Positions 1 through 64,000 of a DNA stretch of 64,000 bases are shown piece after piece. The position numbers and the translations under genes were made by a program. The DNA comes from Pontiella desulfatans (GTDB taxonomy: Bacteria > Verrucomicrobiota > Kiritimatiellia > Kiritimatiellales > Pontiellaceae). The stretch covers positions 1 through 64,000 of the forward strand of contig NZ_CAAHFG010000004.1 in NCBI RefSeq assembly GCF_900890425.1. Direction: 5' to 3'. The notes under the pieces were generated by a model that ran no database searches, was not told the DNA's origin, and saw only the letters and a list, made by a program, of their open reading frames with translations. Each line of letters begins with the position of its first letter. Within the stretch, counting starts at the first letter, position 1.

Positions 1-118
1 AGCGATGAAACGATGTGAAACGTCGTTTGGGGCCCCACACCCCCTACCCCCTCCCCTCGGGCGCGATTTGCCGCTACGCTGCCGTCTCTTCGAGCCAGCC
101 TCACTGCGCAAGCTTGTG

Positions 119-197
119 TCCAATGATTGGAAAGTTCCAATGGTTGGAAGTTTTTGGAAGGGGGCCCGGGGGAAACCTTTTTCCAATGTCTGGAAGT
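119..197. repeat. Cluster of TCCAATG-ATTGGAA palindromic repeats
   Basis: Three imperfect palindromes of the form TTCCAATGnTTGGAA lie at 119-133, 135-155 and 178-197, with a fourth relative (TTTTCCAGAGATTGGAA) at 547-563. Each pairs a TTCCA arm with a TGGAA arm. They look like a dispersed intergenic palindromic element; no function can be read from the sequence. Confidence 0.5.
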
Positions 198-711
198 CCC
201 ACTTGCCCCGCAGGGTAGCCGCGGGGTGGCCTTTCCGAAGCGCGACGCTGGAGAATCGGAGAGCGAAGAACCGCCTCTCGGGCGGGGGCTTGGGGCGCGG
301 ACAGCGAGCCTGCGAGATGGACGCGCCAAGGCCGGGCGGGCGGGGGATGCGGTGGGTGTAGGCGTAAGCCGAAACCACGCGACCACGGCCGCCCCGCCCG
401 ACCGCCATAGCGCTATGTTGAAGGACCAGGAGGAAGGGGCCGGGGCGGGCGCGGTTTGGGCGTAAGCCGAAACCGTGACAGCTATGGGGCAAGGGGTGAG
501 GCCGAAGGCCGAGGGGGAAGCGGGCGCCCCGCCGGGGGCTGCCCCCTTTTCCAGAGATTGGAAGTTTTCCGACGAAGGGCGCGGCACGTGTCGAGTGCGC
601 GAGCCGTGCCAAGCCCGAAGCCTCCGAGCAACGCGAGAAGCAAGGCGGACTTAACAGAATGGGTTCTGTTTAAGCGAGCCGGGCGCAAGAAAGCGAAATG
701 TGCGAAGCGAA

Positions 712-732
712 CGCATAATGCCGCATTATGCG
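712..732. repeat. Perfect 9-bp hairpin
   Basis: CGCATAATG-CCG-CATTATGCG is a perfect inverted repeat with a 3-nt loop. No T-run follows on either strand, so it is not a standard terminator. It stands out as an AT-containing palindrome in very GC-rich DNA. Confidence 0.5.
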
Positions 733-1120
733 ACTTTGAGCGTTCCGAAGGATTCTGCGCCCGATAGCGAGCGGTTCCGCCGCCGCAGGTCAATGAGAGG
801 GAACGCAGTGACCGTTGGAGCGCCCCGGCAAATTCCGGAAAGCGTATGCGTCGGAACTGCCGCCGGGGTGCGGCCGAAGGCTCCATAGCCCCGCAGGGCA
901 GGCCGTAAGGCCCCCGGAGGAAGACCGGCCCGGGCGGCTGAAGGCGAGAAGGGAGTCTGCGACCGGAACGCCTTGAGCCGTTCGGATCAGCCGGGATTCC
1001 GGAGTGCTCTTGAAGCGCTTGAGCCGAATTTGCGTGGAGCTCCCCGTAGGGCTTGGCCGGGCGAGCTGGCGTAGCCTTGTTCGCCCGGCGAGCGGAACGC
1101 AAAGGCGGCTGAAGCGCGCC

Positions 1121-1609
1121 GTGGCGGGAGTAGCCGCCACCCACATCGCGCTGGCAAGGGAGAATTTGCGGGGGCCGGGAGCGTAGCTTGCGAAGCGGAC
1201 GGACTGCGCAATTTCTTTCTTGCCCAGGGCGCGACGCACATCCCCCCGTTGCGGGGGGCTTGGGGGGGATCACCCGAAGCAGCGCGAGGTGGCGTTTGGG
1301 AACGAGTTTCCGCCCGGCGGAATGAGGTACGATTGAAGCCGGGGCGGAAGGGAGCGAGCAAATGACGCCTGGCGCTGCGGCGCGGGGTGGCGGGAGCAGC
1401 CGACACCCATACCGCGCTGACAAAGGAGAATTTGTGAAGGAAGCTGATTGAGGAGACCGGGAACGGACAGCGTACAGCGTAGCTGGCCGCTGGGAGTGGA
1501 CGGGTCGACGATTGAAGCTGGATGAACAATTTCTTCTTTGGCTCAAGGCGCGGAGTACATCCCCCCGTTGCGGGGGGGCTTGGGGGGTACCCCGAAGCAG
1601 CGCGAGGTG
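1121..1609. repeat. Diverged tandem duplication with C6/G6 hairpins
   Basis: Two related blocks follow each other. The block beginning GTGGCGGGAGTAGCCG at 1121 recurs as GTGGCGGGAGCAGCCG at 1387, each running to GGAGAATTTG. A second part, CCCCCCGTTGCGGGGGG then GCTTGGGGGG and CCGAAGCAGCGCGAGGTG, occurs at 1242 and 1561. The offsets differ (266 and 319 bp), so indels separate the copies. Each copy carries a CCCCCCG-TTG-CGGGGGG hairpin. Confidence 0.55.
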
Positions 1610-1843
1610 AACTTTGTGGATGACGAGCCGGAAGGGAAAAGAGGAAATGTGCTTAGGGAGTCAGACCGAGCATCGTGCATGGAACATGCAAGCGATGCTT
1701 CGTTCTGACCCCGGCGCTTTCCTCTGCCCTGGAGGACCGGAAGGAGCAAAGGGCGCCTGGCGGTGCGGCGTAGATAAGCTGGAAACGTGAAATAAAAGCG
1801 GCATCGAACTTCCGCAGACCAACAGCATCAGCGCGCCCGGAGG

Positions 1844-2158
1844 TCACGCCCTACCCTTGCGACGGGATCGCTTAGCAACCTTTTCTGGAAAGAGAGGACG
1901 TAGTGCCGGCCAGTCGCGTAGTGCACGCTTGTGTCGCATCTCGGCGAGCTGGGTGGAGATACCGAGCTGTTCTCCAATCTCCCGATAGGTAGCGCCGAGA
2001 AAACGCAGCCCAACCACATCCCGCAACTCCGGATCGAGCATGAATACTCCCTTGATTAATTCGGTAAGCAGTTCAGCGGGGTAAAGTGCCCCCGGTGGGA
2101 TTGGAGAATAAGCGGCAGATAATAATCCGGCTGCGGGTTGGGTATCGGTGTGTTTCAT
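1844..2158 (-). CDS. Small sigma-70 region 4-like helix-turn-helix protein
   Basis: A 104-residue protein. Residues about 35-80 (ELRDVVGLRFLGATYREIGE then QLGISTQLAEMRHKRALRDW) have the spacing of a sigma-70 region 4 helix-turn-helix, with a recognition helix followed by a basic tail KRSRRKGRA. AGGAG lies 6 nt before the ATG. It is encoded downstream of the primase-helicase on the same strand and is separated from it by an array of GTCAG half-sites. A DNA-binding or element-control role is plausible, and it may bind that array. Phage and mobile-element proteins of this size often use this fold; the exact family is not identified. Confidence 0.65.
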   Translation of the reverse strand: MKHTDTQPAAGLLSAAYSPIPPGALYPAELLTELIKGVFMLDPELRDVVGLRFLGATYREIGEQLGISTQLAEMRHKRALRDWPALRPLFPEKVAKRSRRKGRA

Positions 2159-2183
2159 GATGGTCTCCTATGTTGAAGGTTAT

Positions 2184-2436
2184 GTCAGCCGGAACTGACG
2201 TGATGTTGAAGCGGAGGGGCTCACAGCCTGACGTAAAACTGTGAAAACCGAAACGTCAGGAATGATGTCAGGCAGGAAACCCCTGCAAACAGGGCGTTCT
2301 GACATTCCTGACATTATTACTATTAATATATAAAGATATATAGAGGGAGGCTGAAACCCGCGCTGACGGCGTGAACCTGCAGAACCGGGAGTTCCAGAGA
2401 CTTTTTTCAGCATGATGTCAGACGTCAGGACGTCAG
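2184..2436. promoter_or_regulatory. Iteron-like GTCAG/CTGAC array with AT-rich core
   Basis: Eleven GTCAG or CTGAC pentamers occur in 253 bp (starting at 2184, 2195, 2228, 2255, 2267, 2299, 2308, 2363, 2417, 2424 and 2432); about 0.5 would be expected by chance. Two clusters face each other: GTCAGGAATGATGTCAGG at 2255-2272, and its near reverse complement TGACATTCCTGACATT at 2300-2315. A nearly pure A/T stretch (2313-2341) follows. A third cluster, GTCAGACGTCAGGACGTCAG, lies at 2417-2436. The array sits between a replication-type gene and a helix-turn-helix gene. It may be a replication origin with iterons or a multi-site operator. Confidence 0.55.
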
Positions 2437-2501
2437 TAGAACGGTGTAATGCTTCGCCCGGTCTATAGCGCCTGCCGTGGCGATACTGCCCTACCCAATG
2501 A

Positions 2502-4715
2502 TTAGAATGGAACAACATTGGATTCCCCTCCGTTCATAAGGTTCTTGATATCGATGCACCACACTCGCTTGAACTCATGCCGCCGCTGTGTGATCGGATA
2601 CCCCTGAGAAAAGAGTTTAGAGAGTTCCCGCCCTACCTGGCGGGTGGTGTATTTGGAAGCGATGCCGGCAAGGCCGTCGGTGTCGTTAAGCATCGCTGTC
2701 AAAAGATCTGTGGCGGAACCTTCCCAGGTGTCTTCCACCTGCCCCTCGAAAAACTTTAAGAGGACTTCGAGGAACGAATAGGCGCTGGATGAATGCCGGG
2801 CCGCTTCGAACAGGGAATCGTCACAATAGGTCTTCACGCCATAGCGTGTATCGCCGATGACTGCGTCCGGCGGTTGCCAGTCGAGCAGCCAACGTAGAAA
2901 GAACGGCAACTCTGCGGCAATGATGGATTCGACATCGCGCGGGAAGGTAAAGGTGTCTCGTTCCGCAATCCGGAAGAGGTTGATCTTGTCCCGATTGGAG
3001 AGATCGACGTCGGGCAGAATACGGATCGACTCGGGATCGGTATTGCACGTCACCACCACTCGGCCGTTCCATTCGATCAACTTGTCGACGCGGTATTTCT
3101 CGCGCACGGAAAAGGTGCGATTGGCGGCCATCTTCTTGATGAGGGCAGAGAACTTCAGATGGGACTTGTTATCCGTAAGCGGTACGACATCGTCGACCGC
3201 CCAAACGGCACTGGTGAAGAGATGGCTATTGAAGTTATCGTCTCCGGACAGGAATGAGCTGGCATCAATATGGCCGCCGAAGATGCGGGACAGGATCACA
3301 TTGGAGAGCAGGGTTTTTCCAGTGTTTGGAACTCCGGCAAAGAAGGAGGCCTGCCCGGGGAGCATACGGCCGTCGAGCGCTGATTGATACCAGCGCTGCA
3401 GCCAGGCGTAGAAATAGTCGAGCTGTTCGGGTGGGTCGAAATAGCCACTGAAATAATCGTGCAGCCAGGGATAGGGGCAGGCACTGGGCGTTAGGGCCGG
3501 GGCATTAGGGGGCGATCCGAGGTCACGGCCCTCGGCTACAGTAGCCGGCGGGCCGCCGGCGGTACATTGCGGTGCGGATGATCCGGGGACACCGCCCCCG
3601 GCTACAACCTCTGCGGGTTGGAGGACATTGATGGTGGAGGTGTTGAGAACTCGGTCTGAACCGATCATAACGATGCCTTTGGGGCGGTGAACTAATGGAG
3701 CGGCGCAGGCGATGCGCTGGTGCTGAATAATACGCGTAAGTGCCTGCTCCACCTCGCTGTAATTTTCCCCGCGAGCGGGACTGCCGCGCAGGCCACGGTC
3801 GACCTTGAGGATCATGGCCATATCGGATTTGCAATAGGATTCCCAGTTGCCATCGGGAAGCTGCATCCAGCACTCGCGTCCATCAAAATAAATGTACGCA
3901 ATGCTACCCCCGATCCGGTCAGCCACGAACTGTTTGACAAATTTTCTCCCCAGAATCGATGCCCACGGAACAAAGGCCTGCCCGCCGGTGAAACACTGCA
4001 TCCCCGACTCGCGCACGATGGCCGCGGTCTCGTTGTCTGCATCGGGATCCCAAAAACGTGTACTACGTGCGCCAAAATCAAACAGCCCCTTCCAGCGACC
4101 GGGATACTGACGATGCACCTCTTCCTCAAGCACATCCATCGGAATGACCGGCCCCAGTTTGGGCCAGGCATAATTATGGGTAGATTCAATGGCCCACTGC
4201 ATCATGAATGCGGAAGGGATTTCGTCATCTGACAACTTTTCCCAGTCGGTACCAGCCTCATAATACTTACAGGGATCTTCCAGGGCCTCGGCATCGAGTC
4301 CAACCAGCAGTTTGGAAAGCCGGAGTTTCTTTCTGATGTACCGCATGAGCTTTTTGGACAGCTCGTTGTTATGCAGCGGCAACGGGGATTCGAGTTTCCA
4401 CAGCAGACGGGCCCCTCCGGAAAACGTGCGACAAATGTATTGAGGCCTGAAATCGGGACATCGCTCCAGAACGCTACCGCGCATGTGCTGATCAATGTTA
4501 CCGTCATAATCCGCCACGATCCAATGAAGCATAACCGCCGGGTTGTTTTTGGAATCGATCCGGGCCCCGGCAACAAGACCTTCATAGCCGGAGTAGAACG
4601 TGTGCTCCACACTCGGGTTATTCCAACGGGCCTTGGGTGGTGCTTTAGTCGATATGTTCCAGGGAGAGCATTCTTTAGTTAGAGATGAGGCGAGGTTCGG
4701 TATTGAAAGTAGCAT
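2502..4715 (-). CDS. Phage/plasmid-type DNA primase-helicase
   Basis: A 737-residue protein joining an archaeo-eukaryotic-type primase region to an SF3/D5-like helicase. Around residues 66-73 the IVADYDGN segment resembles the acidic motif of the prim-pol fold. A Walker A, GVPNTGKTLLSN, lies near residues 461-472, with a Walker B-like WAVDDVV about 45 residues later. The C-terminal third resembles the winged-helix end of phage primase-helicases. Such proteins start replication of phages, plasmids or integrative elements, so this marks an element remnant. Residues about 368-412, between the halves, are a low-complexity Gly/Pro/Ala linker encoded by two palindromic repeats. No clear ribosome site precedes the chosen ATG. 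No capsid or packaging genes are nearby. Confidence 0.75.
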   Translation of the reverse strand: MLLSIPNLASSLTKECSPWNISTKAPPKARWNNPSVEHTFYSGYEGLVAGARIDSKNNPAVMLHWIVADYDGNIDQHMRGSVLERCPDFRPQYICRTFSGGARLLWKLESPLPLHNNELSKKLMRYIRKKLRLSKLLVGLDAEALEDPCKYYEAGTDWEKLSDDEIPSAFMMQWAIESTHNYAWPKLGPVIPMDVLEEEVHRQYPGRWKGLFDFGARSTRFWDPDADNETAAIVRESGMQCFTGGQAFVPWASILGRKFVKQFVADRIGGSIAYIYFDGRECWMQLPDGNWESYCKSDMAMILKVDRGLRGSPARGENYSEVEQALTRIIQHQRIACAAPLVHRPKGIVMIGSDRVLNTSTINVLQPAEVVAGGGVPGSSAPQCTAGGPPATVAEGRDLGSPPNAPALTPSACPYPWLHDYFSGYFDPPEQLDYFYAWLQRWYQSALDGRMLPGQASFFAGVPNTGKTLLSNVILSRIFGGHIDASSFLSGDDNFNSHLFTSAVWAVDDVVPLTDNKSHLKFSALIKKMAANRTFSVREKYRVDKLIEWNGRVVVTCNTDPESIRILPDVDLSNRDKINLFRIAERDTFTFPRDVESIIAAELPFFLRWLLDWQPPDAVIGDTRYGVKTYCDDSLFEAARHSSSAYSFLEVLLKFFEGQVEDTWEGSATDLLTAMLNDTDGLAGIASKYTTRQVGRELSKLFSQGYPITQRRHEFKRVWCIDIKNLMNGGESNVVPF
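3514..3606. repeat. Two in-frame palindromic units inside the primase-helicase gene
   Basis: Two 27-bp units start at 3514 and 3580, exactly 66 bp (22 codons) apart. Each is GATCC, a 6-bp stem, a loop, the matching stem and GGCTACA. The stems are CCGAGG/CCTCGG in unit 1 and CCGGGG/CCCCGG in unit 2, so the difference is compensatory. They encode a disordered linker between two enzyme domains, as expected for a REP-like element tolerated inside a gene. Confidence 0.6.
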
Positions 4716-5064
4716 GGCATTCCTTTGGGTTCAGGCTTAGAAGGGACAACCCCCTTACCCAAAGTTGAATTTTCAAACGCTGAAAACCGGGCTGTCTGAA
4801 CCTAACGAAACGACCTGAAACGGAATGATTTCATGAACAACACCATGAAAATGCGATGTTTAGATGCGATGCGAACGGCGAGAAGAGAATCATCAACGCT
4901 GCCGTCCTGTTGTCACAGAACCGTTTGAGTGGGACGCTGTTAATGAGATTCCACTATAGGGGCGTTTAAAGCACTTCTTCCAGAGAATCAACCTGTTCGG
5001 ATCCTGCCCCGCAACCTAGGTGCCCAACCTTGACAACCCTCCTCGTCCCCATTAACTTTTTAGG
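4716..5064. other. Intergenic region, nothing recognised
   Basis: About 350 bp between the primase-helicase start and a divergently oriented lipoprotein gene. It must contain promoters for both directions, but I see no clear pair of boxes, no RNA gene and no strong hairpin. Confidence 0.4.
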
Positions 5065-6228
5065 ATGAAATTGCTCTCAAGACCACCTTCCCGCGGCATG
5101 TACCCTAAACGACCCAGTAGCGCTATCAGATCATTCCTATACCGGTCACCTGCCTCTATTACCAGGTATGCGCTACTGTTTTTGGTGCTTCTCTCGGTGT
5201 TGTTGACCGGTTGCCGAATGCTTAATTCGGCGGCCACGGTGCCTCAGCGCACGGCCAATGTATTTTTCCCTGGAGGGCGATCGGTTCAACCTGATCCGGC
5301 GCACTTGCTGCAGAGCTTGATGAACTACTCGGATCGGTACAGCGCTCAAGTCAACCGGTCCGTGGATGAACTTACAGGTGTTGAAGGATCGCCCTTCGAT
5401 GCGCGATCCGCCATCCAATTCAAGATCGATAACAGTCAGGCCACCCTGTCGATTGTTGCCAATGTGGATCCCTACGCAAGTCTGTTCGACATGGTCTCCT
5501 TCGTGACGCTGACACGCATGGTGTTGGAAGATCACTGGGTGACCGGTGAGAACGGACATCTATACGAGAATTGGCTCAACCGTACGCGTCGGCAGGAAAC
5601 CAATCTCTGGGGAATCGTGGATCAGGTGCTTCGTCGGGAACAACAGGAGGAACTGCGGAAGGCCGTGGAGGACTACTACCGAGATAATCCGGATATCTGT
5701 CGCGCATTGCGGACTCAGCCACAGGAAATGGCATCCGCGATACCGAGAAGGGTGGGCTCCGTGGAGAACTCGCAGAATTTCTTTTCATTGGACCCGTTTG
5801 CGAGTCTCGATCCGGTCACCCGTGAGCTCACCGAGTCGCGGCTTTTCGCCAAACGGGCCACCTTCGTTCTCACACGCATGCCTGAATTGTTGCGGTGGCA
5901 AAGTGAGTTACTCCTGATGGATTCGACTGCACAGCCTGATGTCGCCCAAATGATCCGGAACTCAACGAGCATAAGCGAAAGCCTTGATCGGGCCAGCCGA
6001 GCGGTGGAAGCACTGCCTGATCACATCTCCTACGAGCGCGAAGCGTTGGTTCAGGCTCTGACAGATCAGCAGTCGGAACTCTCTGAGATCATCGAAACCG
6101 CCACCGCGATGTCGGAATCGATGACCGGTACAGTGACGAATACCATCAGACTAGTACAACTGTTCGGAGTCGGAGAGACCAATCTCGCTCTAGGCACGAC
6201 CAGTACGAACAGCAATCCGTTTGATAAC
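5065..6228 (+). pseudogene. Lipoprotein gene with 3' end replaced by a transposase fragment
   Basis: About 390 native residues remain. After an unusually long basic leader there is a hydrophobic run ending LLTGC, a type II signal peptide with lipobox, so the product would be anchored to a membrane. The rest is soluble and rich in helix-forming residues (for example residues 280-370, with repeated ELSEIIETATAMSES-like stretches). I do not recognise the family. Near 6228 the frame runs into DNA that encodes an ISL3 transposase in another frame, so the last 29 codons of the open frame are not native. The first ATG has only a weak TTAGG upstream; the ATG at 5098 is an alternative. Confidence 0.5.
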
Positions 6229-6970
6229 GGTGGTGTACCAGCTCGATGCCGGAGTACGTCGTCTAATTTACGTCGGCAAAAGCCGGACCACAAAAACACT
6301 GCTGAGATTCTTCTTTGAATTCGGTAAGGAACGCACTGCTGCGTTGAAGTTTATCTGCTCGGATATGTGGAAGCCGTATCTGAAAGTCATTGCCAAAAAA
6401 GCACCACAGGCACTGAACATTCTCGATCGGTTTCACATTGTCTCCCACCTAACCAAAGCGGTCAATCAGGTGCGGATAGAAGAAGTGAAGCGACTCAAAG
6501 ACGAGGGCTACGATGAAAGTGTCCTTCGGCATACAAAATACTGCTTACTCAAGAACCCGGAAAACCTGACGCCGAAACAGGAGGCAAAACTCGACGACGC
6601 ACTCAGCTATGATCTCAAGAGCGTGAGGGCTTATCTGCTCAAAGAAAGCTTTCAGCTTTTCTGGGACTATGACAGCCCGTACTGGGCAGAATGGTATCTG
6701 GATAAATGGTGCAAAAGAGCTATGCGTTCTCGGCTGGAACCAATCAAAAAATTCGTCAAAACAGTTCGTTCTCACCAGCCGCTGATCATGAACTGGTTCA
6801 AAGCAAAAAAGGCCTATTCATCAGGTATTGTCGAAGGAATGAACCGCAATGTGAATCTGGTAACGAGAAAAGCCTTCGGGTTTCGGAGCTATGAAGTGTT
6901 AAAAATCGCCCTGTTTCACACGGTGGGAGGGTTGCCGGAGCCGGAATCAACCCACCGATTCTGCGGATGA
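6229..6970 (+). pseudogene. ISL3-family transposase, 5'-truncated
   Basis: The frame encodes the C-terminal ~245 residues of a DDE transposase of the ISL3 family. Recognisable pieces are VYQLDAGVRRLIYVGKSRT, the aspartate-bearing CSDMWKPYLKVI, the LDRFHIV segment, and near the end SSGIVEGMNRNVNLVTRKAF with its conserved EG-N-N pattern. The N-terminal zinc-finger and helix-turn-helix half is absent. The fragment begins directly at the end of the interrupted lipoprotein gene. The sequence after the stop (to about 7010, AGGGGTCCCTT) may be the remaining IS end, but no partner repeat exists to confirm it. Confidence 0.75.
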
Positions 6971-7170
6971 GGCTGTTTTATTAGGAAAAACCAATGCTTT
7001 CAGGGGTCCCTTAACCTGCATGAACACCTGACCCATTGGGCGCTAAGGATAAGTTACCAAGACAGGGGAATTAAGTGACCGGATAGTGTAGGCACTGCCA
7101 TCCCGATATAGCTCGTAAAGATCCGGCAACTGAGGGCATTACCGGTATTGCAATCTGAAGGCAGTACGGC

Positions 7171-8229
7171 CTAAATCCATCTTTTACGCCTGAAAAAAAT
7201 GAGCATGCTGACAGCCATGGCGATCATCACGGCCCAGGCAATACCGTACGCCCACGCTATTTTTAATTCAGGCATGTTTTCAAAGTTCATGCCGTAGACG
7301 CCCGCGATAAACGTGAGCGGAATAAAGATGGTGGCTATCACCGTAAGTACCTTCATGATTTCATTCATCCGGTTACTGACGGTTGTCATGTAGGTATTAA
7401 ATGCCGACTCTGTCATGTCGCGCAGCATTTCCATCAGGTCAATGATCTGAATGGTGTGCTCATAGACATTCCGCAGATACGGCCCGAGCTTTTCGTCAAC
7501 AAGCTCATGCTCCGAAAGTTCAAACCGGTTGGCGACTTCACGAAGCGGAAGCACGTTCTTGCGCAGCAGCATCATGGATTGTTTCAATTTATCGATATCC
7601 TGAAGCTGCTCGGGCCGGGCTTCGCCGATAGCCGAGGACTGTATCGTCTCTATCCGGCCACCCAGGTCCTCCAACATCGGGAAATATCCATCAACGATTA
7701 CATCCATGATCGCATAGGCCAGATAGTCGCTTCCGCTTTTTCGAATGCGTCCCTTCCCGGAGAGAATGCGCTCGGCAACCGGGGCCAATACCGACCCATC
7801 CTGCTCGCAGAAAGACACGACCAGATTGTTACCGACGAACAGGCTTACCTGTTCTGAAGCAATGCTGTTATCAGCCGATTCGTGCAGCATGCGAAGGATC
7901 AGGAAAAGATAATCATCATGTTCTTCGAATTTGGAACGCTTGCCGGTGTTCAGTATATCCGCCAGAACCAACGCATGGATGCTGAATCGCTCTCCGATGC
8001 TCCTAAGCAATTCGACATTGCCCAATCCCGTGACATTGATCCACGTAATGGAATCGCGCGAAAGATATTCTTCGCAATCCCCGATGCTTCCGACCCTTTG
8101 CTCCGAAGCCTCTGCCTCTGTAAAATCAATAACATCGATACGGGTTTCCATTGCGTTCAGTCCACCAATATAAACCAACGATCCCGGAGGAAGCCCGGCC
8201 ATTACTGAGCGCTTCTTAATCAACGCCAT
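7171..8229 (-). CDS. CorA-family magnesium/cobalt transporter
   Basis: CorA proteins are pentameric inner-membrane channels that take up Mg2+ (and Co2+ or Ni2+). The C-terminus has the diagnostic order: a first transmembrane helix (VIATIFIPLTFIAGV), the YGMNFENMPE loop with the GMN selectivity motif, a second helix (AVMIAMAVSMLIFF) and a short basic tail RRKRW. The large N-terminal part is the cytoplasmic funnel domain. The start at MALIKKRSVMAGLPPG gives 352 residues, a usual CorA length; an in-frame start 51 bp upstream is possible. It is divergent from the DUF21 protein gene next door, another cation-transport-type membrane protein. Confidence 0.9.
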   Translation of the reverse strand: MALIKKRSVMAGLPPGSLVYIGGLNAMETRIDVIDFTEAEASEQRVGSIGDCEEYLSRDSITWINVTGLGNVELLRSIGERFSIHALVLADILNTGKRSKFEEHDDYLFLILRMLHESADNSIASEQVSLFVGNNLVVSFCEQDGSVLAPVAERILSGKGRIRKSGSDYLAYAIMDVIVDGYFPMLEDLGGRIETIQSSAIGEARPEQLQDIDKLKQSMMLLRKNVLPLREVANRFELSEHELVDEKLGPYLRNVYEHTIQIIDLMEMLRDMTESAFNTYMTTVSNRMNEIMKVLTVIATIFIPLTFIAGVYGMNFENMPELKIAWAYGIAWAVMIAMAVSMLIFFRRKRWI

Positions 8230-8373
8230 CCTACACCCCCATTCTTCTATGCTAATCAGAACCATACCTGTGCATATCATTCGGACAAGAGTAAAATACG
8301 TGCTGAAGACACAACTTGTGTTGACAGAACCACAACCAACCCCTAAGTCTTGGGGAAACCCGGGGAGGACGAG

Positions 8374-9384
8374 ATGGCACCAGCTGCATTCACATGGATA
8401 GGGATACTCATTCTGATTATACAGTCGGGCACCTTCTCTGGGCTTAACCTTGCCATGTTCGGCATCAGTTCCCTGCGTTTAAAAACGCTTGCCAAAACCG
8501 GGAATAAAGAAGCGGCAGCCCTGATGGAGATGCGGAAGGACTCCAACTTTCTGCTCACCACTATCCTGTGGGGCAACGTAGGAACCAATGTCCTGCTTGC
8601 CATGCTTTCGGATTCGGTCATGTTCGGCGCTTTCGCCTTTCTTTTCTCGACCGTGGTCATCACATTCTGCGGAGAGATCATACCCCAGGCCTATTTTTCG
8701 CGACACGCCCTGCGCGTGGCCAGCCTGCTCTCCCCGGTGCTGCGCTTTTATCAGGTTCTGCTCTACCCCGTGGCCAAACCCTCCGCTGTATTCCTTGACA
8801 AATGGCTTGGTCAGGAAGGTATCGACTATATTTCCGAAAGAGAGCTGATCGAGGGCATTCGTCTACACATCAACTCCCCTGACTCGGAAATGAGCTCTGT
8901 GGAAGGCCTGGGCGCCATTAACTTTCTAAAGCTCGATGACTTGCTGGTGACGCAAGAGGGAGAGCCTGTTGATCCAGACAGCGTCATTCAACTGCCCGTA
9001 TCTCAAGGACGACCCACGTTTCCCGACTACACGGCAGCTTCAGATGATCCGTTCCTGCGACAGGTTCAGGCGTCAGGCAAGCGCTGGATCATTATAGCGG
9101 GCGAGGAAGGTGCGCCATTATACGCACTCGATGCTTCAGCCTTCCTGCGCGCCGCCCTGTTCTCTTCCGGGAAAACAGATCCGATGGATCATTGCTGCGC
9201 TCCCATTGTGGTTTTCAACCGACAGACCAGCCTGGCCGATGTGCTGGGAATGCTGAAAGCGGCCCATCCGGATGACCGGCTTGAACATGATCTCATTCTG
9301 TTCTGGGGAGAAGATAAACGCATTATAACCGGGGCGGATCTGCTTGGTTATCTCATGCGCGGGATTACCAAAACAGCGGGTTGA
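8374..9384 (+). CDS. DUF21/CNNM-like membrane protein
   Basis: A 336-residue protein starting at an ATG with GGGGAGGA 5 nt upstream. Residues 1-140 contain three to four hydrophobic segments with the DUF21 pattern: a first helix followed by SGLNLAMFGISSLRLKTLAK, then NFLLTTILWGNVGTNVLLAM, then VVITFCGEIIPQAYFSRHALR. CNNM/CorC proteins with this domain are linked to Mg2+ efflux or magnesium homeostasis. The soluble C-terminal half is where paired CBS domains usually lie, but they are weak here. It is transcribed away from corA, so the two may form a divergent cation-homeostasis pair. Confidence 0.75.
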   Translation: MAPAAFTWIGILILIIQSGTFSGLNLAMFGISSLRLKTLAKTGNKEAAALMEMRKDSNFLLTTILWGNVGTNVLLAMLSDSVMFGAFAFLFSTVVITFCGEIIPQAYFSRHALRVASLLSPVLRFYQVLLYPVAKPSAVFLDKWLGQEGIDYISERELIEGIRLHINSPDSEMSSVEGLGAINFLKLDDLLVTQEGEPVDPDSVIQLPVSQGRPTFPDYTAASDDPFLRQVQASGKRWIIIAGEEGAPLYALDASAFLRAALFSSGKTDPMDHCCAPIVVFNRQTSLADVLGMLKAAHPDDRLEHDLILFWGEDKRIITGADLLGYLMRGITKTAG

Positions 9385-9388
9385 GCCC

Positions 9389-10786
9389 TTAACGAGTGTC
9401 ATTCATGTTGAGGGTGGGTGTTGACCCCGTTTCCCGCTTCATGCGGTCATATTTCGCGGCAAAGACCGGGTCTTCTTCTTTGATTGCATCCCAAAGGCGC
9501 GTGATATAATCAGGCGGGAATGAGTAGATAGGTGCGTCTTCCTGCATCACTAACCCGCGTTGTTTAGGAGTCAGGCCGTAATAGAGGGTCATCAGGACAT
9601 CGCTGCTGACCCATGGGCTGCTCCTGAAATAACCGTGGCCTTTGCCCTTGGCTGATCCCTCTGCCTCGCTGACATTTACGAAGCTCAACCTGTCCTGTAG
9701 ATCCAGCATGGCCTTACGCGATGCTGGATGCATCGCGTGGCCTCCAGCCCCCCACGTCTCACCCAGTCTTTCCTGGTGGGTCAGGAACCGGGCAAGTCCG
9801 AGCGCTTTGTCGGTAGGGGAAATATAAACCGTCATGTGCTGCACTACGTCGAGAATGCCATCCGCAATGTAGATGCCAAACGTATTCCTATCAAGATCGC
9901 TGCCGACAAGAATCACATTGCCGATGGGTACGTTTAAAGATCGTCGATCCTCTGGTCTCCCCTGATTCTTGAGCGCGAGTTGCTCCAGAACCCGCAGAAC
10001 CAAACGGGTTCCGTTGCTGTAGCCAATGATGTGGATTTTCTCCACATCCGTCTGTTCGGCCAGTAATTCCAATAGCAGGCGCAGGTCGCGCGCAAACCCG
10101 ACGGATGTATCACTGTCTTTGATGTAGGCAAACTTGCTGGGAGTCGAGGGCCAGGAATAGGCGATGAATGCGCCGTTGTAACCGAGAAAATGCCACAGCT
10201 CCGCCGATACCAGAATCGGATTTTCAAACGCCACTTTGTAGCCGTGCACATAGATGTACACATGCTTTTTCTTCGTATTGGAAAGTTGGCCGTTAACAGC
10301 AGCCACAAATTCAGGGGTTGCATCCTGAGGGCGTTCCGCTTCACTCAATACTTCTGTATCCACCCAAAAAGGCAGCGTATCCTCTATGACCCCCCATTCC
10401 TCAACGGTCGATATCTTGATCGGAAAGCGGTCAGCGCGCGACTTCAGCAAGGAAACTTCCCGGGCCATCTCCCAGGTAAAGTCCTTTTCGCCGAATTGAA
10501 TTTCTGCCAGCCCTGCACGAAGTGCATATCCCGGTTCATTCAGATAAAACTTTTCTTTGTCTTTTTCGGTGCTGGGTTTTCGATCGGTGACGAACAGGAT
10601 TCCGTTATGGGGTGCGGTACCGGGCTCTGGGGCTTCCGGCAGCGGATTGAGCAGTCCATCGCCATAGACGTCGGGCGCGGGCATGAGATCGATCTGGTCG
10701 ACCGGCGGGCTCTTGCACCCGGCAAACAGCAGGACGCCCACCAAAACAGTCGGCACCAGGCTTGGAAGTCGACACCTATTCAACAT
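9389..10786 (-). CDS. Alpha/beta-hydrolase lipoprotein (DUF900-like)
   Basis: A 465-residue protein. The N-terminus has a hydrophobic stretch ending LLFAGC, a lipobox, so it should be a lipoprotein. Residues about 190-300 carry an alpha/beta-hydrolase core: YIYVHGYKVAFENP (oxyanion region, HGY), AYSWPS, and the nucleophile elbow HIIGYSNGTRLVL (G-x-S-x-G with serine). This combination is typical of the DUF900 group, whose substrates are unknown. The start at MLNRCRLPSLVP is preceded by GGGAGAG. It converges with the DUF21 gene, the stops being about 5 bp apart. Confidence 0.75.
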   Translation of the reverse strand: MLNRCRLPSLVPTVLVGVLLFAGCKSPPVDQIDLMPAPDVYGDGLLNPLPEAPEPGTAPHNGILFVTDRKPSTEKDKEKFYLNEPGYALRAGLAEIQFGEKDFTWEMAREVSLLKSRADRFPIKISTVEEWGVIEDTLPFWVDTEVLSEAERPQDATPEFVAAVNGQLSNTKKKHVYIYVHGYKVAFENPILVSAELWHFLGYNGAFIAYSWPSTPSKFAYIKDSDTSVGFARDLRLLLELLAEQTDVEKIHIIGYSNGTRLVLRVLEQLALKNQGRPEDRRSLNVPIGNVILVGSDLDRNTFGIYIADGILDVVQHMTVYISPTDKALGLARFLTHQERLGETWGAGGHAMHPASRKAMLDLQDRLSFVNVSEAEGSAKGKGHGYFRSSPWVSSDVLMTLYYGLTPKQRGLVMQEDAPIYSFPPDYITRLWDAIKEEDPVFAAKYDRMKRETGSTPTLNMNDTR

Positions 10787-11014
10787 GCACTTTCTCTCCC
10801 TAAAGTTGTGCCAGATGATAGGTAAATCCTGAATACAATGCAATGTTAATGAAATTGGGGGTTTCTGCTATTATATCGATGAAGAAACAATATCGCTGTA
10901 ATTCCAATCCAAAAAAACTGTACAGGATTCCAAGGCAGGAATAGAGTTCCCTAAGTTTATTATGAGCGGCCATGAACGCTGTTCAATCAGGGAATACCCG
11001 TGACGGGAACAAAC

Positions 11015-11557
11015 ATGCTGAAAAGTTTCATCCTCATACTACTTATGTTCGCGGCGACGGGATGTTCCACGCTTACCGTTGATCGTCGTGCCGAGCTGGA
11101 TCAGGAAGCGGTAGGGACTATCAATAAGCTGGCCGAAAACAATCCGGGTTTGGAACAGAAACTAAGCGATGCTTTGGGTTACGTGTTCCTGGGGTGCAGG
11201 ACGATGAAGATAATTCCCTGGATCGGATGGGGTAGCGCGAAGGGTTTTGTCGTCGACAACGCGATCGGTAAACGAACGTATATCAAGGCTTCCAGGTGGG
11301 ATGTCGGTGGTGGCTATGGCATACGCGACTACGATGTAATGATCGTATTATATGATCCCAAGCTCATGAAGAAAGCGTACACCGGAAAATGGAGCTTTGG
11401 TGCAGGAGCTGAGGCCACAGCGGGAACGGCAAGTGTGGAGGGCTCAAGCAGCCAGCTCGAACTCAACAAGAAATACGAGCTGTTCACTCTTTCCGAACGA
11501 GGAGCTTCCGTCACATGGACCGTGAACGCCATCCACTTCAAACCCTATAAAGACTGA
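11015..11557 (+). CDS. SYLF/Ysc84-like lipoprotein
   Basis: A 180-residue protein with a signal ending FAATGC, a lipobox. The body resembles the SYLF (Ysc84) lipid-binding domain: an N-terminal helical part (EAVGTINKLAENNPGLEQKL) followed by a glycine-rich strand region (YIKASRWDVGGGYGIRDYDVMIVLYDP and GKWSFGAGAEATAGTASVEG). Bacterial SYLF lipoproteins are associated with the cell envelope; precise roles are unclear. An upstream in-frame GTG at 11000 is a less likely start. The assignment rests on pattern rather than a diagnostic motif. Confidence 0.6.
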   Translation: MLKSFILILLMFAATGCSTLTVDRRAELDQEAVGTINKLAENNPGLEQKLSDALGYVFLGCRTMKIIPWIGWGSAKGFVVDNAIGKRTYIKASRWDVGGGYGIRDYDVMIVLYDPKLMKKAYTGKWSFGAGAEATAGTASVEGSSSQLELNKKYELFTLSERGASVTWTVNAIHFKPYKD

Positions 11558-11610
11558 GCACCACCGCGACTCGTGCGGCGCCACGTTGTGCGGCAGTTGC
11601 CTCTTTCATA

Positions 11611-13509
11611 TTATTCCGGGCGTTCAATAGTAGGTGCCTGCGGCCAGGCCGCATGTCCAACAACGGTTCCGATCGTGAGCGGCCGTTTGTTATCACCGGC
11701 CAGGTGCAGCGTCTGCGTCGGGAAGGCAAAATCGATTCCCTCGGCGTTGAACCGTTCCTTGATCTGCGTGTTGATCCAGTCCGCGAATTCCTTGGAAGCC
11801 CAAAGTTCAGGCGGATGAAACCAGTAGTTGATCTCGATATTCAGGGAATCGGAGTTGAATTCGCTGAAATAGATTCGTGGCGGGAAGTCCGGCTGGTTGA
11901 CCGCTTCGGCCGGATGAGGTTGCTGGCCGGGTGCATCCGCTTCTTTATCCGGCACGGTCAGGATTTCCTGCACGATCTGCACAGCACGACGAATCCTGTC
12001 CGGCGGAGTGTCGTAGGTGATGGCGATATCGAAGGTTCGGCGGATATAGGGCCGGCGACCGATGTTCTCGATCTCGATGGACGCCATCTTTTCATTGGGA
12101 ATCACCATCAGGGGACCGGTCAGAAGACGAATCCGGGTAGACCGGAGGCCGATCGATTCCACATCACCTGTTTGTTCCAGTACTTTTAAACGCTCGCCTA
12201 CCCGGTAGGGTGCATCGGCGAAAATCATGAAACTTGCGATAACGTTTTCGATCGTCGGCCGGGCTGCAAGCGCGATCGCCAGACCCCCGATGCCGACTCC
12301 GGTAAGGAGCGGCAGCAGGGAAACGCCGAGTCGGGAGAGGCCGTATACAAAAACCGCCGAGGCCAGGAAGAATCCCGTGACGCTGAAAACCGCCCGCAGA
12401 TAGGATGCCTGTAATCCATCCGGGTCGATCTTTGGAGAAGAGATGATGCTCTCCGCAATGGAGCGCGAGATAGACAGGACGGTTGCCGAAACCAGCAGCC
12501 ACCAGATCGGACCTAATACGATGATCATGGCCACCAGGACCGTGCCGCTGATATTGAGGTAATGATCCGTGAAAAAACGGATGATCAAAAGCGCCGCAGC
12601 AACGAGCACGTAGAACAGGATCTGCCTTCGCACACGGCTCAGGGGTGAGCGTAATGAGGCCCTTGTCACTAGCCATCGATAGGCTCTTATAGTCAGCATG
12701 TAGAAAAACAGGAAGAGGAGTGGAAGACCGATCCACTGCCATACGGTCATGGCAAGTAACCGCTGTCGCGACCAGTTCGGAAGCCAGTCCGCCCATTTCG
12801 GCGGCAGCAGCTTCCCCGGTGTACCGATATAGAAATCGAAAAAGCCTTCCGATACGGTAACTTCTTCCCTGTAGGGCAGATGCTTTGTCAGCTTGTAGAA
12901 TCTCTTCAGATTATCAACCGTCTCGGGAGTGAACAGGTATTCTCCCTGACGCGGCCCTTCCTCGACACGGGCAATGACAATGGTCGTGTTGGGCAGTCGC
13001 CAGTGATAGGCGGGAGCCTGTTCCATCTCGATGGCTGCGGCATCAGGCACATCCTCCAATGGAGGAAGTTCAACCCGGTCCATAATTTCCTTCAGGCGCA
13101 AGGCGTTCTCATACGAAGCCTTTTGCCTAAGGGAGAGCGGGATTTTAGAGAGATTCAGGCAGGCAGCGGCCCTTTCCAGCTTTACCTGCGCAAGCCGGGC
13201 CCTCTCGCGTGCGGATTGAGGCGGGATCCATCCCGGAGCGGCCATATTTTCCTCGTGCGCCTCCATGAGCAGGTGATAGGAGCGGTTCATATTGGACATG
13301 AAGCTCGTTAGGGTTGCCCTCGGACTGGAGGTGTCCGGAGGCTTAAGCGGGTGCTGAGTCAGATCCTCGTCCGTCAGCAATACGCCTGGTGTGGATGCCG
13401 GTTTAAAAGGCGCCCCCACGGTGCGATGCGCAACCGGGCCAGCCAGGATCAACAGCACGCCCATCGACAGAATCATTTTAAACTGCATCCCTCTTGTCTC
13501 CATATTCAT
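11611..13509 (-). CDS. MscS-family mechanosensitive channel
   Basis: About 632 residues. After a signal-like N-terminus comes a periplasmic region (to about residue 260), then several transmembrane helices and the MscS core. The pore helix is the glycine/alanine-rich GVGIGGLAIALAARPTIENVIASFMIF, followed by the beta domain (PYRVGERLKVLEQTGDVESIGLRSTRIRLLTGPLMVIPNEKMAS) and a C-terminal alpha/beta domain. This matches large MscS/MscM-type channels that release solutes on osmotic downshift. The start codon is uncertain, and the region before it has only a weak GGGCGGTGG. It lies downstream of the antiporter fragment cluster on the same strand, an ion/osmotic neighbourhood. Confidence 0.85.
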   Translation of the reverse strand: MNMETRGMQFKMILSMGVLLILAGPVAHRTVGAPFKPASTPGVLLTDEDLTQHPLKPPDTSSPRATLTSFMSNMNRSYHLLMEAHEENMAAPGWIPPQSARERARLAQVKLERAAACLNLSKIPLSLRQKASYENALRLKEIMDRVELPPLEDVPDAAAIEMEQAPAYHWRLPNTTIVIARVEEGPRQGEYLFTPETVDNLKRFYKLTKHLPYREEVTVSEGFFDFYIGTPGKLLPPKWADWLPNWSRQRLLAMTVWQWIGLPLLFLFFYMLTIRAYRWLVTRASLRSPLSRVRRQILFYVLVAAALLIIRFFTDHYLNISGTVLVAMIIVLGPIWWLLVSATVLSISRSIAESIISSPKIDPDGLQASYLRAVFSVTGFFLASAVFVYGLSRLGVSLLPLLTGVGIGGLAIALAARPTIENVIASFMIFADAPYRVGERLKVLEQTGDVESIGLRSTRIRLLTGPLMVIPNEKMASIEIENIGRRPYIRRTFDIAITYDTPPDRIRRAVQIVQEILTVPDKEADAPGQQPHPAEAVNQPDFPPRIYFSEFNSDSLNIEINYWFHPPELWASKEFADWINTQIKERFNAEGIDFAFPTQTLHLAGDNKRPLTIGTVVGHAAWPQAPTIERPE

Positions 13510-13579
13510 GGCCACCGCCCGTTTGTTCCTTTTTTCTGTACAACTACCCGGAGTCTGACTGGACATGCCGGCTGCCATT

Positions 13580-13774
13580 TCAGTTTCCTACCGGCAGGAT
13601 CAGGATCGGTGCCGACATATGATCGGCGGCTCCGGCGATGCTGATCGACCATAGGGTGCGGACAAGCCTGAACTCCGTTTTTGTTTTCAAGTCGGCATCG
13701 TCGATCCAGAACCAATAGCCTCTGTATTTCACGGCGGGCGACTGGCTTTCCGATTTGCGGGCCGACAGCTTCAT
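13580..13774 (-). CDS. Short protein or C-terminal fragment with YWFWIDD motif
   Basis: A 64-residue frame starting 2 nt after the antiporter stop, so it would be translationally coupled. The segment VKYRGYWFWIDDADLKTKTEFRLVRTL, ending in APILILPVGN, matches the C-terminal end of a family of larger proteins in which a YRGYWFWIDD strand and an S/T-K-x-x-F helix are conserved. The usual N-terminal part is missing, so this is probably a truncated relic. Function is unknown. Confidence 0.45.
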   Translation of the reverse strand: MKLSARKSESQSPAVKYRGYWFWIDDADLKTKTEFRLVRTLWSISIAGAADHMSAPILILPVGN

Positions 13775-13776
13775 TT

Positions 13777-14996
13777 TCACGGAAGTTGCTCCGTCTTCCG
13801 GTTCAGTGCTGCAAATCCCACTGAAAAAATCATGATGGTGGTAACGATCAGGGAAAACACAACACGCGACAGGTTTTCCATGCCGGGAATTCCCATTGCA
13901 TCGGAAGTGTGGCAAGCACCCCTGCGGCCAAACCCCGGGGAAGGCCCACCGTGAGCAGAAAAAACTGTTTGCGGGAAATCTGACTGCCACGCATTGCAAG
14001 TGCCACGGCAGGCATGCGGAAGGCTAACAGGAACAATGCAGCCAGGATCCCCAGTCCGATCAGGCGGGGTTCGGTTGGGAACAACAGCCCGATCAGGACA
14101 AAGAAAAAGGATTTAATCAGAAAGGTGATCTGTTGCTGAATGATGCGGCCGGTCTCCGTGCCTACAAAGACATCCGGTTGTGCTCCGGGAATGAGGCGGG
14201 GAACGATGAAGGCCGCATTGCCTACGGTCAACGAACTGGTAAGCACGGCGACGGCACCATTGCCCCCGGCCGAAACAGTTGTTCCGTATAGTGCAAGCAT
14301 CCCTGCAAGAAAGAGCATGAAGCCGTGATCCTTACCTCTGAAAAAGGGATATGCCGGTATCATTATTGCAGCAAAAGCAATGCCTAGACCCACTCCTATA
14401 CAGATCTGTCGACCCAGGGTCACGATTGGCTCGGAAACCCCTGAGGCTCCTTTCACAACCAAATCGATGGTCACCATGGTAACCACGACGCACAGGGCGT
14501 CGGTGGCCGATGATTCCACTTCCAGCGTGTGTGCCACAAGTTCGTCGACTCCGCCCTTCGAGACCGTCGGCATGATGATCAACGCGCTGGCTCCTCCCAC
14601 AATCGCCCCCATCATCACCCAATAAACGAGTGAAGCTTCACGGACCCATCCGAGCGGGGTGACGATCAGGAAAAACAGACAAACGGCACAAACCGAAAGG
14701 ATGAACCCGACAATGCCAAGCAACAATCCGCGCGGCGCAACGCGCAGCACTTCTTCCAGTTTAAGGCGGTACGCACCGCCCGCGAGAATAACCGTCAGGG
14801 CGATTGCACCAAAAAGCGGAACCGCAGGCTCGATTATATCGGGTGACACCAGCTTAAAAACCGGGCCCAATAAAATCCCGGCGCCCACCAGCCATACGAC
14901 GTCGGGCAACCCGGTCTTCTCAAAAAATGACTCAGCGAAGGTTCCGAGCAATAATAGAAATGCAATAACAATCAAGGTCTGTGCAACAGGATCCAT
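13777..14996 (-). pseudogene. NhaP/CPA1-type Na+/H+ antiporter with a C-terminal frameshift
   Basis: A polytopic inner-membrane antiporter of the monovalent cation:proton antiporter superfamily, with about 11-12 hydrophobic helices, for example GLPDVVWLVGAGILLGPVFK near the N-terminus, and the ESSATDALCVVVTM segment carrying the acidic ion-binding residues. The start at 14996 has AGGAG 8 nt upstream. The main frame ends at 13848 with PMQWEFPAWKTCRVLCFP. Shifting frame at about 13896 gives MGIPGMENLSRVVFSLIVTT and a last helix ending ALNRKTEQLP at 13777, the expected family ending. One base seems to be missing in ATGCAATGGGAATTC. This could be a real mutation or a sequence error. Confidence 0.8.
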
Positions 14997-15204
14997 ATTC
15001 GCCACTCCTATGTTTCTTTTCCGCTTTCTGACATTCCCGCAGTATTGCATATTTTGAATACGAGCATGCCTCCTCGTCCATCAGAACAGCCCAGGGCGTC
15101 AGGACGTCAGTGGTCACCAACGTGGCCGAGCATTGCGCCATCCCGATTCCTGCCCCGAACAACGCAAGCAGTCCACACAACACCTTATATTTTTTCGGCT
15201 TCAT
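14932..15204 (-). CDS. Possible small exported protein overlapping the antiporter start
   Basis: A 90-residue frame starting MKPKKYKVLCGLLALFGAGI, which looks like a signal peptide ending near MAQC. It continues as ATLVTTDVLTPWAVLMDEEACSYSKY and has several cysteines. It overlaps the antiporter start by 65 bp, and its last third reads like out-of-frame antiporter leader. Just upstream, 15223-15312 holds another short open stretch (RIFTSEQEQMKGWTPPKAEK) without a start, perhaps the end of a lost gene, with a CTCCGCC-TTA-GGCGGAG palindrome inside it. Both may be decayed remains. Confidence 0.25.
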   Translation of the reverse strand: MKPKKYKVLCGLLALFGAGIGMAQCSATLVTTDVLTPWAVLMDEEACSYSKYAILRECQKAEKKHRSGEYGSCCTDLDCYCISIIARNLR

Positions 15205-15345
15205 CCCGTTCCGCCTCAACGATTACTTCAGCTCAACCTTCTCCGCCTTAGGCGGAGTCCAGCCCTTCATCTGCTCCTGTTCAGACGTGAAGATCCGCGC
15301 CCGGCTGGCCGATTATGCATACGATCTTCGTGCTGTTATACCGCT

Positions 15346-15888
15346 TTAAAATGTCCAGGATGCACCAAGAGAAATATAATCCACATCCACATATTTCATG
15401 TCGAAACGTTCGTATTCCGCCCGAACGGCAACAGAGCTGATTTGAAAGCGCAAGCCGATGCCATACACCAGGTCGGTTCCTGTTTCATCCAGATACGACT
15501 GAAGGTAGTCTGACTCGCTTTTCCACCAAGCCGGACCCATTTTCCCAAACAAGCCGACCGGGCCGAGGTTTAAAGCACCGACCGCGAACAGATCCCAGGC
15601 CGTAACACCGATCTCCTGGTTTAAAATCTCCGCGTCCGATGCCGAACCGAAGTCGACATACGAACCTTCCACGCCTATATCAATCAATGGGATGATGCCG
15701 AAGTTGTATCCTCCGAATATCTTATAACCCAGGTCATCACCGTCAAAATCGACGCTCTGTGTTGAAACATTAAGCGCGGCAGCCCCAATGGACCCGCCAA
15801 GATACAACCCGCTTTTCTTACCCGCCAAGGCCGTATCCGCCATGATCAGAACATGCAGCACACACCCCAGCACCAATATTTTTTTCAT
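15346..15888 (-). CDS. Predicted outer-membrane beta-barrel protein
   Basis: A 180-residue protein with a cleavable signal (ends ADTALAG) and alternating hydrophobic/polar strands: GLYLGGSIGAAAL, YKIFGGYNFGI, DIGVEGSYVDFG, LVYGIGLRFQISSVAVRAEYERF. It ends YISLGASWTF, a terminal aromatic strand typical of OmpA-like eight-stranded barrels recognised by BamA. GGAG lies about 10 nt before the ATG. It resembles the second barrel encoded at 18.3-18.8 kb in plan rather than sequence. Function (porin, adhesin or structural) cannot be told. Confidence 0.75.
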   Translation of the reverse strand: MKKILVLGCVLHVLIMADTALAGKKSGLYLGGSIGAAALNVSTQSVDFDGDDLGYKIFGGYNFGIIPLIDIGVEGSYVDFGSASDAEILNQEIGVTAWDLFAVGALNLGPVGLFGKMGPAWWKSESDYLQSYLDETGTDLVYGIGLRFQISSVAVRAEYERFDMKYVDVDYISLGASWTF

Positions 15889-16009
15889 CTCCTGTTTCTC
15901 CTTTCAGATTGTCCATTCATTTTTTATATATGTTATCCCTATTGTTGAGATTTATTGATATTGACATTGCATATCATCAACCTTCTCCGCGCGGGACGGC
16001 TTTCTGGCC

Positions 16010-16639
16010 TTAATTCATCTTTTCAACAGACAAAGCAACAACCTTCGTGATTTCAAAGACGACCTTTTCTCCAACACTCTGGCTTGTGAGCTCGACGTCC
16101 GGACGAACCTCCACCGTCTCGATGCTTCCATCCTGGAACGTCAGCGTGGCCGTGTGAGCCTCCAGATCGACCGCCGTGACCGTCGCCGTGGTACGGACCG
16201 CATCCGCCACCATGCCCCCCGGCTGCTCGCCTTTTTCTGCACGCATGGCAAGCACTGCTGCGCCATCATCTGCCGCGGAATTTTCATCGCCAAGATAGAC
16301 CACCAGTTCCTCCTGCACGACGGCTTTTACACGATCCCCTTTCTGGATCTGGTCAAAATTAACCGCTTCCGGCCCCACCGTGATCCGCAGCTTTTCACCT
16401 CCAGGCATCAGCAGTGTGGCTTTACGCTCCTTTTGATTGATCGCCACCACTTCGGCATCCAGCGTCAGCGTATCAACGATGACGCCTCCCGGGATCCCCT
16501 CCGCAAACAGCACAGAGGTCGAGGCTTCCGCAGAGGGAACGACCTTGGGTGTCACGTTCTCAGAGCACCCGCAAAAGACGGTAACTGCAACCGCCAAAAC
16601 CACACTTGATGTTATTCCATTCAATTTCATGATATTCAT
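16010..16639 (-). CDS. Lipoprotein with two similar beta-rich repeats
   Basis: About 209 residues. The signal ends AVTVFCGC, a lipobox. The mature part contains two similar units: LDAEVVAINQKERKATLLMP...GDRVKAVVQEEL and TTATVTAVDLEAHTATLTFQ...GEKVVFEITKVV. Each has a conserved 'T.TVTAVD....TATL...DG' pattern followed by a G-x-x-V strand, suggesting tandem small beta-barrel (OB-like) domains. Function unknown. It lies downstream of the DUF1254 lipoprotein gene on the same strand, 75 bp away, so the two may share a transcript. The start at 16639 is chosen over an upstream ATG because the lipobox distance is then normal. Confidence 0.65.
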   Translation of the reverse strand: MNIMKLNGITSSVVLAVAVTVFCGCSENVTPKVVPSAEASTSVLFAEGIPGGVIVDTLTLDAEVVAINQKERKATLLMPGGEKLRITVGPEAVNFDQIQKGDRVKAVVQEELVVYLGDENSAADDGAAVLAMRAEKGEQPGGMVADAVRTTATVTAVDLEAHTATLTFQDGSIETVEVRPDVELTSQSVGEKVVFEITKVVALSVEKMN

Positions 16640-16714
16640 TTTCTCGTTTTTAATTATCCTGCGTATTTTTTTCACACTTCCACGGCGTAGTGCCGTTCAG
16701 GCTTCCCCGGACCG

Positions 16715-18109
16715 TCACCGGAGCATTTCCGCCTTGGGGGCCTGCCAGATTTCCATCTTCTTGAGGTCCGGCACATAGACCCTCATGATGGGGCCGATAT
16801 CCTCGTCCTTACGATTGATCGGCAGCCAGTTTTCTTCTGGAACGCCTTCGGGCTTTTGAGCCGCTATGTAGATGGCAATACCCCCGTCTTGGTCAAGCTT
16901 CATGCCGGCGTTTTCACCCACGCTGTATTTTTTAAGGTCGTTGGGAATAAAGAATCCGTTCTGCAGGTCATAGAGTGTGACCGACCAGAACACCTTCGTT
17001 GGAGGAAGCTCGTCGGCAGTCATGCGGATCACGTAGTCGTGCATGGCATTCATCTGCTTTCCATCGGTGGTTGTCACGCCGGGATAGACCGCCTCGACGG
17101 CCGGCAGCCCGATCGGGCCGACAATGGACTGGAAGAGCAACAGGTCGAGGGTCATCTGGCCCTTTTCCAGAAACTTCCCGAAGAGTTCCCGCTTCTGAAA
17201 CTCCTTGTCGGAGAGTTTGGCCATCTCCTCGGTGAAGATCCGCTCGGAGACCTTGCGGATCTTCGCGCCATCGACCTTCGTTACCTTGGCGGGGTCGTAG
17301 GGTTGGCTGGGCACGACACCGAGCGGCTCGTAGACAGCGAGCACCGCCTGGTCGAGCTCGTCGTCCGGATCGAAGGTGGTGTGATTGAAGACGAACTGCA
17401 TCACTTCAAGCAGGTTGTTCTCGAAGATGTCCGCGTCCCGCTGACCAACCGCAGGGAACTCGAGGTCATCGATCGGCTTGGCTTTTCCTCCTTTGAACTC
17501 TGAGAGAGTGCGGATATTGACCTGCTCCATCTGCCCAACAATCCATTTAAAGCGTTTTTTATCCTTCGCATGAGGCATGATCCTCAGAACCGCCGAAATG
17601 AAGTCGCCGGAGCACTCGAAGATACGGTCGACCCCCTCGATGGACTCCCCTTTGTAACCTTCGGTCCGTTCGGTGTAGAACAGTATCTTCACGGGCTTCC
17701 TGAAGTCGCCGAGCCGTGTTGCCATCGGCACGTTGACGTAGTGGTCGTAGCCGGTGACCATCAGCGAGACGTAGTCCGAATCGAAGGCCGGCATTTCGAG
17801 GATCACCGGGTCCTTGCGCAGGACAAGCTGGGCACCGATGTAGAGCGTGTCGTTGTTGGGCCGCGCGATTTCCCGCATCGTGTGGTCTTTGAGCTGCGTA
17901 TCGGCGTCCACCGTATTCCAGCCGCCCTGTTTCATCGCGAACTTATTGTTCACGTTATACATCGCCACGTACTGGTAGGAGCGTTTGACGAGATTTTCGA
18001 TTTCAGTATTGCTGAGTCCGCTGCAATGTATGTCTCCTCCATGGCTACAACCGCTAAACAGAGCGAAGCCCAGAATAGCTCCGAGAATAAAAATGTAAGT
18101 TCCCTTCAT
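16715..18109 (-). CDS. DUF1254/DUF1214 lipoprotein
   Basis: A 464-residue protein. The signal ends ALFSGC, a lipobox. The N-terminal DUF1254 part includes ARPNNDTLYIGAQLVLRKDPVILEMP and YVSLMVTGYDHYVNVP. The C-terminal DUF1214 part has FWSVTLYDLQNGFFIPN, GMKLDQDGGIAIYIAAQKP and ENWLP. This two-domain protein is common in bacteria, often near envelope stress or transport genes, and its biochemical role is not established. Length is normal for the family and both domains look intact. It is followed by the beta-rich lipoprotein gene on the same strand. Confidence 0.85.
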   Translation of the reverse strand: MKGTYIFILGAILGFALFSGCSHGGDIHCSGLSNTEIENLVKRSYQYVAMYNVNNKFAMKQGGWNTVDADTQLKDHTMREIARPNNDTLYIGAQLVLRKDPVILEMPAFDSDYVSLMVTGYDHYVNVPMATRLGDFRKPVKILFYTERTEGYKGESIEGVDRIFECSGDFISAVLRIMPHAKDKKRFKWIVGQMEQVNIRTLSEFKGGKAKPIDDLEFPAVGQRDADIFENNLLEVMQFVFNHTTFDPDDELDQAVLAVYEPLGVVPSQPYDPAKVTKVDGAKIRKVSERIFTEEMAKLSDKEFQKRELFGKFLEKGQMTLDLLLFQSIVGPIGLPAVEAVYPGVTTTDGKQMNAMHDYVIRMTADELPPTKVFWSVTLYDLQNGFFIPNDLKKYSVGENAGMKLDQDGGIAIYIAAQKPEGVPEENWLPINRKDEDIGPIMRVYVPDLKKMEIWQAPKAEMLR

Positions 18110-18281
18110 TGCTTTCCCCTTTTTCTGATGTCACTACCGTTGGCAGGACGCTATTGCCTGTAGTCGAAACAGAAAATCTCTCCGTTCAGAAGCGAGGGGT
18201 TTCGCCCGGGACGAGACACCCGAAGGATATCCCCCTTGCCATATGGAAGAGTATTTCAGTCGTTGATCACGGTTCCAGGGC

Positions 18282-18806
18282 TTAGAATGAATAGCGGAAT
18301 CCAAGACCCAACGAATGTCCTGTCAGCTGGAAAGTGCGCGTATTCGGTAGATAGTAATCACTGCTGAACTGATAGCGGTATTTAAAATCCAACATGACCT
18401 GTTTGCTGACCGGGAAGGCGATTCCAGCTCCGACCTGGCCGAGGAGGTTTCCATCACGCGAGGAAGAACTAAACCAATCTCCGGTGGCGGCGCTTCCATA
18501 CCCGATGCCTCCCAGTACGTAGGGATTTACTTTGCTTTCCAGTTTAAAGTCGTAATACAGGTTCGCGAAAATGTCCACCATTCTGACCTTTTTAGACCCG
18601 AATTCCGCTTGATCCGCACTTAGTGCAAATTCGCCGCGCAGGGCTTCGGCAAGGGACATCCCGACGAATCCCTCAATAGAGAAGCCGGCATCATTGGCAT
18701 CATTTATATTGAGGTAGTTTACTGCACCGCCCGCGTAGGTACCTTCGGCCTGGGCGATTGATGTTGTAGCGATCATGGCGAATAGTACTGTGATTTTTTT
18801 AAACAT
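18282..18806 (-). CDS. Predicted outer-membrane beta-barrel protein
   Basis: A 174-residue protein with a signal (MFKKITVLFAMIATTSIAQA) and repeated amphipathic strands: TYAGGAVNYLNI, FSIEGFVGMSL, ANLYYDFKLESKVNPYVLGGIGYGSA, GQVGAGIAFPVSKQVMLDFKYRYQF. The end GHSLGLGFRYSF has the C-terminal phenylalanine of barrel proteins. It resembles OmpA-like or Opa-type porin-family barrels. It sits between two lipoprotein genes, all on the same strand with 100-170 bp gaps. No specific substrate can be inferred. Confidence 0.75.
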   Translation of the reverse strand: MFKKITVLFAMIATTSIAQAEGTYAGGAVNYLNINDANDAGFSIEGFVGMSLAEALRGEFALSADQAEFGSKKVRMVDIFANLYYDFKLESKVNPYVLGGIGYGSAATGDWFSSSSRDGNLLGQVGAGIAFPVSKQVMLDFKYRYQFSSDYYLPNTRTFQLTGHSLGLGFRYSF

Positions 18807-18924
18807 GGCATCTCTCCTGGTTAATGTATTTCATCTTTTCTCTACGCAGTGGCTCACAATAAAAACCGGTACCGGATGAATCTATCCGGATCCCGCTCTT
18901 CAGGAACGTTATGCTTCCTGATAT

Positions 18925-20010
18925 TTATTTTTTCGATTCATCCGCCACCGCACCTTTGCGGTCGTAGGCTCCAAAGAGCGAGGGATCGAGGCCTTTGCGA
19001 TCGAAGATGCCCTTAAGCGCAATATTCCCCATCTGCGGGCCGTCCTCTGTCATGGTCACCCACATGAGATGATCCACATTGCCGGGACCTTCGTGATGAA
19101 AGGAGGCGCCGGCAGGGCCCATGGTAATGTGTTCGTGACCGTCAATTTCATCGTAGTCGTAATAGTGCAGATGACCTGCAAAAAAGGTGTGGCCCCGGTT
19201 CTTCAGCAACTCTTGAATCGCTTTGAAACTATCCGCCGGATTTTCCCATGCCGGCTCATGAAGGAACAGGAAGGTCCAGCGCACATCTGGGTGGTCGGCG
19301 AGCGTTTGTTTGATCCAATCCATTTGCGCCCCGACAAACTCGACGGACTTTCCGAGTGCGGCGACCACGGATTCATCCGACATGAACTCAGCCAGCATCG
19401 CCTTCGCCTTCGCCGGGTCTTCGGTCTGCAGCCTGTTGTATAGCTCGAGCTTTTCCTTAATGCCCTCGGGGGCCTCGCGGGGCGGATCTTCGCTGTCGAG
19501 GACCATAAACAAAGTGTTCTTGTAGACGAAGTGATAATAGGAGGCGCCGTGTCGTTCGCACCATACTTCCTGCGCGGTTGTATTTGCAATATCGTGGTTT
19601 CCAGGCGTTCGGAAAAAAGGCATCTCCAGTTGGGCAAGCATGCCGTCAACTTCATCCCATTCGGCATTCAGCTCCGCCTTGTCGTCGCTGTAGCCTTCGA
19701 TGATATCTCCCACGTTGATGACAAACTCAGGTTGCAGTAGATTTATCTGTCCTATGGCGAGCCGGAATGTCTCCTGGGCATTGGCGCCCCCGGTGCGGTC
19801 GCCGATGATGGCGAACTGAAAGTTATCGGGGTCGTTCTGGAAGTTATCCGCGCTCCACGGCTTCACATCCGGCAACGCAACACGATCATATTGGAATTCG
19901 GCAGTTCCGGACGTGTTCCCGGGTGTACTGCATCCGACTTGCAGGATTATACACGCTAGCGCTAAACCCATGATGCAGGCCGAGCTGGGTATTCTTTTTA
20001 TCGTCTTCAT
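18925..20010 (-). CDS. Metallophosphoesterase lipoprotein
   Basis: About 361 residues. The signal ends IILQVGC, a lipobox, so the enzyme should act in the periplasm on a membrane anchor. The calcineurin-like metallophosphoesterase motifs appear in order: GDRTGG (GD-x variant), NVGDIIEGY, TPGNHD, FLFLHEPAW and GHLHYYDYDEIDGHEH, which supply the two-metal site. These enzymes hydrolyse phosphomono- or diesters; the substrate cannot be predicted. The start at MKTIKRIPSSAC is chosen because GGGAGA lies 8 nt upstream and the lipobox is then well placed. Confidence 0.85.
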   Translation of the reverse strand: MKTIKRIPSSACIMGLALACIILQVGCSTPGNTSGTAEFQYDRVALPDVKPWSADNFQNDPDNFQFAIIGDRTGGANAQETFRLAIGQINLLQPEFVINVGDIIEGYSDDKAELNAEWDEVDGMLAQLEMPFFRTPGNHDIANTTAQEVWCERHGASYYHFVYKNTLFMVLDSEDPPREAPEGIKEKLELYNRLQTEDPAKAKAMLAEFMSDESVVAALGKSVEFVGAQMDWIKQTLADHPDVRWTFLFLHEPAWENPADSFKAIQELLKNRGHTFFAGHLHYYDYDEIDGHEHITMGPAGASFHHEGPGNVDHLMWVTMTEDGPQMGNIALKGIFDRKGLDPSLFGAYDRKGAVADESKK

Positions 20011-20729
20011 TAGTATGATCTCCCTTGGTTGTTTTTCCGCCAATGTCAACGTACCTGCCTTTGTTCTAAATCAGGTATACTTCCGCACCCTTTAAGGCAG
20101 GGACACAGTGTACGGGATTTATTTGATATTTGACAAGCTGTTATGCTGTTTAAATTTTCCCAAACGCGGCAATGAAGTCACAGTCGTTTTCTCTGAAGCG
20201 ATTTGCTGATGGGGAGCCATTGCCCGATTAAAAGAGTTCGGGGTTTCCACAGACTCCCCCCTCTTTTGATGGATAGACTCCTTAATAAGTCACGGGGGTA
20301 TTTACTCAATTAGTTAAGTTGTGCCTTCTATCTTGAAATACCGAATTACTTGCAATGGCGGCGTGCTAACGACCAGTGACCGTTCAATAGAAATGAAGAA
20401 CTCGGGATACATTGCACACTTTGGATTAACCTACGATTTCATCCGCTGAAGTGAAAGATTAAGGGGTGTGCAGAATTGACGTGCCCTTTAAACAAATTCA
20501 ATCCAAGAGCGTGTCTTCAATCAGACCTTGAAGTCTAAAGCCACAAGGAAGCGTCTCGATTGCTGAGTGAGCAATTGATGGAGGGTCACTTACTCCAGCG
20601 CATTACATCGAAAACACTGTCTGTCTTTGATGAGATAGAACTCTCAGGCTGCGACAATGTAGTCATATTGTAGTTACTGCTCCGGCTGAATAACAGCCCC
20701 TGGACAAAAAGCCATCCCCTTTACTTCCG
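20011..20729. other. Gene-free stretch upstream of the integrase relic
   Basis: About 720 bp with no frame that looks real. It holds a TAAAAGAGTTCGGGG stretch near 20227 that recurs at 33073, after the AbiEii relic. I see no attachment-site copy of the tRNA-Asp fragment found at 33.2 kb, no RNA gene and no CRISPR. Confidence 0.4.
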
Positions 20730-21503
20730 CTACGGTATCCCTTCCAATATCTCAAGAGCTTTCCCGATGGTCGCTTTCCAGTTTGTCGCGTTGGCTGTTC
20801 GCAATACCTCGGCGGCTTTTTCGGCGGGGGTAGCGACTGCGGAAGTAAGCATACTTGGCATACTGCGCTGGATGGCTTGCTTTAATTGGGCACGCTGGGG
20901 CTTGAAATAGTGCTCCATGACAATCTCAGCCGTGGCATGCCCGGTTACCTGCTGTACCAGCTCAAACGGAATACCGGAACAAAGCGCCAGCGTGATCCAG
21001 GTGGTGCGAAAGGAATGGAAATCGCGGATGGATGCCCTTCGCATCCCCTGTTCGCGCTCCGCATGAACACTGCCCAATTTAGGTGCACTGCTGCTTTCCG
21101 GCTTTCGTTTTTTGCCCCGGATAAAAGCTACACCTGTCGCCTTTTCAATTTCGTTCAAATAGGCCGATGCCGTTGCTTTACTGATCCCCACAAAGTCGGC
21201 TGATTTACACAGCGACTTCCCATCTAAGTAGGCACGGAGCATCTGTCGGGATTTTTCTCGCTTCTGATCGGTTACAATCGAATAAAAGTGTGTCTCCGCA
21301 CGTTGCATAAGATCGTGACGATCATATTCATCGACCAGCATGGTCTGATCCGTTCCATTTTCATAATAGCCGATCCTTGCCAACACTTTCCGGAGACGGG
21401 CGGTCAGCATTTTGGGATTTCGCCCGTATTGATCCGCCAGCTCGGGGAATACATATTCCGATCCATTATTACGATGGGTCCGAATCACCTCACGCAACAA
21501 ATC
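20730..21503 (-). pseudogene. Tyrosine recombinase/integrase, 5'-truncated
   Basis: About 257 residues of a tyrosine recombinase. The catalytic-domain end is clear: FHSFRTTWITLALCSGIPFELVQQVTGHATAEIVMEHYF holds the H-x-x-R, the H/W of the GH box (TGHA) and the tyrosine nucleophile (EHYF). The N-terminal DNA-binding half is missing. The frame is instead fused at about 21504 to 26 codons (MKLGTGFYLVDHRLIAVAMA...) that carry their own good ribosome site (AAGGAG 8 nt before the ATG at 21581) and belong to another gene. A long insert between the domain halves is unusual. Probably inactive, and marks an old integrated element. Confidence 0.75.
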
Positions 21504-21776
21504 GGATACCGCGAGCAGTGCGGCCATGGCCACAGCGATCAACCGGTGGTCCACTAGGTAAAAGCCGGTGCCGAGTTTCATTGGCAGGTCTCCTTCATTG
21601 CACTCTCCGCATCGCAGATCATTCGCTCCCCCTTTCGTCCGCACTGCCGAGGCAGTCGGCCGAAATGACCGGCATGTGCAGTCCATAAAGGGTATTGAGA
21701 ACCCCGGCCAGCGCGGCCTGGTCGGCGAGCCGACCTTCCAGTACGGTCTCGTAGGTTCCGTCGCCGCGGGTCAGGG
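21504..21776 (-). pseudogene. Remains of a two-gene unit cut by IS21
   Basis: From the IS21 end at 21777, a frame runs DGTYETVLEGRLADQAALAGVLNTLYGLHMPVISADCLG to a stop at 21619. This is the C-terminal part of a small protein family with a conserved L-x-D-Q-x-x-L-x-G-x-L pattern. Its 5' part is missing. A second gene starts at 21581 (MKLGTGFYLVDHRLIAVAMA) and survives only for 26 codons before joining the integrase fragment. Both are broken; function unknown. Confidence 0.5.
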
Positions 21777-21870
21777 TGTAAACGCCGGTTGAAAAGTGCA
21801 CCGGGCGGCGGCCCAAAAGTGTAACACTTTTTCTTTAATTACCCCGCTTCCTTGCGGGTGTCAATTGCTC

Positions 21871-22653
21871 CTACGGTTTCTTTGTTTTCTGCCGCTGTCC
21901 CCGGCGGCGCAATGAGTCCTGCAACCTGAAGCTTTCACCATTGGCCTCGAGGATATGGACCCGGTGGGTCAGGCGGTCGAGCAAGGCTCCGGTAAGCCGC
22001 TGGGAGCCCATCACCTCCGTCCACGATTCGAAGGGCAGGTTGGTGGTCACCACGAGGCTGGTGCGCTCGTAGGCCCGACTGACGACCTCGAAGAGCAGTT
22101 CGGCCCCCATTTTGGAGAACGGAACGTAGCCGAGTTCATCGAGAACGAGCAGGTCGGAGCGCTCGAGTTGCTTGAAGAACCGGTCAAGCTGCCTTTCCTC
22201 CCGGCGTTCGAGCAACTGCGTGACCAGGGCGGTGACGCCGAAGAACCGCACCTTGAAGCCCATCTGGCAGGCGGCGAAGGCCAGGGCGGTGGCGAGGTGG
22301 GTTTTTCCGGTTCCGCTGTTGCCGATCAGCAGCACGTTCTCCCGCTCCTTGATAAACTCGCCATGGGCTAGTTCCCTCACCAAAGGCTGGTTGATCGAGG
22401 GCTGCTCCTCGAACCGGAAGCTGTCGAGGGTTTTCACAACGGGGAAACGGGCGGACTTGGGTCGGCGTTCGGCGGCCCGTTGTTCCCGGTCGAGGATCTC
22501 CTGTTCGATGAGCCGCAGCAAATAGGTCGAGTAATCGGCCCGTTCGGCTGGGCAGACCGAGGCCATCTTGCGGTGCTCCCTCAGGATACTTCGCAGCTTG
22601 AGCGTTTTGAGGTAGTGCTCCAGCAGTACGTGTGACGAGGTCTGTGCACTCAT
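21871..22653 (-). CDS. IS21 IstB helper ATPase (copy 1)
   Basis: A 260-residue AAA+ ATPase related to DnaA/DnaC that forms a DNA-bound complex and stimulates the IstA transposase. Walker A is GNSGTGKTHLATALA and Walker B DLLVLDELGYV. The N-terminal helical part (VLLEHYLKTLKLRSILREHR) is the usual IstB adaptor region. The ATG at 22653 overlaps the istA stop (ATGA), so the pair should be translationally coupled. It differs from copy 2 at about four residues (for example R/P and P/Q in the N-terminus, M/L in FSKMGAELL). Confidence 0.93.
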   Translation of the reverse strand: MSAQTSSHVLLEHYLKTLKLRSILREHRKMASVCPAERADYSTYLLRLIEQEILDREQRAAERRPKSARFPVVKTLDSFRFEEQPSINQPLVRELAHGEFIKERENVLLIGNSGTGKTHLATALAFAACQMGFKVRFFGVTALVTQLLERREERQLDRFFKQLERSDLLVLDELGYVPFSKMGAELLFEVVSRAYERTSLVVTTNLPFESWTEVMGSQRLTGALLDRLTHRVHILEANGESFRLQDSLRRRGQRQKTKKP

Positions 22654-24152
22654 GCGCCCACCTCCTGTCCGAGCAGGCGATTGTAATCGGCCACATCTGC
22701 GCTGGCGACCTGCACGTGGCGTAGATGCTCGTGTCCATCCAGGTTGAACCGGGTGCATCGCCATTCCGGCCGGGGAATGAGGAACTGGGCAATGGCGTCT
22801 CGGGAGGAGGCCCCGCAACGCAGCCCCTGCTCAACGGCCCGGGCCAGTTCCTTGGGTGAATGCTTTTCGAGCAGACGCAGCACCTTGATGTACTCCCGGG
22901 TTCCTTCGCCATCGAGATCGGCCTCCAGCCTGCTGCGCAGATCCCGAAAGCAGGATGGCAGTTTCCAGTCTTCCAATGGCCGGGCGTGGTCGAGCCCGCC
23001 GGGCTTGCGTTCGAGCAGTGCGAGATAGTGCACGGGGTTGAAATGGACGCCGGCCTTGCCCCACAACCGGGGATGTTCGGCGATGCATTCATCGCCCCGG
23101 CAGACCACAATCCGGTCGATATAGCCCTTGACCACCGTTTCGTAGTGGGCGTAGCGCACGGGCACCGAATAATCGTTGCCGTCGAAACGCACGAGCGACA
23201 AGGAGCTGGCGGTGCAGGTTCGCACCCGGCAGGACTCGAACGGCACGACCGGCAGATCAATAAAACGGCCACGCTCATCGGCCAGCAACTGCCCCTTCGT
23301 TCCGTCCTTGCCCCGCAGTTTACGCCCAAGCTCCTCCCGGCAACGCTCTTCAAGCATGCGGTTGAGCTCATCAAAGCTACGAACCTCCGGCACCGGAACC
23401 ATGAAGTTGGAACGAGTATAGCGCACCATCGATTCGACCACGCCCTTTTCGTTACCTCGGGCCACGTTGCAGAAGTGTTCCTTGAACAGATAGTGGCTCT
23501 GGAGCTGGAGGAACCCGTCGGTGAGCTTGCGTTGGTGGCGCTTCATCACCTTGGCCACCATCACCCGCTCGTTGTCGTAGCTGATACGGCAGGGTACGCC
23601 ATCGAAAAAGGTGAAGGCCCTCACATGCCCATCCCAGAAAACCTCCGTGCAGATCTTTTCGTAGGCCTGCACATAAACCGCATCCGAATACGGCAGGCTC
23701 ATCACAAAAAATGCGACCTTCCGAAGCTGGCCGTTTATTTTAGCGAGGGCATAGCCGAAATCCATCTGCGCCTCTCCGGGCCGATGGGCCAGCGGAATGT
23801 AGACATCCTTCAGACGCACCCGGGCGTTGCGCACGGCATCTTTCACCTGCGTATACCCGCCGGTGTATCCTTCCTCTTTCAGGCGATCAAAAATCCGCTT
23901 GGCCGTATGCCGTTGCTTTTTTGGCAACTCCCGGTCCTGCCGGAGAATCTCGTCGATCCGACCGAGAAACGGCCCGATCATGGGCTTCGGCCTCGGCTGG
24001 GCCATCCGGTATCCCGGAGGCTTGGGGTGCGCCAGAATCTTCTCCAGCGTCTTGGTGTGAATCCTGTACTCGGCCTTAACCTGTCGCTTGCTGACGCCTT
24101 CAACAAGCACCTTTCGTCTGATATCGGTCCACCATTGCATGTCTATGTACAC
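22650..24152 (-). CDS. IS21 IstA transposase (copy 1)
   Basis: A 500-residue DDE transposase. The N-terminal helix-turn-helix region includes GVSKRQVKAEYRIHTKTLEK. The catalytic core shows D (GEAQMDFGYAL), D (RISYDNERVMV) and E (GNEKGVVESMVRYTR). The C-terminus includes the Mu-type beta region (FDGNDYSVPVRYAHYETVVKGY). A GTG start at 24152 sits 7 nt after GGAGG; an ATG four codons on is also possible. It is the first gene of the istAB pair and appears intact. Confidence 0.93.
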   Translation of the reverse strand: MYIDMQWWTDIRRKVLVEGVSKRQVKAEYRIHTKTLEKILAHPKPPGYRMAQPRPKPMIGPFLGRIDEILRQDRELPKKQRHTAKRIFDRLKEEGYTGGYTQVKDAVRNARVRLKDVYIPLAHRPGEAQMDFGYALAKINGQLRKVAFFVMSLPYSDAVYVQAYEKICTEVFWDGHVRAFTFFDGVPCRISYDNERVMVAKVMKRHQRKLTDGFLQLQSHYLFKEHFCNVARGNEKGVVESMVRYTRSNFMVPVPEVRSFDELNRMLEERCREELGRKLRGKDGTKGQLLADERGRFIDLPVVPFESCRVRTCTASSLSLVRFDGNDYSVPVRYAHYETVVKGYIDRIVVCRGDECIAEHPRLWGKAGVHFNPVHYLALLERKPGGLDHARPLEDWKLPSCFRDLRSRLEADLDGEGTREYIKVLRLLEKHSPKELARAVEQGLRCGASSRDAIAQFLIPRPEWRCTRFNLDGHEHLRHVQVASADVADYNRLLGQEVGA

Positions 24153-24286
24153 TCCTTTACCTCCCGGTTCCGAAACGGTTAGGCAACCACGTTGCCCGAT
24201 CCGTCCGGAAATCCGGAAGTTTTAGTTGGAGTGTTACACTTTTAGACCGCCCCGCCGCCCGGTGCACTTTTCAACCGGCGTTTACA

Positions 24287-24642
24287 CTCAAGGCCTTCCT
24301 CCCGGCAATGAATATTCAGAGGAGTTTCTTTTAACGGGGACCTTGTTCTTCCTCCGTTTTCACCGAAACATGATACAAGCTGGATCGAGGCCTGGAGAAA
24401 CAGGACGATACAGCACCGGGTCCGAATACCGCCCGATATCAATAACACTATCGATCCGGATGGATGCCAAGCTATGGCACTCACACCCCGATCTTGTAGC
24501 GGAAGTGGTCGAAATCCTGACGTGAAACAAGCTGAAAACTGCGGGGGAAACTTCGGGTTTTGATGAGAAAAAAGGGCTCTTCACGGATGTGCATTTTTTA
24601 GCGGCAATCCAAAGCCTCTTTGGAATTGAAAAAAGTAGCTGG
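24287..24642. other. Gene-free stretch between IS21 and fic
   Basis: About 355 bp with no convincing gene. A short frame reading SITLSIRMDAKLWHSHPDLVAEVVEIL can be traced to 24525 but has no recognisable family. A segment GCGGGGGAAACTTCGGGTTTTG at 24541 resembles one after the AbiEii relic at 33.1 kb. Confidence 0.35.
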
Positions 24643-25803
24643 TTAAAGCTCAGTCCCCTGATTCATGATGGAAATATACTGCGTATATGCATAAAGACGA
24701 TTCCGCTTCTGGCCGGTCAGTTCTTTGACAATGCCCAGTCCTTCGAGTCGCTCAAGGCTGGTTCCAATGGTTGTCAGAGAAAGGCCGGTCTTATCCCTCA
24801 ACCATACCGGCGAAGCAATGGGACGCTCCATCATGGCATGGTGCGTTACCTGTACCGAACCGGAGATGCGGCCAAGTTCCTGTATTCGTCTTCTATCTGT
24901 TTCCGCCAGAGCCAAAAGCCGCTGGACGGTGTCCACCGCCTGGGTGGCAGTTTCGATTACGGCATCGGCGAAAAAATCGAGCCAGGCTTCCCAATCGCCC
25001 GTTTGGCGGATCTCGTTCAGCAGATCGTAATAGCGTTGCCGGTGTGTTTTAAAGTATAGACTCAAATACAGCATGGGAGCCTTCAACACCTTGTCAGCAC
25101 ACAGCAGCAACGTGATCAGCAACCGCCCCAATCTTCCGTTGCCATCGAGGAATGGATGGATCGTCTCGAACTGGACATGGGCCAAGGCGGCCTTTAGCAA
25201 GGTCGGGGTATGTGCGGGCTGGTCGTGCAGGAAAAGCTCAAGCGCGCCCATGCACTCCTGCACATTTTCAGGGGAAGGCGGAACAAAAATAGCATTACCC
25301 GGCCGGGTTCCACCAATCCAGTTTTGGCTGCGCCGGAATTCGCCCGGCTGCTTTTCGCTCCCCCTCCCTTTTGAAAGCAGCTCGTTGTGCATCTCCCTGA
25401 TCAAACGTAGCGAAAGCGGGAATCCCTCTTCCAAACGGGCAAGACCATGATTGAGCGCGGTAACATAGTTGCTCACCTCCTGAACATCATCCATGGGGAC
25501 ACCCGGTTGCTGTTCGAGTTCAAAAAGCAACAGATCCGAAAGCGATGATTGAGTACCTTCGATTTGGGAGGAAAGAACAGCCTCCTTCCGAATGTAGGTG
25601 TAGATGAACAGCGATGTTTCCGGGAGCAGGACGGAAACACTGTCCAGGCGGCCAAGCGCCAGCAATGCCTTGTCAAATTTTCCCCGCAGCTCGGGAGTCC
25701 AGTCAATCGGCGGATCGGGCGGCAAAGGCGAAGGCAGGAAAGCCTCCACCTTTTCGCCTACCGTCGAAACAGGTACAAACCTGCCCTGTAAATCTCTCTT
25801 CAT
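24643..25803 (-). CDS. Fic-family protein with winged-helix C-terminus
   Basis: A 386-residue protein. The Fic core motif HPFLDGNGRLGRL (H-x-F-x-D/E-G-N-G-R-x-x-R) near residue 215 is intact, so it can probably transfer AMP (or another nucleotide group) to a protein target. An N-terminal part (SQIEGTQSSLSDLLLFE) resembles the inhibitory-helix region of class II Fic proteins (S/T-x-x-x-E/G). The C-terminus (SPVWLRDKTGLSLTTIGTSLERLEGLGIVKEL) is a winged helix-turn-helix, expected to bind DNA. The start at MKRDLQGRF is chosen because GGAG lies 6 nt upstream. Two inverted repeats immediately upstream are the probable self-operator. Confidence 0.9.
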   Translation of the reverse strand: MKRDLQGRFVPVSTVGEKVEAFLPSPLPPDPPIDWTPELRGKFDKALLALGRLDSVSVLLPETSLFIYTYIRKEAVLSSQIEGTQSSLSDLLLFELEQQPGVPMDDVQEVSNYVTALNHGLARLEEGFPLSLRLIREMHNELLSKGRGSEKQPGEFRRSQNWIGGTRPGNAIFVPPSPENVQECMGALELFLHDQPAHTPTLLKAALAHVQFETIHPFLDGNGRLGRLLITLLLCADKVLKAPMLYLSLYFKTHRQRYYDLLNEIRQTGDWEAWLDFFADAVIETATQAVDTVQRLLALAETDRRRIQELGRISGSVQVTHHAMMERPIASPVWLRDKTGLSLTTIGTSLERLEGLGIVKELTGQKRNRLYAYTQYISIMNQGTEL

Positions 25804-25815
25804 GACGTACTCCAT

Positions 25816-25949
25816 AACTTGGATTAACAAATTCTACTAATCCAAGATAATGCACTTAGTTAGATTAAGATCAAGGCCAGGTTCGCCATATTCCAAAACA
25901 TGGATTAAGGAAACACATTAATCCAAGTTATCCTATTTATTGGATTAGC
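25816..25949. promoter_or_regulatory. Double inverted-repeat operator upstream of fic
   Basis: TTGGATTA-type half-sites: AACTTGGATTAA (25816-25827) facing CTAATCCAAG (25837-25846), then CATGGATTAAG (25899-25909) facing TTAATCCAAG (25918-25927), and a lone TTGGATTAG at 25940-25948. In both pairs the GGATTA and TAATCC cores are exactly 17 bp apart, and the pairs repeat every 81 bp. The first pair starts 13 bp from the fic ATG, suited to autorepression by the Fic winged helix. Confidence 0.7.
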
Positions 25950-26150
25950 GAAAAGCCATTGATTTATCCTGATTTTAGTATCAGATCATGATTTCCCGGA
26001 ATGGGGTGAGAGAATGGGGTTACTTCAGTCTTCGAGTAGGATGGGGACTCCGATAACTTAGGTCGATGTTTGTATTCTCTGTTGCCGCCTGCTTTCGCGG
26101 CGGTGCCACAAGATCTCTTCCTTATTATCGTTGTACCCCAACCCCTCTCA

Positions 26151-26183
26151 GAACCGGACAAGCAGCTTTCCCACATACGGCTC
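26151..26183 (-). ncRNA. Group II intron domain V
   Basis: On the minus strand the sequence reads GAGCCGTATGTGGGAAAGCT then GCTTGTCCGGTTC. The outer stem (GAGCCG...CGGTTC) holds the catalytic AGC triad, with a GAAA tetraloop-like tip and the internal bulge expected of domain V. It lies 14 bp after the reverse transcriptase stop, as usual. Confidence 0.75.
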
Positions 26184-26196
26184 CTCGGCGTATCTT

Positions 26197-27522
26197 TCAG
26201 CATGCCTCCTCCCTACGGAACGGGTTCAGGTCTTTGCGGACTCTCACGACCGGCCAGTCCAGCAGGTCTAAAACCTGATTGAACTGTGCCCAGTTGTACC
26301 CCTTGCGCTGGCTCTTGCGGTTGAGCCATTTAAACAGGATCTGTGTAGCGCGATAGAGATAGGTACTGCATAGATCGGTGTTGTCCGTTATGGCGTAGTA
26401 GTTCAGATTCCCCATCACGCGGATGCGGGCCTGACGGATCATCTCTCCTTTTCTTAGTACACGCCGGGCCATGCGGGCCCAGTCGCTGAAATTGTGCAGG
26501 CTTTGCCCGAACTTTTTCCGACTGGTCCGACGCTTTACCTTGAAGTAGCCTTTTTTGGTTTTCCCGCAATAGTGCGTGAAACCAAGGAAGGGAAACCCTG
26601 AGGGTTTATGGCCTCGTGCCTGTGCATCCTGCCGGGCGAAACACCCGAACTCAATGCAGTGCGTCTTTTCCTCTGCCAACTCTAGACCGAACTCTTCGAG
26701 TCGTTCTTTTAGTTGACGATAGAATTGCTCCGCATCGGCTTTGTACCGAAAGCAGGCAAGAAAATCGTCGGCGAAGCGGAAATAATGTGCTTCGCCGTCG
26801 CATTGCCTGCGCACCCGTTTGCTGAACTATAGATCCAACACGTAGTGCAGGTAGATGTTCGACAGCAGTGGCGAAAGGATCGATCCTTGTGGCGTGCCTT
26901 CGTCGGTCGCGCTTACTAACCCGTCTTCCAGGATGCCGCTTTTGAGCATCCGAATGATGAGCCGGATCACGCGTTCATCGCCGATACGGTGCCGCAGGAA
27001 TTTCACCAACCACTCTTGGTTCACTTTGTCGAAGAAGCTTCGAATATCCGCTTCAACGACGTAGCTGACTTTCTTTTGCTGGATCGTACGACCGAGATCA
27101 TCCAAACATTGATGCGGATTGCATCCCGGCCGGTATCCATAACTGCTGTCTTCAAATACGGCCTCATAGATCGGCTCAAGCGTTTGCTTAACCGCCAGTT
27201 CAACAATCTTATCTTCAAAATTGCTGATCCCCAGCGGCCGACCTTTCTCCTGCCCCGCCTTCGGAATATAACTCCGCCGCTTCGTCCCCGGACGGTACCC
27301 CATCCGCTTGAGCCGCGCCGAAAGATCCCGAAGGTTTCCATCGAGGTTTTCCCCGTATTCTCTCTTGGTTACGCCATCCACTCCGGGAGCCTTGTCCGCT
27401 CCCAGTGTTCCGTAGCAGATCCGCAGGTTATCCTCATCACAGATATGATGATACAGACTGGTAAAAACCAGCGTTGGATCCTTGCAGGCCTTTTCGCTTA
27501 TCCGCGTCAGATCGGTTGCCAT
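26197..27522 (-). pseudogene. Group II intron reverse transcriptase/maturase with an in-frame stop
   Basis: The two open pieces (27522-26827 and 26826-26197) are in the same frame, separated by one TAG at 26827-26829 in YLHYVLDL*FSKRVRRQ. Relatives have tryptophan here, so TGG to TAG is the likely change. The first piece holds RT motifs including PLGISNFEDKIVE, YGYRPG, VEADIRSFFDKV and GTPQGSILSPLLSNIYLH. The second holds the catalytic RFADDF, then the maturase domain (VKRRTSRKKFGQSLHNFSDW, ARIRVMGNLNYYAI). No HNH endonuclease domain is seen. AAGGA lies upstream of the start. Without stop read-through the protein lacks its FADD catalytic aspartates. Confidence 0.85.
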
Positions 27523-28070
27523 GATTATTCTGTTCCTTGCATAACATTCATGTTTCTTCTTCTGCGGTCGATCTACCGTGAGGGGCTTCGCTCAGCGAGG
27601 GTTAGTCGCTTCATCGCTAGGCCATTGCGGCCCTCCGCCCCCCATCACTTGCAACGCGGCCATGAGCCGCTCTCTTTATTATATCGAACGACCTACTCGG
27701 GTACTGACCTCGCGGTCGCTTCCCCAAGAGCCTTGCACGTTGCTCGCCCGGTTAATTATCCATCGTTGTTCAGCTCGATGCAGTCTGGGACTCCGGGGTG
27801 TCGGTTTCGTACTGGTCATTATCGCACTCACCGCATGGCCTGCGCCCTTATAGAGAGGATCGGCACCTCCCAAAATTTCATTATTCTCGGAGCTGTGTTT
27901 CAGATTCAGGGCATACACCCTTCACCTCGCTGAACTCATTTCCTTTCCTTCTTCAGCCCAGAGGCCAAATTCAGTCATTCCACTACTGGGTGGATGACTA
28001 CTCCTTACCCAGAGAGGCTTATCCAGCATGGCTGGACTCCTCCTCGATTGGTAACCATTGCCGGGTCACC

Positions 28071-28230
28071 CTATAAATTAATGATCAAGCCTCGTCGGCA
28101 AACAAAAACCCTGATGCCCGTGGGCCATGCAAAGGGGTTTTGCATGCGCAGAATCAGCCGTCATAAAGCTTCCAAAACAACTACCGCCCATCTCCGTATC
28201 TTTCCTTCGCCTGCCACGTGGATGCCGCAG
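28071..28230 (+). repeat. Dispersed repeat R, copy 1
   Basis: Begins CTATAAATTAATGATCA and ends with CTTCCAAAACAACTACCGCC and CATCTCCGTATCTTTCCTTC. It matches copy 3 (from 32700) along most of its length and copy 2 (from 30051) in the second half. It lies between the group II intron 5' end and the abiEii stop. No coding capacity is evident; a GGGCCATGCAAAGGGGTTTTGCATGC segment can form a hairpin. Confidence 0.65.
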
Positions 28231-28249
28231 GAATATATAAGCGTTTGGG

Positions 28250-29161
28250 TCAGAGTCGCAGAACCCGCTTGAGTTCGTCAACGGCTTGGCGGTGCTTGGC
28301 ACTCTCCATGTTTCCGATATTGCGCAACTTCCACTGCAAGGCCGGCAGCTGTTCAAGATGTTCGATCGGAAGCCGGTTCCATTCGGGTGCGCCCATCTTG
28401 ATCGACAGCAGGAAAAGCCGTTCGTTTTCGGTTAGCCGGTCATTCAGCTCCCTGACCAGACGGCGGCGCGTCTCGACGAGCGTCTCAACAGAAACGGGCT
28501 CACGCGCCATTCCTGCGAACTGGGCCGCATAGATCGTTGCCAGAGGCTGTTCATTCGGGTTGAGTAATTCCGCCATCGGGCGGGGATGCCCGGCCAGATA
28601 GACCGTAAAGGCCGAACGGATATCATCGGTCAACCCCGGGTCGCGAAACATGAGGTGGACATCGAACAGATCGCGCGGATGCTGCCGGTCGAGGGCGGCA
28701 CAAATCTTGCCGCCATACAGATCCGCCTCGGAAAGAATGCGGCTCTCAACAAACCGTTCGAATTCCGCCTGGGCGGAAGCACAAAGGGTACGCGTTTCCG
28801 GCGGAAACAGAGCCCCGCGAAACACAAAGTTCGGTTCAACCTTGATCTGGGCATTCACGGCATTCACAACCAGCCGCCCCGTCACTCCGGCCACCGGCTG
28901 ACCCTGAACCGTGGTTCCCGGCAGCTCCGCCTCTATCTCAACGGCAAGTTGTTCCAACGCGCCTGAAATCCCGGCCAGCGCATCTTCGCGTGGAACGAGT
29001 GGCAGGTAGGCCAAATCGATATCCACCGACAGACGCGGCATATCCTGAACAAAAAGATTCATGGCGGTTCCGCCCTTCAACGCGAAACAACCATGCTTTT
29101 GAAGTAAAGGCAAAACCTGCAGCAGAAGCTCCACCTGCTTGACATAGGTCCGGTTAAACAT
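28250..29161 (-). CDS. AbiEii-type nucleotidyltransferase toxin
   Basis: A 303-residue protein of the AbiEii/AbiGii family, the toxin of type IV toxin-antitoxin and abortive-infection systems. Near residues 26-48 it has GGTAMNLFVQ and RLSVDIDLAYL, the GG-T/S and D-x-D motifs of the nucleotidyltransferase fold. A later YGGKICAALDRQHPRDLFDV motif is typical of the family and includes conserved K and D residues. Its start overlaps the end of the upstream abiEi gene by 8 bp, the classical antitoxin-toxin order with coupling. It appears intact. Confidence 0.88.
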   Translation of the reverse strand: MFNRTYVKQVELLLQVLPLLQKHGCFALKGGTAMNLFVQDMPRLSVDIDLAYLPLVPREDALAGISGALEQLAVEIEAELPGTTVQGQPVAGVTGRLVVNAVNAQIKVEPNFVFRGALFPPETRTLCASAQAEFERFVESRILSEADLYGGKICAALDRQHPRDLFDVHLMFRDPGLTDDIRSAFTVYLAGHPRPMAELLNPNEQPLATIYAAQFAGMAREPVSVETLVETRRRLVRELNDRLTENERLFLLSIKMGAPEWNRLPIEHLEQLPALQWKLRNIGNMESAKHRQAVDELKRVLRL

Positions 29162-29945
29162 CGGCGTCCTCTTTTCGGCGCGGCACGGTGATCAACAGTT
29201 CGCCGTCCAGTTCGCCCCCTTCGTAAACCACGCGCTTTCCACTGCCCAGATCCACCGGATCCGGATCAATATATTTAAGCCAGGGATGCGCGCAATCTTT
29301 CGCCATCCAAAGAAACAGCCGTTTGACCCGCACGGACCGGCAGGCCTCCAGCAGTTTCTGAACCTCCTGCGGGCGCAACGATCCGAGTCCTTCAAATACG
29401 GTGCGGGTATGATCGAATGCCGCATTGTCGGCGATGCAATAGAGCATCTCGAAAGCCGCCCTTTCAGGCGGGGATACCCTGATCCGGAACCCCTTGTGCT
29501 CAACCGATGCCCAGGGCAGATTCCCGGACGAATCAAACAGATGGGCGCAACGATGCACGATTTCAACTCCCCAGTCCTTGACGGTAAACCAGGTCGGAAG
29601 CCGTTCGGAACCATCGCTGAACAGCAGAATGGAATCCTGCTCTCCCATCGAGAGGTAATGGCCTAGACCTTTGAGTTGCAACGCACTTAACCCTGCAACA
29701 TGGACAGTCAATCCAAGCTGGCTTTGGAGGGTGTGGACCGCACCCTGCCAATCGACGCTATCCCCCGTGCGCATATAGGCGCCGCGCCCGACCCGCTCCA
29801 GCCATCCCGAAGCGACATATCGCCGGGCCAAATCCTTCGAGACTCCTTGGTCTGCCAGCCAAGCTGGCGTAAGCACGGTGCCCGGAACCAGATTTTGCAG
29901 CATCTGGTTTACTTTGCTTATTTTATGCGAACTCATGATTCGCAT
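29154..29945 (-). CDS. AbiEi-type antitoxin
   Basis: A 263-residue protein. The N-terminus (LTPAWLADQGVSKDLARRYVASGWLERVGRGAYMRTGD) is the winged helix-turn-helix of AbiEi-family antitoxins, which repress their own promoter. The larger C-terminal domain is needed for antitoxicity in characterised members. The two possible starts, 29945 and 29936 (MSSHKISK), both fall inside a perfect 9-bp inverted repeat, and neither has a strong ribosome site. It is the first gene of the abiE operon. Both proteins look full length. Confidence 0.82.
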   Translation of the reverse strand: MRIMSSHKISKVNQMLQNLVPGTVLTPAWLADQGVSKDLARRYVASGWLERVGRGAYMRTGDSVDWQGAVHTLQSQLGLTVHVAGLSALQLKGLGHYLSMGEQDSILLFSDGSERLPTWFTVKDWGVEIVHRCAHLFDSSGNLPWASVEHKGFRIRVSPPERAAFEMLYCIADNAAFDHTRTVFEGLGSLRPQEVQKLLEACRSVRVKRLFLWMAKDCAHPWLKYIDPDPVDLGSGKRVVYEGGELDGELLITVPRRKEDADV

Positions 29946-29947
29946 AA
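29923..29947. promoter_or_regulatory. Inverted repeat over the abiEi start codon
   Basis: TTATGCGAA-CTCATGA-TTCGCATAA is a perfect 9-bp palindrome with a 7-nt centre. It covers both candidate abiEi start codons. AbiEi proteins are known to bind inverted repeats and self-repress, so this is a candidate operator. It would also form an RNA hairpin hiding the start. Confidence 0.55.
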
Positions 29948-30050
29948 CTAATTAAAAAACAAACCGCTGTCAATCCTTTGGTTTATATAATATCACCCTG
30001 GAGTACTAATAGACCGCTAATATACCTAAGAATGATCACAAAAGAAAAGC

Positions 30051-30126
30051 TACCAGTCCTGAATGGTGCTAAAGCTTCCATAACAGCCACTGCCCATCTC
30101 CGTATCTTTTCCTTCGCCTGTCACCT
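30051..30126 (+). repeat. Dispersed repeat R, copy 2 (partial)
   Basis: Matches only the second half of copies 1 and 3: AAAGCTTCCATAACAGCCAC and TGCCCATCTCCGTATC, followed by TTTTCCTTCGCCTG. It lies between the abiEi upstream region and the end of the truncated ATPase gene, in the same orientation as the other copies. Confidence 0.6.
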
Positions 30127-30200
30127 TGGCAACGTCGGCGCTTCCCATTAAAGATTTACCAGAGGCTTTCAAATATATATCGCTGCGCTCAGCGTTCGCG

Positions 30201-30824
30201 CTACGGCAATGGCAGAGCCTCTACGGCATAGAGCGGGAGCGATAGCAGTTCGAATCGGACTTCTTCAACCGAGTCCCCGGATCGCGCCTTGACGTCTACC
30301 ATCATTTTTGATGGTGGATTCAAGTCAAAGCGGATGGCCTGCTCACTCCCTTTTTCCAACATAAACTGCTGAAGCGATTTCAGTGACCCGCTGGCTCCGG
30401 CCTTCACTTCAATGGGCATAATATGTGTTCCCTGCGAGATGACATAGTCGACCTCGGCATTGTTGGCCCGCCCTTCCCTCAGCCAGTAATTGAGCTGTGG
30501 CCTGCCTCGATCCAAATAGGCCAAATGCTGACCCACAAACTGTTCCGCCAGCGGGCCTTCATTCACCAGTACCTGCGCAGTTGCCTCCGATATGTCCTTC
30601 CACTGTCCGCCGCACAGGTAATTGACAATACCGACATCCATGAAGATCAGTTTGTAGACCTCATCCGAGGCCTCTGCCGCAAGCGGAACCCCCGAGCAAT
30701 GAGAAGCGGTCACTTGCCGCAAAAAATGGCCGATGGGTCGCGTTGCCCCTAGATAATGGAGGTCTCCTAAACAGGTATCGAATCGCTCGCTCTCTTCTTC
30801 AGAACAAATGACATAAAGAACTGC
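30201..30824 (-). pseudogene. AAA/DUF4143 ATPase, N-terminal half missing
   Basis: Only the C-terminal DUF4143 half remains: SHCSGVPLAAEASDEVYKL, FMDVGIVNYLCGG, LAEQFVGQHLAYL, and the nuclease-like core AEVDYVISQGTHIMPIEVKAG. The same segments occur in the complete paralogue that starts at 31031. The open frame continues upstream to a stop at 30825 (ATRPIGHFLRQV and beyond) without a start codon, and no Walker A region exists. The TTG at 30722 could in theory start a short protein, but truncation is the simpler reading. It is convergent in relation to repeat R copy 2. Confidence 0.75.
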
Positions 30825-31030
30825 TTAAAAGCGGTCGCCTGACAAAAAGGAACCTGTAAAATGATGATTTAGGGCTACCAATCATGCCTTCCATCGGTAG
30901 GTTATGATACCGATAACTCAATCATCCCGTTTTTTCTGGCATTTTTTGCACAAAACAACGCGTTGTAATTGACATGAAGAGTAAATTACAACACCATAAT
31001 ACCCGCAATATCACATAGGAGAACTTCCCG
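30825..31030. other. Spacer with a short repeat before the AAA/DUF4143 gene
   Basis: Holds a TGTAAAATGATGATTTAGGG segment (30856) followed by ATGCCTTCCATCGGTAGGTT. A diverged second copy lies at 32460 (TATAAAATGATGCTTCAGGG then TTGCCTTCCAGCGATGGGTT), so the complete ATPase gene is bracketed by the pair. No gene. Confidence 0.5.
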
Positions 31031-32401
31031 ATGAAACGGTCTGTATCCATATTTCTCAAGGACTGGCTTGCCAACCCGAGCCGCAAACCCTTGGTCATGC
31101 GCGGCGCACGGCAGGTGGGAAAGACCTGGCTGGTTCGCGACCTGGCAAAAACAAGCTCCCGGGCACTTATCGAACTGAACTTCGAAAAACAACCTGAACT
31201 TGCAGAGCACTTTTTATCCAACGACCCCGCCCGGATCATCTCCGATCTGGAAGCGGATCTTGGTCTGGATATCCATCCCGACAATGCCATCCTGTTTCTG
31301 GACGAGATTCAGGCCGCCCCTGCACTGCTGGCATCCTTGCGGTGGTTTCGTGAAGAGATGCCGGAACTCCCGGTGGTTGCCGCCGGCTCCCTGCTGGACT
31401 TCACATTGAAAGAACATGACTTCAGCATGCCGGTCGGACGGATCATGTACTGCCATGTTGAGCCGCTATCTTTTTTTGAGTTCCTTGACGCATCGGGCAA
31501 TGAAAAACTGCGCAAGACGCTGTGCACGGCCAGCAACACCGGAACCCTCTCCCCCCGTCTGCATGAACGGTCGCTGGAGCTCTTCTCTGAATACTGTATT
31601 ACGGGCGGACTTCCGGAAATCATGGCGGCATGGGTGGAGGTTCGGAATGACGACCGGCGGTTGCAGCTCCAGCAGGATCTGATTGCCGCCTACCGGGATG
31701 ACTTTAACAAATACAGAAAGCGCGTTCCCGCCGATCTGCTACGTCGTGTCATGGATGCGGTTCCCAAACAAATGGGAAGCAACTTTGTGTACAATCATGT
31801 GGACGCGGATTCCGGCCACCGCAATCTCAAACAGGCCGTCGAAATGCTGACGCTGGCACGAGTCTGCCATCGCATTGAGCACACCGCAGCCAACGGACTC
31901 CCCCTCGGAGCCGAAGGCAATCCCCGCCTCTTTAAAATGATGATGGTCGACATTGGAATCAGCACCGCTCAACTGGGACTGTCCAGATTGGAAGCTCGCA
32001 ACCTGAACCAAACCGTTTGGGCCAACAAAGGGGGGCTGGCAGAACAGTTCGTCGGCCAGCATCTCCGCTGCCTGTTCAAACCCTGGGAAGAGCCGCGACT
32101 GTTCTATTGGCAGCGAACCGGCGGACGGCAGGGGGAACTCGACTTTATCTACCAGCATGGCCCGCACATCATTCCAATCGAGGTAAAAGCGGGTAGCGCC
32201 GGTTCGATGAAATCATTGCATGCATTCATGCAGAACAAGCAACTGCCTCTCGCTGTACGGCTGGACACCAATCCTCCCTCGGTTCAAGACCTGGACGTTC
32301 GCACAACAACCGGCGAGCAAGTCCGCTATCGCCTGGTCTCCCTTCCACTAACCATGACCGAAACTCTCTCCTCGGCAATTGAACGCTCCTTACCGCAGTA
32401 A
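31031..32401 (+). CDS. AAA+ ATPase with DUF4143 domain
   Basis: A 456-residue protein of a widespread family with an N-terminal P-loop ATPase and C-terminal DUF4143. Walker A is MRGARQVGKTWLVRDLA near residues 23-39, Walker B AILFLDEIQAA near 86-96, and a sensor-like VVAAGSLLDFTL follows. The C-terminus has the restriction-endonuclease-like pattern GELDFIYQHGPHIIPIEVKAG (D...E-x-K). AGGAG lies 11 nt before the ATG. The role is not established; such genes cluster with toxin-antitoxin and other accessory genes, as here. A truncated paralogue lies next to it in the opposite orientation. Confidence 0.85.
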   Translation: MKRSVSIFLKDWLANPSRKPLVMRGARQVGKTWLVRDLAKTSSRALIELNFEKQPELAEHFLSNDPARIISDLEADLGLDIHPDNAILFLDEIQAAPALLASLRWFREEMPELPVVAAGSLLDFTLKEHDFSMPVGRIMYCHVEPLSFFEFLDASGNEKLRKTLCTASNTGTLSPRLHERSLELFSEYCITGGLPEIMAAWVEVRNDDRRLQLQQDLIAAYRDDFNKYRKRVPADLLRRVMDAVPKQMGSNFVYNHVDADSGHRNLKQAVEMLTLARVCHRIEHTAANGLPLGAEGNPRLFKMMMVDIGISTAQLGLSRLEARNLNQTVWANKGGLAEQFVGQHLRCLFKPWEEPRLFYWQRTGGRQGELDFIYQHGPHIIPIEVKAGSAGSMKSLHAFMQNKQLPLAVRLDTNPPSVQDLDVRTTTGEQVRYRLVSLPLTMTETLSSAIERSLPQ

Positions 32402-32699
32402 AAGATATTTGAAAAATCCCGTCGGTTTTACCAGTCAGCAAGGGAAAGGTGTCCATCCTATAAAATGATGCTTCAGGGTTTCTGAATCTTGCCTTCCAGC
32501 GATGGGTTTACTTCTCGCCAAGAGTCAGTTTCTTTTTGGAGTCAATCTACTGCTGAAGGATAATCTTACAGTATTTTCTTTTGCCATCAGGCGTCAACGT
32601 AACCAGCAGAGACCTCTTGCGAAACAGGCAGCCAAAAAACACCTGAAAATTTCTCCAACTTTTTTCTAAACAGAAAAGGTGTCCGAAAAGGTGTCCGTC
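32402..32699. other. Spacer with repeat fragments
   Basis: Gene-free. Contains the second copy of the TATAAAATGATG repeat at 32460 and the phrase GTGTCC(A/G)TCCTATAAA twice (near 32449 and 32690), the later one leading directly into repeat R copy 3. Confidence 0.45.
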
Positions 32700-32852
32700 C
32701 TATAAATTAATGATCACGCCTTGGATGCAGGTAAATACCCCATGCCCGCGGATCATGAAAAGGGTTCTGCATACGCAGAGTCAGCTGCCGAATGCTTCCA
32801 AAAACAACCACTGCCCTTCTCCGCATCTTTTCCTTCGCTTACCACCCTGGCG
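32700..32852 (+). repeat. Dispersed repeat R, copy 3
   Basis: Begins CTATAAATTAATGATCA like copy 1, shares the CATGCCCG, GCATACGCAGAGTCAG and CTTCCAAAAACAACCACTGC blocks, and ends with CTTTTCCTTCGCTTACC. It runs directly into the AbiEii-like fragment. Its uninterrupted upstream flank (CCGTCCTATAAATTAATG) is what defines the group II intron 5' junction at copy 1. Confidence 0.6.
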
Positions 32853-33074
32853 AAGGTGGAGGATGATTTTTTCAGCGTGCGCTTTGCCCGAACCGCCGGG
32901 AAACAAACGCAATGGACGGCCTTCCTGCGAAAGCAGGGTATTCAGAATATCGCACCAAACCAATTTGAGGAGGTAGTCGCCCGATTGCAGACTTTTTTCC
33001 GTCCCATGGTTGAAGTTCAGATTGGCAACACACCCTTCGAATCAAATTGGGAACCCGGCGGACCGTGGCGCTAA
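32853..33074 (+). pseudogene. C-terminal fragment of an AbiEii-like nucleotidyltransferase
   Basis: About 73 residues (KVEDDFFSVRFARTAGKQTQ, WTAFLRKQGI, FEEVVARLQTFFRPMVEVQI, then SNWEPGGPWR and stop). This matches the tail of many AbiEii-type proteins, where a T-x-W-x-x-F-L motif precedes a helix and a final aromatic segment. The catalytic part is absent. The local abiEii gene has a different ending, so the fragment comes from a second, lost system. Confidence 0.5.
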
Positions 33075-33238
33075 AAGAGTTCGGGGGAAAGTTCGGGTTT
33101 CGTCCACAAACAACCACCCTGTTTCAACTAATTCCAACCTCACTTGACATCCAAAATAATTTATGTATCATGCTAGTTACAAGGTTGATATAGAAACTAA
33201 ATGAGACGCCTTGTAAACTGCTTAAAATAGTGATGAAT

Positions 33239-33285
33239 GCCTGTCACGCTGGAGGTTGCGAGTTCGAGTCTCGTCATCCTCGCCA
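33239..33285 (+). other. tRNA-Asp 3' fragment, probable attachment site
   Basis: GCCTGTCACGCTGGAGG then TTGCGAGTTCGAGTCTCG and TCATCCTCGCCA is the 3' part of a tRNA-Asp: anticodon loop CTGTCAC (GTC), variable loop, T-arm with GTTCGAGTC, acceptor strand and CCA. The 5' half is absent, and upstream bases cannot pair with it. Integrases that target tRNA genes leave such 3' copies at the far end of an island. A strong terminator follows. Confidence 0.75.
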
Positions 33286-33291
33286 TTCTAG

Positions 33292-33322
33292 GGGCTTTCG
33301 TATTATGCGAAAGCCCTTTTTT
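33292..33322 (+). terminator. Rho-independent terminator
   Basis: GGGCTTTCG-TATTATG-CGAAAGCCC followed by TTTTTT: a perfect 9-bp stem with T-run. It lies 6 bp after the tRNA-Asp CCA end, so it was probably the tRNA's own terminator. Confidence 0.88.
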
Positions 33323-33762
33323 CATTGGCTATTCTGCATATTTTCGGTTTTCGGCTTGGTTTTGATAGCGTTAGGGCCATTTTAGACAAAACTGACCACA
33401 AACGGGAACTTTTTCCGAGGGATAAAAACCGCGCTTCGCCCAATGTTACCAGGGAGTCCCACTATATATCATTGGGTTGAAAAACGCCTCATAACGGAAG
33501 TGCGTGTTGAGGCGGTCGGCCTGGCGGAAACAGATCATTTCTTTCGAAGGAAGGATGCCTGCCCGTCGCCCGGCATTGAAAAGGAGATCAAGCAGAATCA
33601 CGTATAAGTGCCCGAAGGATCGCTCCCGCGACAAGTCGTTTGCCGAAACGTGAAGAACCCGCGCCATCCGTGGTCTTTGCATCGATTTAAAAAAACGGTT
33701 CTGCGTGTCGGTATCCGGCGGATCAAGTGAGCGGAGTGCGGGGTCAAGGAGGGAGAAGCACA
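33323..33762. other. Unassigned stretch between terminator and transposase relic
   Basis: About 440 bp. A minus-strand frame (33446-33682, containing FGHLYVILLDLLFNAGRRAG and FRYEAFFNPMIYSGTPW) may be part of a decayed gene, but I do not recognise it. Nothing else is visible. Confidence 0.3.
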
Positions 33763-34083
33763 GCCTGGATGCTGAAGGAGGCCTTGCGCAATATCTACTC
33801 CATGACGTACGACAGCACCACGGCCCGACTGGCCGTTAAACTTGGTGCGACAAGGCCGTGACCTCAGGCATTGCATGCCTGAAAACGTTGACCAAAACCA
33901 ACAACAGGCACATCGAAGGAATCCTCGGACTGGCGGCACGGATCATTCACCAACGCAAGCGACGAGGGATTCAACCACAAGATCGGATGGCTGATGCGAC
34001 AGGCCTACGGCTACCGCGACGACGAATGCCTCCATCTGCAGATCTACGACCTACCTCATCTGGCAACGCGACGGGATCTCTGA
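33763..34083 (+). pseudogene. Degenerate DDE transposase (ISL3-like)
   Basis: Pieces of a transposase C-terminus in at least three frames: MLKEALRNIYSMTYDSTTA, then DKAVTSGIACLKTLTKTNNRHIEGIL, then RHGSFTNASDEGFNHKIGWL followed by MRQAYGYRDDECLHLQIYDL and the stop. The last part shows the S/T-N-x-x-x-E-G-x-N-x-K-I pattern of ISL3-type enzymes. It is not the same element as the fragment at 6.2 kb. Frameshifts make it non-functional. Confidence 0.65.
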
Positions 34084-34261
34084 GACGCACTTCCCTGAAC
34101 AACCAAATTTGATCGGGCTTGGAAGAATTCTGGAACCAAAATATGCCGAACGCCGGCGCGTTTTCCCTGGGCGAATTCCTATTGTGAATGTTACGAGGGC
34201 AAAACGAAAAGGGAGTGCCTGAACCACTTTTTTCTGCGTGGGTCTTGAGTAACTTGATTAG

Positions 34262-34417
34262 TGGTTGGCTTATTACAACGATCAACGGACGCATCAGGGA
34301 GTGGATATCGGAAACACGGTTCTTCGCCCAGACTTCACACCGACCGACAAAGGGGAGATTAAGCTAGAACAGCGGCTGGGCGGAATCATTTCCTACTACT
34401 ACCGCGAAGCTGCCTGA
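34262..34417 (+). pseudogene. C-terminal fragment of an integrase-core transposase
   Basis: About 51 residues starting WLAYYNDQRTHQGVDIGNTV and ending RLGGIISYYYREAA with a stop. The W-x-x-Y-Y-N-x-x-R-x-H-Q-G pattern is the hallmark of the rve-type integrase core end in IS481/IS3-like transposases. The catalytic part is absent. It is part of the IS debris beside the tRNA-Asp fragment. Confidence 0.6.
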
Positions 34418-34473
34418 ACCTGCCCCGGCGAACATCATCAGCAACCGTCTCGCCGTTCAGCATCTGAAAAACA

Positions 34474-34508
34474 AGCAGGCGCCGCATCGCGGCGCCTGCT
34501 CTTTTTTT
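34474..34508. terminator. Strong bidirectional terminator
   Basis: AGCAGGCGCCG-CATCG-CGGCGCCTGCT, an 11-bp stem followed by a run of seven T on the plus strand. On the minus strand the hairpin is followed by TTGTTTTTC, so it can also end the transcript of the large modular gene whose stop is at 34523. Confidence 0.85.
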
Positions 34509-34522
34509 ACGCGGACGTGGGC

Positions 34523-37195
34523 TTATTTTTCTATTAACCGCAGGAATTCAACATCGTTCGTTGCGGGAACGATGAACGGGCTCGAGACCCCGCCTGGAAC
34601 ATCGACCCAATCGCCAAACGTGAGTTGCGGCCGCGACTGCAGCTTGAAGCGGGAGTCTGTCCAAGTGAAGGTTATATCGCCGCCGTTCATTTCGCCCTCG
34701 AGGGTGGGCGGATTCGGCACATCGCCTTCCACGCCGACCTTGATCTTTCCGGTCGTGCCGGTGAACGCCGGGTTTGTTAAGTAGCTGTTGAGTTCCGCCA
34801 CGGTATATTCGGCTTCCGCAAGCAGGTTCGTGCCGACGGTGACGTTGGCGATGATCCATGTGTTGCTGCCCAGCTCAACGACGGTGCCGGCGGAGTCGGC
34901 CACGGTCAGCGAGGTGTTGTTGGTGGATTCGTTCCAGTCGCCATCGATGGTCAGGCCGGCACCGGCGAACACTTCGATCGATGCGGGACCGGCCGCTCCG
35001 CCGCTCTCGAACCGCAACATGCCACGATGGCTCTGCCAGACACCGGAATAGGTATTGGACGGGCTCATGACATCGAATACCACGGTCGTTTCCGTGGAGC
35101 TACTCGAGGCCGTGGTGCGGAATATGCCATCGCCTTCGATCTGCGAATAGATGCGCAACCCCCGCGTGGCGGTAGCCGAATAGTATCCGGAAACCATCGT
35201 ATATCCACTGTTAAGGATATGGCCGTCCATCTGGTTCGCCACATTTCCGGTTCCCGATGCGAGGGTCGGGAATTCCAACGTGCCGAAACCGGTGCCGCCC
35301 GAGAACCGCAAGTCGGCGATGGTCGTAACCGTACCGAGGTCTTCCTTGCCGCGCACCTGCACCTTGCCGCCAGCCAATACGGTAAGGGAGTCGCCCTGGA
35401 AAGCAACGTTTCCATCCGGGCTCTTCAGGTTGCCGGTCGAAGGTACGACATAATCGAATCCCGAGGTTGGCGCCATGTCGTTATCCCAGATCGTAGCCGA
35501 AGTCCAGGTCTGGGCCGAGGCAAGCACATCCATGTAAACCAGCGTATTGACCACGGTTCCCACCGTGAGCGTCCCGCTACCGGAGAAAACCGGGTTGGCG
35601 CCGAGCGCGTTGAGTTCGGTCGCGGTATAGGTGCCCGCTGCAACGGACGAACCGCCGAAGACCAGGTTGGAGACCGCCCAATCGTAGCCGCCCAGGTCAA
35701 CGTTGGCGTTGGCGCTGTCGTTGACCGTCAGCGATGCGCCGGCTTCGGATTGGTTCCAATCGCCTAGAATGCGGAGCTTACCGTTGTTCAGCACTTCGAT
35801 ACTGCCTGTTCCGACCGCACCGGCATTGGCGAACTCGTTGGTGCCGCAGTAGACCACCCACGTGCCGGAAAACTCGTTCACGGCGTTGTCGATGTAGATG
35901 GTATGCGTCGATTCGGTATTGCTGTAGTACATTTCCACCTCAACATCCGGCTCGGTGTTGTAGACTTTGGAGAGCACGCGCAGGTCGCGGGTTACGCCTT
36001 CACTGGACATATAGCCCTGGAATCGCGAATCGGAGATTACATTGATTTCGCCATCGATCTTGCTTTCCACATCGTTTCCCGTGCCGGCAACCAGCACGCC
36101 GCCGTCCATGGTCAAATTATCCACCGAGATGACTTCCGAGCCGGTCACCTTCAACTGGAACTGGGTTCCCTCGCCGCGGATCGTCAACGATTTCCCCGGG
36201 AACGTGGCCGGACTGACCGGAGAGAAGAGGTAGTTGTTGGTGACATAATAATTATTGATATTGGTGGCCGCCACTCCATCGCTCCATGCGGTCGGATCCG
36301 TCCAGTTGACCTTATCGGAAACAAAGTAGACATCCCCGGGCGGTGCGGGGCCGGTGACGACCTCGATGGTGCCGCCGTTGACAAATACCGTATCGCCGAA
36401 GGTGTTGAGTTCCGCGGCGGTATAGGTTCCCGGCGGAACGCCAGCGCCGCCGAACGTCATGCTTTCAACCTTCCAGTTGGAATTGCTCAGGTTGATTTCC
36501 GAGGCTCCGCTGTCGCCGATGGAGAGCGTCGCACCTGCGGCTGACTGATCCCAATCGCCGCCGATCGTTAGGCCCGCACCGGCATTGATTGCAATGCTGC
36601 CCGTGCCGACCGATCCGCCCGTCGCGAAAATGAATGTACCGCGCGTCGCCGTCCAGTCGCCGCTGTATCCGCTGTTGTCCGTATTTTCAATTGCAACAAA
36701 GTGCGTGGTGCTGGCGGAAGACGCGCTCGTCGAGAGGTCTCCGGAACCACTGATTTCCGAAAGGATCCGCAAGTTGCGGGGGCCCGTTGTGCCCTGGGTT
36801 CCCCACCAGCAGGTAAACGCCGAGTCGGAAACCACATCAATCGTTCCATCCAGCGCAAAGGTAATGTTGGCCCCGGTTCCGGCATAGACAGCGCCCCCGT
36901 CCATGACCAGGTTTGGAACAACGAACGTGTTGACCGAATCCCGCAATTGCAGCTGGGAGCCGGTTAGGAGCGTAAACGAATCCCCGCCAAATGCGGAGCT
37001 CGCGTCGGACACCCGTAACCACAGGGTGCTCGTGTAGTCGTTTCCATTGGTCGGGGCAATGCCCGAACTCCAGGTGGAGCCTTCGTCCCATTCGGCCAGA
37101 TTCACCAGCTGGGTCACCACATCGGCCTGCACGGCGGTCGCCAGCGCCATCCCCGCAATCATGCTTCGAACCATTATTCTACCTGTACCCTTCAT
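34523..37195 (-). CDS. Secreted three-module beta-strand protein
   Basis: An 890-residue exported protein: a signal peptide ending ATAVQA, three copies of one ~250-residue module, and a C-terminal tail. The modules start at WDEGSTWSSGIAPTNGNDY (about 34), WTDPTAWSDGVAATNINNY (about 298) and QTWTSATIWDNDMAPTSGFD (about 565). Each ends with a GTYTAAELN...F.GSGTL.VG pattern. Between lie a GDSLT strand, LRI.S.I.G, and SG.W...GT..F...GA.G..SI.V motifs, which suggest a parallel beta-helix. The tail (FTWTDSRFKLQSRPQ...GDWVDVPGG...EFLRLIEK) recurs in three other proteins of this region. GGAGG lies 7 nt before the ATG. A regulon promoter lies upstream. A surface or extracellular glycan-binding role is inferred. 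Confidence 0.75.
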   Translation of the reverse strand: MKGTGRIMVRSMIAGMALATAVQADVVTQLVNLAEWDEGSTWSSGIAPTNGNDYTSTLWLRVSDASSAFGGDSFTLLTGSQLQLRDSVNTFVVPNLVMDGGAVYAGTGANITFALDGTIDVVSDSAFTCWWGTQGTTGPRNLRILSEISGSGDLSTSASSASTTHFVAIENTDNSGYSGDWTATRGTFIFATGGSVGTGSIAINAGAGLTIGGDWDQSAAGATLSIGDSGASEINLSNSNWKVESMTFGGAGVPPGTYTAAELNTFGDTVFVNGGTIEVVTGPAPPGDVYFVSDKVNWTDPTAWSDGVAATNINNYYVTNNYLFSPVSPATFPGKSLTIRGEGTQFQLKVTGSEVISVDNLTMDGGVLVAGTGNDVESKIDGEINVISDSRFQGYMSSEGVTRDLRVLSKVYNTEPDVEVEMYYSNTESTHTIYIDNAVNEFSGTWVVYCGTNEFANAGAVGTGSIEVLNNGKLRILGDWNQSEAGASLTVNDSANANVDLGGYDWAVSNLVFGGSSVAAGTYTATELNALGANPVFSGSGTLTVGTVVNTLVYMDVLASAQTWTSATIWDNDMAPTSGFDYVVPSTGNLKSPDGNVAFQGDSLTVLAGGKVQVRGKEDLGTVTTIADLRFSGGTGFGTLEFPTLASGTGNVANQMDGHILNSGYTMVSGYYSATATRGLRIYSQIEGDGIFRTTASSSSTETTVVFDVMSPSNTYSGVWQSHRGMLRFESGGAAGPASIEVFAGAGLTIDGDWNESTNNTSLTVADSAGTVVELGSNTWIIANVTVGTNLLAEAEYTVAELNSYLTNPAFTGTTGKIKVGVEGDVPNPPTLEGEMNGGDITFTWTDSRFKLQSRPQLTFGDWVDVPGGVSSPFIVPATNDVEFLRLIEK

Positions 37196-37253
37196 CTTCC
37201 TACCTCCTGTTTGTGGATTAAATGAAACAACTGCTATTCATAGGATGTGACAC

Positions 37254-37307
37254 TGTTTACATGTTGCCTGTTTTTTTTACAACCGGATGCCTATTCACAT
37301 TGTTGAA
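37254..37307 (-). promoter_or_regulatory. Regulon promoter 1 (TTCAACAATGTGAA element)
   Basis: Read on the minus strand: TTCAACAATGTGAA (37307-37294), 11 nt, TTGTAA (-35), 17 nt, TAAACA (weak -10). It would drive the three-module protein gene, whose ATG is 58 bp after the -10. The element and the 11-nt spacing are the same at four other promoters in this window. Confidence 0.75.
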
Positions 37308-37357
37308 CCCTGGATTTCCCACATGCTTGAAACCGAAGCGGCTTCACGGTTGCCGGA

Positions 37358-38539
37358 TTATTGGGCATCGACCCACAGCAACGGATGGCGGATGGGCAGA
37401 TTGCGCAGCACTTCGTAGGTTTGCGGATCAGCCTCGAACCGCTTCCAGGTTTCGAGATAGGATGCGTCGGCGTATTCGCTCCCTGCAAAGAGCAGGAACG
37501 GATGGCGCACGGGCCACTCGTCCCAATACATCACGTCGGGCTCTTTGGGCCATGCGCTTTTATCCCGGACATAGGGCGCCATGAAACCGACGCCCAGTTT
37601 CATCCCCCGCCCATCCGCCAACTGGAACGTCCACAGGTTATCGTCTTCGGAGGAGGCCAGCTGGGCCACGCCGGCCATCGCATCGAGCACGAAAAGCGAA
37701 TAACCGTAAGGTTTGGTGCGCTTCAGTTCCGCCGGGAAACCGCCCTCCGCGTTCATCATCCCGTCCACGTAAACCGTTTTGAACTGGTTGCGGATCCATT
37801 CCAGTTGCTCCGCGTCGCCCACCAGATCCGCAAACGCCGCGGCTTGCAGCGACCAGCAGACGCCGTGGTTGTTCGGATGCTGCTTTTCCTTCAGCCCATA
37901 GGGATGCGTGTTCAGCCACTTTAAATAGTCGCAAAACCAGGCCTTCACCGCCGCCTGATCCTGCTTGGCAAACGAAGGCGAGGCGCACAGCAATTTTGCG
38001 CCGCGCGCCACCTCGACCAAATGGATGGTGTCGATCACCCCGATGCTGCGCCCGGAGTGGCACCCCTTGATCGCCTGCCCATACAGCAGCGACGGATTCA
38101 TCCGCGTTGCATCATCCACGAACCACGCCTTGAGATGCCCGACCGCCTTGTCCGCATAGCGTTCCTCGCCCGTAATCCGGTAGGCCGAAACCAACGTCCC
38201 GATCATATCGCTCAACCGGATCATCGACTGGCGGTGGGCGATGAAGTTCGCCGGGTTGGTTTGCCCATCACGGCGGACATACGGCCCGTCGGGATTTTTT
38301 GGATCCGGCCACCAATAATCGCCTTCCGAATAAAAGTCGTGGATCCCGCCCTCGCTGCGTTCGCAATGGTCGGCGGTCAAGGTGCGCGGCGCTTCGTTCA
38401 TATAGCGCGCGGCCTTTTCCATGATCCGCGGTTTTTCGACCGCAACGATGTCGAAATCCGTTTTTCCGCCAATGCCCGAGAGAACGCACCCTGCGAGAAC
38501 CACGATTAATAGCTGCACCTTCATGTCGTTATGCTTCAT
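37358..38539 (-). CDS. Secreted alginate-lyase-fold enzyme (PF05426)
   Basis: A 393-residue protein starting MKHNDMKVQLLIVVLAG, with GGGAG 6 nt upstream and an export signal (VLSGIGG). It has the alginate_lyase (PF05426) (alpha/alpha) toroid pattern: YWWPDPKNPDGPYVRRDG near the N-terminus, RMNPSLLYGQAIKGCHSGRSIGVID, and the catalytic-region NNHGVCWSLQAAAF. Members cleave uronate-containing chains by beta-elimination (alginate, glucuronan and others). It lies 58 bp after the gene for the TIM-barrel/module protein, so it is probably the second gene of that operon. The second PF05426 enzyme at 47.5 kb is only distantly similar, so the two may act on different linkages. Confidence 0.85.
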   Translation of the reverse strand: MKHNDMKVQLLIVVLAGCVLSGIGGKTDFDIVAVEKPRIMEKAARYMNEAPRTLTADHCERSEGGIHDFYSEGDYWWPDPKNPDGPYVRRDGQTNPANFIAHRQSMIRLSDMIGTLVSAYRITGEERYADKAVGHLKAWFVDDATRMNPSLLYGQAIKGCHSGRSIGVIDTIHLVEVARGAKLLCASPSFAKQDQAAVKAWFCDYLKWLNTHPYGLKEKQHPNNHGVCWSLQAAAFADLVGDAEQLEWIRNQFKTVYVDGMMNAEGGFPAELKRTKPYGYSLFVLDAMAGVAQLASSEDDNLWTFQLADGRGMKLGVGFMAPYVRDKSAWPKEPDVMYWDEWPVRHPFLLFAGSEYADASYLETWKRFEADPQTYEVLRNLPIRHPLLWVDAQ

Positions 38540-38597
38540 CGTAGGCTCCCTTGCTCCAAATCCCACACCTTTTGAACGCAACCCTTCAGCACGGGGC

Positions 38598-41270
38598 TTA
38601 TTCCGCAATCAGGCGGAAGAAGCCGAGTTCATCTTCCGGCAGAACGCTGACGGGCGAGGTATCGCCGCCGGGAACATCGAACCAGTCGCCGGACGCGAGG
38701 CCGTTGGTGTTGCACTGCAACCTGTAGCCGCCTTCCGACCACGCGAAGGTCAGCTCGCCCCCGCCCCATTCCGTTTCCAGCATGGGCGGCACCGGCGTTC
38801 CGACCACGAGGGTTCCCGTTCCAGCGAAAACCGCGCCACCCAAAGCATTGAGTTCTGAAACGGAATACGTTCCATCTTCAAGGACTGTTGAGCCAATGGT
38901 TACGTTGGGCACCGACCAGGTGTAGGCTCCAAGGTCAACCCCTGCGGCGGCAGAATCAGCAACCGTTAGCGAGACCTCGTTGGTCGGTTGCCAGTTGCCC
39001 TGGATTTCGAGCTTGCCGGAACCGAGCACCTCGATCGAGGCCGCCCCGACCGCACCCGGGCTTTCGAAGACGAGCGTGCCGCGGTTGCTCATCCATAGGC
39101 CGGAGAAGGTGTTCGCGGGATTGTCGATCGTGGCGGAGTGTGTTGTGGATGCGCTCGATGCCGTGGAATAGAATGTTCCATCTCCGCCGATGGTCGCCGA
39201 GATCCGGAGATTGCGGGGGCCGGAATCGCTCCAATATCCGGAAAGGATGGTGTAGCCGTCGTTGAAGACCGAGCCCTGCAACACGTTGACGGTGTTGATT
39301 CCGGTTCCGGCGGCCAGGCTTACCGGCTGAGCTTCGGTTCCGCCGGAGAGGATCAGGTTGTTGATGGTGGTGGCGGCGCCGTATTCCTCTTTTCCGCGGA
39401 ATTGAACCTTACCGCCCCCCTCGACGATGAGCGAATCGCCGGGGAACACGGACGAGCCATCCGGACTCGTGAGATTGCCGGTGGCGGGGACGACATAGGC
39501 GTATTCGCCCGACGGCGCGAGATCGTTGTCCCAGATGGTCGCCGTAGTCCAGGTTTGCGCCGAGCCGAGCACATCCATCGTGACCACGGGCACAACGGCC
39601 CCCACCGTAACCGAACCGGAGCCGGTGAATACGGCGTTGGCGCCCATGGCGTTGAGTTCCGCCGCAGCATATGTGCCTTCGGGAACATCGACCGAACCGA
39701 ACGAAAGTTGGGCGACCACCCAGTCGTAGCCGCCGATATCGACCGACGCCGCTGCACTGTCGGCGACCGCCAGCGCCGCGCCGTTAAACGCCTGGTTCCA
39801 GTTTCCCTCGATTTTTAATTTGCCGTTGGCCTTCACTTCGATGTCCGCCGTGCCGACCGCGCCGGCATTCCGGAACAGAAGGGTTCCGGCGTTGCTGATC
39901 CATTTGCCGGCATAGGTATTGGCGGCGTTTCCGACAATCAGCTCATGGGTTGAAGAGCTGTTCGAGGCCGTGCTTGCAATCTCCCCGGCGCCACTGACCG
40001 CCGAACGGATCTCCAGGTTCCGCGCCCCGGCCGAGTCGCTCCAGTAGCCGCTGATCGTCGTGTTCGTTTGGATCTCGACCGTTCCATCGAGGATATTGGT
40101 AACGTCGGCTCCCGTCCCGGCAAAGAGGGTTCCACCCGCCATAACCAGGTTGGTGGCGGTAGCGACTGCGCCGCCCGTGGTGCGCACCTGAAGCTGCCCG
40201 CCGCTCTCGATCGTCAATGATCGGCCGCCGAAGACGGAGTCCGTACCGGGCGTGCGCAGGCGCAGATCGGTGACATAGTCGCAACTTGCGAGCGGCTCCC
40301 AGTCCGAATTCCATGTTGCACTTTCGCTCCAGCTCCCCAAATCAACCGTCTGCCGGAAGAGTTCGTCCTCGGGCGCCGAAGGGAACCAATCGGTCTGCAT
40401 CAGACGGGCGCAACCGAGCTGGTGGTGCGGCGTGTCTTCGTTGCCGACTTCGTTCTCGTAGGTCGAAGGATCTTCGGTGGAATAGTTCTCAACAACGAAA
40501 AAATCGGGGAGTGCATCGTGATCCCGGAGAATCTGCACAAAGGCCTCGGTCTCTTCGTCATACTCTTCCTTGCTGTTGTTCGGCGACACGATGATGCCGA
40601 CCGTATGGCCTTGGCTGTGCGCCCAGCCGATCGCATCCAGAATCCAGTCGTGGTATTTTTGAATGTTGGGATTGGCGTTGTTGATGCGTAAAAAATAGAC
40701 GTGGGGCGGGATATCGATCGTCAACCCTCCCGAGGCTTCGATAAGCTGCTGGAAATCGGCGCGGTCGGAAACATAGTTGTTGTGCAGCTGCGTGTAGTAG
40801 GCCGCCATGTTCTGGTATTCGAAGGTGGGATAGATCGGCGTGGATGGATCGACGCCCTTGTCGTAGTAGGCCTGGATGGTCAGCTCCCAATCGGTCACGT
40901 CGGGAACGCGCGAACTTGAGAAGCAGTTTACGGTAATGAATTCCGCTTCAATGCCCCGGCTCAGATAGCGGCTCACATAGGCGTTTTGGCGCGCGGTGTA
41001 GTTGGAGGTCGTGTGCCCCATTTCAATGCCCCACGCGCGGTCGGCCCACAACGAAACGATAGCGTCCTTTTCCGCCTCGGTCGTATGATCGGTCCAACCT
41101 ACGGAATGGATGAAAATATTTCCGCCGTCCCCCCGGTAGTCATCCGAGTTCGCCGCGACCGCCAGATCTCCGCATCCGGACACCCCGCCCGCATAGATCC
41201 GGGCCGACGCAATTGAGACCGATAGGAGAGCAAACAACAAAGCGTAAACAAAGCAACCGTTCAATTTCAT
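38598..41270 (-). CDS. Secreted protein: unassigned N-terminal catalytic-like domain plus two modules
   Basis: About 890 residues. After a signal peptide (LLSVSIASA) residues 20-330 form a domain I cannot assign. It has alternating strand/helix segments like a TIM barrel (GIEAEFITVNCF, PTFEYQNMAAYY, HVYFLRINNANPN, HTVGIIVSPNNSKEEYDEE, DFFVVENYS), with two glutamates at strand ends (TFEYQN, VVENYS) that would suit a retaining glycosidase. Two copies of the region's shared beta-strand module follow (from ATWNSDWEPLASCDY and TATIWDNDLAPSGEYAY), then the common tail ending PEDELGFFRLIAE. The ATG at 41270 lies 7 nt after a predicted -10, so the mRNA may be leaderless. It heads an operon with the lyase gene. 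Confidence 0.7.
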   Translation of the reverse strand: MKLNGCFVYALLFALLSVSIASARIYAGGVSGCGDLAVAANSDDYRGDGGNIFIHSVGWTDHTTEAEKDAIVSLWADRAWGIEMGHTTSNYTARQNAYVSRYLSRGIEAEFITVNCFSSSRVPDVTDWELTIQAYYDKGVDPSTPIYPTFEYQNMAAYYTQLHNNYVSDRADFQQLIEASGGLTIDIPPHVYFLRINNANPNIQKYHDWILDAIGWAHSQGHTVGIIVSPNNSKEEYDEETEAFVQILRDHDALPDFFVVENYSTEDPSTYENEVGNEDTPHHQLGCARLMQTDWFPSAPEDELFRQTVDLGSWSESATWNSDWEPLASCDYVTDLRLRTPGTDSVFGGRSLTIESGGQLQVRTTGGAVATATNLVMAGGTLFAGTGADVTNILDGTVEIQTNTTISGYWSDSAGARNLEIRSAVSGAGEIASTASNSSSTHELIVGNAANTYAGKWISNAGTLLFRNAGAVGTADIEVKANGKLKIEGNWNQAFNGAALAVADSAAASVDIGGYDWVVAQLSFGSVDVPEGTYAAAELNAMGANAVFTGSGSVTVGAVVPVVTMDVLGSAQTWTTATIWDNDLAPSGEYAYVVPATGNLTSPDGSSVFPGDSLIVEGGGKVQFRGKEEYGAATTINNLILSGGTEAQPVSLAAGTGINTVNVLQGSVFNDGYTILSGYWSDSGPRNLRISATIGGDGTFYSTASSASTTHSATIDNPANTFSGLWMSNRGTLVFESPGAVGAASIEVLGSGKLEIQGNWQPTNEVSLTVADSAAAGVDLGAYTWSVPNVTIGSTVLEDGTYSVSELNALGGAVFAGTGTLVVGTPVPPMLETEWGGGELTFAWSEGGYRLQCNTNGLASGDWFDVPGGDTSPVSVLPEDELGFFRLIAE

Positions 41271-41277
41271 GCAACAC

Positions 41278-41332
41278 ACCATACCCCGCTGTCGCATACG
41301 AATCCAACGCAACGACTGTTCACATTGTTGAA
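41278..41332 (-). promoter_or_regulatory. Regulon promoter 2 (TTCAACAATGTGAA element)
   Basis: Minus strand: TTCAACAATGTGAA (41332-41319), 11 nt, TTGGAT, 18 nt, TATGGT, then 7 nt to the ATG at 41270. Transcription would start at or next to the start codon, giving a leaderless message for the TIM-barrel/module protein and the lyase downstream. Confidence 0.75.
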
Positions 41333-41390
41333 AGCAAAATGGGCATCCCCAGATCGGCGGGCAATGGGGAATAAGGGACATCGGGTAAAA

Positions 41391-41417
41391 GTGAAAAGCC
41401 GCCACATGGTGGCGGCT
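41391..41417 (-). terminator. Terminator of the PEP-CTERM module gene
   Basis: On the minus strand AGCCGCCAC-CAT-GTGGCGGCT, then TTTTCACTTTT. A 9-bp perfect stem with a T-rich tail, 41 bp after the stop at 41458 and just before regulon promoter 2. Confidence 0.7.
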
Positions 41418-41457
41418 CTTCCTGCAAAAGGAAACGGTGCCGGGCACCGTTCGCGGA

Positions 41458-42369
41458 CTAGATGGACAGACGGCGGATGAAGAAGACCGCCGTGCCCACC
41501 ATGGCCACCAGCCCCAGGGTCGCCGGTTCCGGAATCACGGTGATGGTTCCCGTACCGGAAAAGACGGCGGCGTTGCCGGCCATGGCGTTCAACTCCGACA
41601 CGGTGTAGGTGTCGTTGGCCAATAGGCCTTCACCATTGAGGTTGAATTCGCCTACCGTCCAGTCATAGTCCCCGACATTCACAAGGGCATTTGCACTGTT
41701 GGCGACATAGAGCGACGCTTCCGCGTCCCAGTCGCCGAGAATCGTCAGTTTCCCGTTGGCATTGACTCTGACATCCCCTGCACCAACAGCGCCCGCGTTG
41801 GCGAATTCCAGCGTGCCGACGTTGCTGATCCAAGTGCCCGAAAAATCATTCGCGGCGTTGGCAATGGTGAGCTTGTGCGTGGAACCGTTGTTCGAAGCAG
41901 AACTTTCAAGATCGGAGCTGCCGCTCACCTTTGAAAGGATGTTCAGGTTGCGGGCGTCGCCGGAAGTGGAGTTCCAATACCCGTTAAGGTTGGAGTCGGC
42001 GGTCACATTCATATTGCCATCCAGCGCAAAGGTAACCTCATTACCCGTTCCCGCATAAACGACGCCGCCGGCCATAATCAGGTCATCGACCGTGAAAGTA
42101 CCGGACGTGTTGCGCAGCTGCAATTGCCCCGTAGATTCGATCGTCAGCGAATCGCCGCTGAACGTGCCGGCGGAACCGACCCTCAACTTCATGGAGGTCG
42201 TGTAGTCGTTCCCCACAGTCGGAACTCCGTCCGGATTCCAGGTGGAAGCCGTATCCCAATTTCCAAGATCTGTGTCCTGGCTTACCGTGTCGGCACTTGC
42301 CATGGAAGCGCAAATGACCGCAAGGACGGTTGCCACGCATTGCAGTTTAACCCACTGAGCTCTTTTCAT
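41458..42369 (-). CDS. Single-module PEP-CTERM protein
   Basis: A 303-residue exported protein: a signal peptide (MKRAQWVKLQCVATVLAVIC...SMASA), one copy of the shared module (from ASTWNPDGVPTVGNDYTTSM to NDTYTVSELNAMAG...FSGTGTITV), then a PEP-CTERM signal VIPEPATLGLVAMVG...FFIRRLSI (motif, hydrophobic helix, basic end). PEP-CTERM proteins are processed by exosortase and are usually linked to exopolysaccharide or surface display. The other module proteins here lack this signal. GGAG lies before the ATG. Regulon promoter 3 is upstream and a terminator follows, so it is probably a single-gene unit. Confidence 0.8.
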   Translation of the reverse strand: MKRAQWVKLQCVATVLAVICASMASADTVSQDTDLGNWDTASTWNPDGVPTVGNDYTTSMKLRVGSAGTFSGDSLTIESTGQLQLRNTSGTFTVDDLIMAGGVVYAGTGNEVTFALDGNMNVTADSNLNGYWNSTSGDARNLNILSKVSGSSDLESSASNNGSTHKLTIANAANDFSGTWISNVGTLEFANAGAVGAGDVRVNANGKLTILGDWDAEASLYVANSANALVNVGDYDWTVGEFNLNGEGLLANDTYTVSELNAMAGNAAVFSGTGTITVIPEPATLGLVAMVGTAVFFIRRLSI

Positions 42370-42438
42370 TTTTTTCTCCGTTTTTATTTCCCCACTCGAA
42401 GCACGCTACCGCGCTAAGATCGAGCACATGGTGGACGG

Positions 42439-42491
42439 TATATATAAAACGGCGGGTCGAAGCCAACGGCGTGGTTATTCACATTGTTGAA
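42439..42491 (-). promoter_or_regulatory. Regulon promoter 3 (TTCAACAATGTGAA element)
   Basis: Minus strand: TTCAACAATGTGAA (42491-42478), 11 nt, TTGGCT, 16 nt, TATATA. The best -10 of the five. It would drive the PEP-CTERM module gene, whose start is 69 bp after the -10. Confidence 0.78.
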
Positions 42492-42605
42492 TCAAAAAAG
42501 CCAGCGCTACGGGCTAATGGCGCTCTTATGGAATAGGCACAACAACTTCCTGAACGAGCCGAACCGGGCCGAGCAGGCCGGAGGGAAGCCGCGTGCGATC
42601 CCGGC

Positions 42606-45600
42606 TCACTGCTCGATCAACCGATAGAAGCCCGCACCGTTGGTCGGGTTCAGATCAAACGGCGGGGTATCGCCGCCGGGCACATCGGACCAACCGCCCT
42701 CCGTCAAACTGGTTCGCACCTGCACCTTGAAGCCACTACCCACCCACGAAAAGGAGATATCGCCACCACTGATGCCGTGCTCCAGCAAGGGCGGATCCAC
42801 CACACCGCCGCCGACCAACCGCGCCTGATAATTGAGTTGCGGACGCGTATCGGGCGGCCCTTCCACTCCACCTTCGGACATGGTGACGTGGGCGCGGCGA
42901 ATGCTGTTTTTCCCAGCGGCGCTGTTCAGGCGCAGGAAGACATAGTGCCCGGCACCGACGCCACCGGCATATTGCGCGTTCAGGTAGTCGGTCAAGGTGA
43001 TACCGTCTGCGGTGATGGTTCCGAACGCGGTGCTGTCGGTCAACACGCTGGCCTGGATAAGCGTCGCATCGGTCGCGTCGAGCGCGTTGGTCTGGCCATA
43101 GTAGTCGGTGCCCAACACGGAGGAGTCGCCACGTGCCCCGAGGCCGTAGAGATCGGTGTTCCGAAGGGTTCCATCCTTGTCGAAATAGTCGAACGAGAAC
43201 GCAGCATTGACGAACGGATCTTCCGCGTTTCCGAGATCCGGAAGCTGGAAGACAAACACCGTTGCCCGGTCTACCCACGGATCCGATCCCCCCGTTCCAA
43301 CCAACGAAGAGGTGGTTCCGTTGATGACGGTTCCGTCTTCCTTGATGCTGGCGTCGGCGGTTTCGCCATAGAGCGCGCCGCTGATCATCGAGATCTCCGC
43401 AACGGTCAACGTTCCGCTGCCGGTGAAGACCACGTTGGCGCCCAATGCGTTGAGTTCGGCCGCCGTATGCGTGCCGGCGGCCACGGCGACTCCACCGAAC
43501 TCCAAACCGGAGACCGTCCACGCATAGATTCCGAGATCGACGGATGCGGTTGCCGAGTCGGCCACCGTCAACGTGGCCCCTGTCAGCCAATTGCCCAGAA
43601 TCCGAAGCTTGCCGCTGCCGAGCACTTCGATATCCGCCGAACCAACCGCCCCCGCATTTTCGAAGACGAGCGTACCGCGGTGGCTTTTCCAAACACCGGA
43701 GAACGTATTGGCGGGATTGTCGATGGTGGCGGAGTGCGTGGTGGAATCGTTCGACGCGGTGGAATAAATGGTTCCGAAGCCGTCGATGGATGCCGAAAGG
43801 CGGATACTGCGCGGCCCGGTGCTGCTCCAATATCCGGAGAGGACCGTGTAGCCTTGGTTCAAGATCGATCCCCGAAGCACATTGACGGTATTGGCCCCGG
43901 TTCCGGCCGCGAGGTTCACCGGCTTGGCACTGGTTCCGCCGGAGAGGATCAGGTTGTTGATGGTGGTGGCGGCGCCGTTTTCCTCCATACCGCGGAACTG
44001 CACTTTGCCCCCGGCCTCTACGGTCAGGGAGCCGCCCGCAAACGAAACGGTTCCGTCCGGGCTTTTCAGGTTGCCCGTATCCGGAACGACGTACGCATAT
44101 TGCGCGGAGGGCGCGAGATCGTTGTCCCAAATACTCGCCGTGGTCCAGGTCTGCGCCGACCCCAGCTCGTCCATCGTCACCGTGGTTACCTCGGGCACCA
44201 CTCCGCCATAGAGGATCATCTCCTTGATGTCCGTCGGGGTGGAGTTGGCGTTGCCGCCGGCATCGGCGCCGGTCATCCACCAGTAGACCATGCCCGCATC
44301 GGAACAGTCGAACCGGTCGTCCTGAAACGAAACCACGCCATCCTGTTCGGCATACTTGAGCTGATCCCAAATCCAGGCGATTCCCGGATTCTCGTGCTCA
44401 TAGGCCCAGTTCCACAGCCCGGTATCGATATAGACCTTCAGCCCGACATTCTGATCGCCGATCTGATGTTCCGTCACCCCGAAATCGAGAATCTGCTGCC
44501 AGGTAAAATAGTCGCCGCTGTCGTCGTTCGCCGGGTGGTGCGACACCACGTGCACATACGGAATCTTTGCTGGATCGGCGGCCTGCAGCGCATAGCCGAT
44601 CACATCCGGCTCCCCGGCTTCGATAATCCACAGCGGATCGGCGGCGCTGGAAGCGTCGATGGCCGCCGTCAGGTTGGCCACGGCCTCCGTTTGGTTGGAG
44701 CGGCAGTTGTAATAATCCGAAAGGTTTCCGAACGGCCCGAAATAGGAGATTCCTTCCCCGCACAGCGCGTCGAGCTTGGCCTGGCGGCGCAGCTCGTCGG
44801 CCTCGCTGATTAACAGGCCTTCCCCCGAACCTGGAACCAGATCGCACGAGTGTGAAAGATGGACCAACCGATCTTCCAACCCGGCGCCGTTCAGGATGCC
44901 GAACATTACGGCGGTGGCGCCGATGTCGTCCGGGTCGGCCGAATTGCCGTCGGCGACAATCGCCAGGCGGCCCGCCGGCGGGAAATAGGTTGCCGAGGTC
45001 ACGTAGCGGCTCCAAAATCCGGAAACACTGTCCGCGCCGTCGACATCGAAGATCCACCAGTTTTCCGTACAGTCGGAAAAATCCACCCCGCCGTCCGGAA
45101 TGACGGAATAGGTGGCGCTGAAACCAGCGGCATCGATGATGGCGTCCGCTTCCGCCCACAGGCTCTGCGCCAGCGGGTTGGGGTTCGACGCGCTGGTGGC
45201 GGAGCTTAGCCACGAGGTCGCCTCCGAAACATATTTCGGCGTGTCAGGGCCGCGGTCCGCTTTGGTTGAATAGTCGCCGAAATCCACGTTGCCGTCATCG
45301 ATCTGCCGATAGGTCGTCTGCGCCTGCACATAGGCCAGGTCCGCGTCCGTGGTCTGGTCTTCGTTCCAGGAGCTGTGCTGCACCACGATCACGTTTTCCT
45401 GAACAAGCGCTTCGGACACGCCTGCGGAAAGGAGCGCCGCGACCCAGTCGGCGGTAAAGTCGGACTGTCCGGCCTCTTGCACCCAGGCTTTTCCTCCGGC
45501 TTCAAGGATGGGTTGCACCTTGTCTTTGACGCGCGTTACCGAAGCCGACCAATCGGCGCTCGCGTCCGTCCAGTTGACGTTTTCCGTTCCGAAGGCGAGT

Positions 45601-47318
45601 TCGAACAGGCTGGTGGAATCAATGAAGGTGCCACTCTGCTCGCCGATTGCGCCCGCCACGCAGAAATAGTCCACGCCCGCCAGATCCTCATGCGCCAGCA
45701 TGCAGCCCAGCGCCGCCTGCGCCATAATATCGTCCGCATCCGGTTTGGAATCAAACTGGGCAATCAGGATGTCGGACGCCTTGTTGAACTGGGTGCGCAG
45801 CGTGCCCGAGAAGAGTTCAATCGTCCGCCAGCGCCCGCGCGACCAGGCCGTTCCGGTGCCCTCCGCGATTTCCCCGTTGGTGTGGGTGTCGGACTCGATG
45901 GCAATGGTGTCGCCGTTTTCCAGCGCGATATCGTTCCAGACATACGGGTTCGGCTCCATGTTCAGCACGGAACCTTCGCCGATATATGGATTTTGGTAGG
46001 TCGCAACAACCGAGCCGTTCACCAGCAGACGATAGGTCGATTCGCCGTCCTCCTCGGTCAGCGTGGTGATACGCACCTGATAGGTGCCGGAATCGCCGCC
46101 GAACGTGCGGGAGGCCCGCGCAAACTTTTCGCGGTCGGCCACAACCGATGCGTCGATCGCCAACGCATCATAGGTCGCATCTTCGTAATAGTCCACTTCG
46201 CCGCCCGTGATGGACGGGAAATCCGTTAGCGCGTCGTAGGTATAGTCGGCGGACGCGTCACTTCTTTCCGACTCCGGTTGGCTGAGGCTCTCGGCGGTCG
46301 CTTCGTCCACCAGCTCGTGGCGGAACATGATGCGGTTGATCCTGAAATAGCGCGAGCGGCCGGAAACCACCAGCGTATAGGTTTCCCCGGCCTTGAAATC
46401 ATACACGGCAACGCGCTTGTTTGAATCGCCGCCCGGATCGAGATTGCCGTTGCCGCCGGAAGAATCCTTGCCGTTCTCCCACTTCCAGGCATCCGCCGCC
46501 CCGCCGAAATATTTGGTATCGCTCTGCAGCAACGATAGCGATGCATTGTCGCCATGGCTATCCCACGGAGCGGGGCCCGCATCGTAGTCGCCTTCAACGC
46601 GCACATAGCAATCGTTCGCCACGTCGGTGCGGCCGTCGTGCGTCTCTTTTGCGCAATGCAGGTGCAGATAATAGAGCCCGCCTTGGTTGATCTTGAATTG
46701 ATATTCGAGCGGCGAGGTGGCGGGTCCGGATTCATAGGTGTTGCCGTCAAACTTTAGATAGCCCGTGCCGGAATAGCCGGACAGCGCGGTTTTTTCCTCC
46801 CAAAGATCCAGCGGCGATTCCGTATTCTCCATCTCCATGATCACCAAACCGCCCTCTTCCAGATAGACCCCCTCGGCGACCGGCGTGGTGCCGCCGGAGT
46901 CGGTTACCGAAAAATGGATTGTCAACGCTATGCCGGCCGTGCCGCTTGCGCCGCTCCCGGTGTAGGGGGTCGCCGTGAGGGAATAGCTGCCGACGGACGG
47001 GGTCCATGCATCATAGTCGCCCGAAGTATCGCCCTTCAGTGCATAGGGCTGGACGGTTTCGGTTTGCGTGTGGGTTTCCGCACCGGACAGGTTCAATACC
47101 ACACTACCGACCGGATCGGGATCGGTGTTGGCCCGGATGTTCAGGTTGCGCGTCGGCAAGGAAGCCAGATCAATCGAGGTTCCATCGACCAGCGGATCGT
47201 ATCCGGCCATCGGAAGATCGGTGTCCGCATTGATCAACGTCAGGCTTGTCACCGCCTGTTGGGCAAATCCGCACACCGCCATCAAACAGCACGTCAGCGT
47301 CAAAATCATTTTTCGCAT
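42606..47318 (-). CDS. Large secreted multidomain protein with nucleoside-hydrolase-like domains and a module
   Basis: A 1570-residue exported protein (signal ends AVCGFA). In order: a beta-sandwich region (20-140); a carbohydrate-binding-like region with FKINQGGLYYLHLHCAKETHDGRTD and GETYTLVVSGRSRYFRINRI; two similar alpha/beta domains, one from DILIAQFDSKPDADDIMAQA and one from LAIVADGNSADPDDIGATAV. Each of these opens with a D-x-D-D pattern like the calcium site of nucleoside hydrolase/DUF1593-type proteins. Then come one copy of the shared module (from QTWTTASIWDNDLAPSAQYA), a further beta domain, and the common tail (GGWSDVPGGDTPPF...FYRLIEQ). AGGAG precedes the ATG. It is controlled by regulon promoter 4. 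The substrate is unknown; a glycan-hydrolase or glycan-binding role is inferred. Confidence 0.7.
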   Translation of the reverse strand: MRKMILTLTCCLMAVCGFAQQAVTSLTLINADTDLPMAGYDPLVDGTSIDLASLPTRNLNIRANTDPDPVGSVVLNLSGAETHTQTETVQPYALKGDTSGDYDAWTPSVGSYSLTATPYTGSGASGTAGIALTIHFSVTDSGGTTPVAEGVYLEEGGLVIMEMENTESPLDLWEEKTALSGYSGTGYLKFDGNTYESGPATSPLEYQFKINQGGLYYLHLHCAKETHDGRTDVANDCYVRVEGDYDAGPAPWDSHGDNASLSLLQSDTKYFGGAADAWKWENGKDSSGGNGNLDPGGDSNKRVAVYDFKAGETYTLVVSGRSRYFRINRIMFRHELVDEATAESLSQPESERSDASADYTYDALTDFPSITGGEVDYYEDATYDALAIDASVVADREKFARASRTFGGDSGTYQVRITTLTEEDGESTYRLLVNGSVVATYQNPYIGEGSVLNMEPNPYVWNDIALENGDTIAIESDTHTNGEIAEGTGTAWSRGRWRTIELFSGTLRTQFNKASDILIAQFDSKPDADDIMAQAALGCMLAHEDLAGVDYFCVAGAIGEQSGTFIDSTSLFELAFGTENVNWTDASADWSASVTRVKDKVQPILEAGGKAWVQEAGQSDFTADWVAALLSAGVSEALVQENVIVVQHSSWNEDQTTDADLAYVQAQTTYRQIDDGNVDFGDYSTKADRGPDTPKYVSEATSWLSSATSASNPNPLAQSLWAEADAIIDAAGFSATYSVIPDGGVDFSDCTENWWIFDVDGADSVSGFWSRYVTSATYFPPAGRLAIVADGNSADPDDIGATAVMFGILNGAGLEDRLVHLSHSCDLVPGSGEGLLISEADELRRQAKLDALCGEGISYFGPFGNLSDYYNCRSNQTEAVANLTAAIDASSAADPLWIIEAGEPDVIGYALQAADPAKIPYVHVVSHHPANDDSGDYFTWQQILDFGVTEHQIGDQNVGLKVYIDTGLWNWAYEHENPGIAWIWDQLKYAEQDGVVSFQDDRFDCSDAGMVYWWMTGADAGGNANSTPTDIKEMILYGGVVPEVTTVTMDELGSAQTWTTASIWDNDLAPSAQYAYVVPDTGNLKSPDGTVSFAGGSLTVEAGGKVQFRGMEENGAATTINNLILSGGTSAKPVNLAAGTGANTVNVLRGSILNQGYTVLSGYWSSTGPRSIRLSASIDGFGTIYSTASNDSTTHSATIDNPANTFSGVWKSHRGTLVFENAGAVGSADIEVLGSGKLRILGNWLTGATLTVADSATASVDLGIYAWTVSGLEFGGVAVAAGTHTAAELNALGANVVFTGSGTLTVAEISMISGALYGETADASIKEDGTVINGTTSSLVGTGGSDPWVDRATVFVFQLPDLGNAEDPFVNAAFSFDYFDKDGTLRNTDLYGLGARGDSSVLGTDYYGQTNALDATDATLIQASVLTDSTAFGTITADGITLTDYLNAQYAGGVGAGHYVFLRLNSAAGKNSIRRAHVTMSEGGVEGPPDTRPQLNYQARLVGGGVVDPPLLEHGISGGDISFSWVGSGFKVQVRTSLTEGGWSDVPGGDTPPFDLNPTNGAGFYRLIEQ

Positions 47319-47395
47319 CGCTTCTCCTGGATTCTCTTTTTTCATTCACGGGCTGGGTCTGCATGAAAGAATATAGCACGCCCCACACGTTCATA

Positions 47396-47449
47396 ACTAT
47401 CCCACGTCACCGCACGACTGACAAAGCAGCAGGAATTCACATTGTTGAA
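47396..47449 (-). promoter_or_regulatory. Regulon promoter 4 (TTCAACAATGTGAA element), divergent gap
   Basis: Minus strand: TTCAACAATGTGAA (47449-47436), 11 nt, TTGTCA, 17 nt, GATAGT. It drives the 1570-residue protein gene. The element also lies 67 bp before the plus-strand lyase gene at 47517 and is partly symmetric, so it may serve both. Confidence 0.7.
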
Positions 47450-47516
47450 CCATCTGCAATAAAACATTTTCCCTCTAGGTTTGTTAACGTTTCAAACATT
47501 CCGTATAAGGTTAACC

Positions 47517-48737
47517 ATGCAGAATCGTAGTCAGTTCATAAAGGCGGTCGCGCTGGTAGCCGGCGCACCGTACACGGTTTGCGCCGGGCGGAACCGTGCG
47601 CCGGAAACCTACTATCAGCCCGGGAACTGGCTGGCCCATTCCAAGGCGCAGATTGCCAAGAAAGACCCGCGATACCTTGCCGCCTTGCAACGGTTGATTG
47701 CCCAGGCGGACGAGGCGCTGAATGCCGGGCCGTTTACCGTGATGCAGAAATCGACCACACCTGCGAGCGGCGATAAACACGATTATATGAGCCAAGGACC
47801 CTACTGGTGGCCGGACCCATCCCAACCGGATGGGCTCCCATATATCTGGCGCGACGGCGAGGTGAACCCGGAAACCCGGACGACCGCCTCGGACCAAGTG
47901 CGGAAAAGTGCCATGGTCAAGGCGGTGGATTCCCTTGCGCTGGCCTACTATTTTACGGAAGACGAGCGCTACGCAAACCATGCCGCGCGTTTACTGCGGT
48001 TCTGGTTCCTGGATCCCAAGACGCGGATGAATCCCAACCTGAATTTTGGCCAAGCAATTCCTGGAATGGATACCGGGCGCAGCATCGGAATCATCGAAAG
48101 CGTCGGCTTCCTGAAGACCGCCGATGCCGCCGTTTTGCTGCAACCTTCCAAAGCGTGGAAACCCGTTGACCATGGCGGCCTGAAAGCGTGGTACCGCGAA
48201 TACCTCCAGTGGCTCCTGGAAAGCCCGCACGGCAGAAAGGAAGGCCAGGCAACCAACAACCACGGCACCTGGTACGATGTGCAGGTCGCCTGCTTTGCCC
48301 TGTTCTGCGGCGACCGGGCAACGGCGAAAACGGTGCTGGAAAAAGCCGGGCAGGTACGCATCGCCAGCCAGATCGATGAAGAAGGCAAGCAGGAAGAAGA
48401 GTTGCGGCGCACCAAATCGTTTTCATACAGCATCATGAACCTAAAGGCCTTGTATGCCCTCGCACGCCTCGGGGAATCCGCCGGAATCGACCTCTGGAAA
48501 TTGGGCGAAGGCGACCGCCCCTACCTGCAGGCTGCATTCGAGTTCCTGGCGCCCTACACCAACAAAGACCTCGAGTGGCCCTATAGACAGATCAGCACCG
48601 TGAAAAGCGCCTCCATGTATCCGCTCATCAGCCAGGCCTACATCAACTACCGGAAACCGGAATACCGCGACCTGCTCAAGCACCTATCGGAAGAAGACCT
48701 CTCCCAGCCGGAACTGTTGCTGTTCCCCGTTCCGTAG
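47517..48737 (+). CDS. Secreted alginate-lyase-fold enzyme (PF05426)
   Basis: A 406-residue protein with an export-type N-terminus (FIKAVALVAGAPYTVCAG). PF05426 landmarks are YWWPDPSQPDGLPYIWRDG, RMNPNLNFGQAIPGMDTGRSIGIIE and NNHGTWYDVQVACFAL, with asparagine-histidine in the place used for catalysis in polysaccharide lyases of this fold. A C-terminal (alpha/alpha) portion continues to ELLLFPVP. It should cleave uronate-containing polymers; the exact substrate cannot be told from sequence. AAGG lies before the ATG. It is divergent from the 1570-residue gene and may share the regulon element between them. It lacks the shared module and tail. Confidence 0.85.
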   Translation: MQNRSQFIKAVALVAGAPYTVCAGRNRAPETYYQPGNWLAHSKAQIAKKDPRYLAALQRLIAQADEALNAGPFTVMQKSTTPASGDKHDYMSQGPYWWPDPSQPDGLPYIWRDGEVNPETRTTASDQVRKSAMVKAVDSLALAYYFTEDERYANHAARLLRFWFLDPKTRMNPNLNFGQAIPGMDTGRSIGIIESVGFLKTADAAVLLQPSKAWKPVDHGGLKAWYREYLQWLLESPHGRKEGQATNNHGTWYDVQVACFALFCGDRATAKTVLEKAGQVRIASQIDEEGKQEEELRRTKSFSYSIMNLKALYALARLGESAGIDLWKLGEGDRPYLQAAFEFLAPYTNKDLEWPYRQISTVKSASMYPLISQAYINYRKPEYRDLLKHLSEEDLSQPELLLFPVP

Positions 48738-49215
48738 CGCGGATATCCGATCCACGTTTCCGCTTCCCGACATCCGCAAGAATCTTTTGACAGGATAACC
48801 GGATGGTCAGGATCGATGGGCAGTTGCTTTCGTGTCTTGAACGCAGTGAAGCAGGGAAATGCTGGGCTTCGATTCAATATGACGAATTAGGCGGCCTGAC
48901 CATTTGTCCTTTCAATAATCCTTGATTCTAAGATTCATCGGCTGACCCCTTTTTGACCGAATCCGGCCTCATGGGTGCTTCCAACGGAGCGGGGGCTTTC
49001 CTGCCCCCGTCGGGCACAGGAATTTCCCTGTTCCCGTACAAGACAGGAATCGGCACCGTACCGCAGGCGGCCCGCCTGCCCCGCCGAACGGGCAACCACC
49101 GCGCGCCCCCAAAAGCCGCTCGCGCTCTTTTGCATCTACCCGGGCACTCCGACCCTTTTTCACAAAGATCAAAGGACCGACCCCTTTTTAGGCACTCGTC
49201 AACCAAAATGACGAT
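48738..49215. other. Gene-free region with GGGGTC-type repeats
   Basis: No gene. It holds two copies of the 23-bp GGTCAGGCCGCCTAA...TCGTCAT repeat (48879 and 49208) and related GGGTCGGAGTGCC and GGGGTCGGTCC phrases near 49150-49190. These resemble the palindromic ends found near REP-type transposase genes, but no such gene is present. Confidence 0.5.
48879..48901 (-). repeat. 23-bp GGTCAGGCC repeat, copy 1
   Basis: GGTCAGGCCGCCTAA then TTCGTCAT, read on the minus strand. The other copies are at 49208-49230 (minus) and 55527-55549 (plus); one position varies (A/T). Confidence 0.7.
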
Positions 49216-49230
49216 TTAGGCGGCCTGACC
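49208..49230 (-). repeat. 23-bp GGTCAGGCC repeat, copy 2
   Basis: GGTCAGGCCGCCTAA then ATCGTCAT, read on the minus strand. It supplies the last four codons and stop (GQAA*) of the truncated sulfatase gene. Confidence 0.75.
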
Positions 49231-49614
49231 CCTTTTCTTCCCGGAAGCAAACATTCCATAGCCATTATTTTTAAACAGTTCCGGCAACGTCGTCGTGCGG
49301 TCACGAAACTCATCCGTAAACACCTTCTCACTATAAAACGCGTAATGCCCCGACTTAAACGGCTCCATGCCGATAAGCAGTGCATTACGGCTCGGCGAAC
49401 ACCCGGGCGCGGAACAGTGCGCATTGCTGAAATTGACGCCCTTCCGCGCCAGGCGATCCATATTCGGCGTCTGCGCCGCCGGATGCCCCCCCAGAAAACC
49501 GGTCCAGTCGTTCATATCATCAATGGCAATAAACAGAATATTAGGCTGTTCCGCGGCACGAGCCGCACCGCCCAGTCCGACTGCCAGCATCAAGGCCATA
49601 TAAATCGATTTCAT
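49216..49614 (-). pseudogene. Sulfatase, N-terminal fragment
   Basis: The first ~128 residues of a secreted type I sulfatase. It has a signal peptide (GLGGAARA), then QPNILFIAIDDMNDW (metal-binding DD), TPNMDRLARKGVNFSNAHCSAP and the formylglycine motif CSPSR with GM after it, where the cysteine would be matured to formylglycine. After GYGMFASGKK the frame enters the 23-bp repeat and stops as RGQAA*. About three quarters of the enzyme is missing. A C-terminal sulfatase fragment lies at 57.7-58.0 kb on the same strand; whether they were once one gene cannot be decided here. Confidence 0.85.
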
Positions 49615-49849
49615 ATCACTACGTTCCCATTTAAGCGGTTAACCGAACAAGGTACCCTGTTTGCGGCATATCGTCCATTGCGGTTATCTCCAGTTCAGTA
49701 AAACCGGATTAACTACGAAGGCTCCAGGAACGCAAAGCAAGGTAGGGCGGCCTCGCTCGAGTGAGCCCACCTTGTCGAGGCCAACCCGGCTCACGTTGGC
49801 GAGGGCACCGCTTCAATTACAGCGAACAGTACGCACCGTCCGGCAGATA

Positions 49850-49890
49850 GCGGCGACGCCGTCGCGCGCACTCCAAGGCGGCTATGCCGC
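49850..49890. repeat. GC-rich palindromic repeat, copy 1
   Basis: GCGGCGACGCCGTCGCGCGC then ACTCCAAGGCGGCTATGCCGC. A close relative lies at 55612-55651 (GCGCCGACGCCGTCGGCGC then ACTCCAGGGCGGCTGCGCCGC). Each has two small palindromes (GACGCCGTC; GGCGGC..GCCGC). Both sit right after the end of a gene or gene fragment. Confidence 0.55.
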
Positions 49891-49893
49891 AAG

Positions 49894-52308
49894 TTATTGC
49901 TTCAGATTCAAAACAGCTGTTTCAAGCCCCGCGCCTTTGACGGTCAGCGTCAATGCGCCGGGATCGGTTCCGGTTTTAATGAGTGCCAGACAACGTCCCA
50001 GATAGGTCGGACGATTCGTGCAATTTAACCGGGAATTGACGACATCACCGTTTCCGTTGTTGAGTGCGAAAATTTCCGCATCGCCGCTGATTTCACAGGT
50101 GAGTTCTTTTTCGGAAAAGACCACCGGCCGACCTTCATCGTCCGTGAGTTGTAATTCCACCCGAACAAATCCGGCGGGTTTCAGGGACTCCGTATCTGCG
50201 GTCAGCTGTATGCGCGAGGCATCCCCTGCCGTCTTCACGGTCGATTCACACACCTCCGCGCCGGCGACCACGCCTTTGGCGGTCAGCGTTCCTTCCTCAA
50301 AGGCGATATCGCGCCATTTCATAATCCAGTTGGGCACATCCGCCAACTTTTGATTTCCAAGCCGTTTTCCGTTGAGGTACAGGTTCACCGAATCACAATT
50401 GCCGTACGTCACAGCGCTCACCGTCTCGCCGGCGGTCCGATTCCAGTTCCGGCTCAGCTTGGGGATTCCCCATGTCCCTTCAACCGTGTCGGGATTCTCC
50501 TCGTAAATGGCCAGATATACCATCGGCTCTTCCGTCCAGAAGGCTTCATACAGATAGGACTCAGGTCGTCTAAACTCAACAGCGTTGATCAGACCGCTGT
50601 TCCCGCTTGCATCTGGATAGGTTCTGGATTCACCCAGATAACCGATACCCGGCCATAGAAACACGCCCATGTTGTTATCATTTTCCAGCGCATCCAGCCA
50701 GGGACTGCGCTCTACACTGGCGAAGCGGACTTCCGGCGTACTGTTGAAGTAGCGATAGCTTTCGGTACTGAGAAAGGGTTTGCCCGGCTTTTTCTCGGCA
50801 ATCATTTTGCACCACTGCTCGCCATAGTTCAGCGCGATCAAATCCATATACCGGCAGCTTTCGATGATGTCGTTCACCTTCCGCTCCACAATATTCCTGC
50901 CCTTATAATCCTTCCCGCGCTCCATGCCGGAAATAACCGGGCGGGTCGGGTCCAACGAGCGAACAAACGAAGCATAGGTCCGCAGGCCGTGTTTCTGGCC
51001 AAGCGATTCCGGCGGATGGTTTTCATTGCCGACACTCCACATGATGACCGACGGGCGGTTGCGATCCCGCAGGATCGTGGACTCAAAATTACGTTTCCAC
51101 TCATCGCTGAAATGCGGATCAAAGAAAGAGACATCATAAAATGGCGAATCCTCCGCCAGGTTTGGTCGGTAGGTCTTGTCCCACTTGTCGACAAATTCAT
51201 TCATCACCAGAAAACCCATTTCATCGCACAGATCCATGAATGCATCCGAAGCCGGATTGTGCGCGGTTCGAATGGCGTTGCAGCCCAGCGCCTTCATCTT
51301 TTCCAGCCGGAAGCGCCAGATGGATGCATCCGGAACCGCCGCCCCGAACGAACCCGCATCATGATGCAGACAGACGCCCTTCATCTTCAGGTTTTCCCCG
51401 TTCAGGAAAAACCCGCGCTCGGCATCAAATTCAATCGTACGAATCCCGAAAGTTGAGGGGTAGCGATCCAATACCACCTTGCCAGACTTCAGCACACTTT
51501 CCGCTCGGTAGAGGTGCGGCGTATCAACCGACCAGAGGTTCGGCTTTTTAACCGTAAGTTCCTGCCGGGCGGTCTTCTTTGCAAAACGCGAAGCCGAAAC
51601 CTTGGAACGCTCAGTTGCGACCTCGCGGCCCTCCGCATCATAAATAATGGTTTCCAACACGATTTCTTTGGCCTCATCCATATTTTCAATGGTCGTCTCT
51701 ATCGAAACCGTCGCCCGCTTTTTGCTCACCTCCGGCGTCGTAATGAATGTCCCCCACGTCGCTACATGAGTAGGTTCGAGAATTTTCAAATGAACATTAC
51801 GATAGATCCCGGAACCTGAATACCAGCGGCAGTTGGGTTGGATGGAATTATCCACCTGGATGGCAATGACATTCTCTTTACCGCCATAATACAACAGTTC
51901 CGAGATGTCGTAAAAAAAGCTGGTGTAGCCGTCATGCTGCGTGCCGACATGATTATTGTTAATCCAGACCGCCGCGTTTTTATAGACGCCGCCAAAATGG
52001 ATTTCGATATGTTTTCCGCGGTTGGCTTCCGTCATGGTGAACGTTTTGCGATACCACGCAATGCCGCCCGGCAGCCAGGCATTGCGCCCGGAGTTCGTTT
52101 CGGAAAAGGCGCTCTCAATGCTCCAGTCGTGCGGCAGCGTCACCTCCCGCCAACCGGAGTCGTCGAGCTCTGAGCTTTTATAGTCAAACCGGTCTTCCAG
52201 TTTAAATTTCCACCCGTCGTTGAACAGCGAAACCACGCGGGTATCCCCATCCGAAAACGCGGAGAAACCCAACAACACACAAACAGCTATCAATACGTAC
52301 TTTTTCAT
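49894..52308 (-). CDS. Secreted GH2-family glycoside hydrolase
   Basis: About 804 residues: a signal peptide (VCVLLGFSAFS), an N-terminal sugar-binding domain (VSLFNDGWKFKLED, LPHDWSIESAF), an Ig-like domain, and the GH2 TIM barrel. The acid/base glutamate is in VIMWSVGNENHP (near residue 430) and the nucleophile in PFLSTESYRYF (near 516). C-terminal beta domains follow. The family includes beta-galactosidases, beta-glucuronidases and others, and the exact specificity is not clear. Relatives with LFNDGWKF and LPHDWSIE starts are often annotated beta-galactosidase. IS21 copy 2 lies 104 bp upstream and may have separated the gene from its original promoter; no regulon element is found there. 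Confidence 0.88.
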   Translation of the reverse strand: MKKYVLIAVCVLLGFSAFSDGDTRVVSLFNDGWKFKLEDRFDYKSSELDDSGWREVTLPHDWSIESAFSETNSGRNAWLPGGIAWYRKTFTMTEANRGKHIEIHFGGVYKNAAVWINNNHVGTQHDGYTSFFYDISELLYYGGKENVIAIQVDNSIQPNCRWYSGSGIYRNVHLKILEPTHVATWGTFITTPEVSKKRATVSIETTIENMDEAKEIVLETIIYDAEGREVATERSKVSASRFAKKTARQELTVKKPNLWSVDTPHLYRAESVLKSGKVVLDRYPSTFGIRTIEFDAERGFFLNGENLKMKGVCLHHDAGSFGAAVPDASIWRFRLEKMKALGCNAIRTAHNPASDAFMDLCDEMGFLVMNEFVDKWDKTYRPNLAEDSPFYDVSFFDPHFSDEWKRNFESTILRDRNRPSVIMWSVGNENHPPESLGQKHGLRTYASFVRSLDPTRPVISGMERGKDYKGRNIVERKVNDIIESCRYMDLIALNYGEQWCKMIAEKKPGKPFLSTESYRYFNSTPEVRFASVERSPWLDALENDNNMGVFLWPGIGYLGESRTYPDASGNSGLINAVEFRRPESYLYEAFWTEEPMVYLAIYEENPDTVEGTWGIPKLSRNWNRTAGETVSAVTYGNCDSVNLYLNGKRLGNQKLADVPNWIMKWRDIAFEEGTLTAKGVVAGAEVCESTVKTAGDASRIQLTADTESLKPAGFVRVELQLTDDEGRPVVFSEKELTCEISGDAEIFALNNGNGDVVNSRLNCTNRPTYLGRCLALIKTGTDPGALTLTVKGAGLETAVLNLKQ

Positions 52309-52506
52309 TCCCATCACCCTTCATTTAAAACCCTGAAAGGCAGGGACCGCTCGCGAAGCCGTCCTACCAAACGTTTTAGTTTTCATTCATATCCGGCCCT
52401 TCAAGGCCCATCTGTAAACGCCGGTTGAAAAGTGCACCGGGCGGCGGCCCAAAAGTGTAACACTTTTTCTTTAATTACCCCGCTTCCTTGCGGGTGTCAA
52501 TTGCTC

Positions 52507-53289
52507 CTACGGTTTCTTTGTTTTCTGCCGCTGTCCCCGGCGGCGCAATGAGTCCTGCAACCTGAAGCTTTCACCATTGGCCTCGAGGATATGGACCCGG
52601 TGGGTCAGGCGGTCGAGCAAGGCTCCGGTAAGCCGCTGGGAGCCCATCACCTCCGTCCACGATTCGAAGGGCAGGTTGGTGGTCACCACGAGGCTGGTGC
52701 GCTCGTAGGCCCGACTGACGACCTCGAAGAGCAGTTCTGCCCCCAGCTTGGAGAACGGAACGTAGCCGAGTTCATCGAGAACGAGCAGGTCGGAGCGCTC
52801 GAGTTGCTTGAAGAACCGGTCAAGCTGCCTTTCCTCCCGGCGTTCGAGCAACTGCGTGACCAGGGCGGTGACGCCGAAGAACCGCACCTTGAAGCCCATC
52901 TGGCAGGCGGCGAAGGCCAGGGCGGTGGCGAGGTGGGTTTTTCCGGTTCCGCTGTTGCCGATCAGCAGCACGTTCTCCCGCTCCTTGATAAACTCGCCAT
53001 GGGCTAGTTCCCTCACCAAAGGCTGGTTGATCGAGGGCTGCTCCTCGAACCGGAAGCTGTCGAGGGTTTTCACAACGGGGAAACGGGCGGACTTGAGTCG
53101 GCGTTCGGCGGCCCGTTGTTCCCGGTCGAGGATCTCCTGTTCGATGAGCCGCAGCAAATAGGTCGAGTAATCGGCCCGTTCGGCCTGGCAGACCGAGGCC
53201 ATCTTGCGGTGCTCCCGCAGGATACTCGGCAGCTTGAGCGTTTTGAGGTAGTGCTCCAGCAGTACGTGTGACGAGGTCTGTGCACTCAT
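52507..53289 (-). CDS. IS21 IstB helper ATPase (copy 2)
   Basis: 260 residues, intact Walker A (GNSGTGKTHLATALA) and Walker B (DLLVLDELGYV). Its ATG overlaps the istA stop by ATGA. It differs from copy 1 at about four residues: LKLPSIL for LKLRSIL, SVCQAER for SVCPAER, ERRLKSA for ERRPKSA, and FSKLGAE for FSKMGAE. Confidence 0.93.
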   Translation of the reverse strand: MSAQTSSHVLLEHYLKTLKLPSILREHRKMASVCQAERADYSTYLLRLIEQEILDREQRAAERRLKSARFPVVKTLDSFRFEEQPSINQPLVRELAHGEFIKERENVLLIGNSGTGKTHLATALAFAACQMGFKVRFFGVTALVTQLLERREERQLDRFFKQLERSDLLVLDELGYVPFSKLGAELLFEVVSRAYERTSLVVTTNLPFESWTEVMGSQRLTGALLDRLTHRVHILEANGESFRLQDSLRRRGQRQKTKKP

Positions 53290-54788
53290 GCGCCCACCTC
53301 CTGTCCGAGCAGGCGATTGTAATCGGCCACATCTGCGCTGGCGACCTGCACGTGGCGTAGATGCTCGTGTCCATCCAGGTTGAACCGGGTGCATCGCCAT
53401 TCCGGCCGGGGAATGAGGAACTGGGCAATGGCGTCTCGGGAGGAGGCCCCGCAACGCAGCCCCTGCTCAACGGCCCGGGCCAGTTCCTTGGGTGAATGCT
53501 TTTCGAGCAGACGCAGCACCTTGATGTACTCCCGGGTTCCTTCGCCATCGAGATCGGCCTCCAGCCTGCTGCGCAGATCCCGAAAGCAGGATGGCAGTTT
53601 CCAGTCTTCCAATGGCCGGGCGTGGTCGAGCCCGCCGGGCTTGCGTTCGAGCAGTGCGAGATAGTGCACGGGGTTGAAATGGACGCCGGCCTTGCCCCAC
53701 AACCGGGGATGTTCGGCGATGCATTCATCGCCCCGGCAGACCACAATCCGGTCGATATAGCCCTTGACCACCGTTTCGTAGTGGGCGTAGCGCACGGGCA
53801 CCGAATAATCGTTGCCGTCGAAACGCACGAGCGACAAGGAGCTGGCGGTGCAGGTTCGCACCCGGCAGGACTCGAACGGCACGACCGGCAGATCAATAAA
53901 ACGGCCACGCTCATCGGCCAGCAACTGCCCCTTCGTTCCGTCCTTGCCCCGCAGATTACGCCCAAGCTCCTCCCGGCAACGCTCTTCAAGCATGCGGTTG
54001 AGCTCATCAAAGCTACGAACCTCCGGCACCGGAACCATGAAGTTGGAACGAGTATAGCGCACCATCGATTCGACCACGCCCTTTTCGTTACCTCGGGCCA
54101 CGTTGCAGAAGTGTTCCTTGAACAGATAGTGGCTCTGGAGCTGGAGGAACCCGTCGGTGAGCTTGCGTTGGTGGCGCTTCATCACCTTGGCCACCATCAC
54201 CCGCTCGTTGTCGTAGCTGATACGGCAGGGTACGCCATCGAAAAAGGTGAAGGCCCTCACATGCCCATCCCAGAAAACCTCCGTGCAGATCTTTTCGTAG
54301 GCCTGCACATAAACCGCATCCGAATACGGCAGGCTCATCACAAAAAATGCGACCTTCCGAAGCTGGCCGTTTATTTTAGCGAGGGCATAGCCGAAATCCA
54401 TCTGCGCCTCGCCGGGCCGATGAGCCAGCGGAATGTAGACATCCTTCAACCGCACCCGGGCGTTGCGCACGGCATCTTTTACCTGCGTATACCCGCCGGT
54501 GTATCCTTCCTCTTTCAAGCGATCAAAAATCCGCTTGGCTGTATGCCGTTGCTTCTTCGGTAACTCCCGGTCCTGCCGGAGAATCTCTTCGATCCGGCCG
54601 AGAAACGGCCCGATCATGGGCTTCGACCTCGGCTGGGTCATCCGGTATCCAGGAGGCTTAGGATGCGCCAGAATCTTCTCCAGCGTCTTGGTGTGAATCC
54701 TGTACTCGGCCTTAACCTGTCGCTTGCTGACGCCTTCAACAAGCACCTTTCGTCTGATGTCGGTCCACCATTGCATGTCTATGTACAC
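53286..54788 (-). CDS. IS21 IstA transposase (copy 2)
   Basis: 500 residues with an intact DDE set (QMDFGYAL, SYDNERVMV, NEKGVVESMVRY). Compared with copy 1 it has YRMTQPRSKPM for YRMAQPRPKPM, RIEEIL for RIDEIL and LGRNLRG for LGRKLRG. The same GTG start with GGAGG 7 nt upstream. Either copy should be able to supply transposase for both. Confidence 0.93.
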   Translation of the reverse strand: MYIDMQWWTDIRRKVLVEGVSKRQVKAEYRIHTKTLEKILAHPKPPGYRMTQPRSKPMIGPFLGRIEEILRQDRELPKKQRHTAKRIFDRLKEEGYTGGYTQVKDAVRNARVRLKDVYIPLAHRPGEAQMDFGYALAKINGQLRKVAFFVMSLPYSDAVYVQAYEKICTEVFWDGHVRAFTFFDGVPCRISYDNERVMVAKVMKRHQRKLTDGFLQLQSHYLFKEHFCNVARGNEKGVVESMVRYTRSNFMVPVPEVRSFDELNRMLEERCREELGRNLRGKDGTKGQLLADERGRFIDLPVVPFESCRVRTCTASSLSLVRFDGNDYSVPVRYAHYETVVKGYIDRIVVCRGDECIAEHPRLWGKAGVHFNPVHYLALLERKPGGLDHARPLEDWKLPSCFRDLRSRLEADLDGEGTREYIKVLRLLEKHSPKELARAVEQGLRCGASSRDAIAQFLIPRPEWRCTRFNLDGHEHLRHVQVASADVADYNRLLGQEVGA

Positions 54789-54922
54789 TCCTTTACCTCC
54801 CGGTTCCGAAACGGTTAGGCAACCACGTTGCCCGATCCGCCCGGAAATCCGGAAGTTTTAGTTGGAGTGTTACACTTTTAGACCGCCCCGCCGCCCGGTG
54901 CACTTTTCAACCGGCGTTTACA

Positions 54923-55184
54923 GCTGAATCCTCGAAAATTCTGCAATGTAAGATGTTCAATCATATTTTTGTGGCCAACGTTACTCATGACCCGATTGGG
55001 AATCAGACTCTGCCTTCAAAATCGGGCGTTGTCCAAGTAGGGTCGATGAGCTTGATACTCATCTAAGTCCTCTTAAAAGGACGGTTAATTCCTTAAGCTA
55101 AAGTTAGGTGCCTCCTTCGGGTCAAGGTTGCGGGCTCTCCGCACGAAGGCGGCTCCCAATGGACACTAATCGAAGGAGGCATGG
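54923..55184. other. Gap holding the probable IS110 left end
   Basis: No gene. From about 55108, GTGCCTCCTTCGGGTCAAGG leads through a region with CGAAGGCGGC complementarity to GGAGG before the transposase ATG; this is probably the left end of the truncated IS110 element. IS110 ends lack clear inverted repeats, so the boundary is not certain. Confidence 0.4.
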
Positions 55185-55541
55185 ATGAAGTATTACAAAA
55201 CAACGACGAAATACAACTGCGGAATCGATCTGCATACACGGCAGATGTACATCTGCGTGATGGATCTGGATGGAAAGATCCTGGTTCACCGCAATATCCG
55301 GAACAACGACTTCGGCTTTTTCCTGAAGCTGGTTGAGCCGTACAAGGATGATCTGACGGTGACGTGCGAGAGCTGCTTTGTCTGCTTTGGATTGGCCGAT
55401 GCCTGCGAGGATGCGGGGATCAATTTCGTGCTGGCCCATGCGTACTATGTGAAATCGATTGCGGCGAACAAGCATAAGAACGACAAGGAGGATGCCCGGG
55501 AGCTGGCCGAGTGCCTGCGGAAAAAGGGTCAGGCCGCCTAA
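55185..55541 (+). pseudogene. IS110-family transposase, 3'-truncated
   Basis: The N-terminal 114 residues of a DEDD transposase: YNCGIDLHTRQMYICVMDLD (first D), TVTCESCFVCFGLADACE (E) and NKHKNDKEDARELAECLRKK (D, D). Family members are about 320-340 residues, so the C-terminal serine domain is missing. The frame ends as KKGQAA* inside the 23-bp repeat, exactly as the sulfatase fragment at 49.2 kb does. GGAGG lies upstream of the ATG. Confidence 0.85.
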
Positions 55542-55549
55542 TTCGTCAT
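55527..55549 (+). repeat. 23-bp GGTCAGGCC repeat, copy 3
   Basis: GGTCAGGCCGCCTAA then TTCGTCAT. It gives the IS110 fragment its GQAA* ending. Identical to copy 1 and one base from copy 2. Confidence 0.75.
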
Positions 55550-55943
55550 TTCGGCTTTCAACTCCCATGGCAGGCCGTCTTTTGACTCCTCAACCGCCCG
55601 CACAACGGAAAGCGCCGACGCCGTCGGCGCACTCCAGGGCGGCTGCGCCGCAAAATTATTCTGCCACCAAATCATTCTGTCAAATAATCCGCCCACACCG
55701 TCCTTGCGTTTCCCAGCGCGATGCTTGACCGCCGTAGCCTTGGCGAAGGAGGTTTGCGGCGAATAACGATCCGGTGCGGCGGGCGGATCGGGTGGAATCG
55801 TTGCTGGAGGGACGCACGCCGTGCGCCCGGGCGGACAGCGTCCACCCCTCCACGAACGGCTCGGATGGAACCTCGCCCTCCAATATGTGGAGCGGGCTTT
55901 CTTGCCTGCTCATGGCCGGGCTGGACAGGATTTTGGCAGAATG

Positions 55944-56110
55944 ATTCTCGGTGCGGACGGAGAGATTTTACAGGACGATTTATAACAGGACTATTTCCGG
56001 TGCGGACGGAGAGGTTTTACAGGACGATTAGCGACAGGACTATTTTCGGTGCGGATGAAGAGGTTTTACAGGACTATTAATGACAGGACTATTTCCGGTG
56101 CGGACGCAGG
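55944..56110. repeat. 49-bp tandem repeat, 3.4 copies
   Basis: Units begin at 55944, 55993, 56042 and 56091 (partial), each exactly 49 bp. The unit starts ATTTTCGGTGCGGACGGAGA, continues GGTTTTACAGGACGATTA and ends GACAGGACT. Copies differ by a few substitutions and no indels. There are no unique spacers, so it is a minisatellite-like array and not CRISPR. Confidence 0.85.
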
Positions 56111-56232
56111 GGAAAATAGTGTTCATTCGCGGTTAAGCAAATGATCCTGTCATTCCATTATCCTGTCTTGTGAATTTTGCGCGCAATTGCTGCTCAATTG
56201 TGTGGCCATCACAACGCCTGCGATGCCTTGCT

Positions 56233-56259
56233 GGAGGGGCGGACGGCGTCCGCCCCTCC
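56233..56259. repeat. 12-bp perfect hairpin (GGAGGGGCGGAC)
   Basis: GGAGGGGCGGAC-GGC-GTCCGCCCCTCC, a perfect 12-bp stem with 3-nt loop, 38 bp after the GPH transporter stop. No T-run follows on the minus strand, so it is only a possible transcript end; a related imperfect copy is at about 55806. Confidence 0.6.
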
Positions 56260-56296
56260 ATGAAATACCCTTGCGGCGGCTCGCAGGTTAAATGTT

Positions 56297-57694
56297 CTAG
56301 AGTTCCCCTTCCGCATGCCGTCGCTCCAGCTCCTGTCGGACGCGGGCGGCGCGCTCGGGCGTGATGGGGAAACGGGCAATCAGGATGATCGCAATCAAAA
56401 GCGCGACGGCGGGAACGGCGCCGTGCATGACGCGCAGGCAAAAAATCGCATACGAAGATTGCTCAACCCCTAGCGTTGCGTCGAACCCCGCCGCGTTCAG
56501 CAGGAACCCGGTCAGCAATAGACCCACGGAAATACCGATTTTCAACACATATCCATAAACCGCGCTGAACATGCCTTCGCGCCGTGTACCGTGTTCGAGT
56601 TCATCCTCGTCGCAGATGTCGGCCACCATGGACGAGGTCAGGATCCAAAGGCAGGCGAGACCGGGCGACATCATGGCCAGGCTGAGCAGCTGTAGATACG
56701 GCGCGTCCGGGGTGTAGGTGAAATATTTACTGGCCGCGCCGCACATGGCGATCCCCAGCCCGGCCATCAGCACCCGTTTCTTGCCAAACCGGGAAGCGAA
56801 CCAACTGATGATTGGTGATGCGATGATGCCCCCCATCAGGTGGTAGGTGCTCCCCGCGATACCGAGCATGGTGGAGGCGGCCTTTTTGTCGCCCTCGAAA
56901 ATGTAGTAGATGTTGATGTAGATCCCCATCTGGGTGACCATGAACAATCCGAGGCAGCAAAGCACCAGCGCCAGCATCAGCAAACCGAAGGCGCGGTTCC
57001 GGAACGTGGTGGCCAGACTATCGAACAGGCGAAGCTTCCCCTGCGCGGCGACCTCGCGCGCAAACCGCTCCTTGCAGAATAGGGCAGGAACAACCGTCGT
57101 CAGGATGATCACGCCCGCGATAAACAACGAAACGCTGCGCATGCCGTCGAGCGTATCCGTAAAACAGTCCAACTGGGTGAACTTGAATTGCCATTGGATC
57201 AACAGCCCGGCAATGGCCGCGAACGCAAACTTGAACGCCATAATGCGCGTGCGCTCGTTATAGCTCGGACTCAGCTCGTAACCGAGCGCGTTGAATGGCA
57301 CCGAAAAAACGGAGTATAACGTGTAGAAAGCCAGACTGGCGCCGAGAAACCAGAGAAAATAGCCCGTTTGCGTACTGACGAACGGGAAACGCCACAAAAG
57401 AATAAACAGCAATCCGCCGCCGATGCCCCCGACCAGCATGTAGGGCCGCCGCCGACCGAACCGCGTGCGCGTGTTATCGGAGATCGATCCCATGACCGGA
57501 TCGGTGAACGCATCCCAGAGGCGCGAGATAAAGATCGCTACGCTGATCAGAACCGGATTGATCCCGAGGTGAATGTTCAGCACCTGGTTGGCCATGTTGT
57601 TGACCGCGTTCTGCATCAGCGTGTCGCCTACGCCGCCCACGCCAAACGCCGTCTTGCGCCAAACCGAAACCGCTTTATCCTGCTTTTGAGTCAT
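56297..57694 (-). CDS. GPH-family sugar:cation symporter (MFS)
   Basis: A 465-residue protein with about 12 hydrophobic helices. The glycoside-pentoside-hexuronide signature is clear: GVGGVGDTLMQNAVNNMANQ at the start, SRLWDAFTDPVMGSISDNTRTRFGRRRPYMLVG (the D-P-x-x-G and R-x-G-R-R-R-P-Y motif) and SMVADICDEDELEHGTRREGMF. Such symporters import oligosaccharides or uronates across the inner membrane with Na+ or H+. It is the last gene of the minus-strand operon after GH78, GH3 and a sulfatase remnant, 36 bp after the latter, so it probably imports the products those enzymes release. Confidence 0.9.
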   Translation of the reverse strand: MTQKQDKAVSVWRKTAFGVGGVGDTLMQNAVNNMANQVLNIHLGINPVLISVAIFISRLWDAFTDPVMGSISDNTRTRFGRRRPYMLVGGIGGGLLFILLWRFPFVSTQTGYFLWFLGASLAFYTLYSVFSVPFNALGYELSPSYNERTRIMAFKFAFAAIAGLLIQWQFKFTQLDCFTDTLDGMRSVSLFIAGVIILTTVVPALFCKERFAREVAAQGKLRLFDSLATTFRNRAFGLLMLALVLCCLGLFMVTQMGIYINIYYIFEGDKKAASTMLGIAGSTYHLMGGIIASPIISWFASRFGKKRVLMAGLGIAMCGAASKYFTYTPDAPYLQLLSLAMMSPGLACLWILTSSMVADICDEDELEHGTRREGMFSAVYGYVLKIGISVGLLLTGFLLNAAGFDATLGVEQSSYAIFCLRVMHGAVPAVALLIAIILIARFPITPERAARVRQELERRHAEGEL

Positions 57695-57730
57695 GAAACC
57701 CCAATTCCGCAACACCCATTTCCGGAAACA

Positions 57731-57976
57731 TTATCGACCGTAAAAACGCGAAGAAACAAAGATGCGGAACAAGCCTGTCCAACGCCCTTGCCTCCGTGCG
57801 GGAACCTTCTCCGGCATGAAAGTCAACTCATCCGCATACTCGTCGAAAAGCGCAAGGAATTCACGTGTGTTTTCGGGAAAGTTTTCCGAGAGGTTGCGGG
57901 ACTCTCCGGAATCGTTGGCAAGGTTATGGATTTCGATCGGGGCATTCGAACCAATGAAATTCCACCGCCTCACCGC
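57731..57976 (-). pseudogene. Sulfatase, C-terminal fragment
   Basis: About 81 residues: AVRRWNFIGSNAPIEIHNLA, then NDSGESRNLSENFPENTREF and a short C-terminal tail. The W-x-F-I...IEIHNLA-x-D-x-G-E-x-x-N-L pattern is the standard end of type I sulfatases. There is no start codon in a sensible place, and the fragment overlaps the GH3 stop by 7 bp, as if a deletion joined the GH3 gene end to a sulfatase gene end. It belongs to the operon by position. Confidence 0.8.
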
Positions 57977-60261
57977 GCGGCTATGTTTTTTGAACCGTTA
58001 AGGCGGAAGGCAACGGTTTGATGATCCGCCGAGGATGTACCCACCATGACATGGTAGTCGCCCGGCTCCAGCGTCGGCTTCATATTCATGCCGGTAAAGG
58101 TCAGCATTTCCGGCGTAATTGTGAAGGCGACGCTTTGAGTTTCCCCAGGCTGCAATTCAATCTTCCGGAATCCCTTGAGCTCCTTGTCGGGACGGGTTAC
58201 GGAGCCGATGACATCCTTCACATACAGCTGCACCGTTTCCTTGGCGGCATAGTTTCCGGTGTTGGTTACATCGACGCCTACCGTCAAACGACTGTTCGAA
58301 TCCATCTCGGTTCCGGAGATTTCCGGTTCGCCGTATTTAAACGTGGAATAGCTCAAGCCATGGCCAAACTCGAACAATGGCCCCTTCTTGGAAAAGAGAT
58401 AGTCCTTTTTATAGTTGATCTCTTTCTGGCTGTAATGGAAGGGAAGCTGGCCGATCGTGCGCGGCACGGTTACCGGAAGCTTGCCCGACGGGGAATAGGC
58501 TCCGTAGACCATGTTGGCGACGATCTCCTCCCCGAACTCGCTCAAGTCCCAGCAATCGAGAATGGCGTCGGCCTGCTCCGCAATCACATTGATCGAAAGC
58601 GTGCGGCGATGCTTCAACACAACGACAACAGGCTTGCCCAACGCTTTGATCCGTTTGACCAGTTCATCCTGGCAGCCCACGGGATCGATGCTGTTCCGGT
58701 CGCCGAGCCCCGCTTTGAAATAGGCCTCCTTGGCGGTATATTCATCTCCCCCGAGAAACAGTATGGAGAGGTCGGCATCCCTGGCCTGATTCACCATTTT
58801 TTCGATAATGCCATCGTCCACCTCAACAAGCTTCGGAATACCGGACTGTTCGTCGGTCAGGCAGAACCCCTTCATGGAGGAGAAGGTCACGCCGGGGCCG
58901 GCCGCTTTTTCAAACTGCTTTTCGGCTTCCTGGTCCAGCAACGGACCCAGCAACGCAATTTTTTTATGCTTCGCCCCATTCAGGGGCAGCAGCTGCTTTT
59001 TGTTTTTCAGCAGAATGATCGACTCCCGGTCCATGCGCCGGGCCAATTCGAGCGCGGCGGGCTTGCGGACTTCTTTCCCGACCTCATTGAGATCAACGTA
59101 CGGATTCTCAAAGAGGCCGAGAATAAACTTCGTCCGAAGGACATGACCGACCGAACGGTCGATGAACGGCATGAGTCCCGGATCCTGATTCGCCATCTTC
59201 GTTAAATGCACATAGGCCAGGTCGCTGTATAAATCAATTTCCATTCCGGCCCTCAACGCCATTTCAACGGCGGCTTCGTGCGATTCGGCCACTTTCATGA
59301 AATCGTGCAGACGCGCAATGTCGTTGGAGTCGGAAACGATATAGCCCTTGAAGCCCCACTGGTTGCGGAGCACCTCGGTCAACAGCCATGGATTCGCATG
59401 GCTTGCCACGCCGTTCAGATCGCCGTGCGAAGCCATGATACCCAACGCATGGCCGCGCTGAACGGCCCCTTTGAATGGCGGAAAGATTTCATCGATGAGC
59501 GTCCGGTCGGAAATCTCGATGGCCGCAAAGTTGGACCCGCCGAGCACCTGCCCATAGCCCGCGAAATGCTTGGTCACCGCACCGATATGCGTCGTGTTCC
59601 ATCCGGTTCCGCCATAGCCGCCCTGCACGCCCGTTACGGCGGCAACGATCATTTCGGTGGTCAAATAGGTATCTTCTCCGAGCGCCTCGCTCATACGGCC
59701 GAAGCGTGGATCGCGAACAATGTCCGCCTCCGGAGAATGGCACATGTGCATGCCGCGCAGGCGGGCCTCGCGCCCGATCACATCCCAAACGCTACGGGTT
59801 AGCTCCACATCCCAGGCCGCCGCCATGTTGATCGGCCGCCCGAACCGGGTGCAGCCCTCCGCATCGACCCCGTTATAGGATTCGGTAACGAACAGTGCCG
59901 GAATATTCAGACGGCTCTTTTCAACGATGTATCGCTGCAGCTCGTTGTTCAACTTGGCCGCGCGCAAGGGCGAAATCTCTTCCCCCGGATTCTTGATCCC
60001 CGCAATCCCGTGTTCCAGACGCCCAACCACATCCTCCGACAACACCATTTGGTCGTCGTCGGAAAATTCGATGCCCTTGTTTGCATGGAAGATCCGCATC
60101 TGGGCCACCTTTTCCTCCAGCGTCATCCGCGACAGCAAATCCTCGACGCGCTGATCAACGGGAAGTTTCGCATCCCGATACGGGAGCGATTCCTTCGCAA
60201 GGATCGCCAACGGCATGATCATGCAAACCCCCAGCACCCACTTAAACCGATCAACTGTCAT
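57970..60261 (-). CDS. Secreted GH3-family glycoside hydrolase
   Basis: About 763 residues with a signal peptide (VCMIMPLAILA). The N-terminal GH3 barrel has VTKHFAGYG and the nucleophile aspartate in KGYIVSDSNDIARL (near residue 311), with RGMHMCHSPEADIVRDPRFGR before it. The second alpha/beta sandwich (KKIALLGPLLDQEA...LFLGGDEYTAKE) and the FnIII-like end (FSKKGPLFEFGHGLSYSTFKYGEPEISG) follow, giving the usual beta-glucosidase/beta-xylosidase plan. GGAGG lies 7 nt before the ATG at 60261. The upstream GH78 gene ends 19 bp away, so the two are cotranscribed. Its C-terminus meets the sulfatase fragment. Confidence 0.9.
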   Translation of the reverse strand: MTVDRFKWVLGVCMIMPLAILAKESLPYRDAKLPVDQRVEDLLSRMTLEEKVAQMRIFHANKGIEFSDDDQMVLSEDVVGRLEHGIAGIKNPGEEISPLRAAKLNNELQRYIVEKSRLNIPALFVTESYNGVDAEGCTRFGRPINMAAAWDVELTRSVWDVIGREARLRGMHMCHSPEADIVRDPRFGRMSEALGEDTYLTTEMIVAAVTGVQGGYGGTGWNTTHIGAVTKHFAGYGQVLGGSNFAAIEISDRTLIDEIFPPFKGAVQRGHALGIMASHGDLNGVASHANPWLLTEVLRNQWGFKGYIVSDSNDIARLHDFMKVAESHEAAVEMALRAGMEIDLYSDLAYVHLTKMANQDPGLMPFIDRSVGHVLRTKFILGLFENPYVDLNEVGKEVRKPAALELARRMDRESIILLKNKKQLLPLNGAKHKKIALLGPLLDQEAEKQFEKAAGPGVTFSSMKGFCLTDEQSGIPKLVEVDDGIIEKMVNQARDADLSILFLGGDEYTAKEAYFKAGLGDRNSIDPVGCQDELVKRIKALGKPVVVVLKHRRTLSINVIAEQADAILDCWDLSEFGEEIVANMVYGAYSPSGKLPVTVPRTIGQLPFHYSQKEINYKKDYLFSKKGPLFEFGHGLSYSTFKYGEPEISGTEMDSNSRLTVGVDVTNTGNYAAKETVQLYVKDVIGSVTRPDKELKGFRKIELQPGETQSVAFTITPEMLTFTGMNMKPTLEPGDYHVMVGTSSADHQTVAFRLNGSKNIAAR

Positions 60262-60279
60262 AAAAAAAACCTCCAAACA

Positions 60280-62061
60280 TCATCTGACTTCCAAAGCAAT
60301 ACGCCCTGTCACGGGCTCGTCCAAAATCCATCGGTCGCCCACCTTCGTCGCCTTCACCGGATCCTTCCGCTGAAAGACCCCCGTCGAGCCTTCGACTGCA
60401 GGCAGCTCCAGCCGCGCCCGGACGCCGTCCGGCACCGCGATTCCAATCCGAAACTTTTTGGCGCATTCCCACGTCACCCATACCGGGCCGCGCGGAGTCG
60501 GCACCTTGCCGGTCGCTTCCGAAAGGTTTCCGCACATGGGGCGGATGCGAACGGTGTTCCAGCCGGGTTCGAACGGCTGGACGCCCAGCACGTGGCGTGG
60601 CAACAGGTTGGCGGGCGCGGCGCCCCACGCATGGTTCCAATCCTGGTTCGGCTTATATTTCAGATCCCACGCTTCCCAACTGATCGTTGCACCGCTTTCA
60701 ACCATATGCCTCCAGCTGCGATCGCCCTCGGCGGCGATCAGTTCCAATGCCGCGGCATCCGCACCGTTTTCAAAAAGCGCATCGAGAAAATATTGAGCGC
60801 CGTAGACCGAGCACCCCATGCCCTTGCCCGCTAGCCATTGCACGATTCCATCGCGCGCGCCATCGGGAACCAACCCGAACGCCAGCGGGAAAAAGTTGGC
60901 GTGCATGGCGGAATGATCCGTGCCGATGCCGTCGATGTAGAGCCCGGTCTTGGGATCGAGCAGCTTTTCATTAAACGTTCCGAGCGTGGTCTTCCACATG
61001 GCGCGGAACAAAAGTGCGTCGTTTTCCCGGCCGACCGCTTCGGCCAGCCCTGCCATCAATTCGAGCGAGCGCAAATGGAATGCATTGACGACCGTATTGA
61101 CCGGGGTCATCACATATGCATCGCGCTCCATAGGCGGCCAGTCGACGATATCGTATTTATTGATCTGCCCTTTGTCGCTGACGATCAAGCCGTCGGGCCC
61201 GATCCGTTTCAGCAACAGCTTGCCCTTGAGCGCCTCGTAGCGCGGGGCGAGCCAGTCGGCATCGCCCGTGTGCATCCAGTCGGCATGGGCCATGAAGATC
61301 ATATGCGGCCCCCACTCCGTCGGCCAGGTTCCGTTGATCATTAAATGGTCGTAGGTATCGCGCGCCATCTGGATGTCGGTATCGGTCGTATAGTGGCTGA
61401 GCTGATTAAGGTAGGCGTCGGCCTCGTAGGGAATGCGCTCGCGGTCGCCATCCACATAGAGCCCGGCAAAGGTGGTGGCCTTAATGGAATAGCGGCAGAA
61501 TTCCCAGATGCGGTTGAGCATTTCGTCCGAACATTCAAACATGGCCGCATCATCGTCCCACGTTGAAGCGAACGCCGCTTGGCGAACAATCTGTTCAGGA
61601 AGAAGTTCCCCAGACCAGCCCTCGACCTCCAGCCAACGGAACGGCAGCACGACGCCCCACTCCGGCGGTGTCAGGATTGCCGCCGGATTCGCGCGGATCA
61701 CGCTGACCTGGGAAGTATTGCGTTCGTCCGGTGGCGGCGCGGCGACCACGGGTGCTTTTCCTCTCAGCGCGACCGTGGTCTTGTTGTAACGAACCGTGCC
61801 CTCCGGCGTGCGGTTAACCCGGCCCTCGACAAAATCCTCGCCGAAATGAACGATCACTTCGCCGCGTGCCCCGTCGGGTGGAAGTAGCCGGACATTGCCG
61901 AACGCCACCTTTCCAAAATCGACAATATAAACTCCGGACGCATCCTTCGTGATCTCCACTGGCTTTTCATCCACCAGATGCACCGGCGCGGCATGAACCG
62001 CAACGCCAAGCAACAGCGCGGCGCCCAACCCCGCACATCCTATTCTTCTTCCTAAAAACAT
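60280..62061 (-). CDS. Secreted GH78-like alpha-L-rhamnosidase
   Basis: About 593 residues with a signal peptide (ALLLGVAVHA). A beta-sandwich N-terminal domain is followed by the (alpha/alpha)6 barrel. GLYVDGDRERIPYEADAYLN carries the D-x-x-R-E-x-x-x-Y/E-E-D catalytic-region signature of bacterial rhamnosidases, then PTEWGPHMIFMAHADW, ATISWEAWD and QDWNHAWGAAP, and a C-terminal beta domain. GH78 enzymes remove terminal alpha-L-rhamnose. It is shorter than many GH78 proteins but complete in motif order. It is the first gene of an operon with GH3, a sulfatase remnant and the GPH transporter. Its ATG lies 7 nt after a predicted -10. Confidence 0.85.
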   Translation of the reverse strand: MFLGRRIGCAGLGAALLLGVAVHAAPVHLVDEKPVEITKDASGVYIVDFGKVAFGNVRLLPPDGARGEVIVHFGEDFVEGRVNRTPEGTVRYNKTTVALRGKAPVVAAPPPDERNTSQVSVIRANPAAILTPPEWGVVLPFRWLEVEGWSGELLPEQIVRQAAFASTWDDDAAMFECSDEMLNRIWEFCRYSIKATTFAGLYVDGDRERIPYEADAYLNQLSHYTTDTDIQMARDTYDHLMINGTWPTEWGPHMIFMAHADWMHTGDADWLAPRYEALKGKLLLKRIGPDGLIVSDKGQINKYDIVDWPPMERDAYVMTPVNTVVNAFHLRSLELMAGLAEAVGRENDALLFRAMWKTTLGTFNEKLLDPKTGLYIDGIGTDHSAMHANFFPLAFGLVPDGARDGIVQWLAGKGMGCSVYGAQYFLDALFENGADAAALELIAAEGDRSWRHMVESGATISWEAWDLKYKPNQDWNHAWGAAPANLLPRHVLGVQPFEPGWNTVRIRPMCGNLSEATGKVPTPRGPVWVTWECAKKFRIGIAVPDGVRARLELPAVEGSTGVFQRKDPVKATKVGDRWILDEPVTGRIALEVR

Positions 62062-62068
62062 GCGGATA

Positions 62069-62122
62069 AAAATACAGCGGCCGGACTCCCCAGCCAATCC
62101 ATGAGGATTTCACATTGTTGAA
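62069..62122 (-). promoter_or_regulatory. Regulon promoter 5 (TTCAACAATGTGAA element)
   Basis: Minus strand: TTCAACAATGTGAA (62122-62109), 11 nt, TTGGCT, 17 nt, TATTTT, 7 nt, ATG at 62061. It would drive the GH78-GH3-transporter operon, and as at promoter 2 the start codon lies at the predicted transcription start. Confidence 0.75.
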
Positions 62123-62189
62123 ACAAAATGTGTAAGGCATTTCGCAAGTCGACGCCCCGCAGGACGATACGCCACCGTCCCGGCACGCA

Positions 62190-62215
62190 TTATCACACCT
62201 TATGAGGTGTGATAA
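62190..62215. repeat. 11-bp perfect hairpin between operons
   Basis: TTATCACACCT-TATG-AGGTGTGATAA. It lies between the stop of the last modular gene (62334) and regulon promoter 5. A run of A follows on the plus strand, so on the minus strand the T-run precedes the stem; it is not a standard terminator but could be an operator. Confidence 0.55.
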
Positions 62216-62333
62216 AAAAACACCCGAGGGAACGGCAGCTCTGTGGCTCCGTGTCCTCTGGCATAGCGGGTGGTTAAGCCCGCAGGCATCCAGCCTGCCC
62301 CGCCGCCATGCAGGGCTGTTCCCTACAAACCAC

Positions 62334-64000
62334 TTAGGGTTCGACGAGGCGGAAGAAAGCGTTGGAGTTGGTGGTGGGTATGGCCATGGGCGATGCGGTG
62401 ACGCCGGGAAGATCGAACCAGTCGCCGCTTGCGAGGCCATTGGTGAGCATCTGCACCTTAAGTCCATCGCCCTCCCAGATGAGTTCAAGATTTTCGTCGA
62501 ACGCATCCAGGGAAAGTTCCGGAAGCCGGGTGCCGACGGTAATGGTTCCGCTGCCCTCGAACAGTGTGCTGCTCATCGCGTTGAGTTCTTCAACGGTATA
62601 GACGCCCTTGGAAAGATCCATCGATCCCAACTGCATCCCGGCCACCACCCAATGGTGGTTCCCCAGTTCGATGCTTGTGATGGAGGAATTGGCAACGGTG
62701 AGCGAAGCGCCGAGCCAGGACTGGTTCCAGTCGCCGTCGATCCGCAGCCCGCCGTAGGTCTCCACCAGGATATCCGCCGCACCGACGGCTCCGGCGGAGG
62801 TGAAATGAAGCTTCCCCCTGCGACTGATCCAAGTGCCGGAGAATGTGTTGCCGGGATTGTCAATGATCCACTCGTGGGTGGAGGCAGACGAGGACGCGGA
62901 GCCCGTGAGCGTGGCATCGCCCTCGACCAATGCGAGCAGCCTGATGCTGCGGGGCCCGCTCTCTCCCCAGTAGCCGGAAACGAAGGAATTCGCCACAACG
63001 GTAATGCAACCGTCGAGCGTGTTCGTTTCGTTGTTTCCGGTCCCGGCGTAGATCGTACCGCCCGCGAGAATCAAATCGGGCACGGTGATGATTTCGTTCC
63101 CGATGTTCCGCAACTGGAACTGCGAAGTCACGTCGCCGGACGGCAGGATGTAGAGGGCATCGCCTGGGAAGGTGGCGGTGGTCGATGGCGTACGCAGACG
63201 CATGTTCGCCGTGTAGATTTCCCCGGAAACAGGTACTCCGTCCGGATCCCACACTGCGGGATCGTCCCACGGGAGCAGGTCGGTGTCCTGCACGATGGCG
63301 CCCGCGATGGAAAGCCCGACGGAGATGTTGCCGCTGCCGGAAAAGACGGCATCGCCCAGGGCATTGAGTTGGTCGGCGGTGTATTCGCCTTCGCCCAGAG
63401 CGGTGTCGCCAATCGATAGGACGGCCACCTTCCAGTGGTTGGTGCCGATTTCCACCCGTGCGGACGGAGAGTTCGATACGGTCAGGGTTGCCGAAGAAAA
63501 GGATTGGTCCCAATTGCCGTGGATGGCGAGTTTCCCGTGATCGCCGACCACGATGGAACCCTTGCCCACCGCTTCGGCGCCTGCAAATTCGATGGTTCCG
63601 CTCTCGCTGATCCAAACACCGCCAAAATCGTTGGCGGGATTTTCGATGTAGAGCGTGTGGGTGGAGGCCTCCACGGACGCGAGGCTGATCAAATCGGAAC
63701 CGCCGCTTATTTTCGATCGGATGCGCAGGCTCCTCGCGTCGCCGGTCGTATTATTCCAGTAGCCTCTCAAGTAGGATGCGGAGCGGACGGTGATGGCACC
63801 GTCGAGCGTACTTACGACCTCGCCGCCGGTTCCTGCATAGACCGTGCCGCCCTCAAGGATGAGGTCAGGGACGGTGACCACCGGATCGCCCGTATTCCGC
63901 AGCTGCAGCTGCCCTCCGGGGAGAATGGTTAGTGAATCGCCCAGGAATTCGGCCGTGGTGGTCGGCGTGCGCAGGCGCATGGTGGTTTCGTATTGGTTGC
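62334..64000 (-). CDS. Secreted two-or-more-module protein (5' end outside window)
   Basis: At least 555 residues, open to the window edge. It holds the end of one shared module (from NQYETTMRLRTPTTTAEFLG), a complete second one (from WDDPAVWDPDGVPVSGEIYT to GVYTVEELNAMSS...FEGSGTITVG), then the common tail (DGLKVQMLTNGLASGDWFDL...NAFFRLVEP). The tail GLASGDWFD is nearly the same as in the TIM-barrel/module protein at 38.6-41.3 kb. Signal peptide and promoter lie beyond the window. It belongs with the other four module proteins by sequence and position. Confidence 0.75.
   Translation of the reverse strand, partial: NQYETTMRLRTPTTTAEFLGDSLTILPGGQLQLRNTGDPVVTVPDLILEGGTVYAGTGGEVVSTLDGAITVRSASYLRGYWNNTTGDARSLRIRSKISGGSDLISLASVEASTHTLYIENPANDFGGVWISESGTIEFAGAEAVGKGSIVVGDHGKLAIHGNWDQSFSSATLTVSNSPSARVEIGTNHWKVAVLSIGDTALGEGEYTADQLNALGDAVFSGSGNISVGLSIAGAIVQDTDLLPWDDPAVWDPDGVPVSGEIYTANMRLRTPSTTATFPGDALYILPSGDVTSQFQLRNIGNEIITVPDLILAGGTIYAGTGNNETNTLDGCITVVANSFVSGYWGESGPRSIRLLALVEGDATLTGSASSSASTHEWIIDNPGNTFSGTWISRRGKLHFTSAGAVGAADILVETYGGLRIDGDWNQSWLGASLTVANSSITSIELGNHHWVVAGMQLGSMDLSKGVYTVEELNAMSSTLFEGSGTITVGTRLPELSLDAFDENLELIWEGDGLKVQMLTNGLASGDWFDLPGVTASPMAIPTTNSNAFFRLVEP

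Follow-up and report, generated by a model that had tools for sequence, protein, structure and literature searches.

The cluster of GTCAG sites at positions 2184-2436 of the window (the 64-kb stretch of DNA analysed here, which forms the start of contig C4 in a genome of 8.66 Mb and six contigs) very probably represents the origin of replication of a temperate tailed phage and survives in a prophage remnant. It lies 3' of a gene for a DUF5906 primase-helicase and upstream of a gene of sigma-70 region-4 (sigma-r4) type. The first-pass annotation had suggested an iteron origin, and the comparison of homologous loci supports this reading through arrays at the same place, a shared anatomy and the joint switching of repeats and wing residues of the primase-helicase. 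The pairing of an initiator gene with its own 3' iteron origin, as in SaPI-type elements, would thereby extend to tailed phages of the Kiritimatiellota, a little-studied phylum. Naturally occurring specificity swaps among members of one protein family also single out a few wing residues as possible determinants of iteron choice, and a puzzle is raised by a frame that lacks protein-level conservation and is nevertheless kept open across a replication origin.

GTCAG occurs exactly 11 times in these 253 bp when both strands are counted: at 2184, 2255, 2267, 2417, 2424 and 2432 on the plus strand, and at 2195, 2228, 2299, 2308 and 2363 on the minus strand. The earlier description of an inverted pair around a spacer (2255/2267 opposed to 2299/2308), an A/T run and a direct cluster with 7-8 bp spacing holds in each part. 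Beginning at the primase end, iteron set 1 (2415-2438, minus strand) has three sites in direct orientation, which read CTGACGTC CTGACGTC TGACATC in the primase sense; homologues carry counterparts at the 3' end of their primase genes. A conserved A-tract block, GCTGAAAAAAGTCTCT (2396-2412, minus strand), was recognized in an alignment of 14 loci. Between set 1 and the AT-rich run is a single extra GTCAG (2363-2367, minus strand), which is shared with one homologous locus, L002, and absent from most others. The AT-rich core at 2313-2346 is a candidate unwinding element, and the aligned loci have an equally placed A/T run. Next come an iteron pair on the AT-rich side (2299-2312), a spacer with a short hairpin, CCCTGCAAACAGGG (2279-2295; similar in several loci, with the pairing lost in some, such as L039 and L016), and an opposed iteron pair on the far side of the spacer (2255-2271), both pairs being defined by the site list and the alignment. 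The iteron sets at 2415-2438 and 2255-2312 flank the AT-rich DNA. Three extra sites (2184-2232, those at 2184, 2195 and 2228) adjoin the sigma-r4 gene and are also present in L002.

The first-pass annotation had proposed looking for the same array beside homologous primase-helicase genes. Each of the 20 homologous loci was found to have a site array 3' of the gene, with letters that are specific to the locus; the loci include tailed-phage contigs of 18-20 kb and the distant homologues L066 (43% identity) and L069 (31%). Presence of an array refers to all 20 loci and the exact layout to the 14 that were aligned. In the primase sense, the layout runs from set 1 through the A-tract block TTGAAAAAAGTCTCT, AT-rich DNA, an iteron pair and a spacer (in several aligned loci the hairpin CCCTGTTTGCAGGG) to the opposed pair. 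The sites keep a fixed orientation and the same positions, and read (N)TGAC(A/G)TT in one class of loci and GCGTCA(G/T)T in the other; the two classes are called TGACRT and GCGTCA here. Because the same positions carry different letters in different loci, the alignment identifies GTCAG as the form taken at this locus by a site with locus-specific letters. The class-specific hexamer has 5-11 copies per 350 bp at the origin, against a background mean of 0.0-0.5, in 17 of the 20 loci; L020, L023 and L066 fit both hexamer patterns poorly, and the arrays of L020, L023 and L011 are more degenerate. The two classes could also be described by a single GTCA core that is inverted at each site; since intermediates such as TGTCG and CGACA are present, we instead prefer substitutions at sites of fixed orientation.

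Two copies of the locus in this genome differ at none of 55 GTCAG bases and at 26 of 288 neighboring bases (Fisher p 0.012), and their primase genes show dN of 0.020 and dS of 0.135. By these measures, therefore, the iterons and the primase gene have been under selection for at least part of their history. GC skew has no consistent turning point at the array. Other repeats were seen by eye 3' of distant DUF5906 genes in L009, L034, L038 and L076 (GTAAAGC, CTCCACCCC, GGTGTCACC and TGAAGGG); some flank AT-rich DNA and may mark origins of the same design, although 5-mer tests did not establish these sets.

The proposed origin-binding initiator is the 737-residue primase-helicase encoded at 2502-4715 (minus strand). 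It scores 30.7 bits against Pfam PF19263 (DUF5906; cut-off 27.6) and matches PHROG 1156, DNA primase, whereas its 17.9 bits against the NCBIfam P4-family primase model TIGR01613 are below the cut-off of 108.7. A sequence search of the PDB gave nothing credible. A full-length AlphaFold2 model was unusable (mean pLDDT 35), but a model of the C-terminal 148 residues contains a winged-helix domain at residues ~668-724 (2544-2714, minus strand) with elements in the order H-H-H-E-E, pLDDT of ~84-92 and predicted wing strands at 708-713 and 716-722. When this model was used for a structure search, generic winged helices were returned, the best with a Z of 6.7 and none clearly ahead.

To relate the protein to the repeats, the iteron class of each locus was called from the DNA alone, as the fraction of sites with GC before GTCA. 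Seven loci have fractions of 0.62-1.0, and eleven have 0-0.12. When all columns of the primase alignment were scanned, only 714 (H versus others), 716 (T versus K/R) and 724 separated the classes, and these residues are located within the wing hairpin of the predicted winged helix or immediately following it. The wing columns were chosen by scanning, a selection that is covered by label permutation: none of 5000 trials produced as many as two strictly separating columns. On a tree built from the rest of the protein, all five independent switches agree (two-sided sign test p 0.06, the floor for five pairs). Across the aligned sequences, the site changes together with the wing residues of the winged helix, and these residues may choose the repeat sequence; a recombination tract that carries the gene end together with the adjacent origin is a possible source of the same link without any contact. 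Two further site features were considered and set aside. The base after GTCA (G versus T/C) is separated by three primase columns, but this class is uninformative because it is confined to Pontiellaceae and none of the columns is in the wing. The AACGTCA class accompanies L for Q at residue 710 in three of four independent pairs, which are too few.

In the mechanism that we propose, the C-terminal winged helix of the primase-helicase would bind the iterons, and its subunits would assemble as helicase rings on either side. By analogy with SaPI/PICI and Cch2, the AT-rich core would melt and the primase-helicase would load itself; the helicase would then unwind the DNA, and the fused primase and the phage family-A DNA polymerase would start synthesis. 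Iteron initiators often combine origin binding with autoregulation, and the array might be an autoregulatory operator as well as an origin, the bound primase-helicase repressing transcription into the downstream gene. The genes and the array resemble one operon with bridged coding frames, as this dual role would suggest, but a promoter within the array is not indicated by the present analysis, and we consider the dual role possible but rather unlikely.

The closest precedents are the SaPI/PICI origins of phage-inducible islands in Gram-positive and Gram-negative bacteria, which lie just 3' of rep and have two iteron sets around AT-rich DNA (PMC6092414); the iterons are read by the Rep C-terminal domain, and their letters differ between elements (PMC6092414, PMC7581432). 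The SCCmec helicase Cch2 uses its C-terminal domain to bind iterons of 5 nt that follow its gene (PMC7581432). The present loci are like SaPI/PICI in having the array directly downstream of the initiator helicase gene (20 of 20 loci), two sets of short iterons that flank AT-rich DNA (14 aligned loci) and letters that vary between elements. They are unlike SaPI/PICI in that the module is found in phages with their own terminase, portal and PolA, the initiators are DUF5906 proteins of Kiritimatiellota, and opposed pairs surround a spacer while a frame is kept open across the origin. Short repeats downstream of a helicase gene also recall pattern-2 SCCmec Cch2, where they are 5-nt direct repeats in a putative origin; unlike Cch2, which works with a separate polymerase-primase, the protein here is annotated as primase and helicase in one. 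The alpha protein of satellite phage P4 is another primase-helicase that recognizes origin repeats (ori/crr), as is proposed for the window protein, which however falls outside the curated P4-family primases. An origin that works in the SaPI manner need not mean a PICI, since homologous elements have structural genes: a PICI as a whole element is a helper-dependent satellite without full structural genes, whereas the homologous modules are in phage contigs with terminase, portal and protease.

The sigma-r4 gene (1844-2158, minus strand) encodes a 104-residue helix-turn-helix (HTH) protein, probably a phage regulator, that scores 30.6 bits against Pfam Sigma70_r4 (cut-off 24.1; E 2.4e-7). The first-pass annotation had allowed that the array might be a multi-site operator of this protein, which would act on its own promoter and perhaps on late genes; the array is indeed directly upstream of the gene, and the extra sites at 2184-2232 are nearest to it. 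The comparison nevertheless disfavors this explanation. The array is kept in L012, L023, L036 and L069, where no sigma-like gene is recognizable in the sequence (L012 and L036 end within ~0.9 kb), and not one column of the sigma-like protein separates the iteron classes. The recognition helix is almost identical between L041 and L042, whose iterons differ, and the site sets frame an AT-rich core that an operator does not need. An operator for the HTH protein is improbable on this evidence.

The stretch with the array is not plainly intergenic: a 112-codon frame is open across it on the minus strand (2180-2518), starting with an ATG 8 nt after a GGAGG within the 3' end of the primase gene and ending with a stop codon 24 nt short of the sigma-r4 gene. 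In 16 of the 20 loci, which share ancestry and are not 16 independent cases, no stop codon interrupts 250 nt of the reading frame that lies one base after the primase stop; the other frames are open in 0 and 1 of 20. The bridging frame is likewise open in L066 and L069, with very different arrays. In most loci the frame reaches 14 or 17 nt into the primase gene, with AAGGAG or GGAGG ~8 nt upstream of its ATG start. The stop overlaps the sigma-like start (ATGA) in six loci and in L066, and is at most ~25 nt from that start in the window and several other loci. Such a frame could mean that the repeats simply reflect recurring codons of a protein-coding gene and do not act as DNA sites, and its openness and the Shine-Dalgarno sequence and ATG at -14/-17 would fit. 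Substitutions are, however, spread evenly over its codon positions (for example 31/31/26 and 22/22/26), unlike those of the primase gene (18/14/65); the sites occur on both strands; and in L023 and L036 the array persists although the frame is closed. A coding by-product is therefore very improbable, and the flat distribution of substitutions suggests that the frame is kept open without selection on the peptide.

With the array read as an origin, the frame possibly serves as a translational bridge, either to couple the genes or to avert Rho-dependent polarity. Ribosomes on it might keep translating beyond the primase gene, over the origin and as far as the sigma-like gene, a weaker step in the proposed mechanism than the others. 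The ori of phage lambda, with iterons and AT-rich DNA within the translated gene O, is similar in lying inside an open frame, but O is a conserved initiator, unlike the present frame, which starts inside the primase end and lacks protein-level conservation. As a tentative proposal, with the odds somewhat against it as a whole, residues 714 and 716 would set two iteron bases (T1/A3 with K/R716; C1/T3 with H714 and T716) and so create exchangeable, mutually blind replicons, and a frame indifferent to its peptide would let ribosomes cross the origin, coupling the primase to the sigma-like gene.

The density of GTCAG, put at about 20 times random by the first-pass annotation, is borne out by 11 sites where ~0.5 are expected in 253 bp. 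That annotation would have been contradicted by GTCAG being equally common elsewhere in the genome; the whole 64-kb window has 120 copies (chance mean 100.7, sd 10.7) and no comparable clustering at any other place. In 200 windows simulated with an order-2 Markov model, the densest 253 bp held at most 5 GTCAG, and sequence simulated from the composition of the array region itself held at most 4. Among all 5-mers, only CGCCC equals the local density of GTCAG, in a cluster within a G+C-rich stretch. A chance or compositional cluster, for which CGCCC might be cited, has a negligible probability given simulations that never exceeded 5 and an array that reappears in homologues with different letters.

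Named relatives with the same primase-helicase gene are Pontiella sulfatireligans and Pontiellaceae B12227 (Kiritimatiellota). Other copies in this genome are 96% identical (contig C3) and 77% identical (the other end of C4), and there are two distant relatives. The module is present in four IMG/VR contigs of 18-20 kb. A detailed scan of one of them, L042, showed an ERCC4 nuclease, an exonuclease, PolA, the primase-helicase, the array, the sigma-r4 protein, a terminase, a Mu-like portal and a Mu-like protease, and the remaining contigs have a similar order of frames. The phage genes beside the module form a replication set (ERCC4 nuclease, PD-(D/E)XK exonuclease and PolA). From the gene content and order of these contigs, the module can be assigned to tailed phages, several copies of it being integrated in genomes. 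No relative was found among INPHARED phages with tblastn, and a profile scan of viral contigs gave no new phage beyond the four.

The first 45 bases of contig C2 (C2:1, locus L098) match window positions 49-6 reversed, and are followed by a broken terminase frame and then an intact portal gene. Thus, the window prophage probably continues at C2:1, as one prophage split between contigs that we have joined by this match, and it is probably defective, as the terminase frame is broken. The window copy is unlikely to be a satellite, given this probable structural half. A 249-residue transposase-like frame at window 6221-6970 adjoins the prophage remnant, judging from the list of open reading frames. 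A reduced second copy (L006 9808-15925) has the primase-helicase, the origin, the sigma-like gene, a non-coding stretch and a tyrosine integrase; neither PolA nor terminase was recognized nearby, no attachment repeats longer than 10 bp were present in the stretches compared around it, and it is either a satellite or a remnant. Near a contig end, L007 14761-19661 (C4:1166480-1171380) is a 2.45-kb inverted repeat with arms that meet at 17202/17203 and are each ~96% identical to C2:1-2545, possibly an assembly artefact.

A second array, of TTCCAA(N3-4)TTGGAA-like palindromes, is found in non-coding DNA between the sigma-like gene and the terminase: at window 127-181 and 544, L006 14085-14340, L007 14625-14740 and 19676-19790, L010 11990-12238, L041 8019-8227 and L042 9223-9536. 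The palindromes are not clustered in L011, L012, L039 and L040. They are a candidate packaging or late-regulator site. Window 1-1840 is apparently non-coding and G+C-rich, and an Rfam search of window 1-6000 gave no match. In pieces, 1-1840 is 82-90% identical to relatives with primase genes ~75% identical, and it includes a duplicated 85-bp part (1209-1291 and 1527-1609).
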